This document shows positions 1 through 64,000 of a stretch of 64,000 nucleotides of DNA, in pieces. The DNA lies in contig OY829328.1 in the NCBI GenBank assembly GCA_963691655.1, positions 83,766,400-83,830,399 on the forward strand, read 5' to 3'. Within the stretch, counting starts at the first letter, position 1. The number at the start of each line of letters is the position of its first letter. A program made the position numbers and the translations under genes. Below the pieces are notes generated by a model that ran no database searches, was not told where the DNA came from, and worked only from the letters and a program-made list of their open reading frames with translations. This DNA comes from Toxonevra muliebris. Taxonomy: Eukaryota > Arthropoda > Insecta > Diptera > Pallopteridae.

Positions 1-1
1 T

Positions 2-280
2 GGTCTTAACAAAAACAGTTCGCTCATATTAGCTAGTATTCGGACTAGGCGATGCGGGCTCAGAGAACATCTTTGTTAAAGAGGGGTTGAGGAAAACTCA
101 ATATGTAGGTTTTGTAATGAGGAAGATGAATCATCAGAACATATTTTAGCTTAGTGTGGAGCACTGTTCTACAAAAGAAAGAAATGTCTGGGTATGTACC
201 AAGTACCCAGCATAAAACTAGCATCCAAAGATCTGGGCGCAATACTCAAATTCTTGAGGGAGACTGGACTGGTATTCTAG
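2..280 (+). pseudogene. C-terminal tail of an RNase H-type non-LTR retrotransposon (relic)
   Basis: Read in one frame (codons starting at 89, 92 and so on), this gives the zinc-knuckle-like tail of a LINE ORF2: CRFCNEEDESSEHIL then a C, followed by LKFLRETGLVF and a stop at 278-280. The Cys-x2-Cys...His-x4-Cys spacing and the ending match the tail of the better-preserved relic at 8477-8737 (CRICNEEEETAENIL...CHCE). Two in-frame stops (77-79, and between the His and the last Cys) show it is dead. The 5' part lies outside the window or is truncated. The open frames on the minus strand here are shadows. Confidence 0.7.
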
Positions 281-2300
281 GCAGATTACAGGTCGCGGTA
301 CAACGACAAAAACCTCTCTAACAATACAATAAAATGTCAAATCTTCCGTTTGATACTTGACCAATAAGCAGATTTCCAGACAAAGCTTTTGACTAGACTT
401 GCTTTACTGAAGCTACTGAACATGTAAACTAATTCTGGCCAACAAATTCTAAACTCTTGCCCACTGTGCATTAATGCTGCATAGTGTATAATTTGCATAT
501 GGCAATGCCGCAGTAGTTGGTATATTGGCAATGCTAGTAGCCGCAGGAAAAAATGTATAAAACTAAAAATAAATGGTGGAAATATGCAAATATCTTTTAT
601 ATACCAACAACAACAACAACAAAAACAATAATAAGAATAGTTGGTGGTATGCTAAAAAATTAATAAACCTCCGCAAGTTTTAGAATTCACATTTGAGCTC
701 ATTCACTTTATACTTGCATATTTATTTTTATTTTTTTTTTTTTGTAAATAAATTTAATATTTAATTTTCGCTGAGAGGTTTCTGTGCTATTTATTTTTTC
801 GCTTTGGCTTTGCATATACTACTATTTGAAATACTTAACCTTTTTTTTTTCCTTTAGTTTTTAAATTCATTTTCATAGTTATAGCTAGTATTCCATAAGT
901 AGTTGCGCGCTAATCAAATTCAATCAATATAATTTTTTCTAGACACCGTCCTCATACCAGCTCCATACTCTGCCTGCCATAAGTAGTTTAAAAATATATG
1001 TAATGGTATACTGCCATCGCTACTTGTTAACCAAAGTGTTCAACTGCAAACACCGACGCGCACACAAAGACACACACACACTCACACTAAGCCACAACTG
1101 GACAACTTGAACAGCTCGGCACACTTCATTCACACACTTGCTATATTGCCTGTCGTTTCTAACCTTTTCACCGCTATTCAGCTAAGAATTATGTCTATGC
1201 CTTTCATATCGATACCCGGAATCAATAAGGAAGTCTATACATTTATGTATGTATGTGTGTTTGTGTGTGTGTGTTGCATGAAGTTTTCGAATTTTAAATC
1301 TAATGAGAAAAAATTTCCACATCATCAAAGCTCATTCCAGTCCATAAATTTCGTAATAAATGTATTGACCAGCCTCATAGATATTTAGTTATACGAGAGT
1401 AAGCGCTTTTTATGTTTGTATGCTTGAAAGTACATATATTGGTTGGTTTAAGTGTTTTCTCATACATATTGGTTGAAGAAGTTATTTTATTGAAGTTGGC
1501 GGTTTTTTGTTAGTACTAAAGCAGCGTTCGTTTTCCTTCTAACGTTTCTTAATGATTTCTAAAGTGTTTCAGGTTTGTAAATAGCGCCTAAATGAGCTTT
1601 GCATGGAATTATGTAGAACTACTAAAGAAGTTTTTTTTCATTAATGGAGTTTTAAAGCCAAAAATAATTAATTAGTTGAAGAATATCTCCGTCGTCGACA
1701 GAAAGGAGGAAGAAAGTCAGTTGCCTGTACAACATCAAAGCGACGCCTCAGGAAGTAGGTAAGGCTAGCAGCTCAAAAACCTCAAATCTAGTGGACTTCA
1801 TTGACTTGGGCTCATTTAAATATCGAAATAAAATATAAATATGTCAAAACTTAATGACATAAGGCCCTCAAGAAGTAACCCGCCAATTTTTCTACAAGGA
1901 AGGTAGTTTACAGATCCGCTCACGGTTAATGGAGTTCCGCCAATTTAATCTGTGCCAGTGGAACAGTTCAAATTGCTGTTCTCGGCAGACCATCTACCTT
2001 GAAAATAACATTAGAGTTACGCACGCGAAGCTTTGACGATATTCCAAAGAGTCAATAGAGCTTTAAACCATACAATCTTCAATAAGCTTTAATTAACTAG
2101 GTATCAAATATAATCCAGAGACTCCACTTGAGTTCATGAAGCTCCTGCAAATAATGTGAATTAAATTCCATTTTGTATCTGTCAGTCAAAGTGAAATATT
2201 TCTAACATTACATTAGGAAACAGAGGCAATTGGCTGATGTTCTGATTATGCTGTCAAAAAAGTTATTATTTTAACGAACATGAACTCTTGTACCCGATCG
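281..2300. other. Gene-free AT-rich stretch
   Basis: No supported gene. It holds short microsatellites ((CAA)n near 602, (CA)n near 1067, (TG)n near 1250), poly-T runs, and unassigned sequence between 1680 and 2300 that is slightly more GC-rich and may be an old repeat. The open frames here are short, lack family motifs and have AT-rich random composition. Confidence 0.5.
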
Positions 2301-2408
2301 ACGGGTAAGTTAGGTTGGGTTAAAGTAGCGGTGTGTGCTACGCACTTCTACTCGGAGGCCCTATTAGGCCCATCGTGATGCCCTTCAATCATATTTGGGA
2401 GACCTTCC
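2300..2408 (-). other. 3' UTR and AACCT-type tail of the LINE relic
   Basis: Directly downstream (minus strand) of the LINE stop. It carries an ATCACGATGGGCC segment and ends in TTTAACCCAACCTAACTTA. Both features recur at the 3' ends of the SINE at 7449-7749 and of the LINE at 7785-8840. This is consistent with a 3' end recognised by one family of reverse transcriptase. Confidence 0.5.
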
Positions 2409-3645
2409 CTATCTGTTCGGTTCCCTACGGATCCAGACTAAATCCTTTCGAAACCACCCAGTCTTGACGAGAAAGCTGTGAAGATGTGAAATCCGTGCAT
2501 CAGCTATGTCTGTTAGTCCGTCAAAGAACCTTGCCCCGAGAGTTCGGAGCCGTCGTTCGTGAAATGTAGGACAATGCCATAGTAGATGCTCGACCGATTC
2601 CACTGCGTCTTCATCTACAGAGCCTCTGCTTATATCGTTACACATTCATCCATAGCGCAGGGATCGGTGATAACACCCGGCACCATGTGCACAGCATGTT
2701 TAACGAGTCGCAAAATACTTTTTGCCCTTTTAATGCTTAGTCGTGGCCACTGGGTACGTGCAATCCCCCAATCACCCCTAGCCGACCAAGCTCTGTTTGT
2801 GGATTCGGTTAACCACTCTCCTATTGTCCTTGCTGTAACACAAAACGGTGGTAGTAGCATGTATTGATGACCCTGCTCGGGCAAGTTCGTCCGCCATGTC
2901 ATTCCCTTCAATATTTCTATGTCCGGGAACCCAACGTAAACTTACCCCACAGTGTCTTATGCTGCTCATAACGTTATGATAATGTTGCAGAAGCTTTGAT
3001 TTTATGACAGTAGATTCAATAGCTTTCAAGGCAGCTTGGCTATCCACACAGATTACAGCTTCCTTAAGGAAGGTGCTTTTTATGTGTTCTGCTGCCTTCA
3101 TGATGGCAAAAACTTCTGATTGGAATACGCTACAGTAATCCGGTAATCTATATGACCTTCGAATTTGTTGCGTTACACAAAAAATTCCCGCACTAATTCC
3201 TCCATCTGTCTTTGAGCCATCAGTAAAGTAGACTGTTGAGAGGTCTTCAACATCAGGCTGTAGCCAGCTATCTCTGGAGGGATAGTCGATCGGAATTTTC
3301 CAGTTAAAATCACTGCGTGTTACCAGGTAATCAGTTGACTTACCTATAAGGCTGTGCAAGGTATCGCCACTCATTAAGTTGTCCAGTATACTGGAATGTT
3401 TGCAGTTGGCTGATGTCAGCTGGTTAGACCTCCTCAATCTTAGAATAGTCTTTGCTGCACTAGCCTTTAAAAAAATTTCCAGAGGGGAAAGGTGTAGAAT
3501 CATCTCCAGAGCCATTCGCGGAGCGCTTCTTACAGCTCCTGTAATGCCCAGAATGGCGAGTCTTTGCTGACGGGGTAATTGACCAAGTATTGTTGCGGCA
3601 TAGACGGACCATGAACGATTTCTGATGCCGTTCTAATATCTGGCA
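2409..3645 (-). pseudogene. Non-LTR retrotransposon ORF2 3' half: RT end, RNase H, C-terminal knuckle (relic)
   Basis: Reading down the minus strand: the post-RT segment (SWSVYAATILG, then LAILGITGAVRSAP, typical of LINEs of the I/LOA/R1 group); an RNase H domain with YFTDGSKTDGG, the FQSEVFAI segment with its catalytic Glu, the CVDSQAAL Asp and the WVPGHRNIEGNDMADELAR final motif; then the W-rich spacer and the tail EDAVESVEHLLWHC. Frameshifts near 2860 and 2640 move the frame, so it cannot make an intact protein. The 5' end is lost near 3645. The 3' flank (2300-2408) has a GGGCC-rich segment and ends in an AACCT-like tail near 2305-2325. The exact clade (LOA, I or R1 type) is inferred, not proven. 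Confidence 0.85.
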
Positions 3646-3835
3646 AACATAAATTGACAATTATTCCAATATTTTCTTAGACGAGAAACAAAAGTTCGGC
3701 TATTTACTATTACTCTTATGGGACAAAAATTCGTTGAGGTCCTAGTCTGACGTTTTTCGCATCCATTCATGTTGTTCCGTATTATATTTGAGCATGAATG
3801 AAACGGAACTCGTAGTTTTATGGCAAATCCATACG

Positions 3836-3974
3836 GTAGGTTAGGCTAGGTTAGGTCAAGTCAGGTTAGGTTAGGTTAGGTTAGGTTAGGTTAGGTTAGG
3901 TTAGGTTAGGTTAGGTTAGGTTAGGTTAGGTTAAGTTAGGTTAGGTTAGGTTAGGTTAGGTTAGGTTAGGTTAC
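3836..3974 (+). repeat. (TTAGG)n pentamer array
   Basis: About 28 nearly perfect TTAGG pentamers with a few point variants at the edges. TTAGG is the ancestral arthropod telomere unit, but flies generally lack such telomeres, and here the array is interstitial. It directly abuts the 3' end of a minus-strand SINE (3990-4105), so its complement, AACCT, reads as an expanded SINE tail. Confidence 0.95.
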
Positions 3975-3989
3975 GTTACTTTAAGTAAA

Positions 3990-4105
3990 GTTAGGTTAGA
4001 GTGGCTGTTTAAAGACACACTTACGCTTGAGCGGCTCATTATGATACCACATAGTTGGAACTACAGTTTAACGACGATTCCGGTAAGGCGAAACACTTTC
4101 TTTAC
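3990..4105 (-). mobile_element. tRNA-derived SINE (family B), 5'-truncated
   Basis: The reverse complement matches the 3' half of the full-length SINE at 7449-7749: GGCGTTAAACTGTAG-like, CAACTATGTGGTATCA, AAGTGTGTCT and CAGCCACT segments occur in the same order. The tRNA-like head is missing. The 3' end passes into CTCTAACCTAAC and then the AACCT array at 3836-3974. Confidence 0.75.
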
Positions 4106-4109
4106 AAAT

Positions 4110-5029
4110 TTTTTCACTTGGAGGTTTGTGTGGCTTCGTGCTTTTGAATTGCTTTTTTGTTCTATTTTTAGATTGGATTTTATGGCTCGGTTTTCAGTCT
4201 TAATTTAGGTCTTGTTTTTGGTCAATTTTGATTTGCGTTTGTTCTGAGTTTCGAACAAATTTTTAGAATTTTGAACGGACTTTTATTTATTGGATTTTTT
4301 GGCTGGATTTGGTACCCTGAGTTTTGGTGTTTAGCCTGATTTTTAGTTTGAATTTTGGTTTGAGTTTTTTTTAAATTACGGTCTGATTTTATGGCTGAAT
4401 TTGATTTGATTCCTGATCTAAGTTTTGATCTGGTTTTAATGTGAACTTTTGTCTAAAGTTTGGTGTAAAATTTTATAAGATTTTTAATCTTGTTGTTGGT
4501 CTGGGTTGGATTAATTTTTTCTTTTTATAATTAAATTATAATTTAGTAAAATCAGCCCACCCATACCCAAGTCCCAGATCCGCTACTGCTGGTAAGCATG
4601 GCAAGTGAAATCAAAGACTATAGACTAGACTTTCTTTCCAACTACGAACTTCTTTTTGAATCTTGGGGATGGCTAGAAAACATTTTCGAAAAGCGACTTT
4701 TCCCTATAAGTATACATAAATTACATTCATGTTGCAAATAACACCATTTAAAAAATTAATAATATTAATTTTATAAGCCAGAAAAAAAGTCCATACAATA
4801 AAATAAAAATGTCACATTTCACCATAATTCGAAATGAAATATAGAACGTTGCAACTGTGAATATAAAAAAAAAATAAATAAAAAATTAAAATCTGCAATA
4901 TTTTTTAACCGCAAGTCAAGTTGGTTGCCGTGCACAATTCTGTGTCAGTGTGTGTGTATAAATGGTAAGTGATGCCTATAAATATGCAACATACAACAGA
5001 ATGAAAGTGACATAACCTTTTGACACAAG

Positions 5030-5062
<33 letters not shown>

Positions 5063-5850
5063 TCGCTCGCTCTCTTTCACTTTTCGCCACTATACAAATG
5101 ACAGCATGTTGGTGCTGCTGCTGGCGCTGCTGCTACCACCGCTACTGTTGCTGCTGCTAGTAGTGCTTTTGCTACTACTGTTGTGCAATCGAGCGTTGTG
5201 ATTTTCGTCGCTTGTTAATTTATTTATGAACGCAAATGATAAATCAACGAAGGATTAATGCGTCAAATGAAGTGTGATCACAGTAGAGTCGAGTCAAATC
5301 GAGTCGTTTCAAGTTGAAGCGGTTTGAGTGTACACGCCAAAATGTGTGCATATATTCCATGTATATATGCATATGTATGTGTGTGCGTGCGTGTACGTGG
5401 TCAACAGTGGTTAGTATAAAAGAAGGCATTTTTCAATATGTAGTAAAAATAAATGTTCAGCTTCAGAGAGTAGCAGCAGCAACAACAACAACAACAGCAA
5501 CACAGCATATTTCACCTTTTTTTTTTTTTTGGCAAATTGACCTATGCGACTTGACTCAACTCAGTTCAGTTTACGTTCCGCTGCAATTCAATGCCAGAGC
5601 AAATGCCCTGCATGTCTGCGCAAATGTCGCATGCACTCACATGCTGCTGCTTCTTCTTTAGTGGTCGCTGCTGCTGCTGATATAATTACGCAGATAGTGT
5701 CAATTTTACTTCGTGTTCGATATTTTTATGTTTGCTTTGCTCGTTTACCATTAAATTTTTGCTATTGGTGTTGCTAGTATTAACAGCACTCCATATACTG
5801 GTATAAAGCATATATATATCGATACATATACATATATATATATATATATG
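4110..5850. other. Gene-free stretch with degenerate short repeats and microsatellites
   Basis: From 4130 to 4530 the plus strand repeats variants of 'TTTTGGTCTGAATTT', the reverse complement of the word that builds the tandem repeat at 11640-12480. At 4572-4594 there is a lone end of the hAT-like MITE family (reverse of CAGTAGCGGATCTG). From 5101 to 5175 are CTG/CTA triplets, at 5041-5062 an (AC)n tract, and at 5815-5850 a (TA)n tract. Open frames here are low-complexity and not credible genes. Confidence 0.5.
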
Positions 5851-5854
5851 TATG

Positions 5855-6034
5855 CACTGGCGGATCTAGACATTTCCTAAGGGGGGCTTTTAATTTTTCA
5901 ATCGTCTGATTTATGATCAACAATCCAATGAGATTTCCATTGGTTACGAAGGGAAGACGAGGGCGTGGCAGACGTCAGGCGAGTGGTTTGCGATTATCCC
6001 CAAACCCTCCTCCCCCCCCTAGGATCCGCTAGTG
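5855..6034. mobile_element. hAT-like MITE, copy 1 (180 bp)
   Basis: Terminal inverted repeats CACTGGCGGATCTAG and, at the far end, CTAGGATCCGCTAGTG in inverse. The flanking 8-mers TATGTATG and TTTGTTTG agree at 6 of 8 positions, consistent with an aged 8-bp target-site duplication. No coding capacity. A second copy is at 35690-35866. Confidence 0.7.
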
Positions 6035-6049
6035 TTTGTTTGTATGTAT

Positions 6050-6750
6050 TTAATGCCATTTTGACACGACACTTCATTTATTTTAAAGCGAAATTTATTT
6101 GCATTGCATACTTTTTGGCGTCTGTAGCGTATTTATTTAAAATACAAAAAAAAAAGAAACAAAGAATTTTTCATGCTGCTACTATTTTGTTTTATGTGAG
6201 TATGTGTTGAATAATATTGTTGTTACTTTTTTTTTAATTAGGTGCGGATTATAACTCCTTAACTTCTGTAGTGATTGCTGTTTTTGCTACTGCTGCTGTT
6301 GTTGTTGTTGTTGTTGTTGACAGTATAAGAGCATCACGCAGCCGTTATAATAACAACAACTCATTATAGAAAACCACAACACAAAAATTCCGAAAAAAAA
6401 AACAATAACAAAAATACTTTAATTTTTAATTATTAGCATCATTGACAATGTTGTTGTTGTTGTTGTTGTTTTTAATCAGCTTCAGTTTAAGTGTTAATTA
6501 AATATATATTTGCATACTTTCCTGCACTATTTGATAATCTCAGGTCATTGTATTTCAGTTTGAATAGAAAAATGTAGTTTGAATTATTTTTTGTTTTGGT
6601 TTTCGTCGTCAGGTAAATGAAGGTAGAAATGGGTTAAGTTAAATGTTATGGCATTAAACAGGGATGGCTACTAATATCTATCTATCTAATATGATAGATA
6701 AGCTTGGAAGAAATGCGACTATGTATATCCTGCTATATATTTATAAGCGC
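6050..6750. other. Gene-free AT-rich stretch
   Basis: Poly-A and poly-T runs plus (GTT)n tracts near 6297-6320 and 6452-6470. The open frames seen are short and low-complexity. Nothing recognised. Confidence 0.5.
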
Positions 6751-6754
6751 TTTA

Positions 6755-7330
6755 CGTTTTACAGAAGGTACAGCTAAGAGGAAGAAAGGAGGAGTAGTAT
6801 TAGAAGGTTCAGCAACCGAAGAAGGGTTTTCAGCATTAGAAGGTTCAGCAGCATATAAAGGTCTAGCAGCTCCAACAATGTTAGCATCATCTATCTCCTC
6901 TGAAGCTCTTTTTGGACTAGATTCAGAAGGTTCATTAGGGCCGATAGAAAAATAGGCCCAGCAGAATTAGGAAGCTCAGCAGCACCAGAAGGATTACAAG
7001 CAAGGAATTTCAGTTGTATCATTGTATTGTTTTAGAAGCATTAAAAGGTCTAATGGAATGAGAAGCTTCAGCAGCACCAGAAAGTTCAGCTACATCAGAA
7101 AATTTTAGCGGCATTAGAAGGTCCAACAGCATCAGTAGGATCACCAGCATCAGCAGGTCCAGCAGCACTAGAAGGATTACAAGCATCAGTAGGTTCATCA
7201 GAAAGAACAGCAACATCAGAAAGAACAGCAACATCAGAAAGTACAGCAACATCAGAAGGTTTAGCGGCATCGAAAGGTACACTAGTACCAGAACATCCAG
7301 CAGCATCAGAATGTCTTGCAATATCAGCAT
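6755..7330 (+). repeat. Degenerate 15-bp minisatellite coding a five-residue repeat
   Basis: Built from variants of GAAGGTTCAGCAGCA. On the plus strand long segments read as Ala/Ser-Glu-Gly repeats (LEGSATEEGFSALEGSAA near 6800; an open frame at 6704-6955 starts just upstream with a hydrophobic stretch). The frame is later broken by stops and changes phase. It could be a decayed low-complexity gene or a non-coding minisatellite; nothing establishes expression. An 80-bp piece of the same array reappears at 10177-10258 beyond three mobile-element insertions. Confidence 0.6.
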
Positions 7331-7448
7331 TCCCTTTTTCTCGTGAGCTTCTCCTGGATTCGGTTTTTTACATGGGCAATGGCTATATCCATGTGTCTCA
7401 TCCACACCAATGCCTATTTTCGCTAGTACATCAAATTAAACTCTATAC

Positions 7449-7749
7449 TTCGACGACTTCGATAGTCTAGTGGTAGACTTTCATCTGCGAGGTTCGGGTT
7501 CGATTCCCGTCTTCGTCTGGTTGTTAATTTTCATAACCTTCTTATATTCACTTTCATATGAAGTGTTTGAGAATTATAAGATTATGTAAAAGTGCACACA
7601 TTGGTTGGTAATGGCAAAACCACCAAGCCGATAAAAAAGTGCCCCACCGCCGTTCGGGATCGGCGTTAAACTGTAGGCCCAACTATGTGGTATCACAATG
7701 GGCCGTTCAGGCCTAAGTGTGTCTCTCGACAGCCACTCCAATCTAACCT
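7449..7749 (+). mobile_element. tRNA-derived SINE (family B), full-length, 301 bp
   Basis: Head: a tRNA-like segment with box A-like TAGTCTAGTGG and a perfect box B (GGTTCGATTCC) near 7496-7507, i.e. an internal RNA polymerase III promoter. Body: ~200 bp including GGATCGGCGTTAAACTG and CAACTATGTGGTATCACAAT. Tail: CCACTCCAATCTAACCTA. It is flanked by perfect 11-bp direct repeats AAACTCTATAC at 7438-7448 and 7750-7760, the target-site duplication, so both ends are defined exactly. Other copies: 3990-4105 (minus), 39063-39170 plus 40298-40365 (split). Confidence 0.9.
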
Positions 7750-7784
7750 AAACTCTATACCGATTATTTATTCTATGAACTCTA

Positions 7785-8737
7785 GTGTCGGGATTAAGAA
7801 TCTATAAAATTTTTAAATTTAGTGAACTGAAAGTGTTTCCATCCAAATCTTTTCAAAATTTTTGGACTAAGTGGCCAAAGTTTACAGGGGACTATCATTT
7901 ATGGTATACAGATGGCTCCAAGACAAACGTAGGAGTTGAGGCAGGAGTGTACGGAGTTAGACCAAAAAAATATATTTATGCCGGTATGGGCACAGGTAAC
8001 TCAGTTTTCCAAGCCGAGGTGCATGCCATCGAGCTTTGCCTAAGGGAGTATGAAAACAGATCTGTGCACAGCAAGAACATTTACATACACTCTAGACAGC
8101 AAAGCGGCTCTTCTTGCACTAACTGCATATAAAATTACCTCCAAACTAGTTTGGGACTGCCTACAGCTCCTAATATGTCTAGCTTCTCATAACAGAGTAC
8201 AACTCATTTGGGTGCCAGGGCATAGAGGACATGTAGGCAATGAAATTGCGGACGAACTTGCAAGGAAAGGATCATCCAGTGAATTCACTGGACCACGACC
8301 ATTCTGCGGTCTACCATGGAGTTCCGTTAAAATCAGTTTAAAAAATTGGCTGGACAGTAACTCGCTACAATACTGGAGGGAAACCACCGGTAACAGACAA
8401 GCTAGATCATTCATGTCAAAGATCTGTCAACGCAGAACTAAACAACTGCTTAATTTAGGCAGGAACCAAATCCGAATTGCCACAGGATTCTATACAGGGG
8501 CACTGTAGGATAAAAAAACACCTATCGAACTTGGGTCTAGCACAAGACGATACGTGCCGAATATGTAACGAGGAGGAAGAAACAGCAGAAAATATTTTAT
8601 GCCACTGTGAAGGTCTAATGAGGACCCGACTTCGTTACTTGGGAAACTCTATCCTACAACCGCAAGACATTGCGGATTGTTCTCCTAAAGAGATATTAAA
8701 TTTCCTCAAAGGAAATAAACTCATAGGAGAACTATAA
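7785..8737 (+). pseudogene. Non-LTR retrotransposon: RNase H domain and C-terminal knuckle (two frameshifts)
   Basis: RNase H begins LWYTDGSKTNVGVEAGVYG (catalytic Asp), continues FQAEVHAIELC (Glu) and, after a one-base frameshift near 8090, DSKAALLAL (Asp), then LIWVPGHRGHVGNEIADELAR. The connecting segment (SFMSKICQRRTKQLLNLGR) is followed by a second frameshift near 8500, then GHCRIKKHLSNLGL and the knuckle CRICNEEEETAENIL...CHC, ending at a stop at 8735-8737. Otherwise free of stops, so relatively young. 5' RT is absent. Clade is uncertain (LOA/I-like). The C-terminus shows that the fragment at 2-280 is the same family. Confidence 0.85.
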
Positions 8738-8840
8738 ACACAATAATCTTTGAGGTATATCACAATAGGCCCTAGATGGCCGGAGTGATCAGGGAAATTA
8801 TTGCCCACCTCCGTATTAATCTAATCTACGTGGACTAGAT
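8738..8840 (+). other. 3' UTR of the LINE relic sharing its end with SINE family B
   Basis: GAGGTATATCACAATAGGCC at 8751-8770 parallels GTGGTATCACAATGGGCC at 7687-7704 in the SINE. The terminal CTCCGTATTAATCTAATCTAC parallels the SINE's CTCCAATCTAACCTA. This is the pattern expected when a SINE borrows the 3' end of its partner LINE. Confidence 0.55.
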
Positions 8841-8936
8841 TTTATAAAAATTGTAGTATTAGAATCGCGAATAGCTTCACCTTGTATATATCGTAAACAC
8901 TTAAATTGAAATCATCCACTTTCCTAAAATTTTAGG

Positions 8937-10176
8937 CTGATAACACAGTACAACACAAATTTTCGGGACAAAACCAAACCAATCTCACACGATAGTATTT
9001 GACCTCAGTAATAAAAGCCCCAATCTCTTTTTGCTCCACTACGTCACAATTTTTTTTTACAGTGGTTTGAAATTTTGATTTTTTGGTAAAAAATCGTTTG
9101 ATTCGAATGAGAAAAATCATAAACAAAATTTTGCTTAAGGTGGTTCTTGTTTTGCACGACCTATAATAAAATTTACCTAGGAATATTTTCTTAGAATATT
9201 TTAACCCTCTAGCTCCCACCAGTATGGGTCATTTTGGGCCCTTTTGTTAAAAACTCCTTAAAAGCTAGGTTTTAGGGGAGGGAAAAGGTTAAACTATTCC
9301 AAAAAAGTATTCTTCAGAAACTTTCATTAAGGGCCACCAAAGACAAGCAACCTTTAGAAGTTAAAGGTAACACATAAAAAACGAAATTAAGTGTTAAGAA
9401 ATTTATTTGTAAGCATATATTGCAAAGTGCGATATTATGTATGATCAATAATATCCTTTAGAATGGAGTTTTTAAAATATCAATAAATTTTGTTATATCT
9501 GCGGCCATTTCACGCTATCTCATCGCAGGTAAGGTTGTTTCAGCACTGAACTAATATTGTCGTATGAAAAATACTATGAACAGTGATATGTGATTACGGC
9601 ATCGTTACAATATTATTTAACGATTCTTTGCTGCTAAAAGTTTATACGTTTCATACTTACAGCACATATTACAAGGATATTACTAATCATTCTTACAAAT
9701 AAATCTCTTAACATTTAATTTCGTTTTTTTATGTGTTACTTTTAACTCCTAAACGTTACTTGTATTCGGTGACCCTTAGTGAAATTTTCCGGCAAATATT
9801 TTTGTTGAAGTTTTTAACCCTTGGCCTCCCCTTTAACTTACCTTTTAAGGAGTTTTTGAGAAAAAGGCCAAAATGACCAATACTGGTGAGAGTTAGAGGG
9901 TTAAAATGTTCTAAAGAAATATTTTTTGGAAAATTTTACTATAGGTTACCCAAGATAAGAACGACCTTAAATAAAAATTTACAAATGATTTTTCTCATTA
10001 TTTGACTCGATTTTTGCCCAAAAAATCAAAATTTCAAAACGCTGTAAAAAAAAATTGTGACGTAGTGGAGCAAAAAGAGTTCGGGGCTTTTGTTACTGAG
10101 GTCAAATACTATTTTTTGCGATTGGTTTGGTTTTGTCCCGAGACATTGACCCTCAAATTGTTGTATAGTGTAATCA
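8937..10176. mobile_element. Foldback element with ~500-bp inverted arms (1.24 kb)
   Basis: The left arm (8937 to about 9450) is the inverted copy of the right arm (about 9660-10176). Termini CTGATAACACAGTACAAC and, inverted, CTGATTACACTATACAAC. Both arms contain GGGACAAAACCAAACCAAT and an identical-sense open frame (KNCDVVEQKE...GAF.TEVKYY) read toward each terminus; it looks like a by-product of arm identity rather than a gene. The spacer has no transposase. No clear target-site duplication was found, so class is unassigned. Confidence 0.8.
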
Positions 10177-10258
10177 GAAGGTTCACCAGCATCGAAAGGT
10201 ACACTAGTATTAGAAGATCCAGCAGCATTATATGGTCTTGCAACATTAGTATTCCCTA
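10177..10258 (+). repeat. Detached segment of the 15-bp minisatellite
   Basis: Closely matches 7250-7325 (shared words CATCGAAAGGTACACTAGTA, CCAGCAGCAT and TCTTGCAA.ATTAG/CAG). Its position immediately beyond the foldback element suggests a duplication, or that elements now occupying 7449-10176 entered between two repeats. Confidence 0.7.
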
Positions 10259-10259
10259 A

Positions 10260-11640
10260 TAATGGATCTTATTGGCTTACATAAGCAAGTCCCCATTAGA
10301 AAACAAACACTTTCAACTAATCTAACTTCAAATTAATGGATCTTATTTGAACACTAGCCCATAATTTCAAGGTTTTTTATTATAAATATTATTTAAGACA
10401 GACCAATATAAATTGGCATTATTCCTCCATTTATACTTAGAATTACTGAGTCAGAATTATCGGGCATTTATAAGTCTACAGAAAGTTAAAAGTCGAACCA
10501 AGATCAGGATGATCATTCTTCAATAATCTGAATAGCTGCAATAATCTGATCTTATTTATCTAAATCAGTATTAGACTGTATTGAATTAATTAAACAAAAA
10601 TCAAACATCTTCATATTTTCTCCACAGATAGTCGAACATTAATTAAAAAGCTATTTAATTTAAATAAAAACCAAAAAAATAAGCTATGAATAATTCATAT
10701 AAAATTAAAATATAATTATGAAGATTAAGCTTAATTAAGTATATCCACTATCAGCTAAAATCGATAATTAATTAATCATAAAAAACGCAATTCTCAATGC
10801 CTAATAAATCACAATATTTCCATAAAAAACTTGATTAATTAAAAACTTAAGTTAAATTGAATTAAATTAATATTTAATTAATAATAACTCATGTCACAAA
10901 ACAAAAAAAAAAACCTGATTAAATTTTTATACCTTAAGTTTAGATATCATGAGTTAAGTTTTTTTTTTTTTTTGTTCATATTTTCGTTTGAATTTTATTC
11001 TGACTTTCATGCATAAAATTATGGAAAATTGCTACAATTTCAATGTAACCATATTTCTTTTCATATTCTGCTTCCTATTTTACTGTTTCTTTTGCTTCTT
11101 TTTCATTTTGCTACTTTTGCTGTGCAGAACGACGCTACTTGCAGGTCAAAAGTTGAAAGTGACGCCAACAAGTTTGACGCCAATTTGCAGTATATGGTTG
11201 CTAAGTGAGTAAGAGTGAGCGGTTCTACATATCCCGGTGGGAAAATAAGTGCTTTGGAAGGTTTTCTATAAGGCACAGGAAAGGCGAGCATAAAATGTGT
11301 GGCTCAAAGCATGCTAGACTAGGGCCACGATAAAACAAATCGGAAACCAGATTATAAACAAAACCTTATTCAAACCAATAACTAAATTATCGAAACTGTT
11401 TGAGTGAGGTCCCTAATGAAAGATGGGGTGCCATGAAAAAAGAAAAAGAAAAACCAAACTAAAATCCAAAATAAAATTTCAAAGCAAAAGCAGACCGAAA
11501 ATCAAACTTTCATTCAGACAAATTTCAGACTAAAAACCAGACGGAACTCTGGTGAAAATTAAGACTGAAAATTGGACCATAATCTAATTATACTAGGGCT
11601 AATTCCAAATTAAAATTGAGATGAAATTTGAGCCAAAGTA
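10260..11640. other. Gene-free AT-rich stretch
   Basis: Very AT-rich, with many TTAATTAA-like words from 10600 to 10900 and poly-A/poly-T tracts. The open frame at 10988-11212 is Phe/Leu-rich low complexity without family motifs. Nothing recognised. Confidence 0.5.
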
Positions 11641-12480
11641 AGACCAAAAATCAGAACAATATTTATATCAAGCTTGAGACAAAAACTCAGACTAAAAAGT
11701 ACATCTAAAGTCAGACAAAATTCAGACAAAAATCAGACGAAATTCAGTTGAAAATTCAGATATAAAATAAGACCCAACTGTGACCGTAACTCGGACCAAT
11801 TTTAGATGGAAATTGAGATCAAATTCAAGCCACACTTAAACCAAAAATCGTAACAAAATTTAGACCTAGCTTGAGAGAAAAACTCAGACTAAAAAGTACA
11901 TCTAAATTTACATCAATTTCAGACAAAAATTAGTTGAAATTCAGATGAAAATTATGGCCAAACTTTTGACTAATATTCAATCCAATCTCTGACGAATTTG
12001 GGATTAAAGTTGATACCAAATTTGAGCGAAACTCAGACCAAAAATCAGAACGAAACTTAGACGAAGCTTGAGACAAAAACTCAGACTAAAAAGTACATCT
12101 AAATTTAGATCAAATTCAGACAAAAATCAGACGAAATTCAGTTGAAAACTCTGGCTAAACTTTTTACTAAAATTCTCTGACCGAAACTCTGACGATTTCG
12201 GGATTAAAGTTGATACCGAATTTGAGCCAAGCTCAGACCCAAAATCAGAACGAAACTTAGACCAAGCTTGAGACAAAAACTCAAACTAAAAAGTACATCT
12301 AAATTTATATAAAATTCAGACGAAATCCAGATGAAAACTCTGGCCAAACTTTTGACTAAAGTTCAATTCAATCTCTGACCAAAACTCTGAAGATTTCGGG
12401 ATTAAAGTTGATACCGAATTTGAGCCAAACTTAGACCAAAAATCAGAACGAAACTTAGACGAAGCCTCAGACAAAATTTA
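11640..12480 (+). repeat. Tandem repeat, ~198-bp period, four anchors, with short sub-repeats
   Basis: The anchor AAAAAGTACATCTAAA recurs with ACATCT at 11701, 11898, 12095 and 12295, spacings 197, 197 and 200. Within units the word 'AGACCAAAAATCAGAACGAAACTT' recurs in shortened variants every 20-30 bp, and flanks (11450-11640, 12480-12560) hold only the short word. This indicates a short repeat amplified first, then a 198-bp higher-order unit. Confidence 0.9.
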
Positions 12481-12559
12481 TACCAAAGCTTAGACCAAAA
12501 ATCAGAACAAAATTCAGATTAAACCTTAGATCAAAACTCAAACCAAGAATCATATCAAC

Positions 12560-14030
12560 TTTTAAATTCATTTACTTAAATACTTAAAAAGATTAAATGC
12601 TTCTTTACTTCTTTTAAGCCAGTACACTCTTCTATGCTCAGCTCTCCAGATCCTTCCAACTGGGAGTGAAAACATTTTTCGTCATACAAACAATTAGCGC
12701 GAGATTTTAAGCAAGTAAACTCTCACACTTACCCCCAAATACTCAAAACATACATAGGAAAGAGTTTAATAAAAATGTCGCACACACTGTCATGCATGCT
12801 ATATTCTCTCGCTTAAGCGAGAAAAAAGCAACACACAAGTTTTAGCTTGAATTCGTTGCTGTTGTTGTTGTTTTTAGTTGCTTCCATTCTGAAGGACTCA
12901 AATATTTTACGAGTAATTACCAAAATGGCTAATAAACATTTGGACTTGTTTTTTCTGTTGGTTTTCTATATGACGACAATATGGCGTCAATTCAGTCAAA
13001 ATCAAATATAACTGTAAATGAAATTGTAATGGATATGGATGTGTGTGTGTGAGTTGCCATGTTGTTTCGCTTTCATTTATCGCTAACAGAAACGAAAAAC
13101 TTACAACAAAAAAAAAAAAAAAATAAACCAAAAATAGAAATTTGTATAAATGAAATTTGAAACTTAATTGTAACAAATTGAAGTTAAATCTCATGTATGT
13201 ACGTGTGTAGCAATATAACCCAGGGGAAATTTTTGGTTATTATGAATAGAAATTAAGCAATAAACGTGACAGTAAATCCAAGAAGCTTTTGTGGTCTTTT
13301 CTTCCTTATTTCTGCTTAGAAAATATAGTAAAGTACTAGGTGCTTAGATTGACAACTGAATAATTAAAAAATATTTTTTCCTGAAACTCTGTTTCTAAAA
13401 AATATTTTCCTGGGTGCATACATTCACCTATACATGCTCACCTTCCATTTGTGTTTCATTTGCCACATGTATACTAATTTCACTAATTTCCGTTTTTTTT
13501 TTTCGCTTTGTATGCGATACCCTTAAAATTTTTTTCCGATTTTATCATTTTTCAGCTTTGCAAATTTCTAATATTTTTTGTTTATGTTGGTTTGTCTTGT
13601 TGTTTTTTGTTTTCGTTCCATTTGCGCTGCCACACAAATTTTTTGTTGTTGCATATGGGGTTAAATGTGTGTGGGCGTTGAGTGAAATTGCTGGTGATAA
13701 TGTTAGAGGTTGTTATTTAAAAGTTTTTGACTTTAATAACAAATTTTTTCGTAAATGCATTCGCATTCACTCGCAATTTCATTTTATTCTATTTTTGTTT
13801 TTTTTTTTGTTTTTCCTTGTGTTTTGTTGCTGTTACGTTTTTGTTTTTTTGAAATTTATTTTAGTTTGATTTTTAATCATTGTAATTGAACTGTTAGTTT
13901 AGTGAATTTATTTTTTTTAATTAAGGAATGCATCTCGGTATGTATCAGGTAAAAGGTAAATTGATTTTAGCTCAAATATAAACGCAGTACCACATGCAAG
14001 GGGGGGAGGGGGAAAAAAGGAGAAACTTAT
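12560..14030. other. Gene-free AT-rich stretch
   Basis: Poly-T and poly-A runs, short (GTT)n tracts, a G-run near 13999-14010. The 151-codon open frame at 13414-13869 is dominated by Phe/Val/Leu from T-rich DNA and has no domain. Nothing recognised. Confidence 0.5.
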
Positions 14031-14040
14031 ATTGTTTGCA

Positions 14041-14449
14041 CTTAAGGGCAAGAGCTTCACGAACCCAACTGGAGCTCCCGGATCGTATTCAACATCGAGA
14101 GATAAAGCTAATAGGAGAAAGTTGAGTTTCTCTAGTCGCTCTATTCAATTCTTGGAACATCGTAGAAATGTGGCCTGCGTGACTTTATTCTACCGCTATT
14201 TTCATGGTGGATGTTCTGCGGAAATTCGCAATGTGATGCCACCAGTTCGAACGTGATTTAGAGCTACACGAACTGCAACTGGAACTCACGTATTCCACGT
14301 GAACGCACAACACGCATTACAGAGATAGTTTTTTCCTCTGTAGTACCGCGCGAGTATGGAACAGGCTCGCTGCAAATATTTCTCCTGATTGTCTGCCATT
14401 AACTTATCTTCTTTTCTCAATCAACACATTGCTCGCTCTGCATTTATAG
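14041..14449 (+). pseudogene. C-terminal end of a Jockey/CR1-like non-LTR retrotransposon (relic)
   Basis: Reads LEHRRNVACVTLFYRYFHGG then CSAEIRNVMPP, TRTATGTHVFHVN and, after frame changes, RDSFFLCSTARVWNRLAANI and a stop at 14447-14449. These match the conserved post-RT tail of many insect LINEs (RR.vA...LFYRYyhG.CS.E...PP; RTR..; SFFpRTA.lWN.LP). One internal stop and at least one frameshift. No RNase H or RT catalytic motif remains. Confidence 0.75.
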
Positions 14450-14469
14450 GGGCAATATCCCTGTTTGTA

Positions 14470-14876
14470 TCATAGTAGCCGACCGCTGCCACTCAAGTGA
14501 CTTTGTAAGTTTTGAGATGCTGCGTGGTTTACCGTTAGCCGTTGGTTTCCGTGTTACATTGTTTAGTTGCTATTTGTGTTTGAAAATTGGTATCTCGCTT
14601 TTGCGGCTAATTTGCCGCGGCGCGCTTTCTTGTGTAACAAAAAAATTCAAGGGTAGCTTGATGAAAATTTTTCAAAGCCAAAATGATGACAAATAAACAT
14701 TTCAAAAATAAATGCTTAAAATATAGTTCAATATCACTAGAAATCAATCAAATGTTTTATTTTAATGATTTTATTTCCTATACATAAGTAAGAAAACTGG
14801 CAGGCGATACTATGAAATTTACCTTCCGGCTAAATTGCCTTCTCATGCAACTTTTCAGAGCGCGCCCTCTAAAGGG
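14470..14876. mobile_element. piggyBac-type MITE, copy 1 (left end missing)
   Basis: About 90% alike by eye to 20288-20689. The right terminus GCGCGCCCTCTAAAGGG is followed by TTAA (14877-14880), the target used by piggyBac-type elements. The left end starts abruptly at the conserved CATAGTAGCCGACCGCT. No coding capacity. Confidence 0.8.
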
Positions 14877-15715
14877 TTAATCAAGTACATACTGGCTATT
14901 ATTATCTATGATCTTTTGCCATTTTTCCTGTAGCTTCATAATTCCATTGGTGTAAAACTTGGCTAAGTGATTTTCTTTTGTAGGCCAATTTTTTCCATCA
15001 AGAGAGTTTTGCAGAGACCCAAACAAATGGTAGTCAGACGGTGCAATGGCCGGGCTATATGCGCATCAAAACTTCCCAGCCAAGTGCAGTCAATTTTCAG
15101 CGGGTCATCAAAGATGTGTGTGGCCTGGCATTATCATGGTGGAACACAACACCTTTTCTGTTGCCCAATTCTAGTCCCTCTTTCCTGATTGCTTCATTCA
15201 AACGGTCGAGTTGTGAGCAGTAGAGATCAGAATTGACTGTCTGGCCAGATTGTAGAAGCTCATAACAGACAATTCCCTTCCAATCTCACTAAACACTTAG
15301 CATAACCTTTTTGCCATCAATCCAGGCTTTGAAGTGGTTTGTGGAAGGTCACCGGCCTTTGACAATAATTTTTTGTTTAATATTCTCGTAGTCAATCCAT
15401 TTTTCCTCACCCGTAATGATTCGTTGCGTTTCAGCAGCGTTTCACAGATGGTAAATCGGTGAATAAAATTTCTTTGTGTTAATTCATGTGGCACCCAAAC
15501 ATCGAGCTTCTTCGAGCAGCCAGCCTTTTTTAAATGATTCCAAACTGTCATGTGGTTGATGTTTAGTGCCTCCGCTTTCTCCTGACAGCTTGCGGGCCGG
15601 TCTTGCTCCCCCAGTTGCAAACTTTTAACGGCATTTTCAGTGACCGACCGGTCAGAGCGAGGTGTATCTTTGACATCGAAATTTCCAGAACGCAATCGGA
15701 AGCATCACGTAGCGT
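14877..15715 (-). pseudogene. mariner transposase relic
   Basis: Minus-strand reading: RSGNFDVKDTPRSDRSVTEN, the helix-turn-helix linker (MTVWNHLKKAGCSKKLDVWVPHEL), ITGEEKWIDYEN (first catalytic Asp replaced by Glu), KGIVCYELLQSGQTVNSD, FHHDNARPHTS (second Asp present) and the C-terminal KWQKIIDNNSQYVLD followed by a stop at 14877-14879. The pattern is that of a DD34D mariner of ~345 residues. Several frameshifts and stops and a missing N-terminus show it is dead. The stop codon lies inside the TTAA target of the adjoining MITE. Confidence 0.85.
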
Positions 15716-16358
15716 ATTTCTTCAAAAATTTCACTAATTTTCAAATCAATATAACTTTTTACACGAATGACGAACTACAAAACTGTCTTTGCAAAAAAGG
15801 CAACTTGAAATGTCAATGTATGCGTGGTACCATTAACACCATCTTGTGACTAAAACCAAAAATACTTTTTATATGACCCAATACAATGATAGTTCAAGAT
15901 GTTGTTTTTTGCACTGTTGTCCGTAGAAACTCAACTGAGAATAATGAGAGAATATTGCTCTCGCTCAAAGGCAATGAACGCATATGATTAGTCAATTGAA
16001 AGCATAGCGATAGATATTCACTTTCTGACTTGTAACGCAACGTTCTTCCAATGGCCGGGGTAGAGTGGTTCGCTCAGCGGGCTCCAGTGGTTCGTTGGTT
16101 ACAGATATTTGTTATTTTGCAGGGAACCCTCATTTTCTTTTATTGAGACACATTCTTTTTAAATTCAATATATTCTTTAATTGACTTTCGTTTCTACAAT
16201 GTTTATAATAAAAATGACATACACACACAAACTGATTGTACTATTCTCTTACGTTCTCCCGGTCCTCTGGGCGAGCGTGCGGGGTGTACAGAGCGTTGTC
16301 CATGATGTCTACGATGCTTAAGGTGCGCATGGTAGGGCGAGCGAGAAGAGCGTACAGA

Positions 16359-16912
16359 GCGTTGTCTACGATACTCCTGATAGAGCGAGCTTGCTGAGCG
16401 TTGATGACAATGGATGATACGCCTGATAGGGCAAGCTTGCTGAGTGTTGATGATAATGGATGATACGCCCGATAGGTCGAGCTTTCTGGGCGTTGATGAC
16501 AATGGATGATACGCCCGATAGGGCGAGCTTGCTGAGCGTTGTTGATAATGAATGATACGCCCGATAGGGCGAGCTTGCTGAGCGTTGATGTCAATGGATG
16601 ATACGCCCGATAGGTCGAGCTTTCTGGGCGTTGATGACAATGGATGATACGCCTGATAGGGCAAGCTTGCTGGGCGTTGATGACAATGGATGATACGCCT
16701 GATAGGGCGAGCTTGCTGAGCGTTGTTGATAATGGATGATACGCCTGATAGGGCGAGCTTGCTGAGCGTTGATGACAATGGATGATACGCCCGATAGGGC
16801 GAGCTTTCTGGGCGTTGATGTCAATGGATGATACGCCCGATAGGTCGAGCTTTCTGGGCGTTGATGACAATGGATGATACGCCTGATAGGGCGAGCTTGC
16901 TTGGCGTTGATG
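16359..16912. repeat. 46-bp minisatellite, about 12 units
   Basis: GCGTTGATGACAATGGATGA recurs exactly every 46 bp from 16398 to 16904 (11 periods), with a shorter unit before it and diverged pieces back to about 16260. Each unit contains the inverted repeat CGCCC-GATA-GGGCG, with wobble or broken-pair variants in some units. All three minus-strand frames are open across most of the array (up to 224 codons) because 46 is not a multiple of three; this is a property of the repeat, not evidence for a protein. Confidence 0.95.
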
Positions 16913-16929
16913 CAAGTAACGGGTTATAA

Positions 16930-17835
16930 CGAACCATATACTGGCGGAGTAGCGACTGTGGGACGCGGGTAGAGTAGAGCGTCCGTAACTGTCCTGCTAT
17001 TTTCTGCGCTGCCTCAAGTTTCCAACCGGCCGTCTGGGGTCATATGGTAGGGACTATACCACCCCAGTGGCACCACATAATCTGATTACAGCGTTTAGTA
17101 CTGTATTGTGGTAGTTAGGCCAACAATGCACTACTAAACGCTCGGTTACTTGCTCCTAAGAAATGTTACGCTACTCTTGTAAGTTTCTAACCGGCCGTCT
17201 GGGGTCATATTATAGGAACTATACCATCCAAGTAGCACCACACGGTCTGGTTAAAGTATTTACTATTGTATGGCGGGGTTGAGACAGCTATACAATACCA
17301 AATACTTGGACCTATACTTATATATTTACCTATTGTTTGTCTTCTACTCACCCGAATTGTGATCCCACGATGTAGTCCGCCTTGCCAGTCTGCGTAATCT
17401 CAGCGCGATTTGCCTTGCGCAGCTGCAGAAAACAATTAAAAGTATACTAGTTCTTAAATAGAAAAGCTCATCAAGCAGCCAAGGTTACAATCTCTGTATT
17501 AAGAATTATATTAAATTAAACACTCTTGATGTTGCATAAATCTCAGCTAAATGATGTAATTGTATACAATTTCCTTTAAGCATAAAACAAATAGTTCATT
17601 GTACTTGCCTAATGCAAGTTCACCCTTAAATCACACAACACAATTTGTTGTGCGTACACTCATCTCAAGCGCATTCCCCCCACCCCCCTCCTCACTCTCA
17701 TTGTCTAAATAACGACAATATTTTCTAAGAAAATATTTTCTTATTACTGATACGAGAAAAATACTAGAATATATACACTTTTTACAACAAATCCAATTAC
17801 CTTCAAGATAATAAACTTACAACGCCGGCCTTCAT
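16930..17835 (-). CDS. Tentative spliced short ORF, possible RNA host gene
   Basis: Minus strand: exon 1 ends ATGAAGGCCGGCGTT (17835-17821) directly at a consensus donor GTAAGTTT. Exon 2 is 17422-17352: its acceptor is preceded by TTTTAATTGTTTTCTGCAG and its end by donor GTGAGT. Joined in phase these read MKAGV then LRKANRAEITQTGKADYIVG and SQFG. A possible third exon from 16993 (weak acceptor, no pyrimidine tract) would add about 22 residues (TVTDALLYPRP...) and stop near 16930. I do not recognise the protein. Its shortness, and two hairpin units inside intron 2, suggest the transcript may matter more than the peptide. Exons 1-2 are moderately supported, exon 3 weakly. Confidence 0.4.
17015..17152 (-). 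ncRNA. Structured RNA-like unit 1 (H/ACA-like candidate)
   Basis: Two hairpins. On the minus strand the first has arms AGCGTTTAGT / ACTAAACGCT (10 bp), a symmetric 3-nt internal loop, then GCATTGT / ACAATAC. A hinge with AGATTA (fits the H-box consensus ANANNA) precedes a second hairpin with CTGGGG / CCCCAG and an inner TGGTA / TACCA. It is homologous to 17180-17310. No convincing terminal ACA box was found, so an H/ACA snoRNA is only one possibility. Confidence 0.45.
17180..17310 (-). ncRNA. Structured RNA-like unit 2, diverged copy of unit 1
   Basis: Shares AAACTT..., CCGGCCGTCTGGGGTCATAT and TATACCA with unit 1, but the first stem has changed to AAGTATTT / AAATACTT and ATTGTAT / ATACAAT around the same 3-nt internal loop. 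The changes fall on both sides of the stem, preserving pairing. The hinge is AGACCG, one base off ANANNA. It lies about 40 bases inside intron 2 of the tentative spliced gene. Confidence 0.45.
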
Positions 17836-18780
17836 TGTTCCGCAAGCAGCCGCTCACTCACACGCCCGGTACTTTTGCCATTTCTGCTCTGCTGCCACTA
17901 GTGTTCAACATCAGCATCTTCATTTCTTTTTCCTGTGTTTTTTTTTTTATCAACTGTTGATAGACTCCATGGGGAATTTCCGATGACTTTTCTACATAAC
18001 ACTATGCTACATACTACATACTTTACACTACATACACTCTTTACACAATATGATGTTGATGATGATGATGGTCTATGACTATGACTATGAATATCATGGA
18101 AATAGAGTGGACTTGTTTGTTGTTTTCCGCTTTTCCCTATTATTTTGCTATATGTACGCGCTTTTTTTTTCTTCCTATTTTTCATTGCTCATTATTTTCT
18201 ATTTTCAGAAAATGCGAAAAATTATGATTGCAAATAAAAATCGAGTTAGAAAATAAAATAGAAGAAAAAAACAATGAAAATTATATTTTCACTTGCATGT
18301 CATCAGCATAAAGAATACAAATACATGAGAAAAGAACTGCACGCAACTCTGGATAGCTTTCGCAGGATTGCATTTGCAGGCAGGAAATAGCATGATGCTG
18401 AATTCTTCTTCATTCCTTCTTGAGTAGTTCTATAGATATTCTTGAAAACGCGTAAACAAAACAATGAATAAACTTGAAAAAATCTAAAATTCTTAACTGC
18501 TTTTCTTCGCTGTTTTTTTCTATCTCTTTTCTATTTATGCTTTGCTATTTCTAAAGTAAATATCAATTGGCTAAATGGCTCTCATGTATGGACCGGCGAT
18601 AGACGATTGGAATACGGATTGTATTCGTATGCAGCATGACATAAACAGTAATTTAGCTTAAGGATAAAAGAAAACAGCAAACAGTAAACAGCAAATTGAC
18701 AGACAGATTCAAATGCATACACATAGATGTAGTAATAATGTTATAGCTCAGTGAGAAATGGAGCGTTTCAAGTAACGCTT
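17836..18780. other. Upstream flank and AT-rich gene-free stretch
   Basis: 17836-17900 would be the 5' untranslated region/promoter side of the tentative minus-strand gene (GC-richer than surroundings). Beyond it are (ATG/GAT)n near 18048-18070 and AT-rich sequence. No further gene recognised. Confidence 0.4.
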
Positions 18781-18879
18781 TAAATGCGCTTCTTTATTAG
18801 CACTGTATGGGGAATTGGATGTAAAGTGAAACCACTCAAACTCGCACAAAGTTTAGTCCTATTGAGTAGTAGTTACCAT

Positions 18880-20010
18880 ACCAAATTTGAATGAGATCGG
18901 TCAAAAACTCGCCAAGTTGGCTGTTTTGGTCCAACATCCCCAGTTTCGGAACCATGTCACTACCGAGGAGTTTTTAAGACAAGTGCTTCAAAATTAAACG
19001 CTTAAAAAGTGCTCACAAGTGCACCATTTCAACCAGAAATCGCATAGCAACAATCCGACTAGCAGATGAAGTTTTCTATTGAGTAATAAAAAATCTAGTA
19101 TCGTTTAGTTTTAACGCAACAGCGAAGTAAAGTGTTTGTGAAATCCAAGATTTTTTTCTCTCTCCTCTCTTTCTCAACTAAAGTAAGCACGAAGCAGCGA
19201 ATGATCGAGCGGAAGTACCTATCTAACGCACTCATTGTTGCACTTGTTTAGCGTTAAAAGTACTGCACTAAACAAGCGCTAGTCTCTTAGGACAGACAAT
19301 GTTAAAATTTATGCGGAACATATGTGCTTTTAAAGCACTTAAATGCTTGCAGTTAAGCACTTGTTTAGCGCTATTTTAGTTCTTCAATTAACTGTTGGGC
19401 AATCACCTATTCCATTTAAAAATGTTTGTTCAAAACGTTTTCTACAGATTTTTCTTCAACCTTTAAAAAAAAAAATATTTAAAAAAATCCAAAAACTTGA
19501 CCGATTTTCTTTAAAAATAAAAAATCGTTTTTTCAAAAAGGAACGCTTCTTTTTTTTGAGATCAAGAGAAAGCTTAGGTCTTTTCCTTTCAGAACTTTGT
19601 GGTCCAAAAGTATGCAGAGATTTATTTATCTAACAAAATGAACTTCGAGTATCTCGAAACACCCATGACTTAGTACACTTTGATTTTCGAATTTAAAATT
19701 TAAATTTTATAGTTTCTGTTCGTATTTGCTAGAAAGAAATACCTAAAAAAGTGTTTAAATAAAAATAAATCAGACAAATTTTCGATTTTTTCGAAACTTT
19801 TTTTTCTCTCTTAAAAAGATTGAAGAAAAGTCTGTCGAAAACGTTTCGATCAAAATTTTCTAAATGAAATAGGTTATTAGTTACATGGATCTGAAACAAG
19901 GGCTGTTTGACCAAAATGTCAAAATTCTACCTCTTTCAACTCGGCGAGTTTTTCAACGATCTCTTTGGTTTGTGCCGGATCGGTTTTAAATGTGTGTTCA
20001 CTTGGAATAG
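18880..20010. repeat. Long inverted repeat (foldback-like), interrupted left arm
   Basis: GAGATCGGTCAAAAACTCGC at 18891-18912 pairs with the inverse GAGATCGTTGAAAAACTCGC near 19940-19962. AACGTTTTCTACAG/AGATTTTTCTTCAACCTTT at 19435-19466 pairs with the inverse at 19810-19845. About 450 bp in the left arm (18965-19420) have no partner. No transposase; short basic open frames in the arms are by-products of A/T-rich inverted sequence. Confidence 0.6.
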
Positions 20011-20222
20011 AGTCTCTGAAATTTTTTCCTGTCCATCCAATTAAGAGCATAGGACAATTCTAATCTATAGATTTCGGTTTCAGTTTAACTACATTTTTGT
20101 CACCTCTGTTTCATATTTCCTTTTTCAAATAGTATATGCGTGGGCCGTCTTCTTTTACTTTGCTTCTACTACACCTTATTGGCAGCACAGACGACTGCCC
20201 TTAGAAACAGTGGATACTTTAA

Positions 20223-20689
20223 CCCTTCGGAGGGCACGCCGCGGAAAATAAGCCGCAAATTGTTAATTTTATGTTTTTAAAATACAAATCATAGTAGCCG
20301 ACCGCTACAACTCAAGTGACCTTGTAAGTTTTGAGATGCAGCGTGGTTTACCGTTAGCCGTTGGTTTCAGCGTTGCATCGTTTAGCTGCTATTTGTGTTT
20401 GAAAATTGGTAACTCGCTTTTGCGGCTAATTTTCCGCGGCGTGCCCTCTAGTGTAACAAAAAAATTGATGAAAATTTTTCAAAGTCAAAATGATGACAAA
20501 TAAACATTTCAAAATAAATGCTTAAAATATAGTTCAATATCACTAGAAATCAATCAATTGTTTTATTTTAATGATTTTTTTTTGCTATAAATAAGAAAAC
20601 TGCCAGTCGATACTATGAAATTTACCTTGCGGCTAAATTGCCTCTGCGAGCCCTCTCGTTTAACTTTTCAGAGCGCGCCCTCCGAAGGT
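20223..20689. mobile_element. piggyBac-type MITE, copy 2 (complete, 467 bp)
   Basis: Termini CCCTTCGGAGGGCACGC and, inverted, ACCTTCGGAGGGCGCGC. TTAA on both sides (20219-20222 and 20690-20693). The subterminal GCGGCTAA.TT.CCGCGGCG words recur inside. Coding capacity absent. TTAA target plus C-rich termini is the piggyBac signature; mobilisation in trans is inferred. Confidence 0.85.
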
Positions 20690-20699
20690 TTAAATATAA

Positions 20700-21660
20700 T
20701 TATAAAAAATATACTTTTTTGGGTTCTGAATAGAACTTTTAAAGTTTTGATCAAATCACGTGAAATTTAGGTGCCAATTGATGACAAAAGAATTTTGTGT
20801 TAGATTAAAATGCACAATTTCGGAAACAACTTTTATTCACACACTCTCTTTTAAGATTCTGATTGGGACCCAACGAAATCGCACTTAAATTTTGTCTAGG
20901 GTTCTGGGTCCAAACAGAATCTTGTATGTATATAAAAAAGAAAAATCGCAAAAAAAAAACAGAAAAAACTGATTACCGAACAGAAAACATAGCCGCAGCT
21001 TAAATGCTTTTCGTTCGTAAACGCTTCAATATCTTACCTTTACAATAATAACCGCTTCTCAAAAAGCGGACAACTGTGAATAAATTTGTACAGCACAAAT
21101 AAAGGAACAAAAAGGGAATAGAAAAAGGAAAAAGGAAGAAAACTAGCCACAAACATGAATTTATTGAATTTACATTTATTTCTTTTTTTTTCTTTTTTTT
21201 TGCGTAATTCAATTGAAAATTTGTTTGATTTTCTATTAAAAGAACCAAAGTTTGTTTGTTTTCAATTTTCGTCTTTTTGTTTTTTTTTTTTTTGATTTTT
21301 CTTCTCCTTTTTAAAATTGTTCTAAGCGCGTATTACATTTTTCCATCTACTTTTTATATTTTTTGAGGTTAAGTGAAATAATTTTTAGTCAAATATTATT
21401 TTCCATACACACTTGTATGTAAACGTGTGTAGTTGCCTTAAGGGTTTTCTATGTTTACACTGCAAATGCATAGCTGGAAATGATTTTATACAAGTAGAAA
21501 CGATTGCTGATTCTAAAATAACGATTTCATATTTAAATCGTATTTTTTTAATTTAAAACTTTAAATCGGGGAGTAGTTGAATAAAAATTTCACAGATAGG
21601 ATAGTAAAAACTTTAAAATATTTAGTTCGAAAATGAATAGGGGAAGTGTGAAAAGAGAAC
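20700..21660. other. Gene-free AT-rich stretch
   Basis: Poly-A/poly-T rich, with no recognised coding motif. Its right end meets the duplicated block carrying the Pro-rich gene. Confidence 0.5.
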
Positions 21661-21923
21661 ATGGCTTATGATCACAACTGAGTAATCTTTGGCGGTATTC
21701 AGAAAGTATTTAGAAGACTGAAACTAGTACGATTGAAATAAATCTGCTTAAAAAGGTCCAATGTCTCACTGGGATTATCTCACAACAGTAAATAACGAAA
21801 ATATTCTTAAATTTTTAACAAAGTCATATATTTCTCAATATTTTTAACATGATTTCTTTTAAAAAAAATTTTAAATGGCAGTCAGTATTCATGCCAAAAT
21901 TATAACAATCAGTTCATGTGAAC

Positions 21924-22404
21924 TTAAGCACGTTTTCTGAAGACACGACGACGTACAACCTTATAACGATAACCATCCTCGGCGGGTTGTTCGATTTCCT
22001 CGAGAGGTTCTGGGGCAGGTGCTACTGGAGCAGCTGGTGGAATGTAAGTGTTTACAGGTGCTGGCGCAGGAGCAATTGGTGCTGGTGCAGGAGCATGATG
22101 AGGTGCTGCTGGTGGTGGTGGAACATAAGTGTTCACTGGTGCGGGGGCAGGTTGTGGTGCTGGGGCAATGGGAGCGGGTGGAATATAGGAACGTTGTGGT
22201 TGTTGGGGAATTGGTTGTGGTGCTGGTGCAGGGGGAGCAGGTTGTGGATAATCATAACCAGCAGCACCACCGTTTAACTCTGAGACATCAGCGTAGGCGC
22301 AGGCCAAGAAGGTGACGGCAATGATAAGGAATTTCTGTGGAAAAAAAGAAGAAATTTAAATATTGGAATATTTAATCCTTTACAGATTTGTTTTAACTTA
22401 CCAT
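21924..22404 (-). CDS. Small secreted Pro/Ala-rich structural protein, copy A
   Basis: Two exons: the start codon alone (22404-22402) is exon 1; a 67-bp GT-AG intron (22401-22335) follows; exon 2 runs 22334-21924. The 137-residue product starts MKFLIIAVTFLACAYA, a clear signal peptide likely cut before DVSELNGG. The mature chain has GYDYPQP, Pro-Ala-Pro runs, two APVNTYxPP modules near residues 70-105, and a basic-aromatic end DGYRYKVVRRRVFRKRA. No chitin-binding R&R domain is present. Extracellular location and a cuticle, chorion or peritrophic-matrix type role are inferred from signal peptide, composition and Tyr-containing modules. It differs from copy B by one extra Pro, Gln/His in EEIExPAED, and Lys/His near the end. 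I recognise the style of protein, not a named gene. Confidence 0.9.
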
Positions 22405-22464
22405 TTTAATTTATTTGGTTGATTGGTTTTCTTAGTTTGTAGCTTGTTTGCCTGCTCTGTGAGA

Positions 22465-22515
22465 GTTTGACTGCGCTTCTGCTATTTTTAAAAATGTTTC
22501 GGGTTATTTATATGT
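22465..22515 (-). promoter_or_regulatory. Candidate core promoter of Pro-rich gene A
   Basis: Minus strand shows TATAAATA (22513-22506) and TTTAAAAATAG (22492-22482) upstream of an initiator-like CAGTC (22473-22469), about 65-110 bases before the start codon. The same sequence is kept unchanged in the second copy (26268-26312). Which TATA-like word is used cannot be told from spacing alone. Confidence 0.5.
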
Positions 22516-22849
22516 TGCGTTTGCTGATAATCATGAAATTTTCGCAGCATAAATAGAAACAGAAACACAAAAAATAAAAGACAAAACGAAGCAAAAAGAA
22601 TTTATATCTACTTAAAATTTATTTCTTAATAATTTAAGCTTTTTCTTTTGTTGTTGTCTCGTTTGAACGGATATGATCTTCAAGCAGAAACAAAGTGGCC
22701 ATAGTTCAATCAAACTAGATTTAAATGTGTTAATTGTTTGTTGTATTTGCTTATTTGTTAGCGGGCAAAGTTAGTATTTTTGATGTTGTTGTTGTTGTAA
22801 TAATTGATACGTACACTCAAAGCTAATATATCTGTAGTTTTTGAAATAT

Positions 22850-23960
22850 ACAATCACAAGCGGTTCGATCTAATTATTTGATAACTTAGACAACTCAAAC
22901 TCCAATATTTTTTGAGATATGCGACAATATTTCTTCACAATTTATGTATGCGATACTGGAAAATAGATATACCTAGATGCATTTATTAACTCATTTTGAT
23001 CTGGTGCCATGATTCAATTTTGAAAATTTTCGAAACACAATTTCTATATGTCTTCAATAAGAAGAAAAAAAATTATTTCTGAATTTTAGAGAGTGTAGCA
23101 AAATATTTGGATTACCCCGAGAAAATAAGGTCACCAGGTTTAAAAAAAATTTAAAATATTTCAACGCCACACCATGAGCAATAATTATTTCCTGGGCTGC
23201 AAAAAAACCAAACCGACAAAACACGTAAAAAAAAAAAGAGCTGGCGCTACGCGAGGCGTTCATCTTGCGTTCAATAAAGTCTTGAATCTCTAAGGCTACT
23301 GGGTTTACCATTTTGTCCGTTTAGGTTACGGAACGAGTACTACGTTCACGGATCAGACGATTCGGCCCCTAATTTCTGACATTGTACATAAGGACGCTTA
23401 TAGCAAAGGCATGGATTCTTTGATTTGCCCACTTGGTTTTAGAGGCTGATAACATTGAATGACAAATTTGATACCTTACGAAATCAAATCGGAGAAGAAT
23501 AACTTTCTAATGGTAATTCAGGTCGCTAATTCTGACTCTGTAGATAAATTTCTCTCTCACGTTTCATCACTAGCGGATCTAAAGGGGAAGAGTGTGAAAA
23601 GGATGTTTGATACCCTCATTGCGAAAAATCTTCTCTATCGTAAAGTAGGCAGTTGCTACAGAAATTAACCGTTGAAAAACAGAAACTTTGCTCCTTTGGA
23701 TTATATAAATGGTAAAAAAAGGATGGCAAAATAAGCATTGCACTTTTGGGTTAAGGTTTCCTAACATCCTAACTGGTTGATTCATACTTTATTACAGCAT
23801 GAAAACCCTTTGATTTATATTACCAAGAAACTTTTTTAAACGTGATACGAGGGGCTAACAGAAGTTCGCTTTCTTGACAATAGTGAATAAATTTTTGACA
23901 AATCAATTTCATATTCCATTTTAAGTTTAACTGAAAACTGAAAACCCAAAGCTACTAAGA
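22850..23960. other. Gene-free stretch between duplicates
   Basis: AT-rich, with no domain recognised in its open frames (for example 23054-23311). Slightly less AT-rich near 23330-23660, possibly old repeat sequence. Confidence 0.4.
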
Positions 23961-23974
23961 AAGAGTTGGCCGGA

Positions 23975-25010
23975 TCTGTCATCACAGCAAGAGATTCGAT
24001 TTGTCATTCTTTACGAATTTCGGCATAACCTTAAGCCTGTGGAAATATTTAATGAGTGCGAAATAACATATAAAGCTTGTGATCGTCTCGCAGTGGTTTC
24101 GGATTTTAGACCGGTCATTTTTTTTTATAGAGGACGAATCTAATGATTCATGGTCGCCCAAAATCTTCGACTGATGACGTAAGTGTGACTCTGGTGAAGT
24201 CCAAGATCGATGAAGATCCAAGATTGACCTAGAAAATTATTGCCGAAGAACTGGACCATGAATGTCATGGATGTATTGCGACTATTTAGAGATCATCTTG
24301 GATACACGAAGAAATCAACACGATGGATACCTCGAATTTTAAATGACGCTCGAACGCGTGTGCGTTTTGCCCAAGATTTTCTTCAAAAATTTAAGAATGA
24401 AAAGTCCTGGACCTTCAATAAAATTGTAACAGATGATGAAACTTAGTTCTTCAAGTACTGTGTGACCCGGGAACCGAGTAACAGTCGATGATATGGATCA
24501 CAGAAGGTGCTAATCCACTCATTAAAGCCACGCAGCAAAAGTCATCAGAAAAAGCAGTGATGCCAATTTATTTCACCAGAGAAAAAATTGTAGCTGCTAT
24601 TCCTCTAAAAACCAGACAAACGGAAACTGCTAAATGGTATACTGAAATCAGCTTACCACAAGCTTTCGAAAACTTGTTGGGAAACCAGAAAAAACTGAAC
24701 TGCGTTGCTACTTTTTGCATCACGATAACGCCTCAGCTTACACAGCTGAAAAAAAACAAACAACTTGATTGCGTTCTAAGGGATTGAAGAAATACGTTCC
24801 ACATCATATTCCCCGGACCTAGTGCCGCGTGTTTACTGATTGTTTCCAAAAATAAAAATAAAAATTGAAAGGAAAGGTCTTTGGCAATAATACATAAAGA
24901 GACAATGCAGTTAAAGTCGAAGTTTCGGACATAAAAAAAGAGGACTGTTTTTCGAAGTGGATCTACCGGTTTCAAAAATGTATAGAAATTAATCGAAAAT
25001 ATGCTGAAAA
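23975..25010 (+). pseudogene. mariner transposase relic between the duplicated genes
   Basis: Plus-strand fragments in shifting frames: RFVILYEFRHNLKPVEIF (N-terminal helix-turn-helix), VTLVKSKIDEDPRLT..KIIAEELD, DHLGYTKKSTRWIPRILNDA, the first catalytic block IVTDDET, then REKIVAAIPLKTRQTETAKW, HHDNASAYTA near 24715 (second Asp, visible in another frame), SPDLV (third Asp lost) and a C-terminus FKNV. Matches the DD34D mariner layout. Stops and at least four frameshifts make it non-functional. A different subfamily from the relic at 14877-15715. Confidence 0.85.
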
Positions 25011-25477
25011 ATTTAAAAACGATAAAAAGTTAAGGAATTAAAATTGTTTTTGCCGATTTCCTTATAGACAACTGCACGAACTTTTGTTAATCCCCCCGTA
25101 TACTACCAAATATCAATGAGAGAATTTTTGAAAATTGCTCAAATTGTTGGCTAGAGAAGAAGAAAGGGAATCCCTTAGAAGTAGTCATTGAAGGAAAATT
25201 TCGAAAAAAAATTTAATTCCTACGAAATTTTGTTTCCGATGGTCAATTAATCAAAATTTTATTCCAACTGTCTCTACAGTGTTTAAGCCTAATTGTATTC
25301 TCTTCAGCTCCTTCTGTAAAACATAATGAAATAAATATAGTTAACATTGTTTTGCACTTACATTGACTCCGAATCAGTTTCAAAATTAACGCCATGCAGA
25401 GTTAATTAGAAGGATTGTGAAAGCAATCTATTTGGTAGTGTAATTAGCCTTCATGGGCTAAGCAACTCAAAACATAA

Positions 25478-26630
25478 TGATTTATGATCACAACTGAGTA
25501 ATCCTTTTACTGCTGCAGAAAACACAGTGGATTAAGACCACTGAAACAAGTACGATTGAAATAACTCTGATTAAAAAGGTCCAATGTCCTACTGGGATTA
25601 TCTTCAGCAACAGTAAATAACTAAGAGATTCTTAAATTTTTAACAAAGTCATATATTTCTCAATATTTTTAACATGATTTATGCCAAAGATATAACAACC
25701 AGCTCTAATCAGTACATGTGAACTTAAGCACGATGTCTGAAGACACGACGACGTACAACCTTATAACGATAACCATCCTCGGCGGGATGTTCGATTTCCT
25801 CGAGAGGTTCTGGGGCAGGTGCTACTGGAGCAGCTGGTGGAATGTAAGTGTTTACAGGTGCTGGTGCAGGAGCAATTGGTGCTGGTGCAGGAGCATGATG
25901 AGGTGCTGCTGGTGGTGGAACATAAGTGTTCACTGGTGCGGGAGCAGGTTGTGGTGCTGGGGCAATGGGAGCGGGTGGAATATAGGAACGTTGTGGTTGT
26001 TGGGGAATTGGTTGTGGTGCTGGTGCAGGGGGAGCAGGTTGTGGATAATCATAACCAGCAGCACCACCGTTTAACTCTGAGACATCAGCATAGGCGCAGG
26101 CCAAGAAGGTGACGGCAATGATAAGGAATTTCTGTGGAAAAAAAAGAAGGAATTTAATTATTGGAATATTTAAACCTTTACAGATTTGTTTTAACTTACC
26201 ATTTTAATTTATTTGGTTGATTGGTTTTCTTAGTTTGTAGCTTGTTTGCCTGCTCTGTGAGAGTTTGACTGCGCTTCTGCTATTTTTAAAAATGTTTCGG
26301 GTTATTTATATGTTGCGTTTGCTGATAATCATGAAATTTTCGCAGCATAAATAGAAACAGAAACACAAAAAATAAAAGACAAAACGAAACGAAAAGAATT
26401 TATATCTACTTAAAATTTATTTCTTAATAATCTTTTTCTTTTGTTGTTGCCTCGTTTGAACGAAAATGATCTTCATACAAACAAAGCGGCCATAGTTCAA
26501 TCAAACTAGATTTAAATGTTTAATTGTTATTTGTTTGCGGGCATTGTTAGTATTTTTGGTGTTGTTGTAATTATTGGTTGGTACACTCAAAGTAAATATA
26601 TCTGTAGTCTTTGAAATATACGCTAACATG
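25478..26630. repeat. Duplicated block, copy B
   Basis: Direct-orientation partner of 21661-22850 (see there). The 2.6 kb between copies is unique to the interval and carries a mariner relic. Confidence 0.9.
25724..26202 (-). CDS. Small secreted Pro/Ala-rich structural protein, copy B
   Basis: Exon 1 is the start codon only (26202-26200); a 68-bp intron (26199-26132), then exon 2 26131-25724. Product 136 residues with the same signal peptide (MKFLIIAVTFLACAYA), APVNTYVPP/APVNTYIPP modules and C-terminal DGYRYKVVRRRVFRHRA. Near-identity of protein, intron and promoter to copy A indicates a recent tandem duplication or ongoing gene conversion. Same expression as copy A is expected because the core promoter is shared. 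Both genes read the same way, about 3.3 kb apart. Confidence 0.9.
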
Positions 26631-27480
26631 CGATTTTATTGCTTAACCCAAATATGCCGAGTGTCTTATATCTAGTACAGCAACAGAAACTTTTGATTTT
26701 CATTTAATTTAAATCAAATATTTCTTAAATGAACTACATATAGAACATTCAGCATATCTTAAGTTAAGTTATCATTTCTAGATTGATTAATTTTAGTAAG
26801 AAGAAGAAAATTCTTTTACATCGAAAATCACTTAGGGTCACTTAGGGTCGCTGAAAATCAAAACATCGAAGTCCGACTTTTATTAAGAAAATAATCCATG
26901 AAAAACAAACAGTTTTCTTGTTGCTGAACTTAAATTTACCTTGAAATTCAATTGAGTATTTGGAAGAACGTTAAACTTGTCTTGAAAAAGATTGTTTATT
27001 GGTTTATTCGCTAGTAGGTCAGTCTGAAGCTAACTCAACTGTGCATCTACTTATCAGAGAAGGTCTGTTCTAATTCTTGCGGAGTTTCGAATTCTATATT
27101 GAGTTGAAGCTTTTTCTCCTCCACCCAATTGTGTCTTCAATCTGCTCTAGTTGAGAAACTGCTGAATTCGTTTTTTCCGAAGTTTTGTTCAGAAAAAGTT
27201 AATCTGAAATCACTACATATTTTTTTTTAGATCAAATAATATTATTGTAAAATCAAATTAATATTTTTTGATATCAAAATTACAATTTCTGAATATGTTT
27301 ACGATTTTTGATTTTAAAATGATACATTCTGAATTAATGTGAGTAGAGTTGGCAATTCGAAATTCCAACATAATAAATTACTCGGTCGAAATTTCCAATA
27401 AAACAGTTTAAAAAGAAAATCTACAACGATTACTGTAATGCCTCGAAATTCTTATGTGATAGAAAAATCGTATTCTTAGC
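26630..27480. other. Gene-free AT-rich stretch
   Basis: No coding motif or recognised repeat; holds short duplicated words only (CACTTAGGGTCACTTAGGGT near 26830). Confidence 0.5.
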
Positions 27481-27483
27481 ACA

Positions 27484-27745
27484 AAATTACTTAGAAATTT
27501 CCCCGCCATTTTGTTAGTCTCACTGCACTAACAATGCCGAAACGTTTAAGGCGAATTCGCTCTCATAAATTGAGAGCGTAAAATGTTCTTACAAAAGAAT
27601 GAAAAGAGAGTGCAGCACTCTCTTTTCATTTTTTTTTATATGAAGCTCTTGCGCTCTCAATTTAAGAGAGCGAATTTGCCTCTAGCTTTTACGTATTGTT
27701 TGTGCAGTGAGACAAAGAAAATGGCGGGAAAATTTCTAAATAATT
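27484..27745. mobile_element. Palindromic MITE (~262 bp)
   Basis: The left half (TTAGAAATTTCCCCGCCATT, CTCACTGCAC, GGCGAATTCGCTCTC, AAATTGAGAGCG) is repeated in inverse in the right half to the outermost bases. In the middle a 15-bp-arm palindrome AATGAAAAGAGAGTG / CACTCTCTTTTCATT surrounds CAG (27599-27631). No coding capacity. Related half-copies lie near 51157-51320. Confidence 0.85.
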
Positions 27746-27749
27746 ATGT

Positions 27750-30700
27750 ATTGTGATCTGCACTCATAAAGAGTTTTTGTTTAACCCAAAGTTAAATTGG
27801 ATTTGGGATTTCTTAAACTCAATTTTCCCATAAATTAACCCTCAAAGACTTAAATATTTCCATTTTAAGTAACATTTCTCAATGGTTATATTAAAAGCAA
27901 GCCAAACATTGCCATATAAAAGTTATTAACTTCTTCAGTCATAGCCTTGCAAATGCTGTAGGTTCACATTGTATTGATATATAAACTAATTGTATTTATG
28001 TTTTAGTTTGTGGGCTTTATAAAACATAAACATAAAAAAAAATTCAATTTGAAATGCCATAAAAACCAAATCATTTGTAATTTATCGTTTCAGTGAATGT
28101 TAAGAAGCTCCCAGCTTGAGCACAGCTAGTGGCTAACATTATTTGCATAAATAGTAAATCGGTTTTAAATTTATCCCAATACTTCCGTTTAGGCAAATTA
28201 TTCCAAGCTATTCATAGATTTGTTTTAGTTTAGGTTTCGCGGCTATTAAAAATTGAATGCATGAAATTTGCATGAATTATGAAGATGAGTGCTGATAATG
28301 AGTAATGATGATTATTCGTTACTTTTGTTGTTGCTTATAACTACTTGGGCACATTGATATTTTTGTTTCTTATTATTTTTCTTATATTTAATAATTAAAA
28401 ATTTACATGCTTTGGTATTGTTGAAATTTTTTTTTAATGATTTTTTGTTTTGCTTTTGATTTAGTGTTTTTGGTTTTGATATTGTGTTTTTGCTCTTGCC
28501 AAGTTGTTAACTTTATACTTGTGAATTATAGCCGTTTAGGCGTCAGTTTAATTGACTTTTCATATTTATATTTTTGTTGACCATGACTTTGAAAATTTTT
28601 CGTGTATCTTCTTATGTTTTCGTGATTGTTTTATTTGTTTGTTTGTTTGTTTGTATGTTTCAGATAACTAACTGCTATAAGTTTTATTGTTCTTTAAGGT
28701 TTTTTGGCAGTTTGTGGTTATTTGTTGTGGCTGTTACTAGTCGATAGTTATGGAATTAAGCGATGATTTGTGAAGTGATCTATGTTGATCTTTTGAAGGC
28801 TTAGTTCAATCAACAAATTCTCGTTCGTAGTTTGTTTTTAATTTCAGCAATACTGTTGCTATTCAACTACTTGGATGGGTACCTTCTTTATTTATGTCTG
28901 TACTAATTACACTATGAAGCAAAAATTTACTTTTCTCGTACAGATAGGAATTTAAGAAATGTTCTAGATTAATTTTTTGTTATTGATCATGTGGCTGTTT
29001 TTTTTTTGTTTGTTTTTTAGGCTCAAGCTAAAAAGTACTGAAGACTAAAAAGTAAAGAAAATATCAAATGAAGGGAAAGAGACTGGTGGGATCGTTAGTG
29101 TAGGAGTAAAACGAATAAAGGAACAAAAAAAAAAAAATAATTTTTACAAGGAAAATCTGTAGTTTGCAGCAGTTGTGAGGAATACTTTCGCTGATAAAAA
29201 TTTCTCAATTGATTGTGAACAAGTCCAAAAAATTATTATACTGAACATGTTAAAAAATTCTTGTTAAAATCGTCAAAATGAAGACAAAGAGAGCTAGTGG
29301 GGTCAGTAGAGTAAACTTCAAATAGAATAACTTTATTTCAGACATCAAATAATAATATTTTGAAATAAGATTTGAGGCTACTAGTTCAAGTGTTCTCCAA
29401 ACCAAAGCACTACGTATTTCAGAGATACATAGTTCTTTTCTCTGTCGCTCCGGTTGTTATTCACCTGATCAAATTTAAAGTGAACGCTTACTTTTCTCTC
29501 TTATGTCTTTCTCTTTCCTATTCAACATATTGATTAGTATTTATGGGGCTGTGTTGCCTTCTTGTTGGATTGCCTGGAATTCCCATTTAGGCTTTAATTA
29601 ATCTATAGTTCACTTATCAGGCATTGAAGCCCCATTTACAATAGAGCGAGAATGCGAGGCGATGTTCCAAAGCGTCACATCGATAAATTTTCATTCAATG
29701 TGCGCATATACAATGAAGCGAGGCGAGCTCTCGTCTCGCCAGTGAATTTAAAAAATTTGTAAAAAAGTTGCGAGCGTAAAGCGATGTTGATACAAGTAAA
29801 GTGGCTATATGAGCTATATCACTGTATTAAATACATTAAACTAAAACTGAGGAAAAACTGAATAATATTGCAACAATTTTTGAACTAATAAATAATCTTT
29901 CTCACTATATTTTCCTGAGAATAACTTAATTTTAAAATATATACACTATTTTTGAAAAAGAATGATGGCAACTTTACATGAAGTGAAATCATTTTAAACA
30001 GCTCTTTCATGTTTCATTTCTTTTCTTGTTTTATTAATCGCGTCTCGCTTGATAGTAAATTGAACAATGAGAATAGCGACGAGCGCTCTCGTTTCCGAAA
30101 TCGACTTCGAAACTCTCTTCGCGACCTCGCTCCATTTTATGTTAAATGATATTTGATATGTTCGATTTACCGTTCTCTGCGCGCTCCCCCTCTCTCTCCC
30201 TCTTTGGCTCTCTGTATGCTTCATCTTAGTTGATGTTTTTGTACTCGTCATGCTTTTAATGACATGTTTCCTAATAGGTGTCTGTAGTATAGTAGTTTTT
30301 CATCCAGATTTTTACAGTTACTACAGCAAAAAAGAGAAGGAGACGGCAGAGGAGAAAGAACTGAAATAAAAAATGTGAAATATAACGAAGGGGGGAAGAT
30401 AGAGAGCTATGTGAAAAGAAAGAGAGAAATTAGTTGCTCATTTTCGCCTGTGTAGAAAACTTAATATTTTATATATCGTTTCAATGATTTCCACGTTCAT
30501 AAAAACTAAAACACGATATCTACTCGCCATGTTACAGATTTTCAACGAACGTTATGACCTTTTAAGCACTATCCTCTAACTTTGCTAGGTATCTAAGTAA
30601 CCTTGTACGACGAAAATAACTTACCTTGGGAAGATCCTAGATTCTCTCACACACAGATATTTAGCCAAGGGGTTGACTATCAAATAAATTAATGAGCCAT

Positions 30701-33700
30701 TAAATAACTCAACATTCAGCAAGACTAACGATTTCTATAAATCACTATAATCGTGAATTAACAACCACAACAAAAACAACATAAAACTCTCCCTATAAAA
30801 AGATCCACAAATGTTTCCAAAAATGAATTTTCTGCCAAATGATATAACAAAGATTTCGCAAAAGTACCTAAATTTTCAAATGAATATCATATGTACATAG
30901 AAAATTACATTTTGTAGAGAAATCAAGTGGCAGCATAAACAGTAGCAACAACAACAACTGGAAAACACTAAAAAATTGTCTTCACTATAAACTGTTCACA
31001 ACAAGATGCAACAACAACAACAGTAACTGCAAATGCAATAATAAAAATTATATGGAAGGAAGAGAGCGGGAGAGTAAAACTAAGAGAGGTTTATTTGCTA
31101 TATATAGTATTGGGAAACAAGAGAGAGAGAGAGAGAAGTTAACTGAGAAAGCATAAAGCCACCAACAAAGGCAACACTGATTTATGATGCCAAAGAGTAA
31201 AAACAACAACAACAAATTATATGTATGCATAAAAACAACAAAACTAGAAATTGCAATATGGCAGCATATAAAATGAAGAAAAATGGAAACAAATTGCAGA
31301 AAAAAATCTAAATCTATTCCAACCAACTACAAATATACAATATATTGAAATAGTGCATTTAATATCGCATTTTCTCAATAACAAATATACATTATTCGCG
31401 ATTTTGTATAACACACACACACGCACATATATATACCTCAACGCCTGCAGTACTCCACTTACATGTTTTAGCAGAGCTTATCTTGCTTCACCCTTGCTAT
31501 GGCACTCAACCATGCCAAATTCAACTCAACCAAACTCCAAATAAACCCTTTCAACCTTAACCCATTCCATGTTCTTTTTCTTGGATACATTTAAATCTAT
31601 AGCCAAAATGTAAAACGATTTACTTTATGATTTCTGCAGTGATTTGCATAAGTTTTATTATTGTTATTGTTGTTTGCTGATGTCTTAAAATAAAACATAA
31701 CTATGGTACATATATGTACATATGCAATATTGCATAGTAGAGTATAGCAAATTACCCGCTGCTACCCGTAAACCAGCTTGAAAGCAATTTAGCAACATAT
31801 ATAGAAGAATATGTCTTCAACTCTTGTTGGCATTTGTGCGCTTTTGTTTTATTATAATCTCTTTTGTGTGTGTGTGTGTGTGTGTGCTTTCTTCTTGTTA
31901 CTAGTAGTTTATAGCTTTTATTTTTGTGTGGGCATAAAAAAAATAATGTATAAATCTTTTTTATATTTTCTTCAGTTTTATTTAATTTTTTTTTCTTTTT
32001 TTCTTGGCGTAGTAAATTGCCTTGTGTTGCATTTTCTTGTTCTACTTCTTCAGTGATGTTGTTGCTGCTATTGTTATTGTTGTTATTGTTTTAATACGGC
32101 AAAGGCTTAAATTTAGTCCTACCAATAGCAGCAAATGTATGCAGTATGAATTTTTATGTAATTTTTTCTTGATAATAAATATGTTTGAGAGAAAATCTTT
32201 TTTATGTGAAGTAATTTCAGGGCTCCCCAAGTTCGCATCAACAGAAAAATCTCATGCATACATAAATTTCTACACATGCACAGGCGTTTCATAGTATGCA
32301 TGACAACCCAGAAATAAAACGAGATGCAACTGGACTTAGTGTTTGGATTAATAGTTTTAGAACCTGTTAATTTCGATCAGGAAGTTTGACGGAAGAATTA
32401 AAAAGGTTTTGGTTATAATTTTGCCACAGTTGGAGGGTTTTTTGAACTAGTTTTTTAATACCGAACTCTTAACAGACAAGGGAGTCAAAAGAGAGGCATA
32501 AAAATCCTTAAGGCGTGTAATCAGTTGCTTGACTGTGATTTTTACTAGCATCATACAGAGCATCAAGTGCCTTTTCCAATAAATAACTTCAATAATAGAT
32601 AAAAATAACTATCACATGGCTCCTTCTGAGCACAATGAACCAGTGGACTGAGTGATATGAGAGCCTTTTACTCCTCGAAACCACTTTCAAAAAATAATCA
32701 CTCCACAGTAGAGGTTACCATTGATTTAAATTTAATTAAATAAGTTTTTTATCTGGGAAAAATATTTTCCTTATTTTTTTTTAATATTTTACTACCTATA
32801 ATCCTCTCGGGTAATGCGCTTTTTCCATTCCAATTTTAAGTTTGGGAAAACTTAATTTTCCACCAATTAGTTTTTCATATGTGGTCGCAGCATATTGCAA
32901 AATTCTTTATGTATGAAATATTTTTGCTTTTGCTGTTGGTTTTTAGTATACTTACTTTGTCCGTCACCGCCTCATTTTATTTATATACCCAAATATGAAT
33001 TTGGATAAATGCACATACAAGTCTATTTCTGAGTGAGACCATGAAGATATTTACATAGTCTCCCTTTGAATTTTTTTAGTTATTCTAAATATTAATGGAT
33101 TTTATAATAACTACCCACATTCTCTAAACAAAAAAAAATCAAGATAGTGTTGGTTTACTTAACTGATCTATTAATGAACATTTCCTCTCAACACTCAAAG
33201 AGCACAGGGCTCCGAAATTCGGGTTCGAGACTTTAGAATCAAACTAGTAGTTATCCATGTAGATTTTGGCGCTGAATATGAATCTTATTGTGATAGAAAA
33301 GTTCTACCAGACTAAGTCTCACAACCTGCATGAAAATTACACTTTTGATTCTTGCATCTGTAAAAACACAGACTGATATAATCCGAAATTCAAAAAATTA
33401 AAAATTTTCCGCTTTCCTACTCCATACTCGGTGAAAGATAACTTCATCATTCTTAGACCATATTACATTTTTCCCGCATTCTACTGAAGAAATTTCCAAA
33501 AGAATGGAATTTCAAAAACTTGAAAGATAGTTTCATACTAAAGCCACAAGCTACTACAGTCAACAAAATCATTAGACAAACATAATAAAAAGATAAATAC
33601 TATAAAAACCTTACCATACTAACATTTTCTTGTGACTGTATGCAAAATAGTTGTATAGTCTACGGTATGAGCAAACAATGCAATTACATGAATTCGCCGG

Positions 33701-34200
33701 AAAAAAACACTAATTTATTGCGAAAACAATCACAAAAAAAAAAAAATAACAATTAAATTTATGAACTATAAAACAACAAACTTCTGAATGAGTCTGAGTC
33801 GAGTGAGCATAGCATACTTGCAGGCGCGAAATAATTTGCGGTGTTCATTCGTTTTTGCAAAACAAAACGCACACGCACACGCACACAACGATGCTGCAAA
33901 TAATTGAAATGGCGCACAATGAAGTGTAAAATTGTGAATGTATGCATGCTAAAAATAATCCGATTTTGAGTGAGTAGGAAAAACAATTAAAATTATTAAA
34001 TGAAATAACAAAAAAAAAAAAAACAACAATCAAACGAAAAAAAACCAACATGAAAAAGAAGTTACTGTAAATATGCTATCAATTTGTAAATTAATGCAGA
34101 AAATGAATACGATAGAGTGTTAGGAGTTGAAATTTATGTTTAAAATTAGTATTTGATATCGGAAAGTTTAGTTAGCATACTTGTAGATACGAGTGGCATA
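27750..34200. other. Long gene-free AT-rich region
   Basis: No credible gene in 6.4 kb. It contains (GA)n near 31120-31136, (TG)n at 31865-31888, (CAA)n tracts, and 29640-29780 with short GCGAG-rich inverted words (GGCGAGCTCTCGTCTCGCC) that could be MITE remains. A lone good splice-donor match on the minus strand near 30625 has no supported exon. Structure suggests intron or intergenic DNA. Confidence 0.5.
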
Positions 34201-34201
34201 T

Positions 34202-34538
34202 TTAGGTTAGGTTAGGTTAGGTTAGGTTAGGCTAGGCTAGGTTAGGTTAGGTTAGGTTAGGTTAGGTTAGGTTAGGTTAGGTTAGGTTAGGTTAGGTTAG
34301 GTTAGGTTAGGTTAGGTTAGGTTAGGTTAGGTTAGGTTGGGTTGGGTTGGTTTAGGTTAGGTTAGGTTAGGTTAGGTTAGGTTAGGTTAGGTTAGGTTAG
34401 GTTAGGTTAGGTTAGGTTAGGTTAGGTTAGGTTAGGTTAGGTTAGGTTAGGTTAGGTTAGGTTAGGTTAGGTTAGGTTAGGTTAGGTTAGGTTAGGTTAG
34501 GTTAGGTTAGGTTAAGTTAGGTTAGGTTAGGTTAGGTT
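34202..34538 (+). repeat. (TTAGG)n pentamer array, about 67 units
   Basis: 337 bp of almost perfect TTAGG with two short variant patches (GGCTAGGCTAGG near 34230; GGGTTGGGTTGG near 34337). The right flank, read on the minus strand, is non-repetitive GC-richer sequence ending ...CACCCTCAACAACCTAACC, again resembling the 3' end of a retroelement followed by an AACCT tail. Confidence 0.95.
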
Positions 34539-34539
34539 G

Positions 34540-35160
34540 TTGAGGGTGCTGTTCGAAGAGAACGCACTGAAACCAGTTGGTTCCTTGCTATACCCTATGG
34601 AGCGAGTTATTACCTGTTGATCCTTCTTAATTGAACCTTTTTTTGCTTTCAATTAAGCTTAATATATCTCTGATTTTAGAGGATGCCCTTTCTGCGAGTA
34701 TCTCAAAAAAAGTTACTCCCGGAGTTGTGTGTCTACGTGCTGCTTGAAAACGCCAGTTACATATAAAGCTGAAACGGAATTTTGAAACGTATACCGGTTT
34801 TTGATAATTTTGTGGGCTGGCATTTGCAAGTCTCTAAGAGTAAAATTAGCTAGGCATAGCTATTCATTTTGCAGCTCAGATTCATTATGAAGCCGTAGGA
34901 AACCTCTCCTTACTTCGTTTTGACTAAATTTTATTATATTCATAATTCCACCGCCTACAATTATTTTCAATTTTCTTTTCTCTCCCTCTCTCTCTCTCCC
35001 TTTCTTAATCTTTCCACAACTAACCGAATATAAGCGAGTATGAAATTTTGAACACATCGGCATTTGAAATCATTTTGAATAATGTTCAATGAAAGAAACA
35101 AAGATCTAAGTAATTTAACTGAACATACATCGATTTTCGATATTTTAGAGAAGCTGTCAT
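34540..35160. other. Gene-free stretch with possible retroelement 3' end
   Basis: 34540-34640 is GC-richer and may be the 3' end of an unrecognised element (minus strand). 34980-35000 is CT-rich. No gene. Confidence 0.35.
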
Positions 35161-35164
35161 TGCC

Positions 35165-35362
35165 CAAACTCAAAAAGCAAGAATTGGGTTTTTTTTAGTG
35201 CATAAATTGAATTGAAATCGACCTATAAAATCGTTTGTACCAAAGCTCAAATTATGAAAGAAAGAAAAGACTAAAGATAGCTAAGAAATACCCTATCCGG
35301 AATGGAACTCGTGACCCCAGAATCAAGACGCTACCACACTGCCACTAGATCAGCGAAGTTCT
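35165..35362 (-). mobile_element. tRNA-derived SINE (family A), copy 3
   Basis: Minus strand: box A-like TGATCTAGTGGCAGTGTGG and box B-like GAGTTCCATTCC, then the body GGGTATTTCTTAGCTATCTT, TTTCTTTCTTTCATAA and TTTTATAGGTCG. The body matches copies at 39990-40194 and 55770-55941. No clear target-site duplication. Confidence 0.7.
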
Positions 35363-35689
35363 CAAACATTTCTTGAATTCTGATGGTATCAGATAAATGC
35401 TGGTTTATGATTTAGCGAACCTGAATACAGTCGCTAATGTAAAAATTCGTTTCAATAATGAGGCCAGCAGATAAGAGTTTGGATTCTAGAGTTCGTGTTC
35501 TGGAGTACGTATTTAAAAATGTAACTTTTTCCTCACCTGAAGCCCTCAATGATCGGTTTAGAAGTCACCTAACCAAGTCCACGGACGATACCGATATGAG
35601 AGCCGCCTGGTCGCTATCAAAGATAATAGTAATAGCTGAACCCTTCTAGCCTCTTCTTAAGTTCTCAGTTGTACATACCTAAACATATA

Positions 35690-35866
35690 CACTAGCGGAT
35701 CAGAGAGAGAGGGGAGATTTTGAGGGTAACTCCTCGTCACCAATCCACTTACCTAAGTAAATTTCATATATTTTGATCGTTGGTCAAGAATAAAATCAAA
35801 ATTTTACAGGACGAAAGATATCAAACCCCTGCCCTTTTTCTGAGAGAAAATCGAGATTCGCCAGTG
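35690..35866. mobile_element. hAT-like MITE, copy 2 (177 bp)
   Basis: Termini CACTAGCGGATC and, inverted, CACTGGCGAATC. The flanking 8-mers AACATATA / CACATATG share the internal ACATAT. Same family as 5855-6034; a degraded third piece starts at 36233 (ATAGCGGATTCAAGGGGGGA). Confidence 0.7.
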
Positions 35867-36302
35867 CACATATGATTACATTTTTGGTCAGAAAAAACTC
35901 TATTTTATATACTGCTAGTGCAAAAATTAAGAGCGAAATCCGGGCTGGAACATTCCACTTGAAATGAAGATATGCTGGTTCTATATGTCACAGGTTGGAC
36001 ATATTCACATAGTAGTTGAAATGGAGAGCGAGTTTAATCATCCATCCATGATTTAGTGATCTAATTTTCTTCGAGTGTAACTAGAAAATCATTTTGGAAG
36101 AGAGACCCTAGGTTTTTCTTTGAATTTTTCTACAGGAATTTCCCTAGAAAACCTTTGTGGCTTTTATGTAAGAACAGTTTTGATGGAACTATTTGAATTA
36201 AGTCTTTTAATTCGTAGTTATAATACCCAAACAATAGCGGATTCAAGGGGGGAGGAAGGGGAGATAGTTTTGGGGTTAAAACCTCTCCATACCGATGAAT
36301 TT

Positions 36303-38450
36303 TGTCAGTTTATTGAATACCTCTTGCTTTTTTTATAAAAAGAAAATATATGGTTTTACTTGAATCAATAGGTAGTGGAGAATTAATCTAATATCAATTC
36401 CATTGAACCAAACTTAAACCAGAATTCTTCTAAAATTCTAAAATCGGATAATGGAATTCGAGATTGTCCTGCAAAGATCTACCGAATTCACAAGATTCAG
36501 CTTCTTAGTAAAAAAAAACCTTATGTTGGTCTTGGACAGAGATGAAAAATGTGCGAAGCTTCACTTCGATGGAAAAAAAATTTAAAAAAATAAGAATCCA
36601 AAGGTACGATGTGCTTATCAGTACTAACTAGGTATCTATCTGTGCTTGAAGGAAGAAAAAAAAAACACATTAAAATTCATTCAATGACTATCATGCAAAC
36701 TTTATGCTTTGATTTTGACATCATATACTTTTGAGACTTGAACTATTTGTTCGAAAATTTTTGTAAATGATTTGCTATTCATTTTCATAATTTTTCACAT
36801 AAAAATCACAAAAATTCTTCATGAAGTCGTTTTCTGAGTCGCAACTATTTAATAACAAATATTTTAAGTACCTAAAATTATGCTACAAAAAATTTATATG
36901 TTAATATATTTTTTTTTTTTTTTTTTTTTTTGGAAAATTTAAGGCACGTACTCAATGAAGAAATTCCATAAGAAAAGTGTAAAAAAAAACAGCTGCCAAT
37001 TTTAAATTTTTTTTCTTTTCAGCAAAGCGCACATGGGCTACTACTACATACATACATACCTACATATATTATTCTACTTGATTTCATAGGTATTTTTGTT
37101 GTATTCGTAGTTGGCTAATGTCTATGGATACCTACAGATACCGAGTACATAATAGTAATCTTAAACTAATAATAAAAAATCGTTTCAGGTCACGAAATTT
37201 GCGCTCGTTTCGCATTCGATTTGTGAACCAATAACACCAACAACAGCAGGAGCTATAAAAACAAGCAACAACAACATTATGAGATAGAAAAGTTTAGGTA
37301 CATTCAATGGACATTTAATGGCTTACATTATTCGCATCAAATGTGCCAAAGATGTTCAAAATATGCACACTCATACATACACACATACATGTATACAGCT
37401 ATACAGACAAAGACATGGAATAATGAAAATAAAAGCTAAGAATTACTGCAATGCAATGCACATTTTATGCATTTTATATGTAATTTTTGTAAATTTCAGC
37501 ACGTACTTGCATTCATCTTCATCTTCTTTTGAAGCAGAAGAAGAAGAATAAGAGGAAAAAGAAGAATGTGCTGTAGTGGTGTGTGTGTGTGTGTGTATGT
37601 GTTTCAATGTGTAGTGGTCAGCATTGCATAAATAGCGGACGCTGACGTGTACATCTTCGAAAGTAAAAAATGTAATGCTGGAAAATTTCTTTCATTGTAC
37701 TCGTATCTATTGTTGAATGGAAATTAATTTCCTGTAAACTTAACATATTGCAATTTAGAAACCTCTTACAAAAGGTTCATATCTCTTCGAATTCTACTGT
37801 ATACTTACACTTCCAATAAACATAAACTACACACTTTACTATACAAACTACAAAGTTAGATCTTTTGGTTTTTTTCCCCTACCCGCCCACTTTCACGACC
37901 CTTCATAATTTACAACTACAATTAGCTAATAACTTTACCCATTCCCTTACTCTCAGTTACTCTTGCAAAACATCCTCATGCTGTCTGCTATGCTGTGCCA
38001 TTACCTTTGTTTTCTTTTTTCCTCTCTCCCTGCTAGATGTTGACATGAGACGTGGCCGTATCATTTTCAAAAACTTTTGCTTAACTTCAAAATTATACTT
38101 TAAGTTTTTATCATTTGCTACCAACAACACCGCCACACACAAAGTATACCATAATTAGCCAAATTTATTGTAATTATACATAGATGCTAGCGTGCGTATG
38201 TGTGTGTGTTTGTGTGTTGGGTATGCATGTGTAAGTGCATATAAGTTTATAATTATTATTATTATTATGTTGTTAGCATGTGTGCATAACTTGTTCAATA
38301 GAAATTAATTGTCCACATGCTAAGGAGAATATTTAGTTAGCATGTGATATAAAAGTGTAGTAGCAGTAGCAGGAAAAGTAACGCATGGGAGAAAAAATGT
38401 AAAGAAGAGCGCGCGAGAGAGAGAGAGATCGCGGTGTTAAGTGCATACAT
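36303..38450. other. Gene-free AT-rich stretch
   Basis: Poly-T run at 36911-36931, (GAA)n near 37530-37550, (TG)n near 37580-37600, (GA)n near 38417-38428. Open frames lack motifs. Confidence 0.5.
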
Positions 38451-38694
38451 CAGTGATGGAATTTTCAAATTTAAAATTGTATCTAATGTACCAAAAAAAA
38501 AAAAAATGTACTTAAATGAGTATGAATGTATCTAAAATAATAAACTTCATTGGTTCAACGATTTTGTAAGAAATTTTATTCACATTTAAAAGTTATTAAT
38601 TGTTAACTAAGGAAAAAGTAAACAAACATAAAAACCCTAAGTGTTATAAATATAATTGCAATTTATTCTGATTGAGATTAATGCTTTATTTATT

Positions 38695-38872
38695 ATTAGA
38701 ATTGGTCCTTCGAGCATTTAAGAACTAAGCCAAGGAAGTGACTCATTTTATTAGAACTATCCATTTGGACTTTTTTTTAAAGAATTTAACCCCATCTGGG
38801 AATCGAACCTGAGGCAGCTGGAACTCCAGTCTAGCACTCATTCACCAGGCCACGGGGGTGACCCATATTTAT
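38695..38872 (-). mobile_element. tRNA-derived SINE-like element (family C)
   Basis: Minus-strand head: CCCGTGGCCTGGTGAATGAG (box A-like) and a perfect box B GGTTCGATTCC, followed by a ~100-bp body and an AAT/ATA-rich tail (TTCTAATAATAAATAAAG). A single tRNA gene is ruled out because the acceptor ends do not pair. Confidence 0.6.
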
Positions 38873-39062
38873 ATTCCATAAAATTATTATTACTCATCTA
38901 GTTAAACACAATGGAGAAACCCAATTTTTATATCTGATAATATCTAAACGCACCACATTGGTCATGAAAGTTCCAGAATTTTGATCAAAATTTTTAGTTT
39001 TGTAAAAAATTTCGTCCAAAATTTATTTCAAAGTTCACAGGTCTTTTATTGATGTTTATAGA

Positions 39063-39170
39063 GGGAAAGACGACCTTGATAGACTAGTAGGTAGTGCACT
39101 CGAGGGGTTCGGTTTCGATTCCCATCTTTCTCAGGTGGTTAATTCTAATGACCTTTTTATATTCACCGTT
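39063..39170 (+). mobile_element. SINE family B, 5' part of a copy split by a LINE insertion
   Basis: tRNA-like head (TAGACTAGTAGG; box B GGTTTCGATTCC) and start of the body (TGACCTTTTTATATTCACC) as in 7455-7555. It ends at ATTCACCGTT (39161-39170), which recurs at 40298-40307 where the 3' part of the SINE resumes. Confidence 0.75.
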
Positions 39171-40297
39171 AGCAGTACTACACAATGGCACTATCAGCGA
39201 GCCATTCACCACTAACGCAGGAGTCAAACAAGGATACCCACTTTCACTCTTTCTGTTCGCAATTTTACTTGACGAAGTTATGGCAATCGTGTGCTCCGAA
39301 ACAAGAAGCTTAACATGGAATCCCACCGTCCAACTCGAAGACTTGGACCTCGCAGATGATATATATCTGTTCTCGCATAAGCTCAGTGACATGAAAGTGA
39401 AAACTGATCGTCTTATTAGAGCTGCACGTAACGTAGGCCTCGAAATCAACATCAAGAAGACCAAAGAAACGCGAATTAACAACATCAGCAAAGACCACTT
39501 CACAATCCAAGGTCAGCCTGTTGAATATGTGTACAATTTCTGCTACTTAAGCAGAGGAAGATGTCATCAACAGACTCAACTACAAGGCTAGAGCGGCGTT
39601 TGAATGACTACAGCCAATATGGAGAAGTTCACAAATTTCCCGAGGAACAAAAATCAGTGTATTCAACCCATGTGTAAAGCTAACACTCACTCACATATGG
39701 AAGTGAAACTTGGTTAATTTCAAGAAACATCACCCAGAAACTACAGGTATTCATTGACAAATACCTAAGGATCATATGCAGAATATTCCGGCCAAATCTA
39801 ATAAGAATTGAAGATCTTTGGAGCTTTGCAAATAAAGAACCAATAACAACACAGATAAAGAGAAGAAATTGATGGTGGATAGAACACACTTTAAAAAAAC
39901 TAGCCGACAGAAATACAAGATTGGCGCTTGAATGGAACCCGCGAGACGTTATGGTCGACCAAAAAACACTTGGAGACGTTCAATACATCGCCACTGTGGT
40001 CTAGTGGCAGAGTGCCAGACTCTTGTCTCTGGAGACCCGAGTTCGACTCACGACTTGGGTATGTTTCTTATCTATCTTTCTCTCTTGCTTTCTTTCTTTG
40101 GTGCAATAGATCTTACAGGTCGCCGTGCTGACTTTCGAGTCGTCCTTCCTTCAAATAATAATAATATAATTAACAAATAAAAACACAAAATGGCAAAATG
40201 TAAAAAAGGACTGCACAAAACAAAGTCAGATGAAAATGCCTAGTAGAAGCCCTAAGCTTCCAAGAGGAATAGAAGGAGGGGAGGGGGGGGGGGAGGA
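39171..40297 (+). pseudogene. RTE-like LINE fragment inserted in a SINE
   Basis: RT palm and thumb: NAGVKQGYPLS.LFLFAILLDE, LEDLDLADDIYLFS (catalytic FADD-box equivalent LADD), VGLEINIKKTKETRIN. Farther on, in broken frames, WWIEHTLKKLADRNTRLALE, RRYGRPKNTWRRSIH and, after an inserted SINE, KVR.KCLVEALSFQEE. This order (RT, IGHTLRK, GRPR.TWRR, W.e.v.AL) is that of RTE-type ORF2 ends. Flanked by 10-bp direct repeats ATTCACCGTT at 39161-39170 and 40298-40307, so this is one 5'-truncated insertion. Multiple stops and frameshifts. Confidence 0.8.
39990..40194 (+). mobile_element. tRNA-derived SINE (family A), copy 1
   Basis: Head CCACTGTGGTCTAGTGGCAG (box A) and GAGTTCGACTC (box B), body with CTTTCTTTCTTT, TAGATCTTACAGGTCG and CGAGTCGTCCTTCCTTC, tail AAATAATAATAATATAATT. 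It interrupts the RTE-like ORF between TWRRSIH and the VEAL segment. No clean target-site duplication seen. Confidence 0.85.
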
Positions 40298-40365
40298 ATT
40301 CACCGTTGGAAACCGGCTTTAAACTGTGGGCCCAACCATGTGGTATCGACAGCCACTTAAAAAGA
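40298..40365 (+). mobile_element. SINE family B, 3' part of the split copy
   Basis: Resumes after the LINE at ATTCACCGTT and continues GGCTTTAAACTGTGGGCCCA, ATGTGGTATC and GACAGCCACTT as in the 3' half of 7449-7749. A short internal deletion lies between GTGGTATC and GACAGCC. Confidence 0.7.
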
Positions 40366-40489
40366 GAGCAAACATATATATTGCAAAAAAAAACTTTCTA
40401 GATAGAATAAAGCATCTGCTGGATGATCACATCCTTTCATATCAGGATCTGAGACGGTACAACCAATTGCTTCATAATCACCATTACCG

Positions 40490-40819
40490 TTATCTAAACA
40501 ATGATAGAACTTTGTCCAACCGGTTTGGGTTCGATGGCTTCTGAGGTGTTTGAGTATTGCTGCTGGTTTCATTACCAGATGATGAAGAACCTTGATTGCT
40601 GCCAGAGGAATGATTACTTCCTGAAGATTGATTGTTTTTTCGTGAGGACTGATTGCCTCCTGAGGATTGATTGCCTCCTAAGGACTGATTACCTCGTAAG
40701 AACTGACTTCCTCCTAAGCACTGATTACTCCCTGAGGATTGATTGCTTCCTGAAGATTGATTGACCAGATGAATACATTTCTTAAGTTTTTTCCAAAAAA
40801 TAATATGAGCTTGAAACAT
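40490..40819 (-). CDS. Open frame with 18-bp tandem repeat (Ser/Gly/Asn/Gln-rich), doubtful
   Basis: 109 codons; the centre repeats an 18-bp unit about six times (plus strand TTGCCTCCTGAGGATTGA between 40650 and 40770), giving a NQSSGG-type hexapeptide. No signal peptide or domain. It lies inside a stack of mobile elements, so it may be part of one or a minisatellite that happens to be open. Function unknown; weak as a gene. Confidence 0.25.
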   Translation of the reverse strand: MFQAHIIFWKKLKKCIHLVNQSSGSNQSSGSNQCLGGSQFLRGNQSLGGNQSSGGNQSSRKNNQSSGSNHSSGSNQGSSSSGNETSSNTQTPQKPSNPNRLDKVLSLFR

Positions 40820-40964
40820 TCATAAATGCGCGGTTTTTTTTACTTAATTTTTGAATTTTGGACGCAATCTCTTTCATTGATAGATAGATAGATTAGAAAG
40901 GGTGTGATGTACTACGACCTTAAGAGATCTATTGTACTCCCGATAGTAACCTATTCACAGGTTG

Positions 40965-41940
40965 TCAGACAAGCCAATCTTGCTGAGGAATCTCAGCAAC
41001 TGATGTGGCTTTAAGGCTATCCCCACTACTTGGGTGGTAATGCCCCACGTACCTCTTCCTTCTGCGAGTGAGCGCCTCGCAGTGCATTAGGATGTGTTCG
41101 GATGTTTCCTTGTCTTCTTTGCTGTCCTGACTTAAATCTAGGTTTTTTATATGCTCCCCCAGTTTGCAATGCCCTGCAAGGAAGTTGGCTTTTATTTAAC
41201 TTAAGACAGAGAGCCGCTCTGCTGGGATCAAACTTCCCAATTAGCAGCTTTGACTGTCTAAGCTTTGGGAGGAGTGCCCAGTAGGATGATCTGGTATTTT
41301 GTTCTTCCTCTTTTAGTGTGCCATTTAAGGTTTGAATTCCTATACCTAACAAGGGTTCTGGACCAATGAAGGTCTTGGCCGCTGCGTTCTTGTCAAGTGG
41401 TCGGCTACTTCATTACCATGAATACCTTTATGTCCGGGTAGCCAGAATCGAATTACCTTATTAGTCTTGCCTAATGTGTTTAGTAACTCTTGGCATTCCC
41501 ATACTAATTTTGAGGTGGTCTCAATTGAGTCTAGCGCTCTGATAGCAGCTTGACTCTCAGAGTATATTACGAATTTTTGCTTTTTGTACCCACGTTCGAG
41601 GTTGAACTGTGCACAGAGCCAAATGGCAAGAATCTCTGCTTGAAAGATGCTTGAAGTTTTTTCCATTGGCTCCGAGTGTTTGGTTTTTGGACTATACACC
41701 CCTGCACCAGTTCCTTCGTCCGTTCTCGATCCGTCGGTGTACCATCTGAGTGTATGTTCTTTGTGAGAGGTATGGAAAGTTTGTATGTCACATTCTCTCT
41801 TGTTACTAAGTACAACCTTGAAATGTTTTTCGAAGTTGTATTTCTTGTTCATATCGTCTCTAGGTAGCATGGCTAGGGGAATGTCAGCAGAGATACTTTC
41901 GAGTCTCTTTCACACTCTTTAAGGAAGAAAATTTTATAGT
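40965..41940 (-). pseudogene. Non-LTR retrotransposon: RNase H and C-terminus (relic)
   Basis: Minus strand: LRWYTDGSRTDEGTGAGVYS (Asp), FQAEILAIWLC (Glu), VIYSESQAAIRAL (expected Asp replaced by Glu), RFWLPGHKGIHGNEVADHLTR (usual Trp of WVPGH changed). After a frameshift near 41350 it continues to FLAGHCKLGEHIKNLDL and EDKETSEHILMHCEALTRRR, where the first Cys pair of the knuckle is deleted, and stops at 40965-40967. Same broad family as 7785-8737. The 3' end has an (ATCT)n tail near 40875-40890. Confidence 0.85.
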
Positions 41941-41949
41941 GGAGTGAAT

Positions 41950-42450
41950 TGATAGAAATTAGATTCAAATATCACGTCGGTATCGTGTGAGGTTTCATAG
42001 CGTCTTTTTTTTTAACGAGGAGTAAAATTATAGAAAGCCGAAGTAAGTGCAAGACTCCCACCCGCTAAACATCACCTCTCATCCGACTGAAAGTTCCTCC
42101 AAGGAACCTCCGTTAAGTAGTTCGTCGGGAGGCCGTCTAAACTCTAGTTTTTTGTTGGTCTGGTTCGGTACCGTCTGCTGTTGGGGTAGGGTCACTGATA
42201 CTCTAGTTTCTTAGTTAATCTGTTGAGACGGGCGTGGTCTAATTGCAGTCGTCTGAAGCACCGTCTCGTAGAAACGTGGGAGACGGCTGGGTCACCATGG
42301 TGTGTATTTTTTCTTTTGGGCTGCGTTTTATTGCTTCAAACGATCTGGTGAGACAGCTTGGTCTCATTGCAGACTAAAGCGGTGAAATTCATCAGGACTG
42401 AATAAAGAATTGTGATATTTTAGTTAGCGTGACGAGTGCAAAAGGGACTC
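41950..42450. other. GC-richer unassigned repeat-like segment
   Basis: Contains repeated words (GTCTCGTAGAAACGTGG.., TCTGTTGAGACGGGCG, GGTGAGACAGCTTGG) and no ORF with motifs. Its right end (42429-42457) shares a 29-base word, one mismatch, with 48422-48450 in inverse orientation, so it is probably an element end. Confidence 0.4.
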
Positions 42451-42561
42451 ATTATAGTTTTTTTTTAACCGATGACAAATTGTACCGAAAATGTGCCAAT
42501 TGTATCTAATGTACCTTGTACTTTAGAAAAAAGTGCAATTGTATCTACTTTTCCATCACTG

Positions 42562-44980
42562 GATGGAATGCATGCACAAAGAGAATTTGTAAGCAAAACT
42601 TATCAGTATTAAAAATTTGTGCTGAATGTGTGTATGTGTTAGTGTGTGTGTATATATTTGAAAAGTTCTGTATGGTAAAGTAATATTAATAATTTCTATA
42701 TTTTAAACCAATTCTAATAGAAATTTTATTGGTTAATTAAAATCAGACCATGAGCACTGAAACTAAATATTTTGTTTAAATTAACTGAGTAGAAATGCTA
42801 GTAAAATCAGGTCACGTTTTGTTAAGCATAGTAAAAAGTTAACAAAAACAACAACAACAAAAATGAGCACATTATCACTGCAATGCGCTTTACTTTCTGA
42901 AACTTAGTTATTTGTTTTGTTTTATTTTGTTTTATTTTAAGTAAGTTACTATGTTTTTCTTTTGTATGGATTTTATTTTGTTGTTGACAAAATTTATTTA
43001 GTTTCTTTGTGTATCGCAATAAACTATATATCTCTCTCCCTCTCTCCCTCTCTGCCTCTCTCTCTTTCACTTCTTGAGTATTTGTGTAAAACTACGTGAT
43101 TAGTAGAGAAATTTAATGCAGCAAAGTTGCTATTTTAAACCTTTCAAACCTGGTGGAATATATATGTCACACGAGCTGTTTATATTTAGTTAAATTGATT
43201 TCTTACATCAAACCCTAATTTAATTTGGTTCCAATAGTAATTTTCAAGCACATTTTGTAAATGCCTTCGATATTCATTGTGTAGTTTTGTTACTTATTAC
43301 ATTTAAAGCGTAATCACCTATACGTTTTTATCTAAAAAAAAAAAAAATCTGGTCTGAAAGTGTTAAAACATTTGGAGTGGTATAATAGAATGGCGCCTAA
43401 CGTGGGGTTCATTAACTATTTTACAACATTTAAGCTTCTAGATAATTTTCAAATGTCGTTTCTGTCATGAAAACTTAAATATATTTAAATAAAATAATAC
43501 AAAAAAAAAAAAAAAAAAAAAATGCAATATTTTTTAAAAAAATTTCAACGAATTTGTCTGCGAGACTTCCCGCCCTGCCTCTGCCGCTATAGTATAATTC
43601 CTTTTCAAATGCAATCACTGCCTTACATTCATTTCCGCTTCCGTTTTCGTTTTTTTCCTTTTGGTTTTTTTCTCACAGATAATTCAACTATTGTTCACAT
43701 TCTTGTAGTCTGTTAAACAAACAGGACATCGAATATGGTCACCAAAATAAAAAAAAGACAAAAAAAAACTAAACTCTTTTCCCCCCACCACGAACACACA
43801 AATAACAAACTAGTACTACATTCATACATACATATATATGCAGTTACTTTTCTCTTCATTGGCATCTATCCTTCATCAATGATTGATGCCGTGTGTCCTT
43901 TTGCATATAAAAATCGCGTGCACTCGTGCAAAAATCTACGCTTTGTTATTTTTATTCGAATATCTATCGAAAATCGTCTCTTCTTTTTTTTTTATTGAGT
44001 TTTGTTTGTTGTCCCCTCAAGTTGTTGTTGTTGTTCAAACCCTGATTTGATATGTTTTTGTTAAATTTTTTTTTTGTTTTTTGTCAAAACTTGATTTGAA
44101 ACAGTGTGCAAATATTTGTAAAACTGAAACTATGCATTTCCTTCTGTTTCCTCTCTAACTTCACTCTACAACTCTGTGTACTCTATTCAACCTTCTCTCC
44201 CCCTCCTCCTGCATGATAGATACATATTGAAAAATAGGTGAAAATGTCATTTGGTTGACAGGCAATTGTTGTTGTCTTTTGTAAATAGATAACAAAAACA
44301 AAAAATGAATCAAGTTAGTTTTGTTTAAAAAGAGTTTTCAATAGCTCTTTCAAATACTCATTTTGTTTATTTTTGTTGCAATTGTTTTAGATTTGTTTAG
44401 AATTTTGGGAAATTTTTTCAGGCTAAAATTTTCATTCTGTCTGGTTGGTTTATTTTAAATTCGTTTTTTGTTTGTTGTTTTTGTATTTGGAAATGTAATT
44501 ATTTTGCTACTTTTAAATTGAAATGTATGTGAAAAAAATGTTAGCAAAATTTTGTATTATACTCGGAGAATAACTGAGAGCATTGAGGGGAAACTGTATT
44601 TGTGTTTGTAAATTTAAAATGTAAATGTAACGTAATGTAACGGAAGATTTGCTCAATTGCGACTAGCGCTCTCAGAGGGAAATTTTTTTTTATATAGAGC
44701 TGGCATACTGAGAAAACTGTGATATATTTTTTTTATATAATAGTATTAGTCAAAGAGTAGCATGAGTCATGTTTTACCCTAGAGCGCGAATGCATCTAAA
44801 ACTGAGATAGTGCACTCTCTCCGATCAATGTTGCCAATTGAATGCGCTAGCAACAAAACTTTTGTTTTTTATTTTTTGTTGTCGTACAAATCAAAAAGTA
44901 GGCAACACTAATTTTCTCTCTTACTCAGAGTAACAAATATTTTACTCAAGGGTCAAACCAGAGTAAAAGAATAATACCTC
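42562..44980. other. Gene-free AT-rich stretch
   Basis: CT-rich tract 43030-43070 (GAGA-type on the other strand), A-runs at 43501-43521, and AT-rich sequence. Open frames are Phe/Lys-rich low complexity. Nothing recognised. Confidence 0.5.
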
Positions 44981-44987
44981 GTCTCCA

Positions 44988-45190
44988 TGAGCAATAATTC
45001 ATTGCATGAAATTAAAAATTTTTTGTTGTTTCCCATATGAAATGAAAAAACAACAAACAGCGTTTTTGTATTTTATACGGGAAACAACAATAAAGTTTTA
45101 ATTTCATGCAATCAAAGAATATACAATACAAAGAAGGCGGATCACGAACAAATTTATTTGCACAAAAAATTTTGTTCTATGGAGACATAA
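44988..45190. mobile_element. Foldback MITE with 40-bp internal hairpin
   Basis: ATTGCATGAAATTAAAA...TTGTTGTTTCCC (45001-45035) is inverted at 45078-45112. Outer ends GTCTCCATGAGCAA (44991) and, inverted, GTCTCCATAGAACA (near 45185). A diverged relative lies near 51009-51125. Non-coding. Confidence 0.6.
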
Positions 45191-45768
45191 CTGCCTCCAA
45201 TTTACACTCAAAATTCAGGTGTTCTCATAAAACCAATGAGTGGTTGAAATTACTTTTTTCTCTTTGCAGTTGGCTTTGTTTAATGAGAGGGAGAAGTTTT
45301 GTGTTTTATTTTTTTAAATTTTTTTTTTTTCGTGCCTGCAATATGAGCTGATATTTTCATTATTTAGCAGAATTTACATCGCAAAGCCGGTGTGCTTTTA
45401 TGTATGGCACAGATTATAAAATTCAAATCCCCAATTGTGACGCGAAAAAAAAACATTTTTCAAGCATTTTTCCCAAGGTAAACTATTAAAGTTTTTTATA
45501 AAAACTATTTATTATCTAAAAGTACATGTATTGAACTTAACTTTAACCAATTTCAATTCAAAAATATTTAATATTTATTTCTGAAAAAAATCTTTTGCGG
45601 TGACCAATATTTTGCATATCTAGATCATTTGAAATCCAAAAATGAAATGGATTTACTTTATTAAAAAGTGAGATCGAAAAAATCTTAACATATATTGGGA
45701 GTATGAATGTATAAACTCGTATTTTTTTTCGTAATTTGGACATCTATTGTGAAAAAGTGATTATAAAT

Positions 45769-46799
45769 TTATTCTTTAAAGTATTGTCCATCGTTAGCCA
45801 CAACCTTTTCCCATCTTTCTGGTAGCATACGGATTCCACGTCGAAAGAACTCCTCATCTTTTGAGGCTATCCACGAATCGACCCATTTTTTGAGTTCTTT
45901 GAAAGAACGGAAGTGCTGTTCAGCCAGGCCATGTGTCATCGATCGGAACAAGTGGTAATCAGAAGGAGCAATGTCTGGAGAATACGGCGGGTGGGGTAGC
46001 ACTTCCCATTTCAGCGTTTCCAAGTATGTTTTTACTTGCCTTGCAACATGCGGCCGAGCATTGTCGTGCTGAAGAATAACTTCGTCGTGTCTATTTTCAT
46101 ATTCTGGCCTCTTATCCTTTAATGCTCGGCTCAAACGCATCAATTGTAGTCGGTAGTGATCGATTCATTCGGTTTCAACAGCTCATAATACACGACACCT
46201 TTCATATCCCACCAAATAAACAGCATGAGCTTGGATCCATGGATGTTCGGCTTTGCCGTTGATGTTGATGCATGTCCGGGCGGTCCCCATGATTTTTTAC
46301 GCTTTGGGTTATCGTAACGTATCCACTTTTCATCGCCAGTCACAATACGATGCAGAAAACTCTTTCTTTTCTGTCGTTCAATCAGCAGTTCACATGTGAA
46401 AAATCGTCGTTCGATGTCTCTCGGCTTCAACTCGTACGGCACCCAATTTCCTTGCTTTTGAATCATTCCCAATGCTTTTAATCGTTTAGAAATGGTTGAT
46501 TGATCAACTCCTAAAGATTCTGCAAGTTCTTGTTGCGTTTGACATGAATCTTCTTCGAGTAATGCCTTCAATTCTTCATCTTCGAACTTTTTCGGGCCGC
46601 CTGAATGTTCCCTGTCTTCAACATCAAAATCACCGCTTTTGAAACGGGCATACCACACCTGACACATTTTAACGTCTATAGAACAGTCAGGATAAGCTTC
46701 AGTGAGTAAACGATGTGCTTCAGTTGCGTTTTTCTTTAAATGTAAGAAGCAAATTAAAACTTCCCGCAAATGTTGTTTTGTTGGCACGAAATTCGACAT
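45769..46799 (-). pseudogene. mariner transposase, nearly intact, one frameshift
   Basis: Starts ATG at 46799 (MSNFVPTKQHLREVLICFLH), the conserved N-terminus of full-length mariners. HTH1 then RFKSGDFDVEDREHSG.PKK, HTH2 SLGVDQSTISKRLKALGMIQ, WVPYELKPRDIERR, catalytic HRIVTGDEKWI (Asp 1), KPNIHGSKLMLFIWWDMKGV, a frameshift near 46140, then ILQHDNARPHVA (Asp 2), LPHPPYSPDIAPSDYHLFRS (Asp 3, DD34D spacing), and the end IRMLPERWEKVVANDGQYFK. Total about 345 residues, the family's usual length. The lesion is a small deletion between ESIT and the YRLQLMRL segment. No other stop is seen. Inverted terminal repeats could not be paired. Youngest transposase in the window. Confidence 0.9.
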
Positions 46800-47280
46800 T
46801 TTCAGCTATAGTAAAACACTTTTGTAAAATTATGAAAATTATTTGACAGATCAATTCTTATAGTATTTTTGGCGCTCTTCGATTTTAATTTCCGAGCCCT
46901 ACTTTTGGAGATTTTCGCAAACGTGTTCCATTCGATGTATGAAAAACCCAAATCATCATATTCGAAATTCTAGGTTTTAATGCAGTGTGATTTTTTGTCC
47001 TCTCCGTCGATTATAAAATTCGGAAAAACTTCTACAACGACACAATGACTTTAAGTTAGCTTTGTACTCAAAATAATGTGGCTGAGAAAATTCGCGCATG
47101 CCATCTATAATAAAATTTTCTTATTTTTTGGTGTGATAGAGAAAACTTGAGGAGAAGATCCAAATCAGCGTCCTTATGCTACCCTTAAAAATCTATTCAT
47201 TCGCCATTTGAATTTTACTATTGCACTGTGTAGTTCTAACACCACTAATTGGTAAAAACTAGAAAGGACTTCATATAGAT
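46800..47280. other. mariner 5' flank and gene-free stretch
   Basis: 46800-46915 may be mariner 5' untranslated region, but no terminal repeat matching the 3' side (ATTGGGAGTATGAATG near 45693) was found. The rest is unassigned. Confidence 0.35.
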
Positions 47281-47284
47281 AGTG

Positions 47285-47575
47285 TAAGGACTCAGTGGCC
47301 TTAGGTTTGATTCCCACCCCAGACTGGGAAAATTTAATATGCAAACTTTTGTGCTGAATTCGGATCGGGATGCAGAAACATGTCAGGATTTCAAGAAATC
47401 TTAATTCAAAAATGCGAGAAAGACAGACTGACTTCGGCCATGTCGTTTTCGGAACTTCCTGAAGTGAAAAGAAAATTCTTCTTTTCGTTTGTCGAGCTAA
47501 TGATAAGGACCGATTCGATTGTTCAGAACCCATTAAATTATCCTCATAGATAATAAACAATAAGAATAAAAAAAT
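47285..47575 (+). mobile_element. Possible SINE
   Basis: Box B-like GGTTTGATTCCCACCC at 47306-47321, a body with GAATTCGGATCGGGATGCAG and TGACTTCGGCCATGTCG, and an A/T-rich tail (AATAAACAATAAGAATAAA). The box A region is poor. The body's ACTTCGGC segment recalls the SINE at 50555-50850. Confidence 0.4.
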
Positions 47576-47579
47576 ATTT

Positions 47580-50550
47580 AAATTTTAAAGTAAATTGATT
47601 AAAAACTTTTTCAAAAAAAAAAAGAAAAAAAAAATGTACCCGGAATGAAAGCTGAAAGCCTACATTCATTTATTTGCTTAACTTAATTTTTCATTTTATA
47701 GTCATGTGCTTATTTCATATGTAAATATTGACTTGAATGCACGGGGTTTGAGAAAAACGTGGGGTGGGTGGTGAAAGAGGGTACTATATCAACGTGAAAG
47801 TTTTGCGGCACGTTGATGTGCATAAACACACGTATGTAAGTACGAAGGGCTTCTTTTTTTTTTGGGAATATCTTCTGTTGACTTTTTTTTTATGCTGACC
47901 ACGTTGAAGCAATTAATTGGAAAAAAATGTTGTTCAAACAAAAATGAGAACTTCATTGTCTCGTTTTTTTAATGTTCTGTTTTGATTTTTTATTTCAGGG
48001 TTTTATTTTTGTGAAAAGGAAATGAAGGCGATTTACAAATGAAAGCCTTAATTTCGCTTTTCACCGCTTGCCAACGCCTAAAAGATAAATGGTTTATTGA
48101 CTATTAGCTTAACCTGAATTGAGATTTCTATGGTAGAGCATAAAACGTTATGGCATATGGTAATGTTGACTTTTAGAAAAAGGATTTTTCGGCGTTAATG
48201 TTGATAGAGATTTATGTGTGAATTTGTTATGGATGTAGACCACTCATAAGTGGAAATTTAACGAAATGAAGCGGGAAACTGAACTGACAACCCGTAAAGG
48301 CTTCCTGTTGCATGACTGAGGTGCAGTTCAAAAATAATTTCATTGTTTGTAAAGGCGGATTTTGCAATCTCTTTGGGTTTTTTTATATGAAGTTTCTGAG
48401 TAAAAACATTTTATAAATAAACTATAATGAGTCCCTTCTGCACTCGTCACATAATATGATAACATACTTTACGCATTGTTGTTTATTTCGTTATAAAAGT
48501 TTTCGTTTCTATGTTCCCAAGAAGATGTGCAACCATAAGTTTTTGAAATTTTGAATTTTTCTGTTTTCAGTGAATTCTCTTTGCTTTTTGCACATCTACA
48601 TCACCTAATGTTGATATTATTTTACAATTTCAGTAAGGAAAGAATAAACTATAAACTAAAATAAACTATGCAATAAAACAATACAATAAATAAAAACAAT
48701 TTTTCATTGTAAATATCTTCCGCAACCGTTTTTAATATAGAAATTATGTGTTGCATACTTTTGGGCCTAAAGTAAAATATGTAATAAAACACAAACTTAT
48801 AAACTCACACATACTATGAAACGACAGCGATGTGACATTTGATTTTAATTTCTACCAATTCACTCCACTACAAATTTTCCTTCAGCCCAGAGTAAACTCG
48901 CGCGGTGAATTTGCCTTAAGCCTAAACTTTACCCTGAGCTCTTGAGAGCGATTGTAGCTGACTTAACTTTCACAGTATCACAGGAAAAATATTAAAAACC
49001 ACCATCAAACAGTTACTTCAGTTAGATTTCCATACATTTTTTTAGATTTGTATAATTTCTCTCTCTCTCTCTCTCTCTCTCTAACTTTCTCTCTCTAAAA
49101 TGCCAAATGCCACTTTAGCTGGCATGTTATTTTATATAACTTGCATAACTAGTGCTATAAAATGCATAACCCCAAAAAAACCTTAATTTATCTTTTGTAA
49201 ACTCCCTCAAAAATAAGAAAACACTTATACTAACTTCAACTATTTAAACTACATTAATTCATGCATACATAGTTCAGTAATCGAGGCTACTTGCTGCATG
49301 CATTTATTGTAACATTAAATGCAACCAAAAATTCCAGAAGAAAATAAACAAAACAAACTTTGCTAAGTCCACTTAATGATCACCACGGATTCCTGGTAGA
49401 ATTTTCTCAACTTTAAATACGAAATACGTGTACAACCAAACAATTTATTGTATCGACTGTGAAAAACGCCAACCATTTTCTGATTCAAACTCCCCTTATT
49501 CCTTCTACCTACTCCTTCAACTTCATTCTTTCATCATCGTTTTCTTCTTCTTCTTCTGCTGCTACTGCTTCAGCAACAATTACAATTACTTTTCTTGTTG
49601 TTTTGTGTGAGTGCAAAAAGTTTTTCGCAGCAACATAACCTCACTTTACACAACTGTCAACTGTCATTTAGCGCTAATAGTGGCTATTTAGCGTTTAACA
49701 TTTCTTTTCTATGAGGTTTTTCTTTTCATGCTTCCCTTTTTCTATTTTTTTTTTTTTTTTGTATCACTTTGCTTTGTTCTCTTCTCCTCTCTCATCATTA
49801 CACATTCAAGTGACAAAATATTATCAAATATGGCGGCGTTGGCTAACATTATATGAGCATGTTTAAATATTATTCCAAATAGCGCGCTCAAAAAAAAGTT
49901 TTTGAAAAAAATTAAAATAAACTTTTCTAATTAAGTGACGACAGAGTGTGTTGGCGGCGAAGAAATGCAGGCAGTGCTGCTTAAAGCCATAAACCGTTAT
50001 GCTTTTAATGACCCTCGCAATACACAGGGAAAGAGATACTTTCATGTAGTATGTAATGGCGTCGAAAGAGAGTGGGAGAAAATAAGAAGAACCAGCCGAG
50101 TGTGGGGAAGTGTTATTGTGAATGAAGGGAGAGGATACAGAAAATTTTATGGAGAGAGGATGCTGTAACGGAAATATTATTAGTTGTGAAATTGTCATTA
50201 GGCAAAAAATAATTTTTTTCCCCTCACACAAAATTTCTGTGCCTGCGTTCAGACACTAATTGCAGTTTGTAAGTCAGTTTTATTTTTATTGCAAGATATA
50301 CGAGTAGCTACGCGTATTATTAGTTATTACCACTTATTTTTAACTAAGCAAGTAAGTATTGGGTCGATGATCTATTTATATCAGTGGCGGGTAAACGTGC
50401 ACTTTAGTTCAAAAAGAATTTTAAGCTCTTTAATACGTATACGATTGACGTGGTTGTACAAAGCTGTTTCTTTTTTTCCTTTAAATTTCAGTGTAAAAGC
50501 TTTTTGAAGGGAGCAGAATGGCCGTCAGTATTTATATTTTTAATATATTA
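47580..50550. other. Gene-free AT-rich stretch
   Basis: (CT)n at 49059-49081 continuing to 49097, poly-T runs, a GTCCC-rich element-end word at 48422-48450. Open frames lack motifs. Nothing else recognised. Confidence 0.5.
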
Positions 50551-50554
50551 GGAT

Positions 50555-50850
50555 TGTGGTTATCGTGGCTTAGTGGTTAGTGTGTTTGACTGATACGCAA
50601 GGTGCCAGAGTTCACGACTCGGAAAGGTTACACATCAATATTGAAAAATGGTTTTACACAACACAACCTTCAAGAGAACAAATTACTAAGAATGCTGTTC
50701 ACTTCGGCATTCGGATCTGGCATAAAATTGGAGCTCCCTTTCAATCAAGCACAAATATAAATCGGATAACATGAATGGACACGAAAACTCGAGCTAAGTT
50801 CTTGGGCTGTTTGTGCAATAAAATCATAATAAGAAGAAGAAGAAATGAAC
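50555..50850 (+). mobile_element. tRNA-derived SINE (family D)
   Basis: Head TATCGTGGCTTAGTGGTTAG (box A) and GAGTTCACGACTC (box B-like), a ~200-bp body (TTCACTTCGGCATTCGGATC; GCATAAAATTGGAGCTCCC), then the tail AAAATCATAATAAGAAGAAG. Head-body-tail order is that of a SINE; no target-site duplication identified. Confidence 0.6.
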
Positions 50851-51008
50851 AGCGAGTGAGTCAGGTAAGTCGATCCAAAAATGCTTAACTGTTATTGTTC
50901 TTTGCCTCAAGGCATATGAAATCCCTCTTCGTTGTTGTTGCATAGAAATGTGAGCTTAGAGCGAAAAAAGAAGAGAAAGATCGCCATGTACATCACCATG
51001 TACACCCG

Positions 51009-51330
51009 CCTCCACGAAAAATAATTCATTGCATAAAAAATAAATTTTTTTTTGCTGTCTTCCGTACAAAATACAAAAATTGTTTGTGCTTTTTCAATTT
51101 TATATGGGAAAAACAACAACAAATGTTTGGGAAGACGGGGCATAAAGGAGGATTGCCCACTCTCTTTTCGATTTTTTTTTATATATGAAGTTATCGCTCT
51201 CTTTCAAAATGAGAGAATGAAATCTGTTGAAGCGAATTCACCGACCGAGTGGTGTCTCTGTTTTCGTTTTTTTTATATGAAGTTTTTACGCTCTCAATTA
51301 AAGAGAGCGAATTCGCTGTAACTGGTTTCG
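51009..51330. repeat. Half-copies of two local MITE families
   Basis: 51009-51125 resembles the foldback at 44988-45190 (AATAATTCATTGCATAAAA). 51157-51320 holds two tandem versions of the right half of the palindromic MITE at 27484-27745 (TCTCTTTTC.TTTTTTTTATAT, then CGCTCTC...GAGAGCGAATTCGC). Confidence 0.55.
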
Positions 51331-53320
51331 TGGTTATGTTCTTGGTATATAAAAAAGATGTGAGCATAGGGCGAAAAGAAAAAAGAGAGAGAAATACATG
51401 AGTATAAACTGAGATATTCACACATAAAAAATTCAACTAGATAAAAATCAAAAATTTCTTCATAACTTTTGGGTGAATATTTTAAAAAATCTGTGCTTTG
51501 TTTCAAAATGCTTTACTCATTGTAAGATGCAACATTTAATCCTGAATGGCAACAGAATGAGTTAAATTGATCTCTAAGTTTCTTTACAATTTAATTTTGA
51601 GTTTGTAAAACCAAAAAAAAAAGAAGAAATACCTACTTAATAAACCTTATATTACAATAAACATTTCAACAACAGAGAGTAACCACAATTGCGCAGAGTA
51701 ATATGTATGCACTCAAAAGTTCATTGTTTGAATGCGGTAGAAAAACAAAAAATAATAAAATATGGTATTTTCAATATTATTCAATAAAATTCACATGCAG
51801 TAAAAGTTTAAAAATAAAAATAAAAAAGAAACAGAAACAAACGACGGACTACCTACCCAAAAATAAATAAATAAAAATAAATCAAAAATGAGCAGCAAGT
51901 AACCAAACAAATAGTGCCAGTTTCAGTTGTAGTACCACTGTTGTCTGTCTGTCTAGAAGATGTTTCATTTGGGAAAAGAGTAGGAAAAAGTACATGGTAT
52001 CGTGTATGCATATGAAAGAGTTGAGCAGAGTTGCACATTTATTTTGTATAAAATATGATATTTGCAGATTTGCAATACTAGTTTTTTTTTGTATTTGTTT
52101 TGGTTAAATTAAAATACGAGAAACAGGCGGCAAGAGGATGAGAAAGCAACAACAGCAACCGTTTTATAAAATTCGAAAATGTTGTAAGTTGATGTTGTAT
52201 ACATACAGACACACTCGTATGTAAAGTACTATTTTTTAAAGTACTAAAATAGTATGCAGTGGAAGCAGTAGTAGTTGATAGTTGAATTGAAAGACAAGAG
52301 TGGCACAGAAACTTTTATGTATGTATTTTTTTTTTTTTTTGCGGTTTGCAATTGCATATTTGTATTTGTTTTTACATATCGATACTTTTTGGTTTATTTT
52401 GTTATTGGGCTACTGTCTGATTTCTTGATGTCTTTTCTGTATTTTTTTTAATTTTGTTTTTTTTTTTTTTTTGCGATTTTTATAAAATGTGTATAGTATA
52501 TGTGTGGCTACTATTACTTGTTCTAGTAGTAATAGTTTTCAGCTACTTTACTATTTTTTTACTGTTTCAAATACAGCCCTGTTTTCGGTTTTTTTTTTGT
52601 TTGGTTTTGGTTGTTGTTTTTGTTTTTTATTGGCTACTACGATTTGTTGCGGTTCGTTGCATACTTTTTTCGGCGAATTTATTTATGTGTATGTGCAAGT
52701 ACTGAAAAAAATTGAAGAGAGAAGAGCTGGAATGAGAAGAGTGTAAAGAGAGACATTGGTATGAAAGAAATTGAAAATTGCTTTAACATTTGCCTGTTAT
52801 TGTTGTTGTTGTTGTTGCTAGAATTGAAGTAGTTTTTCGCTATTACACAAACAATTGCAACAATTGGTGCTGTCGATTTGCAATTTTTACTTCTGTTGTT
52901 TTTGGTTTCTGCATATTTTTCGTGTATAGCGTTCAAAATCAATTTTAACGGTAGCCCCCGAAAAAAAATGTACCAAAACTTTAATCATTATTTATGGGGG
53001 CATATGGAAACAGGTTCAACTTATTTGATTAATTTTTTTACTGTGGGTGTGTGCTGGTAATTTATGTGATGTGTTTGTGTGTGCGTGTACAAATTTTAAT
53101 AAGTTTTTGAGTTTATTGTTGAACAAAAAAAAAAAAAAATATAAAATAAATATTTAAAATATTTATTCATACAAATAGTGAATAAATAGTTATTTAATTT
53201 TAGAGTTAGTATTTGAACACTCATGCACTGAAAATTCTTGATCTTTTCGCTTGTCCAAGAGTAAAATATCAAGTGTTCCGCTCGTGCAAGTTGAACACAG
53301 TGTCCAAATACGAATGCTGC
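51331..53320. other. Gene-free AT-rich stretch
   Basis: Poly-T tracts at 52328-52340 and 52458-52471, (GTT)n near 52800-52817. Open frames are low-complexity. Nothing recognised. Confidence 0.5.
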
Positions 53321-53329
53321 ACAGATATT

Positions 53330-55500
53330 AAACAGATTCATGAACATACGTCCCATGGCACTGCTTATAGAACTGTAGTGATGAAGCTGAAAGCTTAAAG
53401 ATCACCACAAATAACATACCCTGTAATGCTGGATAACATTATAAAGACGTTATTTCCACAGCGGCAAGTAATCTTCACATATGATGACGGTAACGCGAAT
53501 AGTGAAGAAATCGCACCAGTTACCGAAGAAGAGGTGCTCAAAGCATATAAGAAAGTGAAAGGCGACAAAAAAGCGCTAGGATTCGACGATATTCTTAATA
53601 AAGCTTTGAAAACGGCAGTCTACAGAAGACGGGAAATCTCCGTCGAAGTAATCCAGAAATGTTCAGAAAAAGGAATATTTCCAGATGGGTAGAAGCTACA
53701 GCGATTAGTTCTGCTACCGAAAGGAAATAAGCCGATGGGAGATCCATCGTCATATCGGCCAATCTATCTGCTTGATACAATGGGCAAAATACTGGAGCGT
53801 GTTATCTACAACAGGTTACTACCCTTCGCGGAAGAGAATGGAACACTGCAAAATTGTCAATTCGGGTTTCGGAAAGCTACTAAAATGGTGGAAGAGATCG
53901 CAGCGGAAGCAATAGAAGGGTCTAAACAATATTGTGCAGTGGTTACACTAGATGTAAAAAACGCATTTAACTCTGCCAACTGGATGCACATAAAAGGCTG
54001 ACTGACAAGAATGAAAGCACCAAATATATATACGTAGAATAATCGACAGTTACTTCAAAAACAGAAAGCTAGCTGAAGTATGAAAGCAACGATATTGCGA
54101 TAGTTACAGCGGCAAAACATATACAGGAAAACGGGACGGTTACTAATGAAGCGGCCACAATAAACCAATGACTAAGATCGGCTGATGTTAAATCAGCTGC
54201 ACAAAAAACGGAGGCGGCACTAATTAGTAGTCGAAAGGTTGTCGAGTATGCGAATGTACAACTATGCAATCAAATAATCAAATCGAACTCGTCAATTAAA
54301 TATCTCAGGGTAATGATAGACAACCGACTGAAGTTCAGGGCTCACTTGGACTATGTTAAAGAAAAAGCGTTTAGTATACAGGCAGTGGTGTCTAGCATAA
54401 TGCCGAACATAGGTGGATCAAGATATGGTCGAAAGGTGTTACTGTCTAGAGTAGTAAAGTTAGTCTTGCTTTACGCTGTCCCAATCTGGGTTGGAGCTTT
54501 GGTAACAAAGGGGTGCTGAAACTGAAGAAACTGTCACGTGTATACAGACTGAGTGACCTAAGAACAATAAGTGGTTTTCTCCGGCCAATTTCAGAAGACG
54601 CGGCATGCGTCGTAGCTGGTATGATTATTTTATTATTATTACTTCCATAACATACTGAATCAAAATACAAATTAAATAAATTAACTAATATACGCAATTC
54701 ACTTGTCGCTTTTAAGAAGAGCATAAGGCAGAAACAAGGTCTCTCCATTGCAGTCTGTCTTGGGCCATTCTTCTGATTTCGCGCCATGAACCAAATTGTT
54801 GATGTTCCGCATGCACCGATCTTATCCACGTCATCCGCGGATAACCGGGTCTACGAGATCCCTTAGGATTCCATTCAAAGACCTTTTTTGCATATTCGGT
54901 GTCTTCTCTGCGAAGCGTGTGTCCAATCCCGCGCCATTTCCTTTTCTTGATTTCTGGTTCGATTGGATCGCTAGCAGTCATAGCCAGGAGGTCAGTGTTT
55001 GATACAAGTCGAGGCAAGAGCTGGTATGATACCAATCGTTATACTAGCGGACGAAATGAAACGAGTCTATTGCAGAAGAAACGCAAATCAGCCGCAGCGA
55101 GATGTTCAAGGCATTGCGAACGAAGAAAAGCCAGCTTCATTAGCCATTTGGCAGGATAGATGGGAGAACTCATCGAAAGGCAGGTAGACGTATATACTTA
55201 TCCCAAAGATTGAAACATAGGAAAAAAAACATGGAGAGACAAATTACAAATAACTAAATAACCCAGTTTTTAATGAGTCACGGAGGGTACAGAAGGTATC
55301 TATATACATTTAAGCATTACGACTACTCACTTTGCCTTATCTGTAGAGACCAAGAAGAAGACGTAAAACACTCAATTTTTTACTGTCGGCATTTCAGCTC
55401 AACAAATATAAGTGGGTTTATCATTAACATGCAAAATGACCTATGGAGAATTGTATGTCTCAGGAGAGAAGACTTGATGAATACAGCATAAAGGCTAACC
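53330..55500 (+). pseudogene. R1-like non-LTR retrotransposon ORF2 relic (split)
   Basis: In order: HGTAYRTVVMKLKA, PVTEEEVLKAYKKVKGDKKA, LVLLPKGNKPMGDPSSYRPI and YLLDTMGKILERVIYNRLLP (RT fingers), QFGFRKATKM, CAVVTLDVKNAFNSANW (first catalytic Asp of the RT palm). The block with the YxDD motif is deleted; it resumes at LISSRKVVEYANVQ, SSIKYLRVMIDNRLKFRAHL and RYGRKVLLSRVVKLVLLYAV. It is interrupted at 54614-55030 by another LINE, then AGMIPIVILADEMKRVYCRR, WQDRWENSSKGR and SHGGYRRYLYTFKHYD..LCLIC.DQEEDVKHSIFYCRHF (C-terminal Cys-His knuckle). Word choice matches R1-clade LINEs. Stops and frameshifts throughout. Confidence 0.85.
54626..55018 (-). mobile_element. RTE-like LINE 3' fragment inserted in the R1-like relic
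   Basis: Minus strand: EIKKRKWRGIGHTLRREDTE, VFEWNPKGSRRPGYPRMTWI, SVHAEHQQFGSWREIRRMAQ and DRLQWRDLVSALCSS with a stop, then a tail AATAATAATAAAATA. Flanked by exact 12-bp direct repeats AGCTGGTATGAT at 54614-54625 and 55019-55030. 5'-truncated as LINE insertions often are. The ORF tail is intact, so it is younger than its host and than the relic at 39171-40297. Confidence 0.9.
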
Positions 55501-55769
55501 AGCTCTGCAAAGTGATACAAAACGACAATACCGCGGGGATAGCGGTTAACGAGCACAGGGTGGACTGATGTGCATTACTGAGCAGATCCAGTCAGTGTGG
55601 GAATCGTGCATGCCAATAGTACGAACTACTGGTTTCTATGAAGATTCCTCACCTCCAGGGCACATCGAAAAAAATGTCCAAGTACAGTACCTGGATGTTC
55701 CAATACGAGCCTGGGTATTCTTAAACATATACAGGTGCACAAAGTTTGAGTAAGTGATGTGTATGTATA

Positions 55770-55941
55770 TGCCAGACTCTTGCCTCTGGAGACCCGAGTT
55801 CGATTCTCGGCTTGGGTATGTTTCTTATCTATCATTCTTTCTCTTTTCCTTTTTCTTTCTTTCATAAATATGGGGCTTTAGTACAATAGATCTTATAGGT
55901 CACAGTGCTTGACCTTCGAGTCGTCCTTCCTTCAAATAACA
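55770..55941 (+). mobile_element. tRNA-derived SINE (family A), copy 2, 5'-truncated
   Basis: Starts within the tRNA-like head (GCCAGACTCTTGCCTCTGGA), has box B GAGTTCGATTC, body TATGTTTCTTATCTATC, TTTCTTTCTTTCATAAATAT and CGAGTCGTCCTTCCTTCAAA. Flanks ATGTGTATGTATA (55757-55769) and ATGTGTATGTACA (55942-55954) form a 13-bp target-site duplication with one mismatch. Confidence 0.85.
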
Positions 55942-56056
55942 ATGTGTATGTACAGGTGCGAGAAGATGAAAAATATTCAGTGCATGAGTGTTCAAAAAAC
56001 TAAGCACCCTGATGTTCTTGAACATGCACAGGTGAGAGAAGGTTAAGTGTGGTCAG

Positions 56057-56713
56057 CAGCGATGCCAACTTGCGGGGAATTCCCCGATTTGCGGGGAATT
56101 TTACTTGATGCGGTGAATCGGAGAATGAGCTGTTTTTTGCGGGGAACTTGAAGTCGTTCAGCTTTTAGTAATTAAAGTCTGTAGAATATTTTTTGTCAAA
56201 TTGTATGTAATGTAAAATGTTTAACTAATGAAATATTTCATATTTTGGGTCTTAAAATCTTCATCTTTTCTTAAGCAGGCCCTGCAATTTATTGGTTTGG
56301 AGAAGTCGATTTTTAAGTATATGTATTTTATATGTTAAAACCGATAGTCAAAACTTTGAACCCGTTTTTCTCAAAACAACATTTTTGCCATTTTTTATTT
56401 GAGTTAAAAGAAATCCCGTTGATGTCCAAAAGGGGGCTGAAGCTTATAAGTTTAAAAATTCCTTAGTCAGAAAGTACGTTTTTATTAATCTACTAGTCAC
56501 ATAGACATTTGTCAAGTTTTGAACCGAGGAAGTTCAGGGTTGCCTTAAAATAACACTCACTGAGGTCAATTTCGTTTTTGTAAAATATTTATATGGAAAG
56601 TGCGTGTAGCGCTGTTATAACATGAAATTATACCGGTGCGGGGAATTCGATCGAAAATCGGGGAATTTCTCGAGGGTTATCGAAGAGAGAGAAAAAATGA
56701 GTTGGCATCCCTG
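56057..56713. mobile_element. hAT-like non-autonomous element (657 bp)
   Basis: Termini CAGCGATGCCAACT and, inverted, CAGGGATGCCAACT. 8-bp direct repeats GTGGTCAG (56049-56056) and GTGGTTAG (56714-56721) with one mismatch. Subterminal GCGGGGAATTCCCCGATTT is repeated near both ends. No transposase. CAG...CTG ends with an 8-bp duplication are characteristic of hAT. Confidence 0.85.
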
Positions 56714-56721
56714 GTGGTTAG

Positions 56722-59700
56722 TATGTGAGTATTCGAATAGGATCCCCTTAAGCTTTGCGAGCAGATCAAGAATGTTCAGTACATGGCATAGTAGAAAATG
56801 TTCAAAAATATTGAAGAATGATGAACACTAAAAAATTGAACATTCTGGATGCTCACATAAATTTGATTTTAAGAAAGATTATCTAGAAATTTTTAGGAAA
56901 TGCAAATTCAAAACATCAATCAATTGAATATCCTTTTGGATTTTGTTCATCAATCACAAACAGAATTATAAAAATAATAATAACTTTTTTAATTAGTGAT
57001 GGCGATATAATTCTCAGCAATCGGGCCAAGTCAATCTCTACGCTCCGCTTTTAAAGAAGTGAGCTTAAAGAGCAACGATGAAATCTCAAAGAAAAAAGAA
57101 GAAAATTTTGTGAACACTTCCAACAATTCTCCGGAAATTCATAACAAATTTTTTATGAAGTACTACTGTTCTGTCAGAAGCTATTAGCTCAACTTTTTTA
57201 ACCACAACAACAAGAAAAATAACAAAAAAAAAAAAAAAAACTTATAATCAATTGCTGCTGACAACTACAAATAGAAATGGTCTTTATTTGTGGTTGTGAT
57301 AAATGAAAATCTAAAAAAAAAAGAAGCAAAACAAATGAGCAACAATTGAAATTGAAATATTGCGCTGCAATTGGCTTGAAGAGCGTATTTGATTTTTCGT
57401 TTTGCAAAACAATAAACACTCTATACGTACAGCCAAAACAATAAACGCTTCCTTGAAACTGCAATCATTCCACGACTCCATTGCATTCTTCGGCGACAAC
57501 AAACTAGGAACAATGGCGCAGGATATTCAACTACTACTCCCAACAACAACATAAACAAAAATGTTTGCTTTATTTTGTGTTTTTTTTTTTTTGTTTTTCT
57601 TGTTGTTTTCAAATTGACAATTGCAATTGTCAACTGTCAATGAGTGAGTTTTCAATTTTGCACAATGGCGGCAGCAAATCGTTGTGATTGCTTTACGCTT
57701 TTCTGCCCCTGTTGCGTCTGTCTGTTTCCTCTGCATATACAAACAGGAACATATCTTTCGCTATTTTACTCTTTCCGCTTTTAAATCTCTACTCTTTCGT
57801 TTTCTTTATGGTTTTTTGTTTTTCTCTTTCTTGCTTTTTTTGTGCAATTTCTCAAAAAAAAAAAAAAGGAACTTCAACAGCAATCGCATTTGCTTCGTTT
57901 CATTTCATTTTACTGCGATTGGTTTTTTTTTTTTTTCGTTAAAAATTCAAAACTATTTCCGGTTTTGTTTCATTTCTCATTCTTTATTCAATTCATTCAA
58001 TTTTTATTTTTCTGGTTTACGCTATTCACAAAAATTTTAATGCATATGTGACGATCCAACATTTTTGTGATTGCATCCATTCTAATTAATTTTTTTCTAA
58101 GATTTCTTTAAGGTTTTTGTTAGTTGGAGTAGATATCTTTGGTTTTGATACTACGAATTTTTTGAATTTTGTCTATGGGAAGAATCATTGTGCATCGAAT
58201 CAAAGTAAAATAGAGTCGTATCCAAAACTGACCCTAGGCTTAGAAAAAAAACGTATTTAAAAATATATATAAAATGGAATGTGGTCAAGACGCTGGGATA
58301 TCAATGCCAATGGGCACATGTTCCGGCATTTTTCAGACCAAAGATAATCCAAATTGAGACCTAGGCCAAGTATATATTAAAAAGAAACTAAAACCCGCAA
58401 CTAGTACCATTTTCTCTGACATCTAAACAACCGCCGTGCGGAACAGCCACTTAAAAAAAAGGGAAAAAAAATATATATCTGGCCTTTGACTGATTAATTT
58501 GTTTGTCACACCCCTCGCACCCCACCCCACAAACGGTTCTCCGTTTCCACATAAAAGGAATTTAGATTCTTTGTGGGCATTCCCAGATCATCTTAACAAG
58601 TTAGATCTGTTATCTTTGTATGGAAGATGACAAAATTCTGAAAAGTATCGGTATAACCAGATTTTTTTCTCCAAACTCAAGTACTCAACCTCTCTTGGGT
58701 CCTCCAGTTTATACAAAAATTTCCATTCTTGTTTCACTTTTCAACCAAAACCACAACAAAAACAAACCAAGCAAAAAAAAAAAAAAAAAAAAAAAAAAAC
58801 TCCCCTCCATAAGGTTTGAAATTATTTTCACCTTCAAAATGAAGTCATTTGTAATTAATGAGGTTTGTCACCCCAATTTCAGCTAATAATCCAAACAAAA
58901 ACAACAATAACAAAACACATAGCGAAATACTAACAAAAGCGCAACAACATTTACCATGAAGTTCGGCATACACACGGGAGTAAAAGAAGAAGACTAATAT
59001 ATTAGAAAAAATACCCTGGAGCTGTCAAATATCAACAACAACAACAACACTAACTTCTAATTATGTCGTTAAGCTCAACTAAAGACTGTTTCCTTTTGCA
59101 GCTTCCCATTTTCGCGTGTTCGTTTTCTTATTCTTCTTCAGTTTTGTTTATAACTTTTTGTGATTTTAACGTTTTTTTTTCTATTCATTTGTTTCTACTC
59201 TGTCTCACTCTCCCTTGTTTTTTTTTTGTCGTTTTCTTTATATGGAACTGTGTAGTAAACAGAAAATGAAGCGCACAGGTGTCAGTTTTTTTATATCTAG
59301 CTCAAAAATGTGTATATCTTTTGACATTTTGACAACTATTGACCTCAATTTTTTTTTTTTAATGGGCAGGGGAGGAATGCGAAGAAATAAGGTGGAAACA
59401 ACTATACTGCATGGCAAATTTTTCGTTTTTGTAAACTTTTTTGCTTTAATTAAAATTATGTAAATAAGTGTCGCTGTTTTTTTTTTTTCTTCTACTACGA
59501 CATGTTTAATTAAAGAAGGAAATGATTATAAATACATCCCTGCTCTAGTAGAAGAGATATAGCCCAGTGAGCGGAAAATCGAAGCGCTTATCATTGAGAG
59601 CGTGTGCGAGAGCAATACACCAAAGGCTCAATTTGCAGCGTCCCGATTGTTATCGTCTCCTCTGTTCCAATTAACAACGCAAATCGAGACTTTGGTGTAC

Positions 59701-60940
59701 TCTCTTTCTTTGTAAAAATTTTTACAACTCACAAGAAATGAAAGTTGAAACATATAAAATATAAGCTGAAAATTTTAAATTGCAAACTGAAGGTTTTTCA
59801 ACACTTTAATTGAGAATATTTGAATTGATTTCAAATTAAATTTAGAAAAATAAAATTGATTTCAGAAAGCAACAAATTGAATTAAGAAAAGCCAAATTAA
59901 ATTGACGCTTTTTGAAATTAATCGAGCTTGAAATATTTTGACTATTTTAAATTCCATTTTATGCTTTTTTTTAGTATTTTAATATTTTTTTAATATTTTA
60001 GATTGAATTTAAAGCTTTTTGAAATCGATTTAAATATTTTGAATTAAATTTACAGTTTGGTGAAATAAAATTTGACTCGTTTTCAAATCACTTTCCCCAC
60101 TTTGCCATTTTTCAAAATTGTTTTAGTTATACTGAATTAAATTTTTCATTTTTTGAAACTAATTTAGCTATTCTTAATTCAAATGGTCGCTTTTAAAAAT
60201 AAATTTGAGTATTCAAAATTAAAATCAGCGATTTCTGAATCCATACCGACTCTTTCTCAAACTGAATTTATGCTTTCTGATATTAGTTTAACGGTTCTGA
60301 ATCTTACTAGTATTAATCCAAATAGCCAATTCTTCCCCCTCCCTTTTACCCCTTTTGGGGAGCTTAAAACTTCTACTAAGCATCGTGCCTTGTATTAGTT
60401 TCAGCAATCATTTTGTTATCATCTGAACAGGTGATTGGCCTACCGCAGATGATCTTGATGGGGCTGTCATCTTTTGACTTTGGCTATTATGAATTCAATC
60501 AAATTTTTGAATCAAATTTTACTTTTCTAACATCAATTTGACTAATCGAAATTCGAATTAGCTTAGTAAGCTTTCTGAGTTCAATTAAACATTTCTAAAT
60601 TCCAATTGATTCGCTCTGAATACATTCAATCAGAAGCTGGTGTAGAATTAGAGCAGTTATTTTCAAAACACTGCCAGCGGGCAAATCCTGAGCGTAAGCT
60701 CACACATATTTAATACGTGTAAATTGAAAGATATCGTTAGATGGCGTTGAAAGTTTAAGCAAGTGAGACCTGTATCAGATGGTGAGCCGAAAAACCAAAA
60801 ATCTTAGGCGAATTCGTGCCGATGTACTTCGTCTGATGCCTCAGCACCATTTGAGAGAGCGAGTTTGGTACACGCAGAATAAATGAGTTTTAAGTACATT
60901 TATTTCAAACGAAAAACGCAATTTATTTGATATTTACACA
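56722..60940. other. Long gene-free AT-rich stretch
   Basis: Poly-A run at 58771-58799, several poly-T runs, and 59760-60360 with degenerate repeats of GAATTAAATTT-like words. 58440-58470 shares CAGCCACTTAAAAA with the SINE end at 40355. Open frames are low-complexity. No gene recognised. Confidence 0.5.
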
Positions 60941-60942
60941 TA

Positions 60943-61224
60943 TACTCTCAGTGTAGCGCTCTCACAAACTCACTCACGCATATACTATCAATGAATCGAA
61001 ATGCACCTGTGTAAATGTTAGAAATGTCTGAATTAGAGCGAACATGAGATAGCGGGAATAATCTCGTTTGTGCTCTCAGCAATTACTCTCAGAGTAGCGC
61101 TCTCCCAAGCTCACTCACACATACACTATCAACCAATTGAAATGCAACTGTATAAGTTTTAGAAATAACTGAATTTGAGCGAACGTGAGATAACGAGAGT
61201 AATCTCTCAGCAATCAGAGTGATC
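60943..61224 (+). repeat. Two-unit tandem duplication (141 bp)
   Basis: TACTCTCAGTGTAGCGCTCTC at 60943 and TACTCTCAGAGTAGCGCTCTC at 61084 begin two units that stay aligned through CTCACTCAC, ACTATCAA, TTGAGCGAACGTGAGATA-like and TCTCAGCAAT segments, about 80% alike. Confidence 0.8.
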
Positions 61225-61229
61225 AAGTG

Positions 61230-64000
61230 AAAAAAATTCATTTTATGAGTGTGTGTGTGCATGAAATAAAATTCATAATAACGGAAGAGAGCACTTGTAT
61301 GTATACAACCACTCTCTCTCTCTTTCTCTCTCTCTGCTAGAAGCAAACTCACTTTCACACTGGGACTATGTCCACACAAACACCACACGTAATTTACATT
61401 TGTCAAATTGAAAGCGCGACGTAAATGCCAATTTTACTTCATTATTTAAGATACAAGTTAAGGAGTATACAACAACTAACACACTTTTATTTTTTTTTTT
61501 TTTTACTGTCGTAATGTTGTTGTTGTAATGCTGATAAATTATGCTTGAAATGAGTAAAAGAAAATGTACAATACCAGTACTTTCTATTCGAATATACACA
61601 AAATTTCTACTATGTCTACTAAGTCCATGTATCTTAAAATATCACACGTTCTTACATAAATACTTGGTGGCTATACATAATGGTAGCTACTGTCATTGAG
61701 TTGTCATTAGAGCTTGTTTTTTCTTAATTATTGGATGCAATGTTAAAAGAAAATGAAGCTCTCAAATACCACCATGAAAAAAAAGGAAATGAAAAATATT
61801 TTTTGCACTAATTAGAAAAGTTCATGTGTTCATGTTGAAATGAAGTTGTCACAAGAAATTAATGTTATGCATTTATCGATATTATTATGTTAAAGTTGAC
61901 ATTGTACTTAAGTAAGTATTTTAAATGTTAAGCATAACTTTAAATTAGTTTATGTTTGGTGATTGGTTTTTCTGAAAATGTTGACATATGGGTTAATAAT
62001 ATTTAGTATATTATACTACGTGCAAAAACTTTTAAAAAACCTCAATGCTAAGGCATTGTTTGTGGATTGGTGTAATTGGTGATGAGCATTTTTGTTTGTG
62101 GTAATACAATTTTTGTTGGGTAAAGGTGTAGGCAAGCAAGAAGTTCATGGCCAAGTAATATGTTTATATTAATTAAAAAGTAAATGCCTTTTTTATTTAT
62201 CATTTTCTCTTTTTCTCAAGATTTAATTATACCTTTAATCACCCCTCACTCCTTATCTTTCTATTGCAAATAACATTTTTGTTCACTCTAATATATGAAA
62301 TTACAAAATTCTTAAATATATCCGCCTTAAAATGTTCAAAACAAATTGTTCGTTCTCATAATACAAATTTGACTCAACAACTTCTCAATTTTGAGTTTTT
62401 CTTCTACTTAAGCAGTTATTTTTCTCTTTCATAGAATATTTCCTTTGAATTTCGCTCTCTTTGAAATTTATTCTGTTTGCTTTAAGTTGTTTTTGTATTG
62501 CGCATAATCGCTCTGCAAAGACTTTTTCTATTACTCACCACTCGCAATGACGTAGGTTTCTTGCTTTAACACTTATATGACTAAATTATTGATATTTGTG
62601 ATGAAATAACTAGTTGAGTCATTTGAAATTACGAACTCTGTCAAATATGTATGAAAATCTTAAGAAGTTTCAGTTTTAATTACTTTACAAAATTTTTTGA
62701 GAGTAAATTACTGCAAGAAAGATATTTCTAATACTTTATTCCGTCATTGACTTTGGTCGATTTCTTTCGCTGGAAAATAAAGCCAGCTTCGCTAGTCTTT
62801 TGACTTCGTCATGTTGTTTCTATAAAATTCGTTCTCTTTCGGAAAGTTTTCGGACGACTACTGTTGAGATTTCGTTGGGGATTTCAGTCCAAGGATTGCC
62901 GGCATAATTCTTCGATGAATTAAGCAGTGAGTGACCTCTCCATTTCCACTTTTTTAACTTAATACTGTTTGCCATTGGTTCAGTGGTGAACGTGTTGTAT
63001 AAATCGTTATTGCTGGTGATACTACTATGAATTGTTAGTCAAAACAAGGTAGTAAGTTGTGTTTTATAATTGAAAATGCTTTTCATTGTATGTTTTAATA
63101 TTTCAGGTGAGTTTCATACTGAACGAAATTAGATTTAGACAACTGAAAGTGTAAAAAGGTCCTAATGAAAAAATGATATTGAGGGAAAAAGGAAGAAAAA
63201 GAGTAAGTTCTTCCTCCCAGAGCAGTTCGGCTGGCTCTTAGTTAGATAAAATCCTTGATAGACTGATTATTTAAATTTCCCACTGTAGGTTTTTGGGCAA
63301 GGAAGCCGCCATAATCCTTTTTCCGACAACGTAATTCGTTTCGTTTTTCTCGTTCACCGCCAAACCTTCTCAATGAAATTCCTTTTTCATCCCGGAGAAG
63401 AAATTTTCAATCAAGCCTTGATTCGTTTGTCAAGACTACGATTTAACTTAATTTGTGAGTAGTTTGCAAATGTCAATTAGTTTTCTTCAAATTTTTTTCA
63501 GGGATTTTGATCGATTTTTAGTTATGTCAGAATTTTTCCGCATGGGTTTTTTTTTATTTTAAATTTTTTCCATAAATGGGCCCATTCAAACGCTCAAGAA
63601 TGCCGCATTCATGCGTGTGTGATTTCCTAAAATTTGGAATTCCGCTAGCAAGAATGAGACAGTTAATGAGCCCCTTATTTGTATAATAGCTTTAGAGTGG
63701 TAAGAAAGTTATCGCTGTAGGAGAAGTACCTACTGGGACCATATATATCACACATGTAAATTCTTTGTGTATGCGAGTGAATCATGGTAGATGGAAAAAA
63801 GAGTAAAGAGCGTGAGAGTGTGTGATCGACTTCATCATCATCACCTATGCTAAGTCGGACAGAATGGAAGAGTAGTAAAAATAACGACTTTTTCTTGTTG
63901 CTTAGGCCCCACCATAATGGGCTCACAGATGGCTTAAGTTAATGTCAAAAGTGAACAAAAAGCCAACTTAAGTACTGTCAATTCCTTACCCATAATAAAT
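61230..64000. other. Gene-free AT-rich stretch to the window end
   Basis: CT-rich tract 61309-61338, AT-rich sequence, no coding motif in the open frames. The window ends within such DNA. Confidence 0.5.

What the first reader, a model, noticed from the sequence alone, without database searches (positions are those of the whole stretch)
17015..17310. Covarying twin hairpin units inside an intron
Two ~130-bp homologous units sit 165 bp apart. Their first stem differs at many positions, yet pairing is kept: AGCGTTTAGT/ACTAAACGCT in one, AAGTATTT/AAATACTT in the other, both with a 3-nt symmetric internal loop and a 7-bp upper stem. Double-sided substitutions point to selection for RNA structure. 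They lie in the intron of a tentative minus-strand gene, where fly snoRNAs usually occur, and one has an H-box-like hinge. The lack of a clear ACA box leaves the class open.
Basis: partly seen in the sequence, partly recalled or inferred. Interest (0 to 1): 0.75.

Follow-up and report, generated by a model that had tools for sequence, protein, structure and literature searches.

The report
Hairpin repeats inside a solo LTR
The twin hairpins are not a pair of snoRNA genes but tandem repeats inside a broken leftover of a fly retrotransposon, a single long terminal repeat of a family found at many places in this genome.

Summary
In detail: two homologous units (from 17016 and 17181, 165 bp apart) with paired stems at the stated bases. 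The interpretation changes. The stretch also lies at 39 other fetched loci of the same genome. It is the inner part of a dispersed element that starts at 16031 and is cut off near 17426. Copies with both ends run TGTAACG...CGTCACA; of 24, 17 have exact 4-bp target duplications and 7 match at 3 of 4 bases. Elsewhere the same sequence forms the 2,004-bp LTRs of a Ty3/gypsy retrotransposon with PBS, PPT, gag, protease, RT-RNase H and integrase. So the window holds a truncated solo LTR whose sense strand is the minus strand. LTR length, tRNA-Lys-type PBS and TSD length fit the Osvaldo lineage; no tree was made. snoRNA boxes fail. Over 124 distinct units the second stem stays paired in 91% of cells, against 76-80% under independent change (0 of 1,000 simulations). 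But no single pair is significant, G-T does not exceed A-C on inner branches, and the antisense strand folds better. Pairing is kept; a sense-RNA function is not shown.

The parts
16031..17426 (-). Truncated solo LTR of a Ty3/gypsy retrotransposon family; sense = minus strand; the promoter-bearing start of the LTR (about 520 bp, with the predicted CCAAT and TATA boxes) is missing beyond 17426
   Evidence: Shared ends of copies; alignment to positions 1-1483 of the 2,004-bp LTR of L049, no match to its internal region; PBS, PPT and coding domains of L049
16370..16912 (.). 46-bp minisatellite of the LTR, 11.8 copies
   Evidence: also in other copies
17016..17180 (.). Hairpin unit 1 (165 bp)
17181..17328 (.). 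Hairpin unit 2, as far as the 149-column unit model reaches
17031..17079 (.). Hairpin 1 of unit 1 (unit columns 16-64), the best conserved part of the unit
17196..17244 (.). Hairpin 1 of unit 2
17090..17142 (.).
17255..17306 (.). Hairpin 2 of unit 2 (unit columns 75-127, one column gapped)

Best explanation
Shown: 16031-17426 is a truncated LTR, without internal region, of a Ty3/gypsy retrotransposon family that has a young two-LTR array elsewhere in this genome; the twin hairpins are tandem units carried inside LTRs of that family. Inferred: solo LTRs arise when the two LTRs of an inserted copy recombine and drop the coding part; this one later lost its promoter end. Inferred from motifs only: in the intact LTR the units lie between the TATA box and the polyadenylation signals, so they would be in a long R region, in the leader before gag and again at the 3' end of the genomic RNA. 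There I think they most likely serve the retrotransposon itself as a repeated cis-acting fold or binding site, in packaging, dimer formation or leader control (about 40%), not the host. The window copy lacks the predicted promoter and is probably inert. The confidence below is for the identification, not for the role of the hairpins.
For: 62 matches in the own genome. Common left end in 33 of 40 loci. Of 40 loci, 24 with both ends: 17 exact 4-bp TSDs, 7 at 3 of 4. 152 places with the left end at up to 2 mismatches, reversed control 2. L049/L050: three LTRs around two internal regions, first two LTRs 2,004 bp with 1 difference, PBS, PPT, CTTT on both outer sides. Pfam gag, protease, RT-RNase H, H2C2 and rve on the minus strand in gag-pol order. 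Window aligned to the LTR and not to the internal region. For a constrained unit: hairpin 1 column identity 0.92 against 0.60 in the tail; hairpin-2 pairing kept beyond the tree null.
Against: The window copy has no right end, so its own TSD cannot be read. For the role: no transcript; no pair significant; no G-T over A-C excess on inner branches; the antisense strand folds better in 54 of 60 units; hairpin 1 is not beyond the null in the larger set (79 and 62 of 1,000). The start site is a guess: an initiator-like TCAG follows the TATA motif in only 9 of 29 anchored copies, and 12 of 33 copies carry a TATAAA in their last 260 nt. 4 of 17 further copies showed no unit within the 3,061 bp fetched.
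Confidence: 0.93

Rival explanations
1. Same LTR, but the hairpin arms stay complementary without selection: template switching in reverse transcription or replication copies one arm of an imperfect palindrome from the other, and unequal exchange spreads tandem units.
For: Changes to G-T and to A-C are equal on inner branches (14 v 17, or 17 v 15), as expected if no RNA strand is read; single pairs are not significant; unit numbers vary.
Against: Hairpin 1 keeps its sequence, mismatches included, at 0.92 column identity, which arm correction does not explain. On terminal branches G-T is more frequent than A-C (38 v 24, or 37 v 32).
Confidence: 0.3
2. Same LTR, but the units act as DNA: tandem binding sites of a host protein (enhancer or insulator type), with hairpin 1 as the recognised sequence.
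For: Hairpin 1 is conserved as sequence; no strand bias on inner branches; [quoted passage not shown]
Against: By the predicted TATA box the units lie downstream of the start, not in U3; stem-2 pairing is kept while its sequence changes.
Confidence: 0.2
3. A source of small interfering RNAs: tandem hairpins of the LTR transcript are cut by Dicer, as in fly hairpin-RNA genes (recalled).
For: Tandem long hairpins; a mir-33 match far below gathering score overlaps a unit in L036 (20.6 bits against 50, E 1.3).
Against: No small-RNA data; self-silencing would work against the element.
Confidence: 0.05
4. Twin intronic snoRNA genes.
For: Two hairpins per unit with a hinge; window unit 1 has an ANANNA at the end of hairpin 1.
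Against: Dispersed LTR repeat; no Rfam gathering hit; ANANNA in the hinge 0 of 124, ACA tail 9 of 124.
Confidence: 0.01
5. A non-autonomous Ginger-type DNA transposon.
For: TGTAA and TGTGA ends and 4-bp TSDs; Ginger termini resemble Gypsy LTRs (PMC2836005, passages).
Against: About 7 bp of end symmetry by eye, against TIRs of about 40-270 bp; mixed targets, against CCGG/CCGT in Ginger1; it forms direct repeats around gag-pol with PBS and PPT.
Confidence: 0.01

Closest known systems
Osvaldo lineage of Ty3/gypsy, e.g. Osvaldo-like elements of Culex quinquefasciatus (PMC3286476, passages)
   Same: Long LTRs (997-2055 bp in the text), PBS complementary to tRNA-Lys, mostly 4-bp TSDs; here 2,004 bp, tRNA-Lys-type PBS, 4 bp
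   Different: Hairpin units of this kind are not mentioned in the passages read; no tree made to place this element
Cv_Isis-like of the blowfly Calliphora vicina (PMC3630058, passages)
   Same: Fly element of the Osvaldo lineage with long LTRs (2577/2574 bp) and a 4-bp TSD
   Different: 10,995 bp in all, against a repeat period of about 6.7 kb in L049; sequences not compared
Retroviral long R regions with stem-loops (PMC3601003, passages)
   Same: Structured, possibly transcribed part of the LTR; the paper links residual conservation in longer R regions to stem-loops
   Different: Here about 1.4 kb of predicted R, tandem units, no transcript known
Fly hairpin-RNA (hpRNA) loci (recalled)
   Same: Tandem hairpin units in a repeat
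   Different: Host loci that yield siRNAs; no small-RNA evidence here

Membership tests
Ty3/gypsy LTR retrotransposon (family of the window copy) | TG...CA ends with a short target duplication | tested here: met
   TGTAACG...CGTCACA; of 24 copies 17 with exact 4-bp TSD, 7 at 3 of 4. For the window copy itself only the left end is present
Ty3/gypsy LTR retrotransposon (family of the window copy) | Two LTRs around an internal region with PBS and polypurine tract | tested here: met
   L049: LTRs 1020-3023 and 7759-9762, TGGCGCCCGAGCAGGGAC after the LTR end, AGAGGGGGGG before the LTR start
Ty3/gypsy LTR retrotransposon (family of the window copy) | gag-protease-RT-RNase H-integrase order | tested here: met
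   Pfam domains in that order on the minus strand of L049; RVT_1 only in part, in the piece scanned
Solo LTR | LTR without internal region | tested here: met
   No match of the L049 internal region in the 64-kb window at E 1e-6
Solo LTR | One TSD pair around the single LTR | not testable with these tools
   The window copy lacks its right end
Osvaldo lineage | Long LTRs | tested here: met
   2,004 bp; range from PMC3286476, passages
Osvaldo lineage | PBS complementary to tRNA-Lys | tested here: met
   PBS differs at 1 of 18 bases from a tRNA-Lys3-type PBS listed in PMC5795417; not compared with a tRNA-Lys gene of this fly
Osvaldo lineage | Groups with Osvaldo/Isis/Ulysses in an RT-RNase H-integrase tree | not tested
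   No named reference proteins were at hand; the first relatives listed are unnamed Drosophila proteins
H/ACA snoRNA | Hairpin-hinge-hairpin-tail | tested here: met
   Two hairpins per unit on the plus strand
H/ACA snoRNA | H box ANANNA in the hinge | tested here: not met
   0 of 124 in columns 65-76; 13 of 124 starting in columns 59-66; other strand 13 of 124
H/ACA snoRNA | ACA box in the tail | tested here: not met
   9 of 124 in columns 127-149, 2 of 124 within columns 127-139; other strand 3 of 124
H/ACA snoRNA | Match to a known Rfam family | tested here: not met
   No gathering hit in the window
Ginger DNA transposon | Long TIRs and a preferred target | tested here: not met
   Ends and TSDs against PMC2836005, passages

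The most novel reading that the evidence does not exclude
A Ty3/gypsy LTR carries, in variable number, a module of one nearly invariant 49-nt hairpin and one hairpin whose arms change fast yet stay complementary. It would be a signal of the genomic RNA, present in the leader and at the 3' end, that the element multiplies to win packaging or dimer formation: a retrotransposon counterpart of a retroviral packaging domain with variable copy number.
Probability: 0.22. Interest if true: 0.5.

Novelty: new member of a known kind. Interest (0 to 1): 0.25.

Why it matters
It removes a false snoRNA candidate and shows that compensatory-looking changes between two tandem units of one genome can come from a transposon family. 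It also points to a retrotransposon with a very recent array (first two LTRs 1 base in 2,004 different) whose hairpin units vary in number between copies, so the role of a structured, repeated LTR segment could be tested by unit number and deletion in a reporter.

Tried and rejected
snoRNA and a Ginger-type DNA transposon were considered and rejected as told above. A Helitron/DINE origin was thought of because of the tandem repeats and hairpins and dropped once 4-bp TSDs were seen. Inside a script RNAalifold gave a near-zero energy and was not used; averaged single-sequence pairing was used instead. The R-scape-like test was run on 100 distinct of 101 units and on 124 distinct of 129 units: no significant pair either time. 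With one unit per locus the pairing test is weaker for first units (14 of 1,000 simulations as high) and holds for last units (0 of 1,000). Of 39 new unit hits, 11 weak, short or reverse-strand ones were dropped before the count. The first 39 loci came from a two-unit query and so favour copies with two or more units. Only 17 of the 68 further left-end places that I listed for fetching were obtained.

Full report
What was checked.

The units belong to a dispersed element. With 17015-17310 as query the same 491-Mb genome gives 62 matches, scored from the best 40 of 167 candidates. I fetched the 39 loci other than the window. Within window 15000-19000 the part shared with them runs from about 16030 to 17426; the only other hit is one locus at 15000-15050. 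A common left end, TGTAACGCAACGTTCTTCC or near it, is seen in 33 of 40 loci, the window included. Beyond 17426 other copies continue to ...GTGCCGTCACA, which the window lacks. Of the 40 loci, 24 show both ends within the fetched stretch; 17 have exact 4-bp target duplications and 7 match at 3 of 4 bases, with lengths of 1,246 to 3,049 bp. Twelve copies shorter than 1.5 kb differ by K2P 0.094 to 0.334, median 0.228.

The element is an LTR. The left end occurs at 152 places with up to 2 mismatches, against 2 for the reversed control. Three of those listed lie on contig C5 at spacings of 6,739 and 6,738 bp. That stretch holds LTR, internal region, LTR, internal region, LTR. The first two LTRs are 2,004 bp with one difference, the LTR end adjoins TGGCGCCCGAGCAGGGAC, its start follows AGAGGGGGGG, and the array has CTTT on both outer sides. 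The minus-strand frames between the first two LTRs match Retrotrans_gag, aspartyl protease, RT_RNaseH with a part of RVT_1, H2C2 and rve. The RT-RNase H piece has 2,326 relatives at E 0.001, of which 120 were listed; the first three are unnamed Drosophila proteins at 58, 63 and 63% identity. The window aligns to LTR positions 1-1483 at 69-83% identity and has no match to the internal region. Hence the window holds a truncated solo LTR with sense on the minus strand. No PBS-LTR junction was found in the other fetched loci L051-L070; a genome-wide count stayed unanswered.

Lineage. Long LTRs, a tRNA-Lys PBS and mostly 4-bp TSDs are reported for Osvaldo-like elements of Culex (PMC3286476, passages). 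A blowfly element of that lineage has LTRs of about 2.57 kb and a 4-bp TSD (PMC3630058, passages). The PBS here differs by one base of 18 from a tRNA-Lys3-type PBS printed in PMC5795417 (passages). No protein tree was made. The host looks like a calyptrate fly: the six best of 69 relatives of a GYR-motif protein are from Cochliomyia, Musca (two), Calliphora, Lucilia and Haematobia, at 47-57% identity. The species is not identified.

Layout in sense. In the young L049 LTR: CCAAT at 434, the only TATAAA at 513, hairpin-1 motifs between 719 and 1247, AATAAA at 1898 and 1930 of 2,004. TATAAAAG is present in 21 of 29 copies with the downstream anchor, a TCAG at initiator distance in 9, and AATAAA in the last 260 nt of 25 of 33 copies; but 12 of those 33 also have a TATAAA there, so a later start cannot be excluded. 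If the first TATA box is used, the R region would be about 1.4 kb and hold the units.

Structure and covariation. The first 40 loci gave 101 units: 2 in 21 loci, 3 in 17, 4 in 2. Of 17 copies chosen by the LTR end alone, 4 gave no unit hit within the stretch and several gave one. Each unit has hairpin 1 (columns 16-64) and hairpin 2 (75-127). Mean pairwise column identity: hairpin 1 0.924, hinge 0.772, hairpin-2 arms 0.783, lead 0.740, tail 0.599. Over 124 distinct units hairpin 2 forms standard pairs in 2182 of 2408 cells (0.906); independent change along the tree gives 0.756 (tree of all columns) or 0.798 (tree without hairpin columns), and 0 of 1,000 simulations reach the observed value in either. 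Hairpin 1 is not clearly beyond the simulations there (79 and 62 of 1,000), though in the smaller set it was (7 and 14 of 1,000). The R-scape-like G-test finds no significant pair; columns 77-125 rank first of 10,585 with E about 1.0, columns 92-110 seventh. On inner branches changes from Watson-Crick to G-T and to A-C are level (14 v 17, or 17 v 15 by the other tree); on terminal branches G-T is ahead (38 v 24, or 37 v 32). The antisense strand is more stable in 54 of 60 sampled units of 124 (mean z -3.05 against -2.01). Two T-G pairs of hairpin 1, present in 87 of 97 units each, are wobble pairs only on that strand.

snoRNA. No Rfam gathering hit in the window. Sub-threshold matches: sR36 twice in the minisatellite and a viral pseudoknot at 17449, and mir-33 over a unit of L036 (20.6 bits against 50), all at E above 1. 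H box in the hinge 0 of 124, ACA in the tail 9 of 124.

Verdict. An ordinary kind of object, a solo LTR of a Ty3/gypsy element, with one feature worth a note: fast-changing yet complementary arms beside a nearly frozen hairpin, in variable number. The passages read do not mention such units. The paper searches were made, of which I otherwise saw listings only. No repeat library such as Repbase or Dfam was at hand, so I do not claim that the family is undescribed.

Noticed in passing
34202-34538 and 3837-3999: Arrays of TTAGG (67 copies, 97% matches) and of TAGGT, a rotation of it (33 copies, 90%). TTAGG is the common insect telomere repeat that flies are said to lack (recalled), so interstitial arrays in a fly are odd.
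   Followed up: no
16370-16912: 46-bp minisatellite of the LTR is open over long stretches in all three minus-strand frames, but 46 is not a multiple of 3, so coding is unlikely.
   Followed up: partly
21924-22355 and 25724-26203 (minus): Two similar proline- and alanine-rich frames ending in a GYR motif, probably a tandem gene pair.
   Followed up: partly
45769-46805 (minus): Mariner-type transposase in two frames; a weak transposase match also at 15297-15704.
   Followed up: no
38787-38859 (minus): tRNA-Ser (GGA) call by ARAGORN without an Rfam gathering hit in the window; probably not a tRNA gene.
   Followed up: no
L050:4596-7319: Third LTR of the C5 array is 2,724 bp, with 16 minisatellite motif hits against 4 in each of the first two LTRs; its last bases read TCGCA, not TCACA.
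   Followed up: partly
L014 and L017: Two copies 29 kb apart in opposite orientation share nearly the same left flank, which suggests an inverted duplication of the host DNA.
   Followed up: no
60943-61206: 141-bp tandem duplication, 1.9 copies, 84% matches.
   Followed up: no
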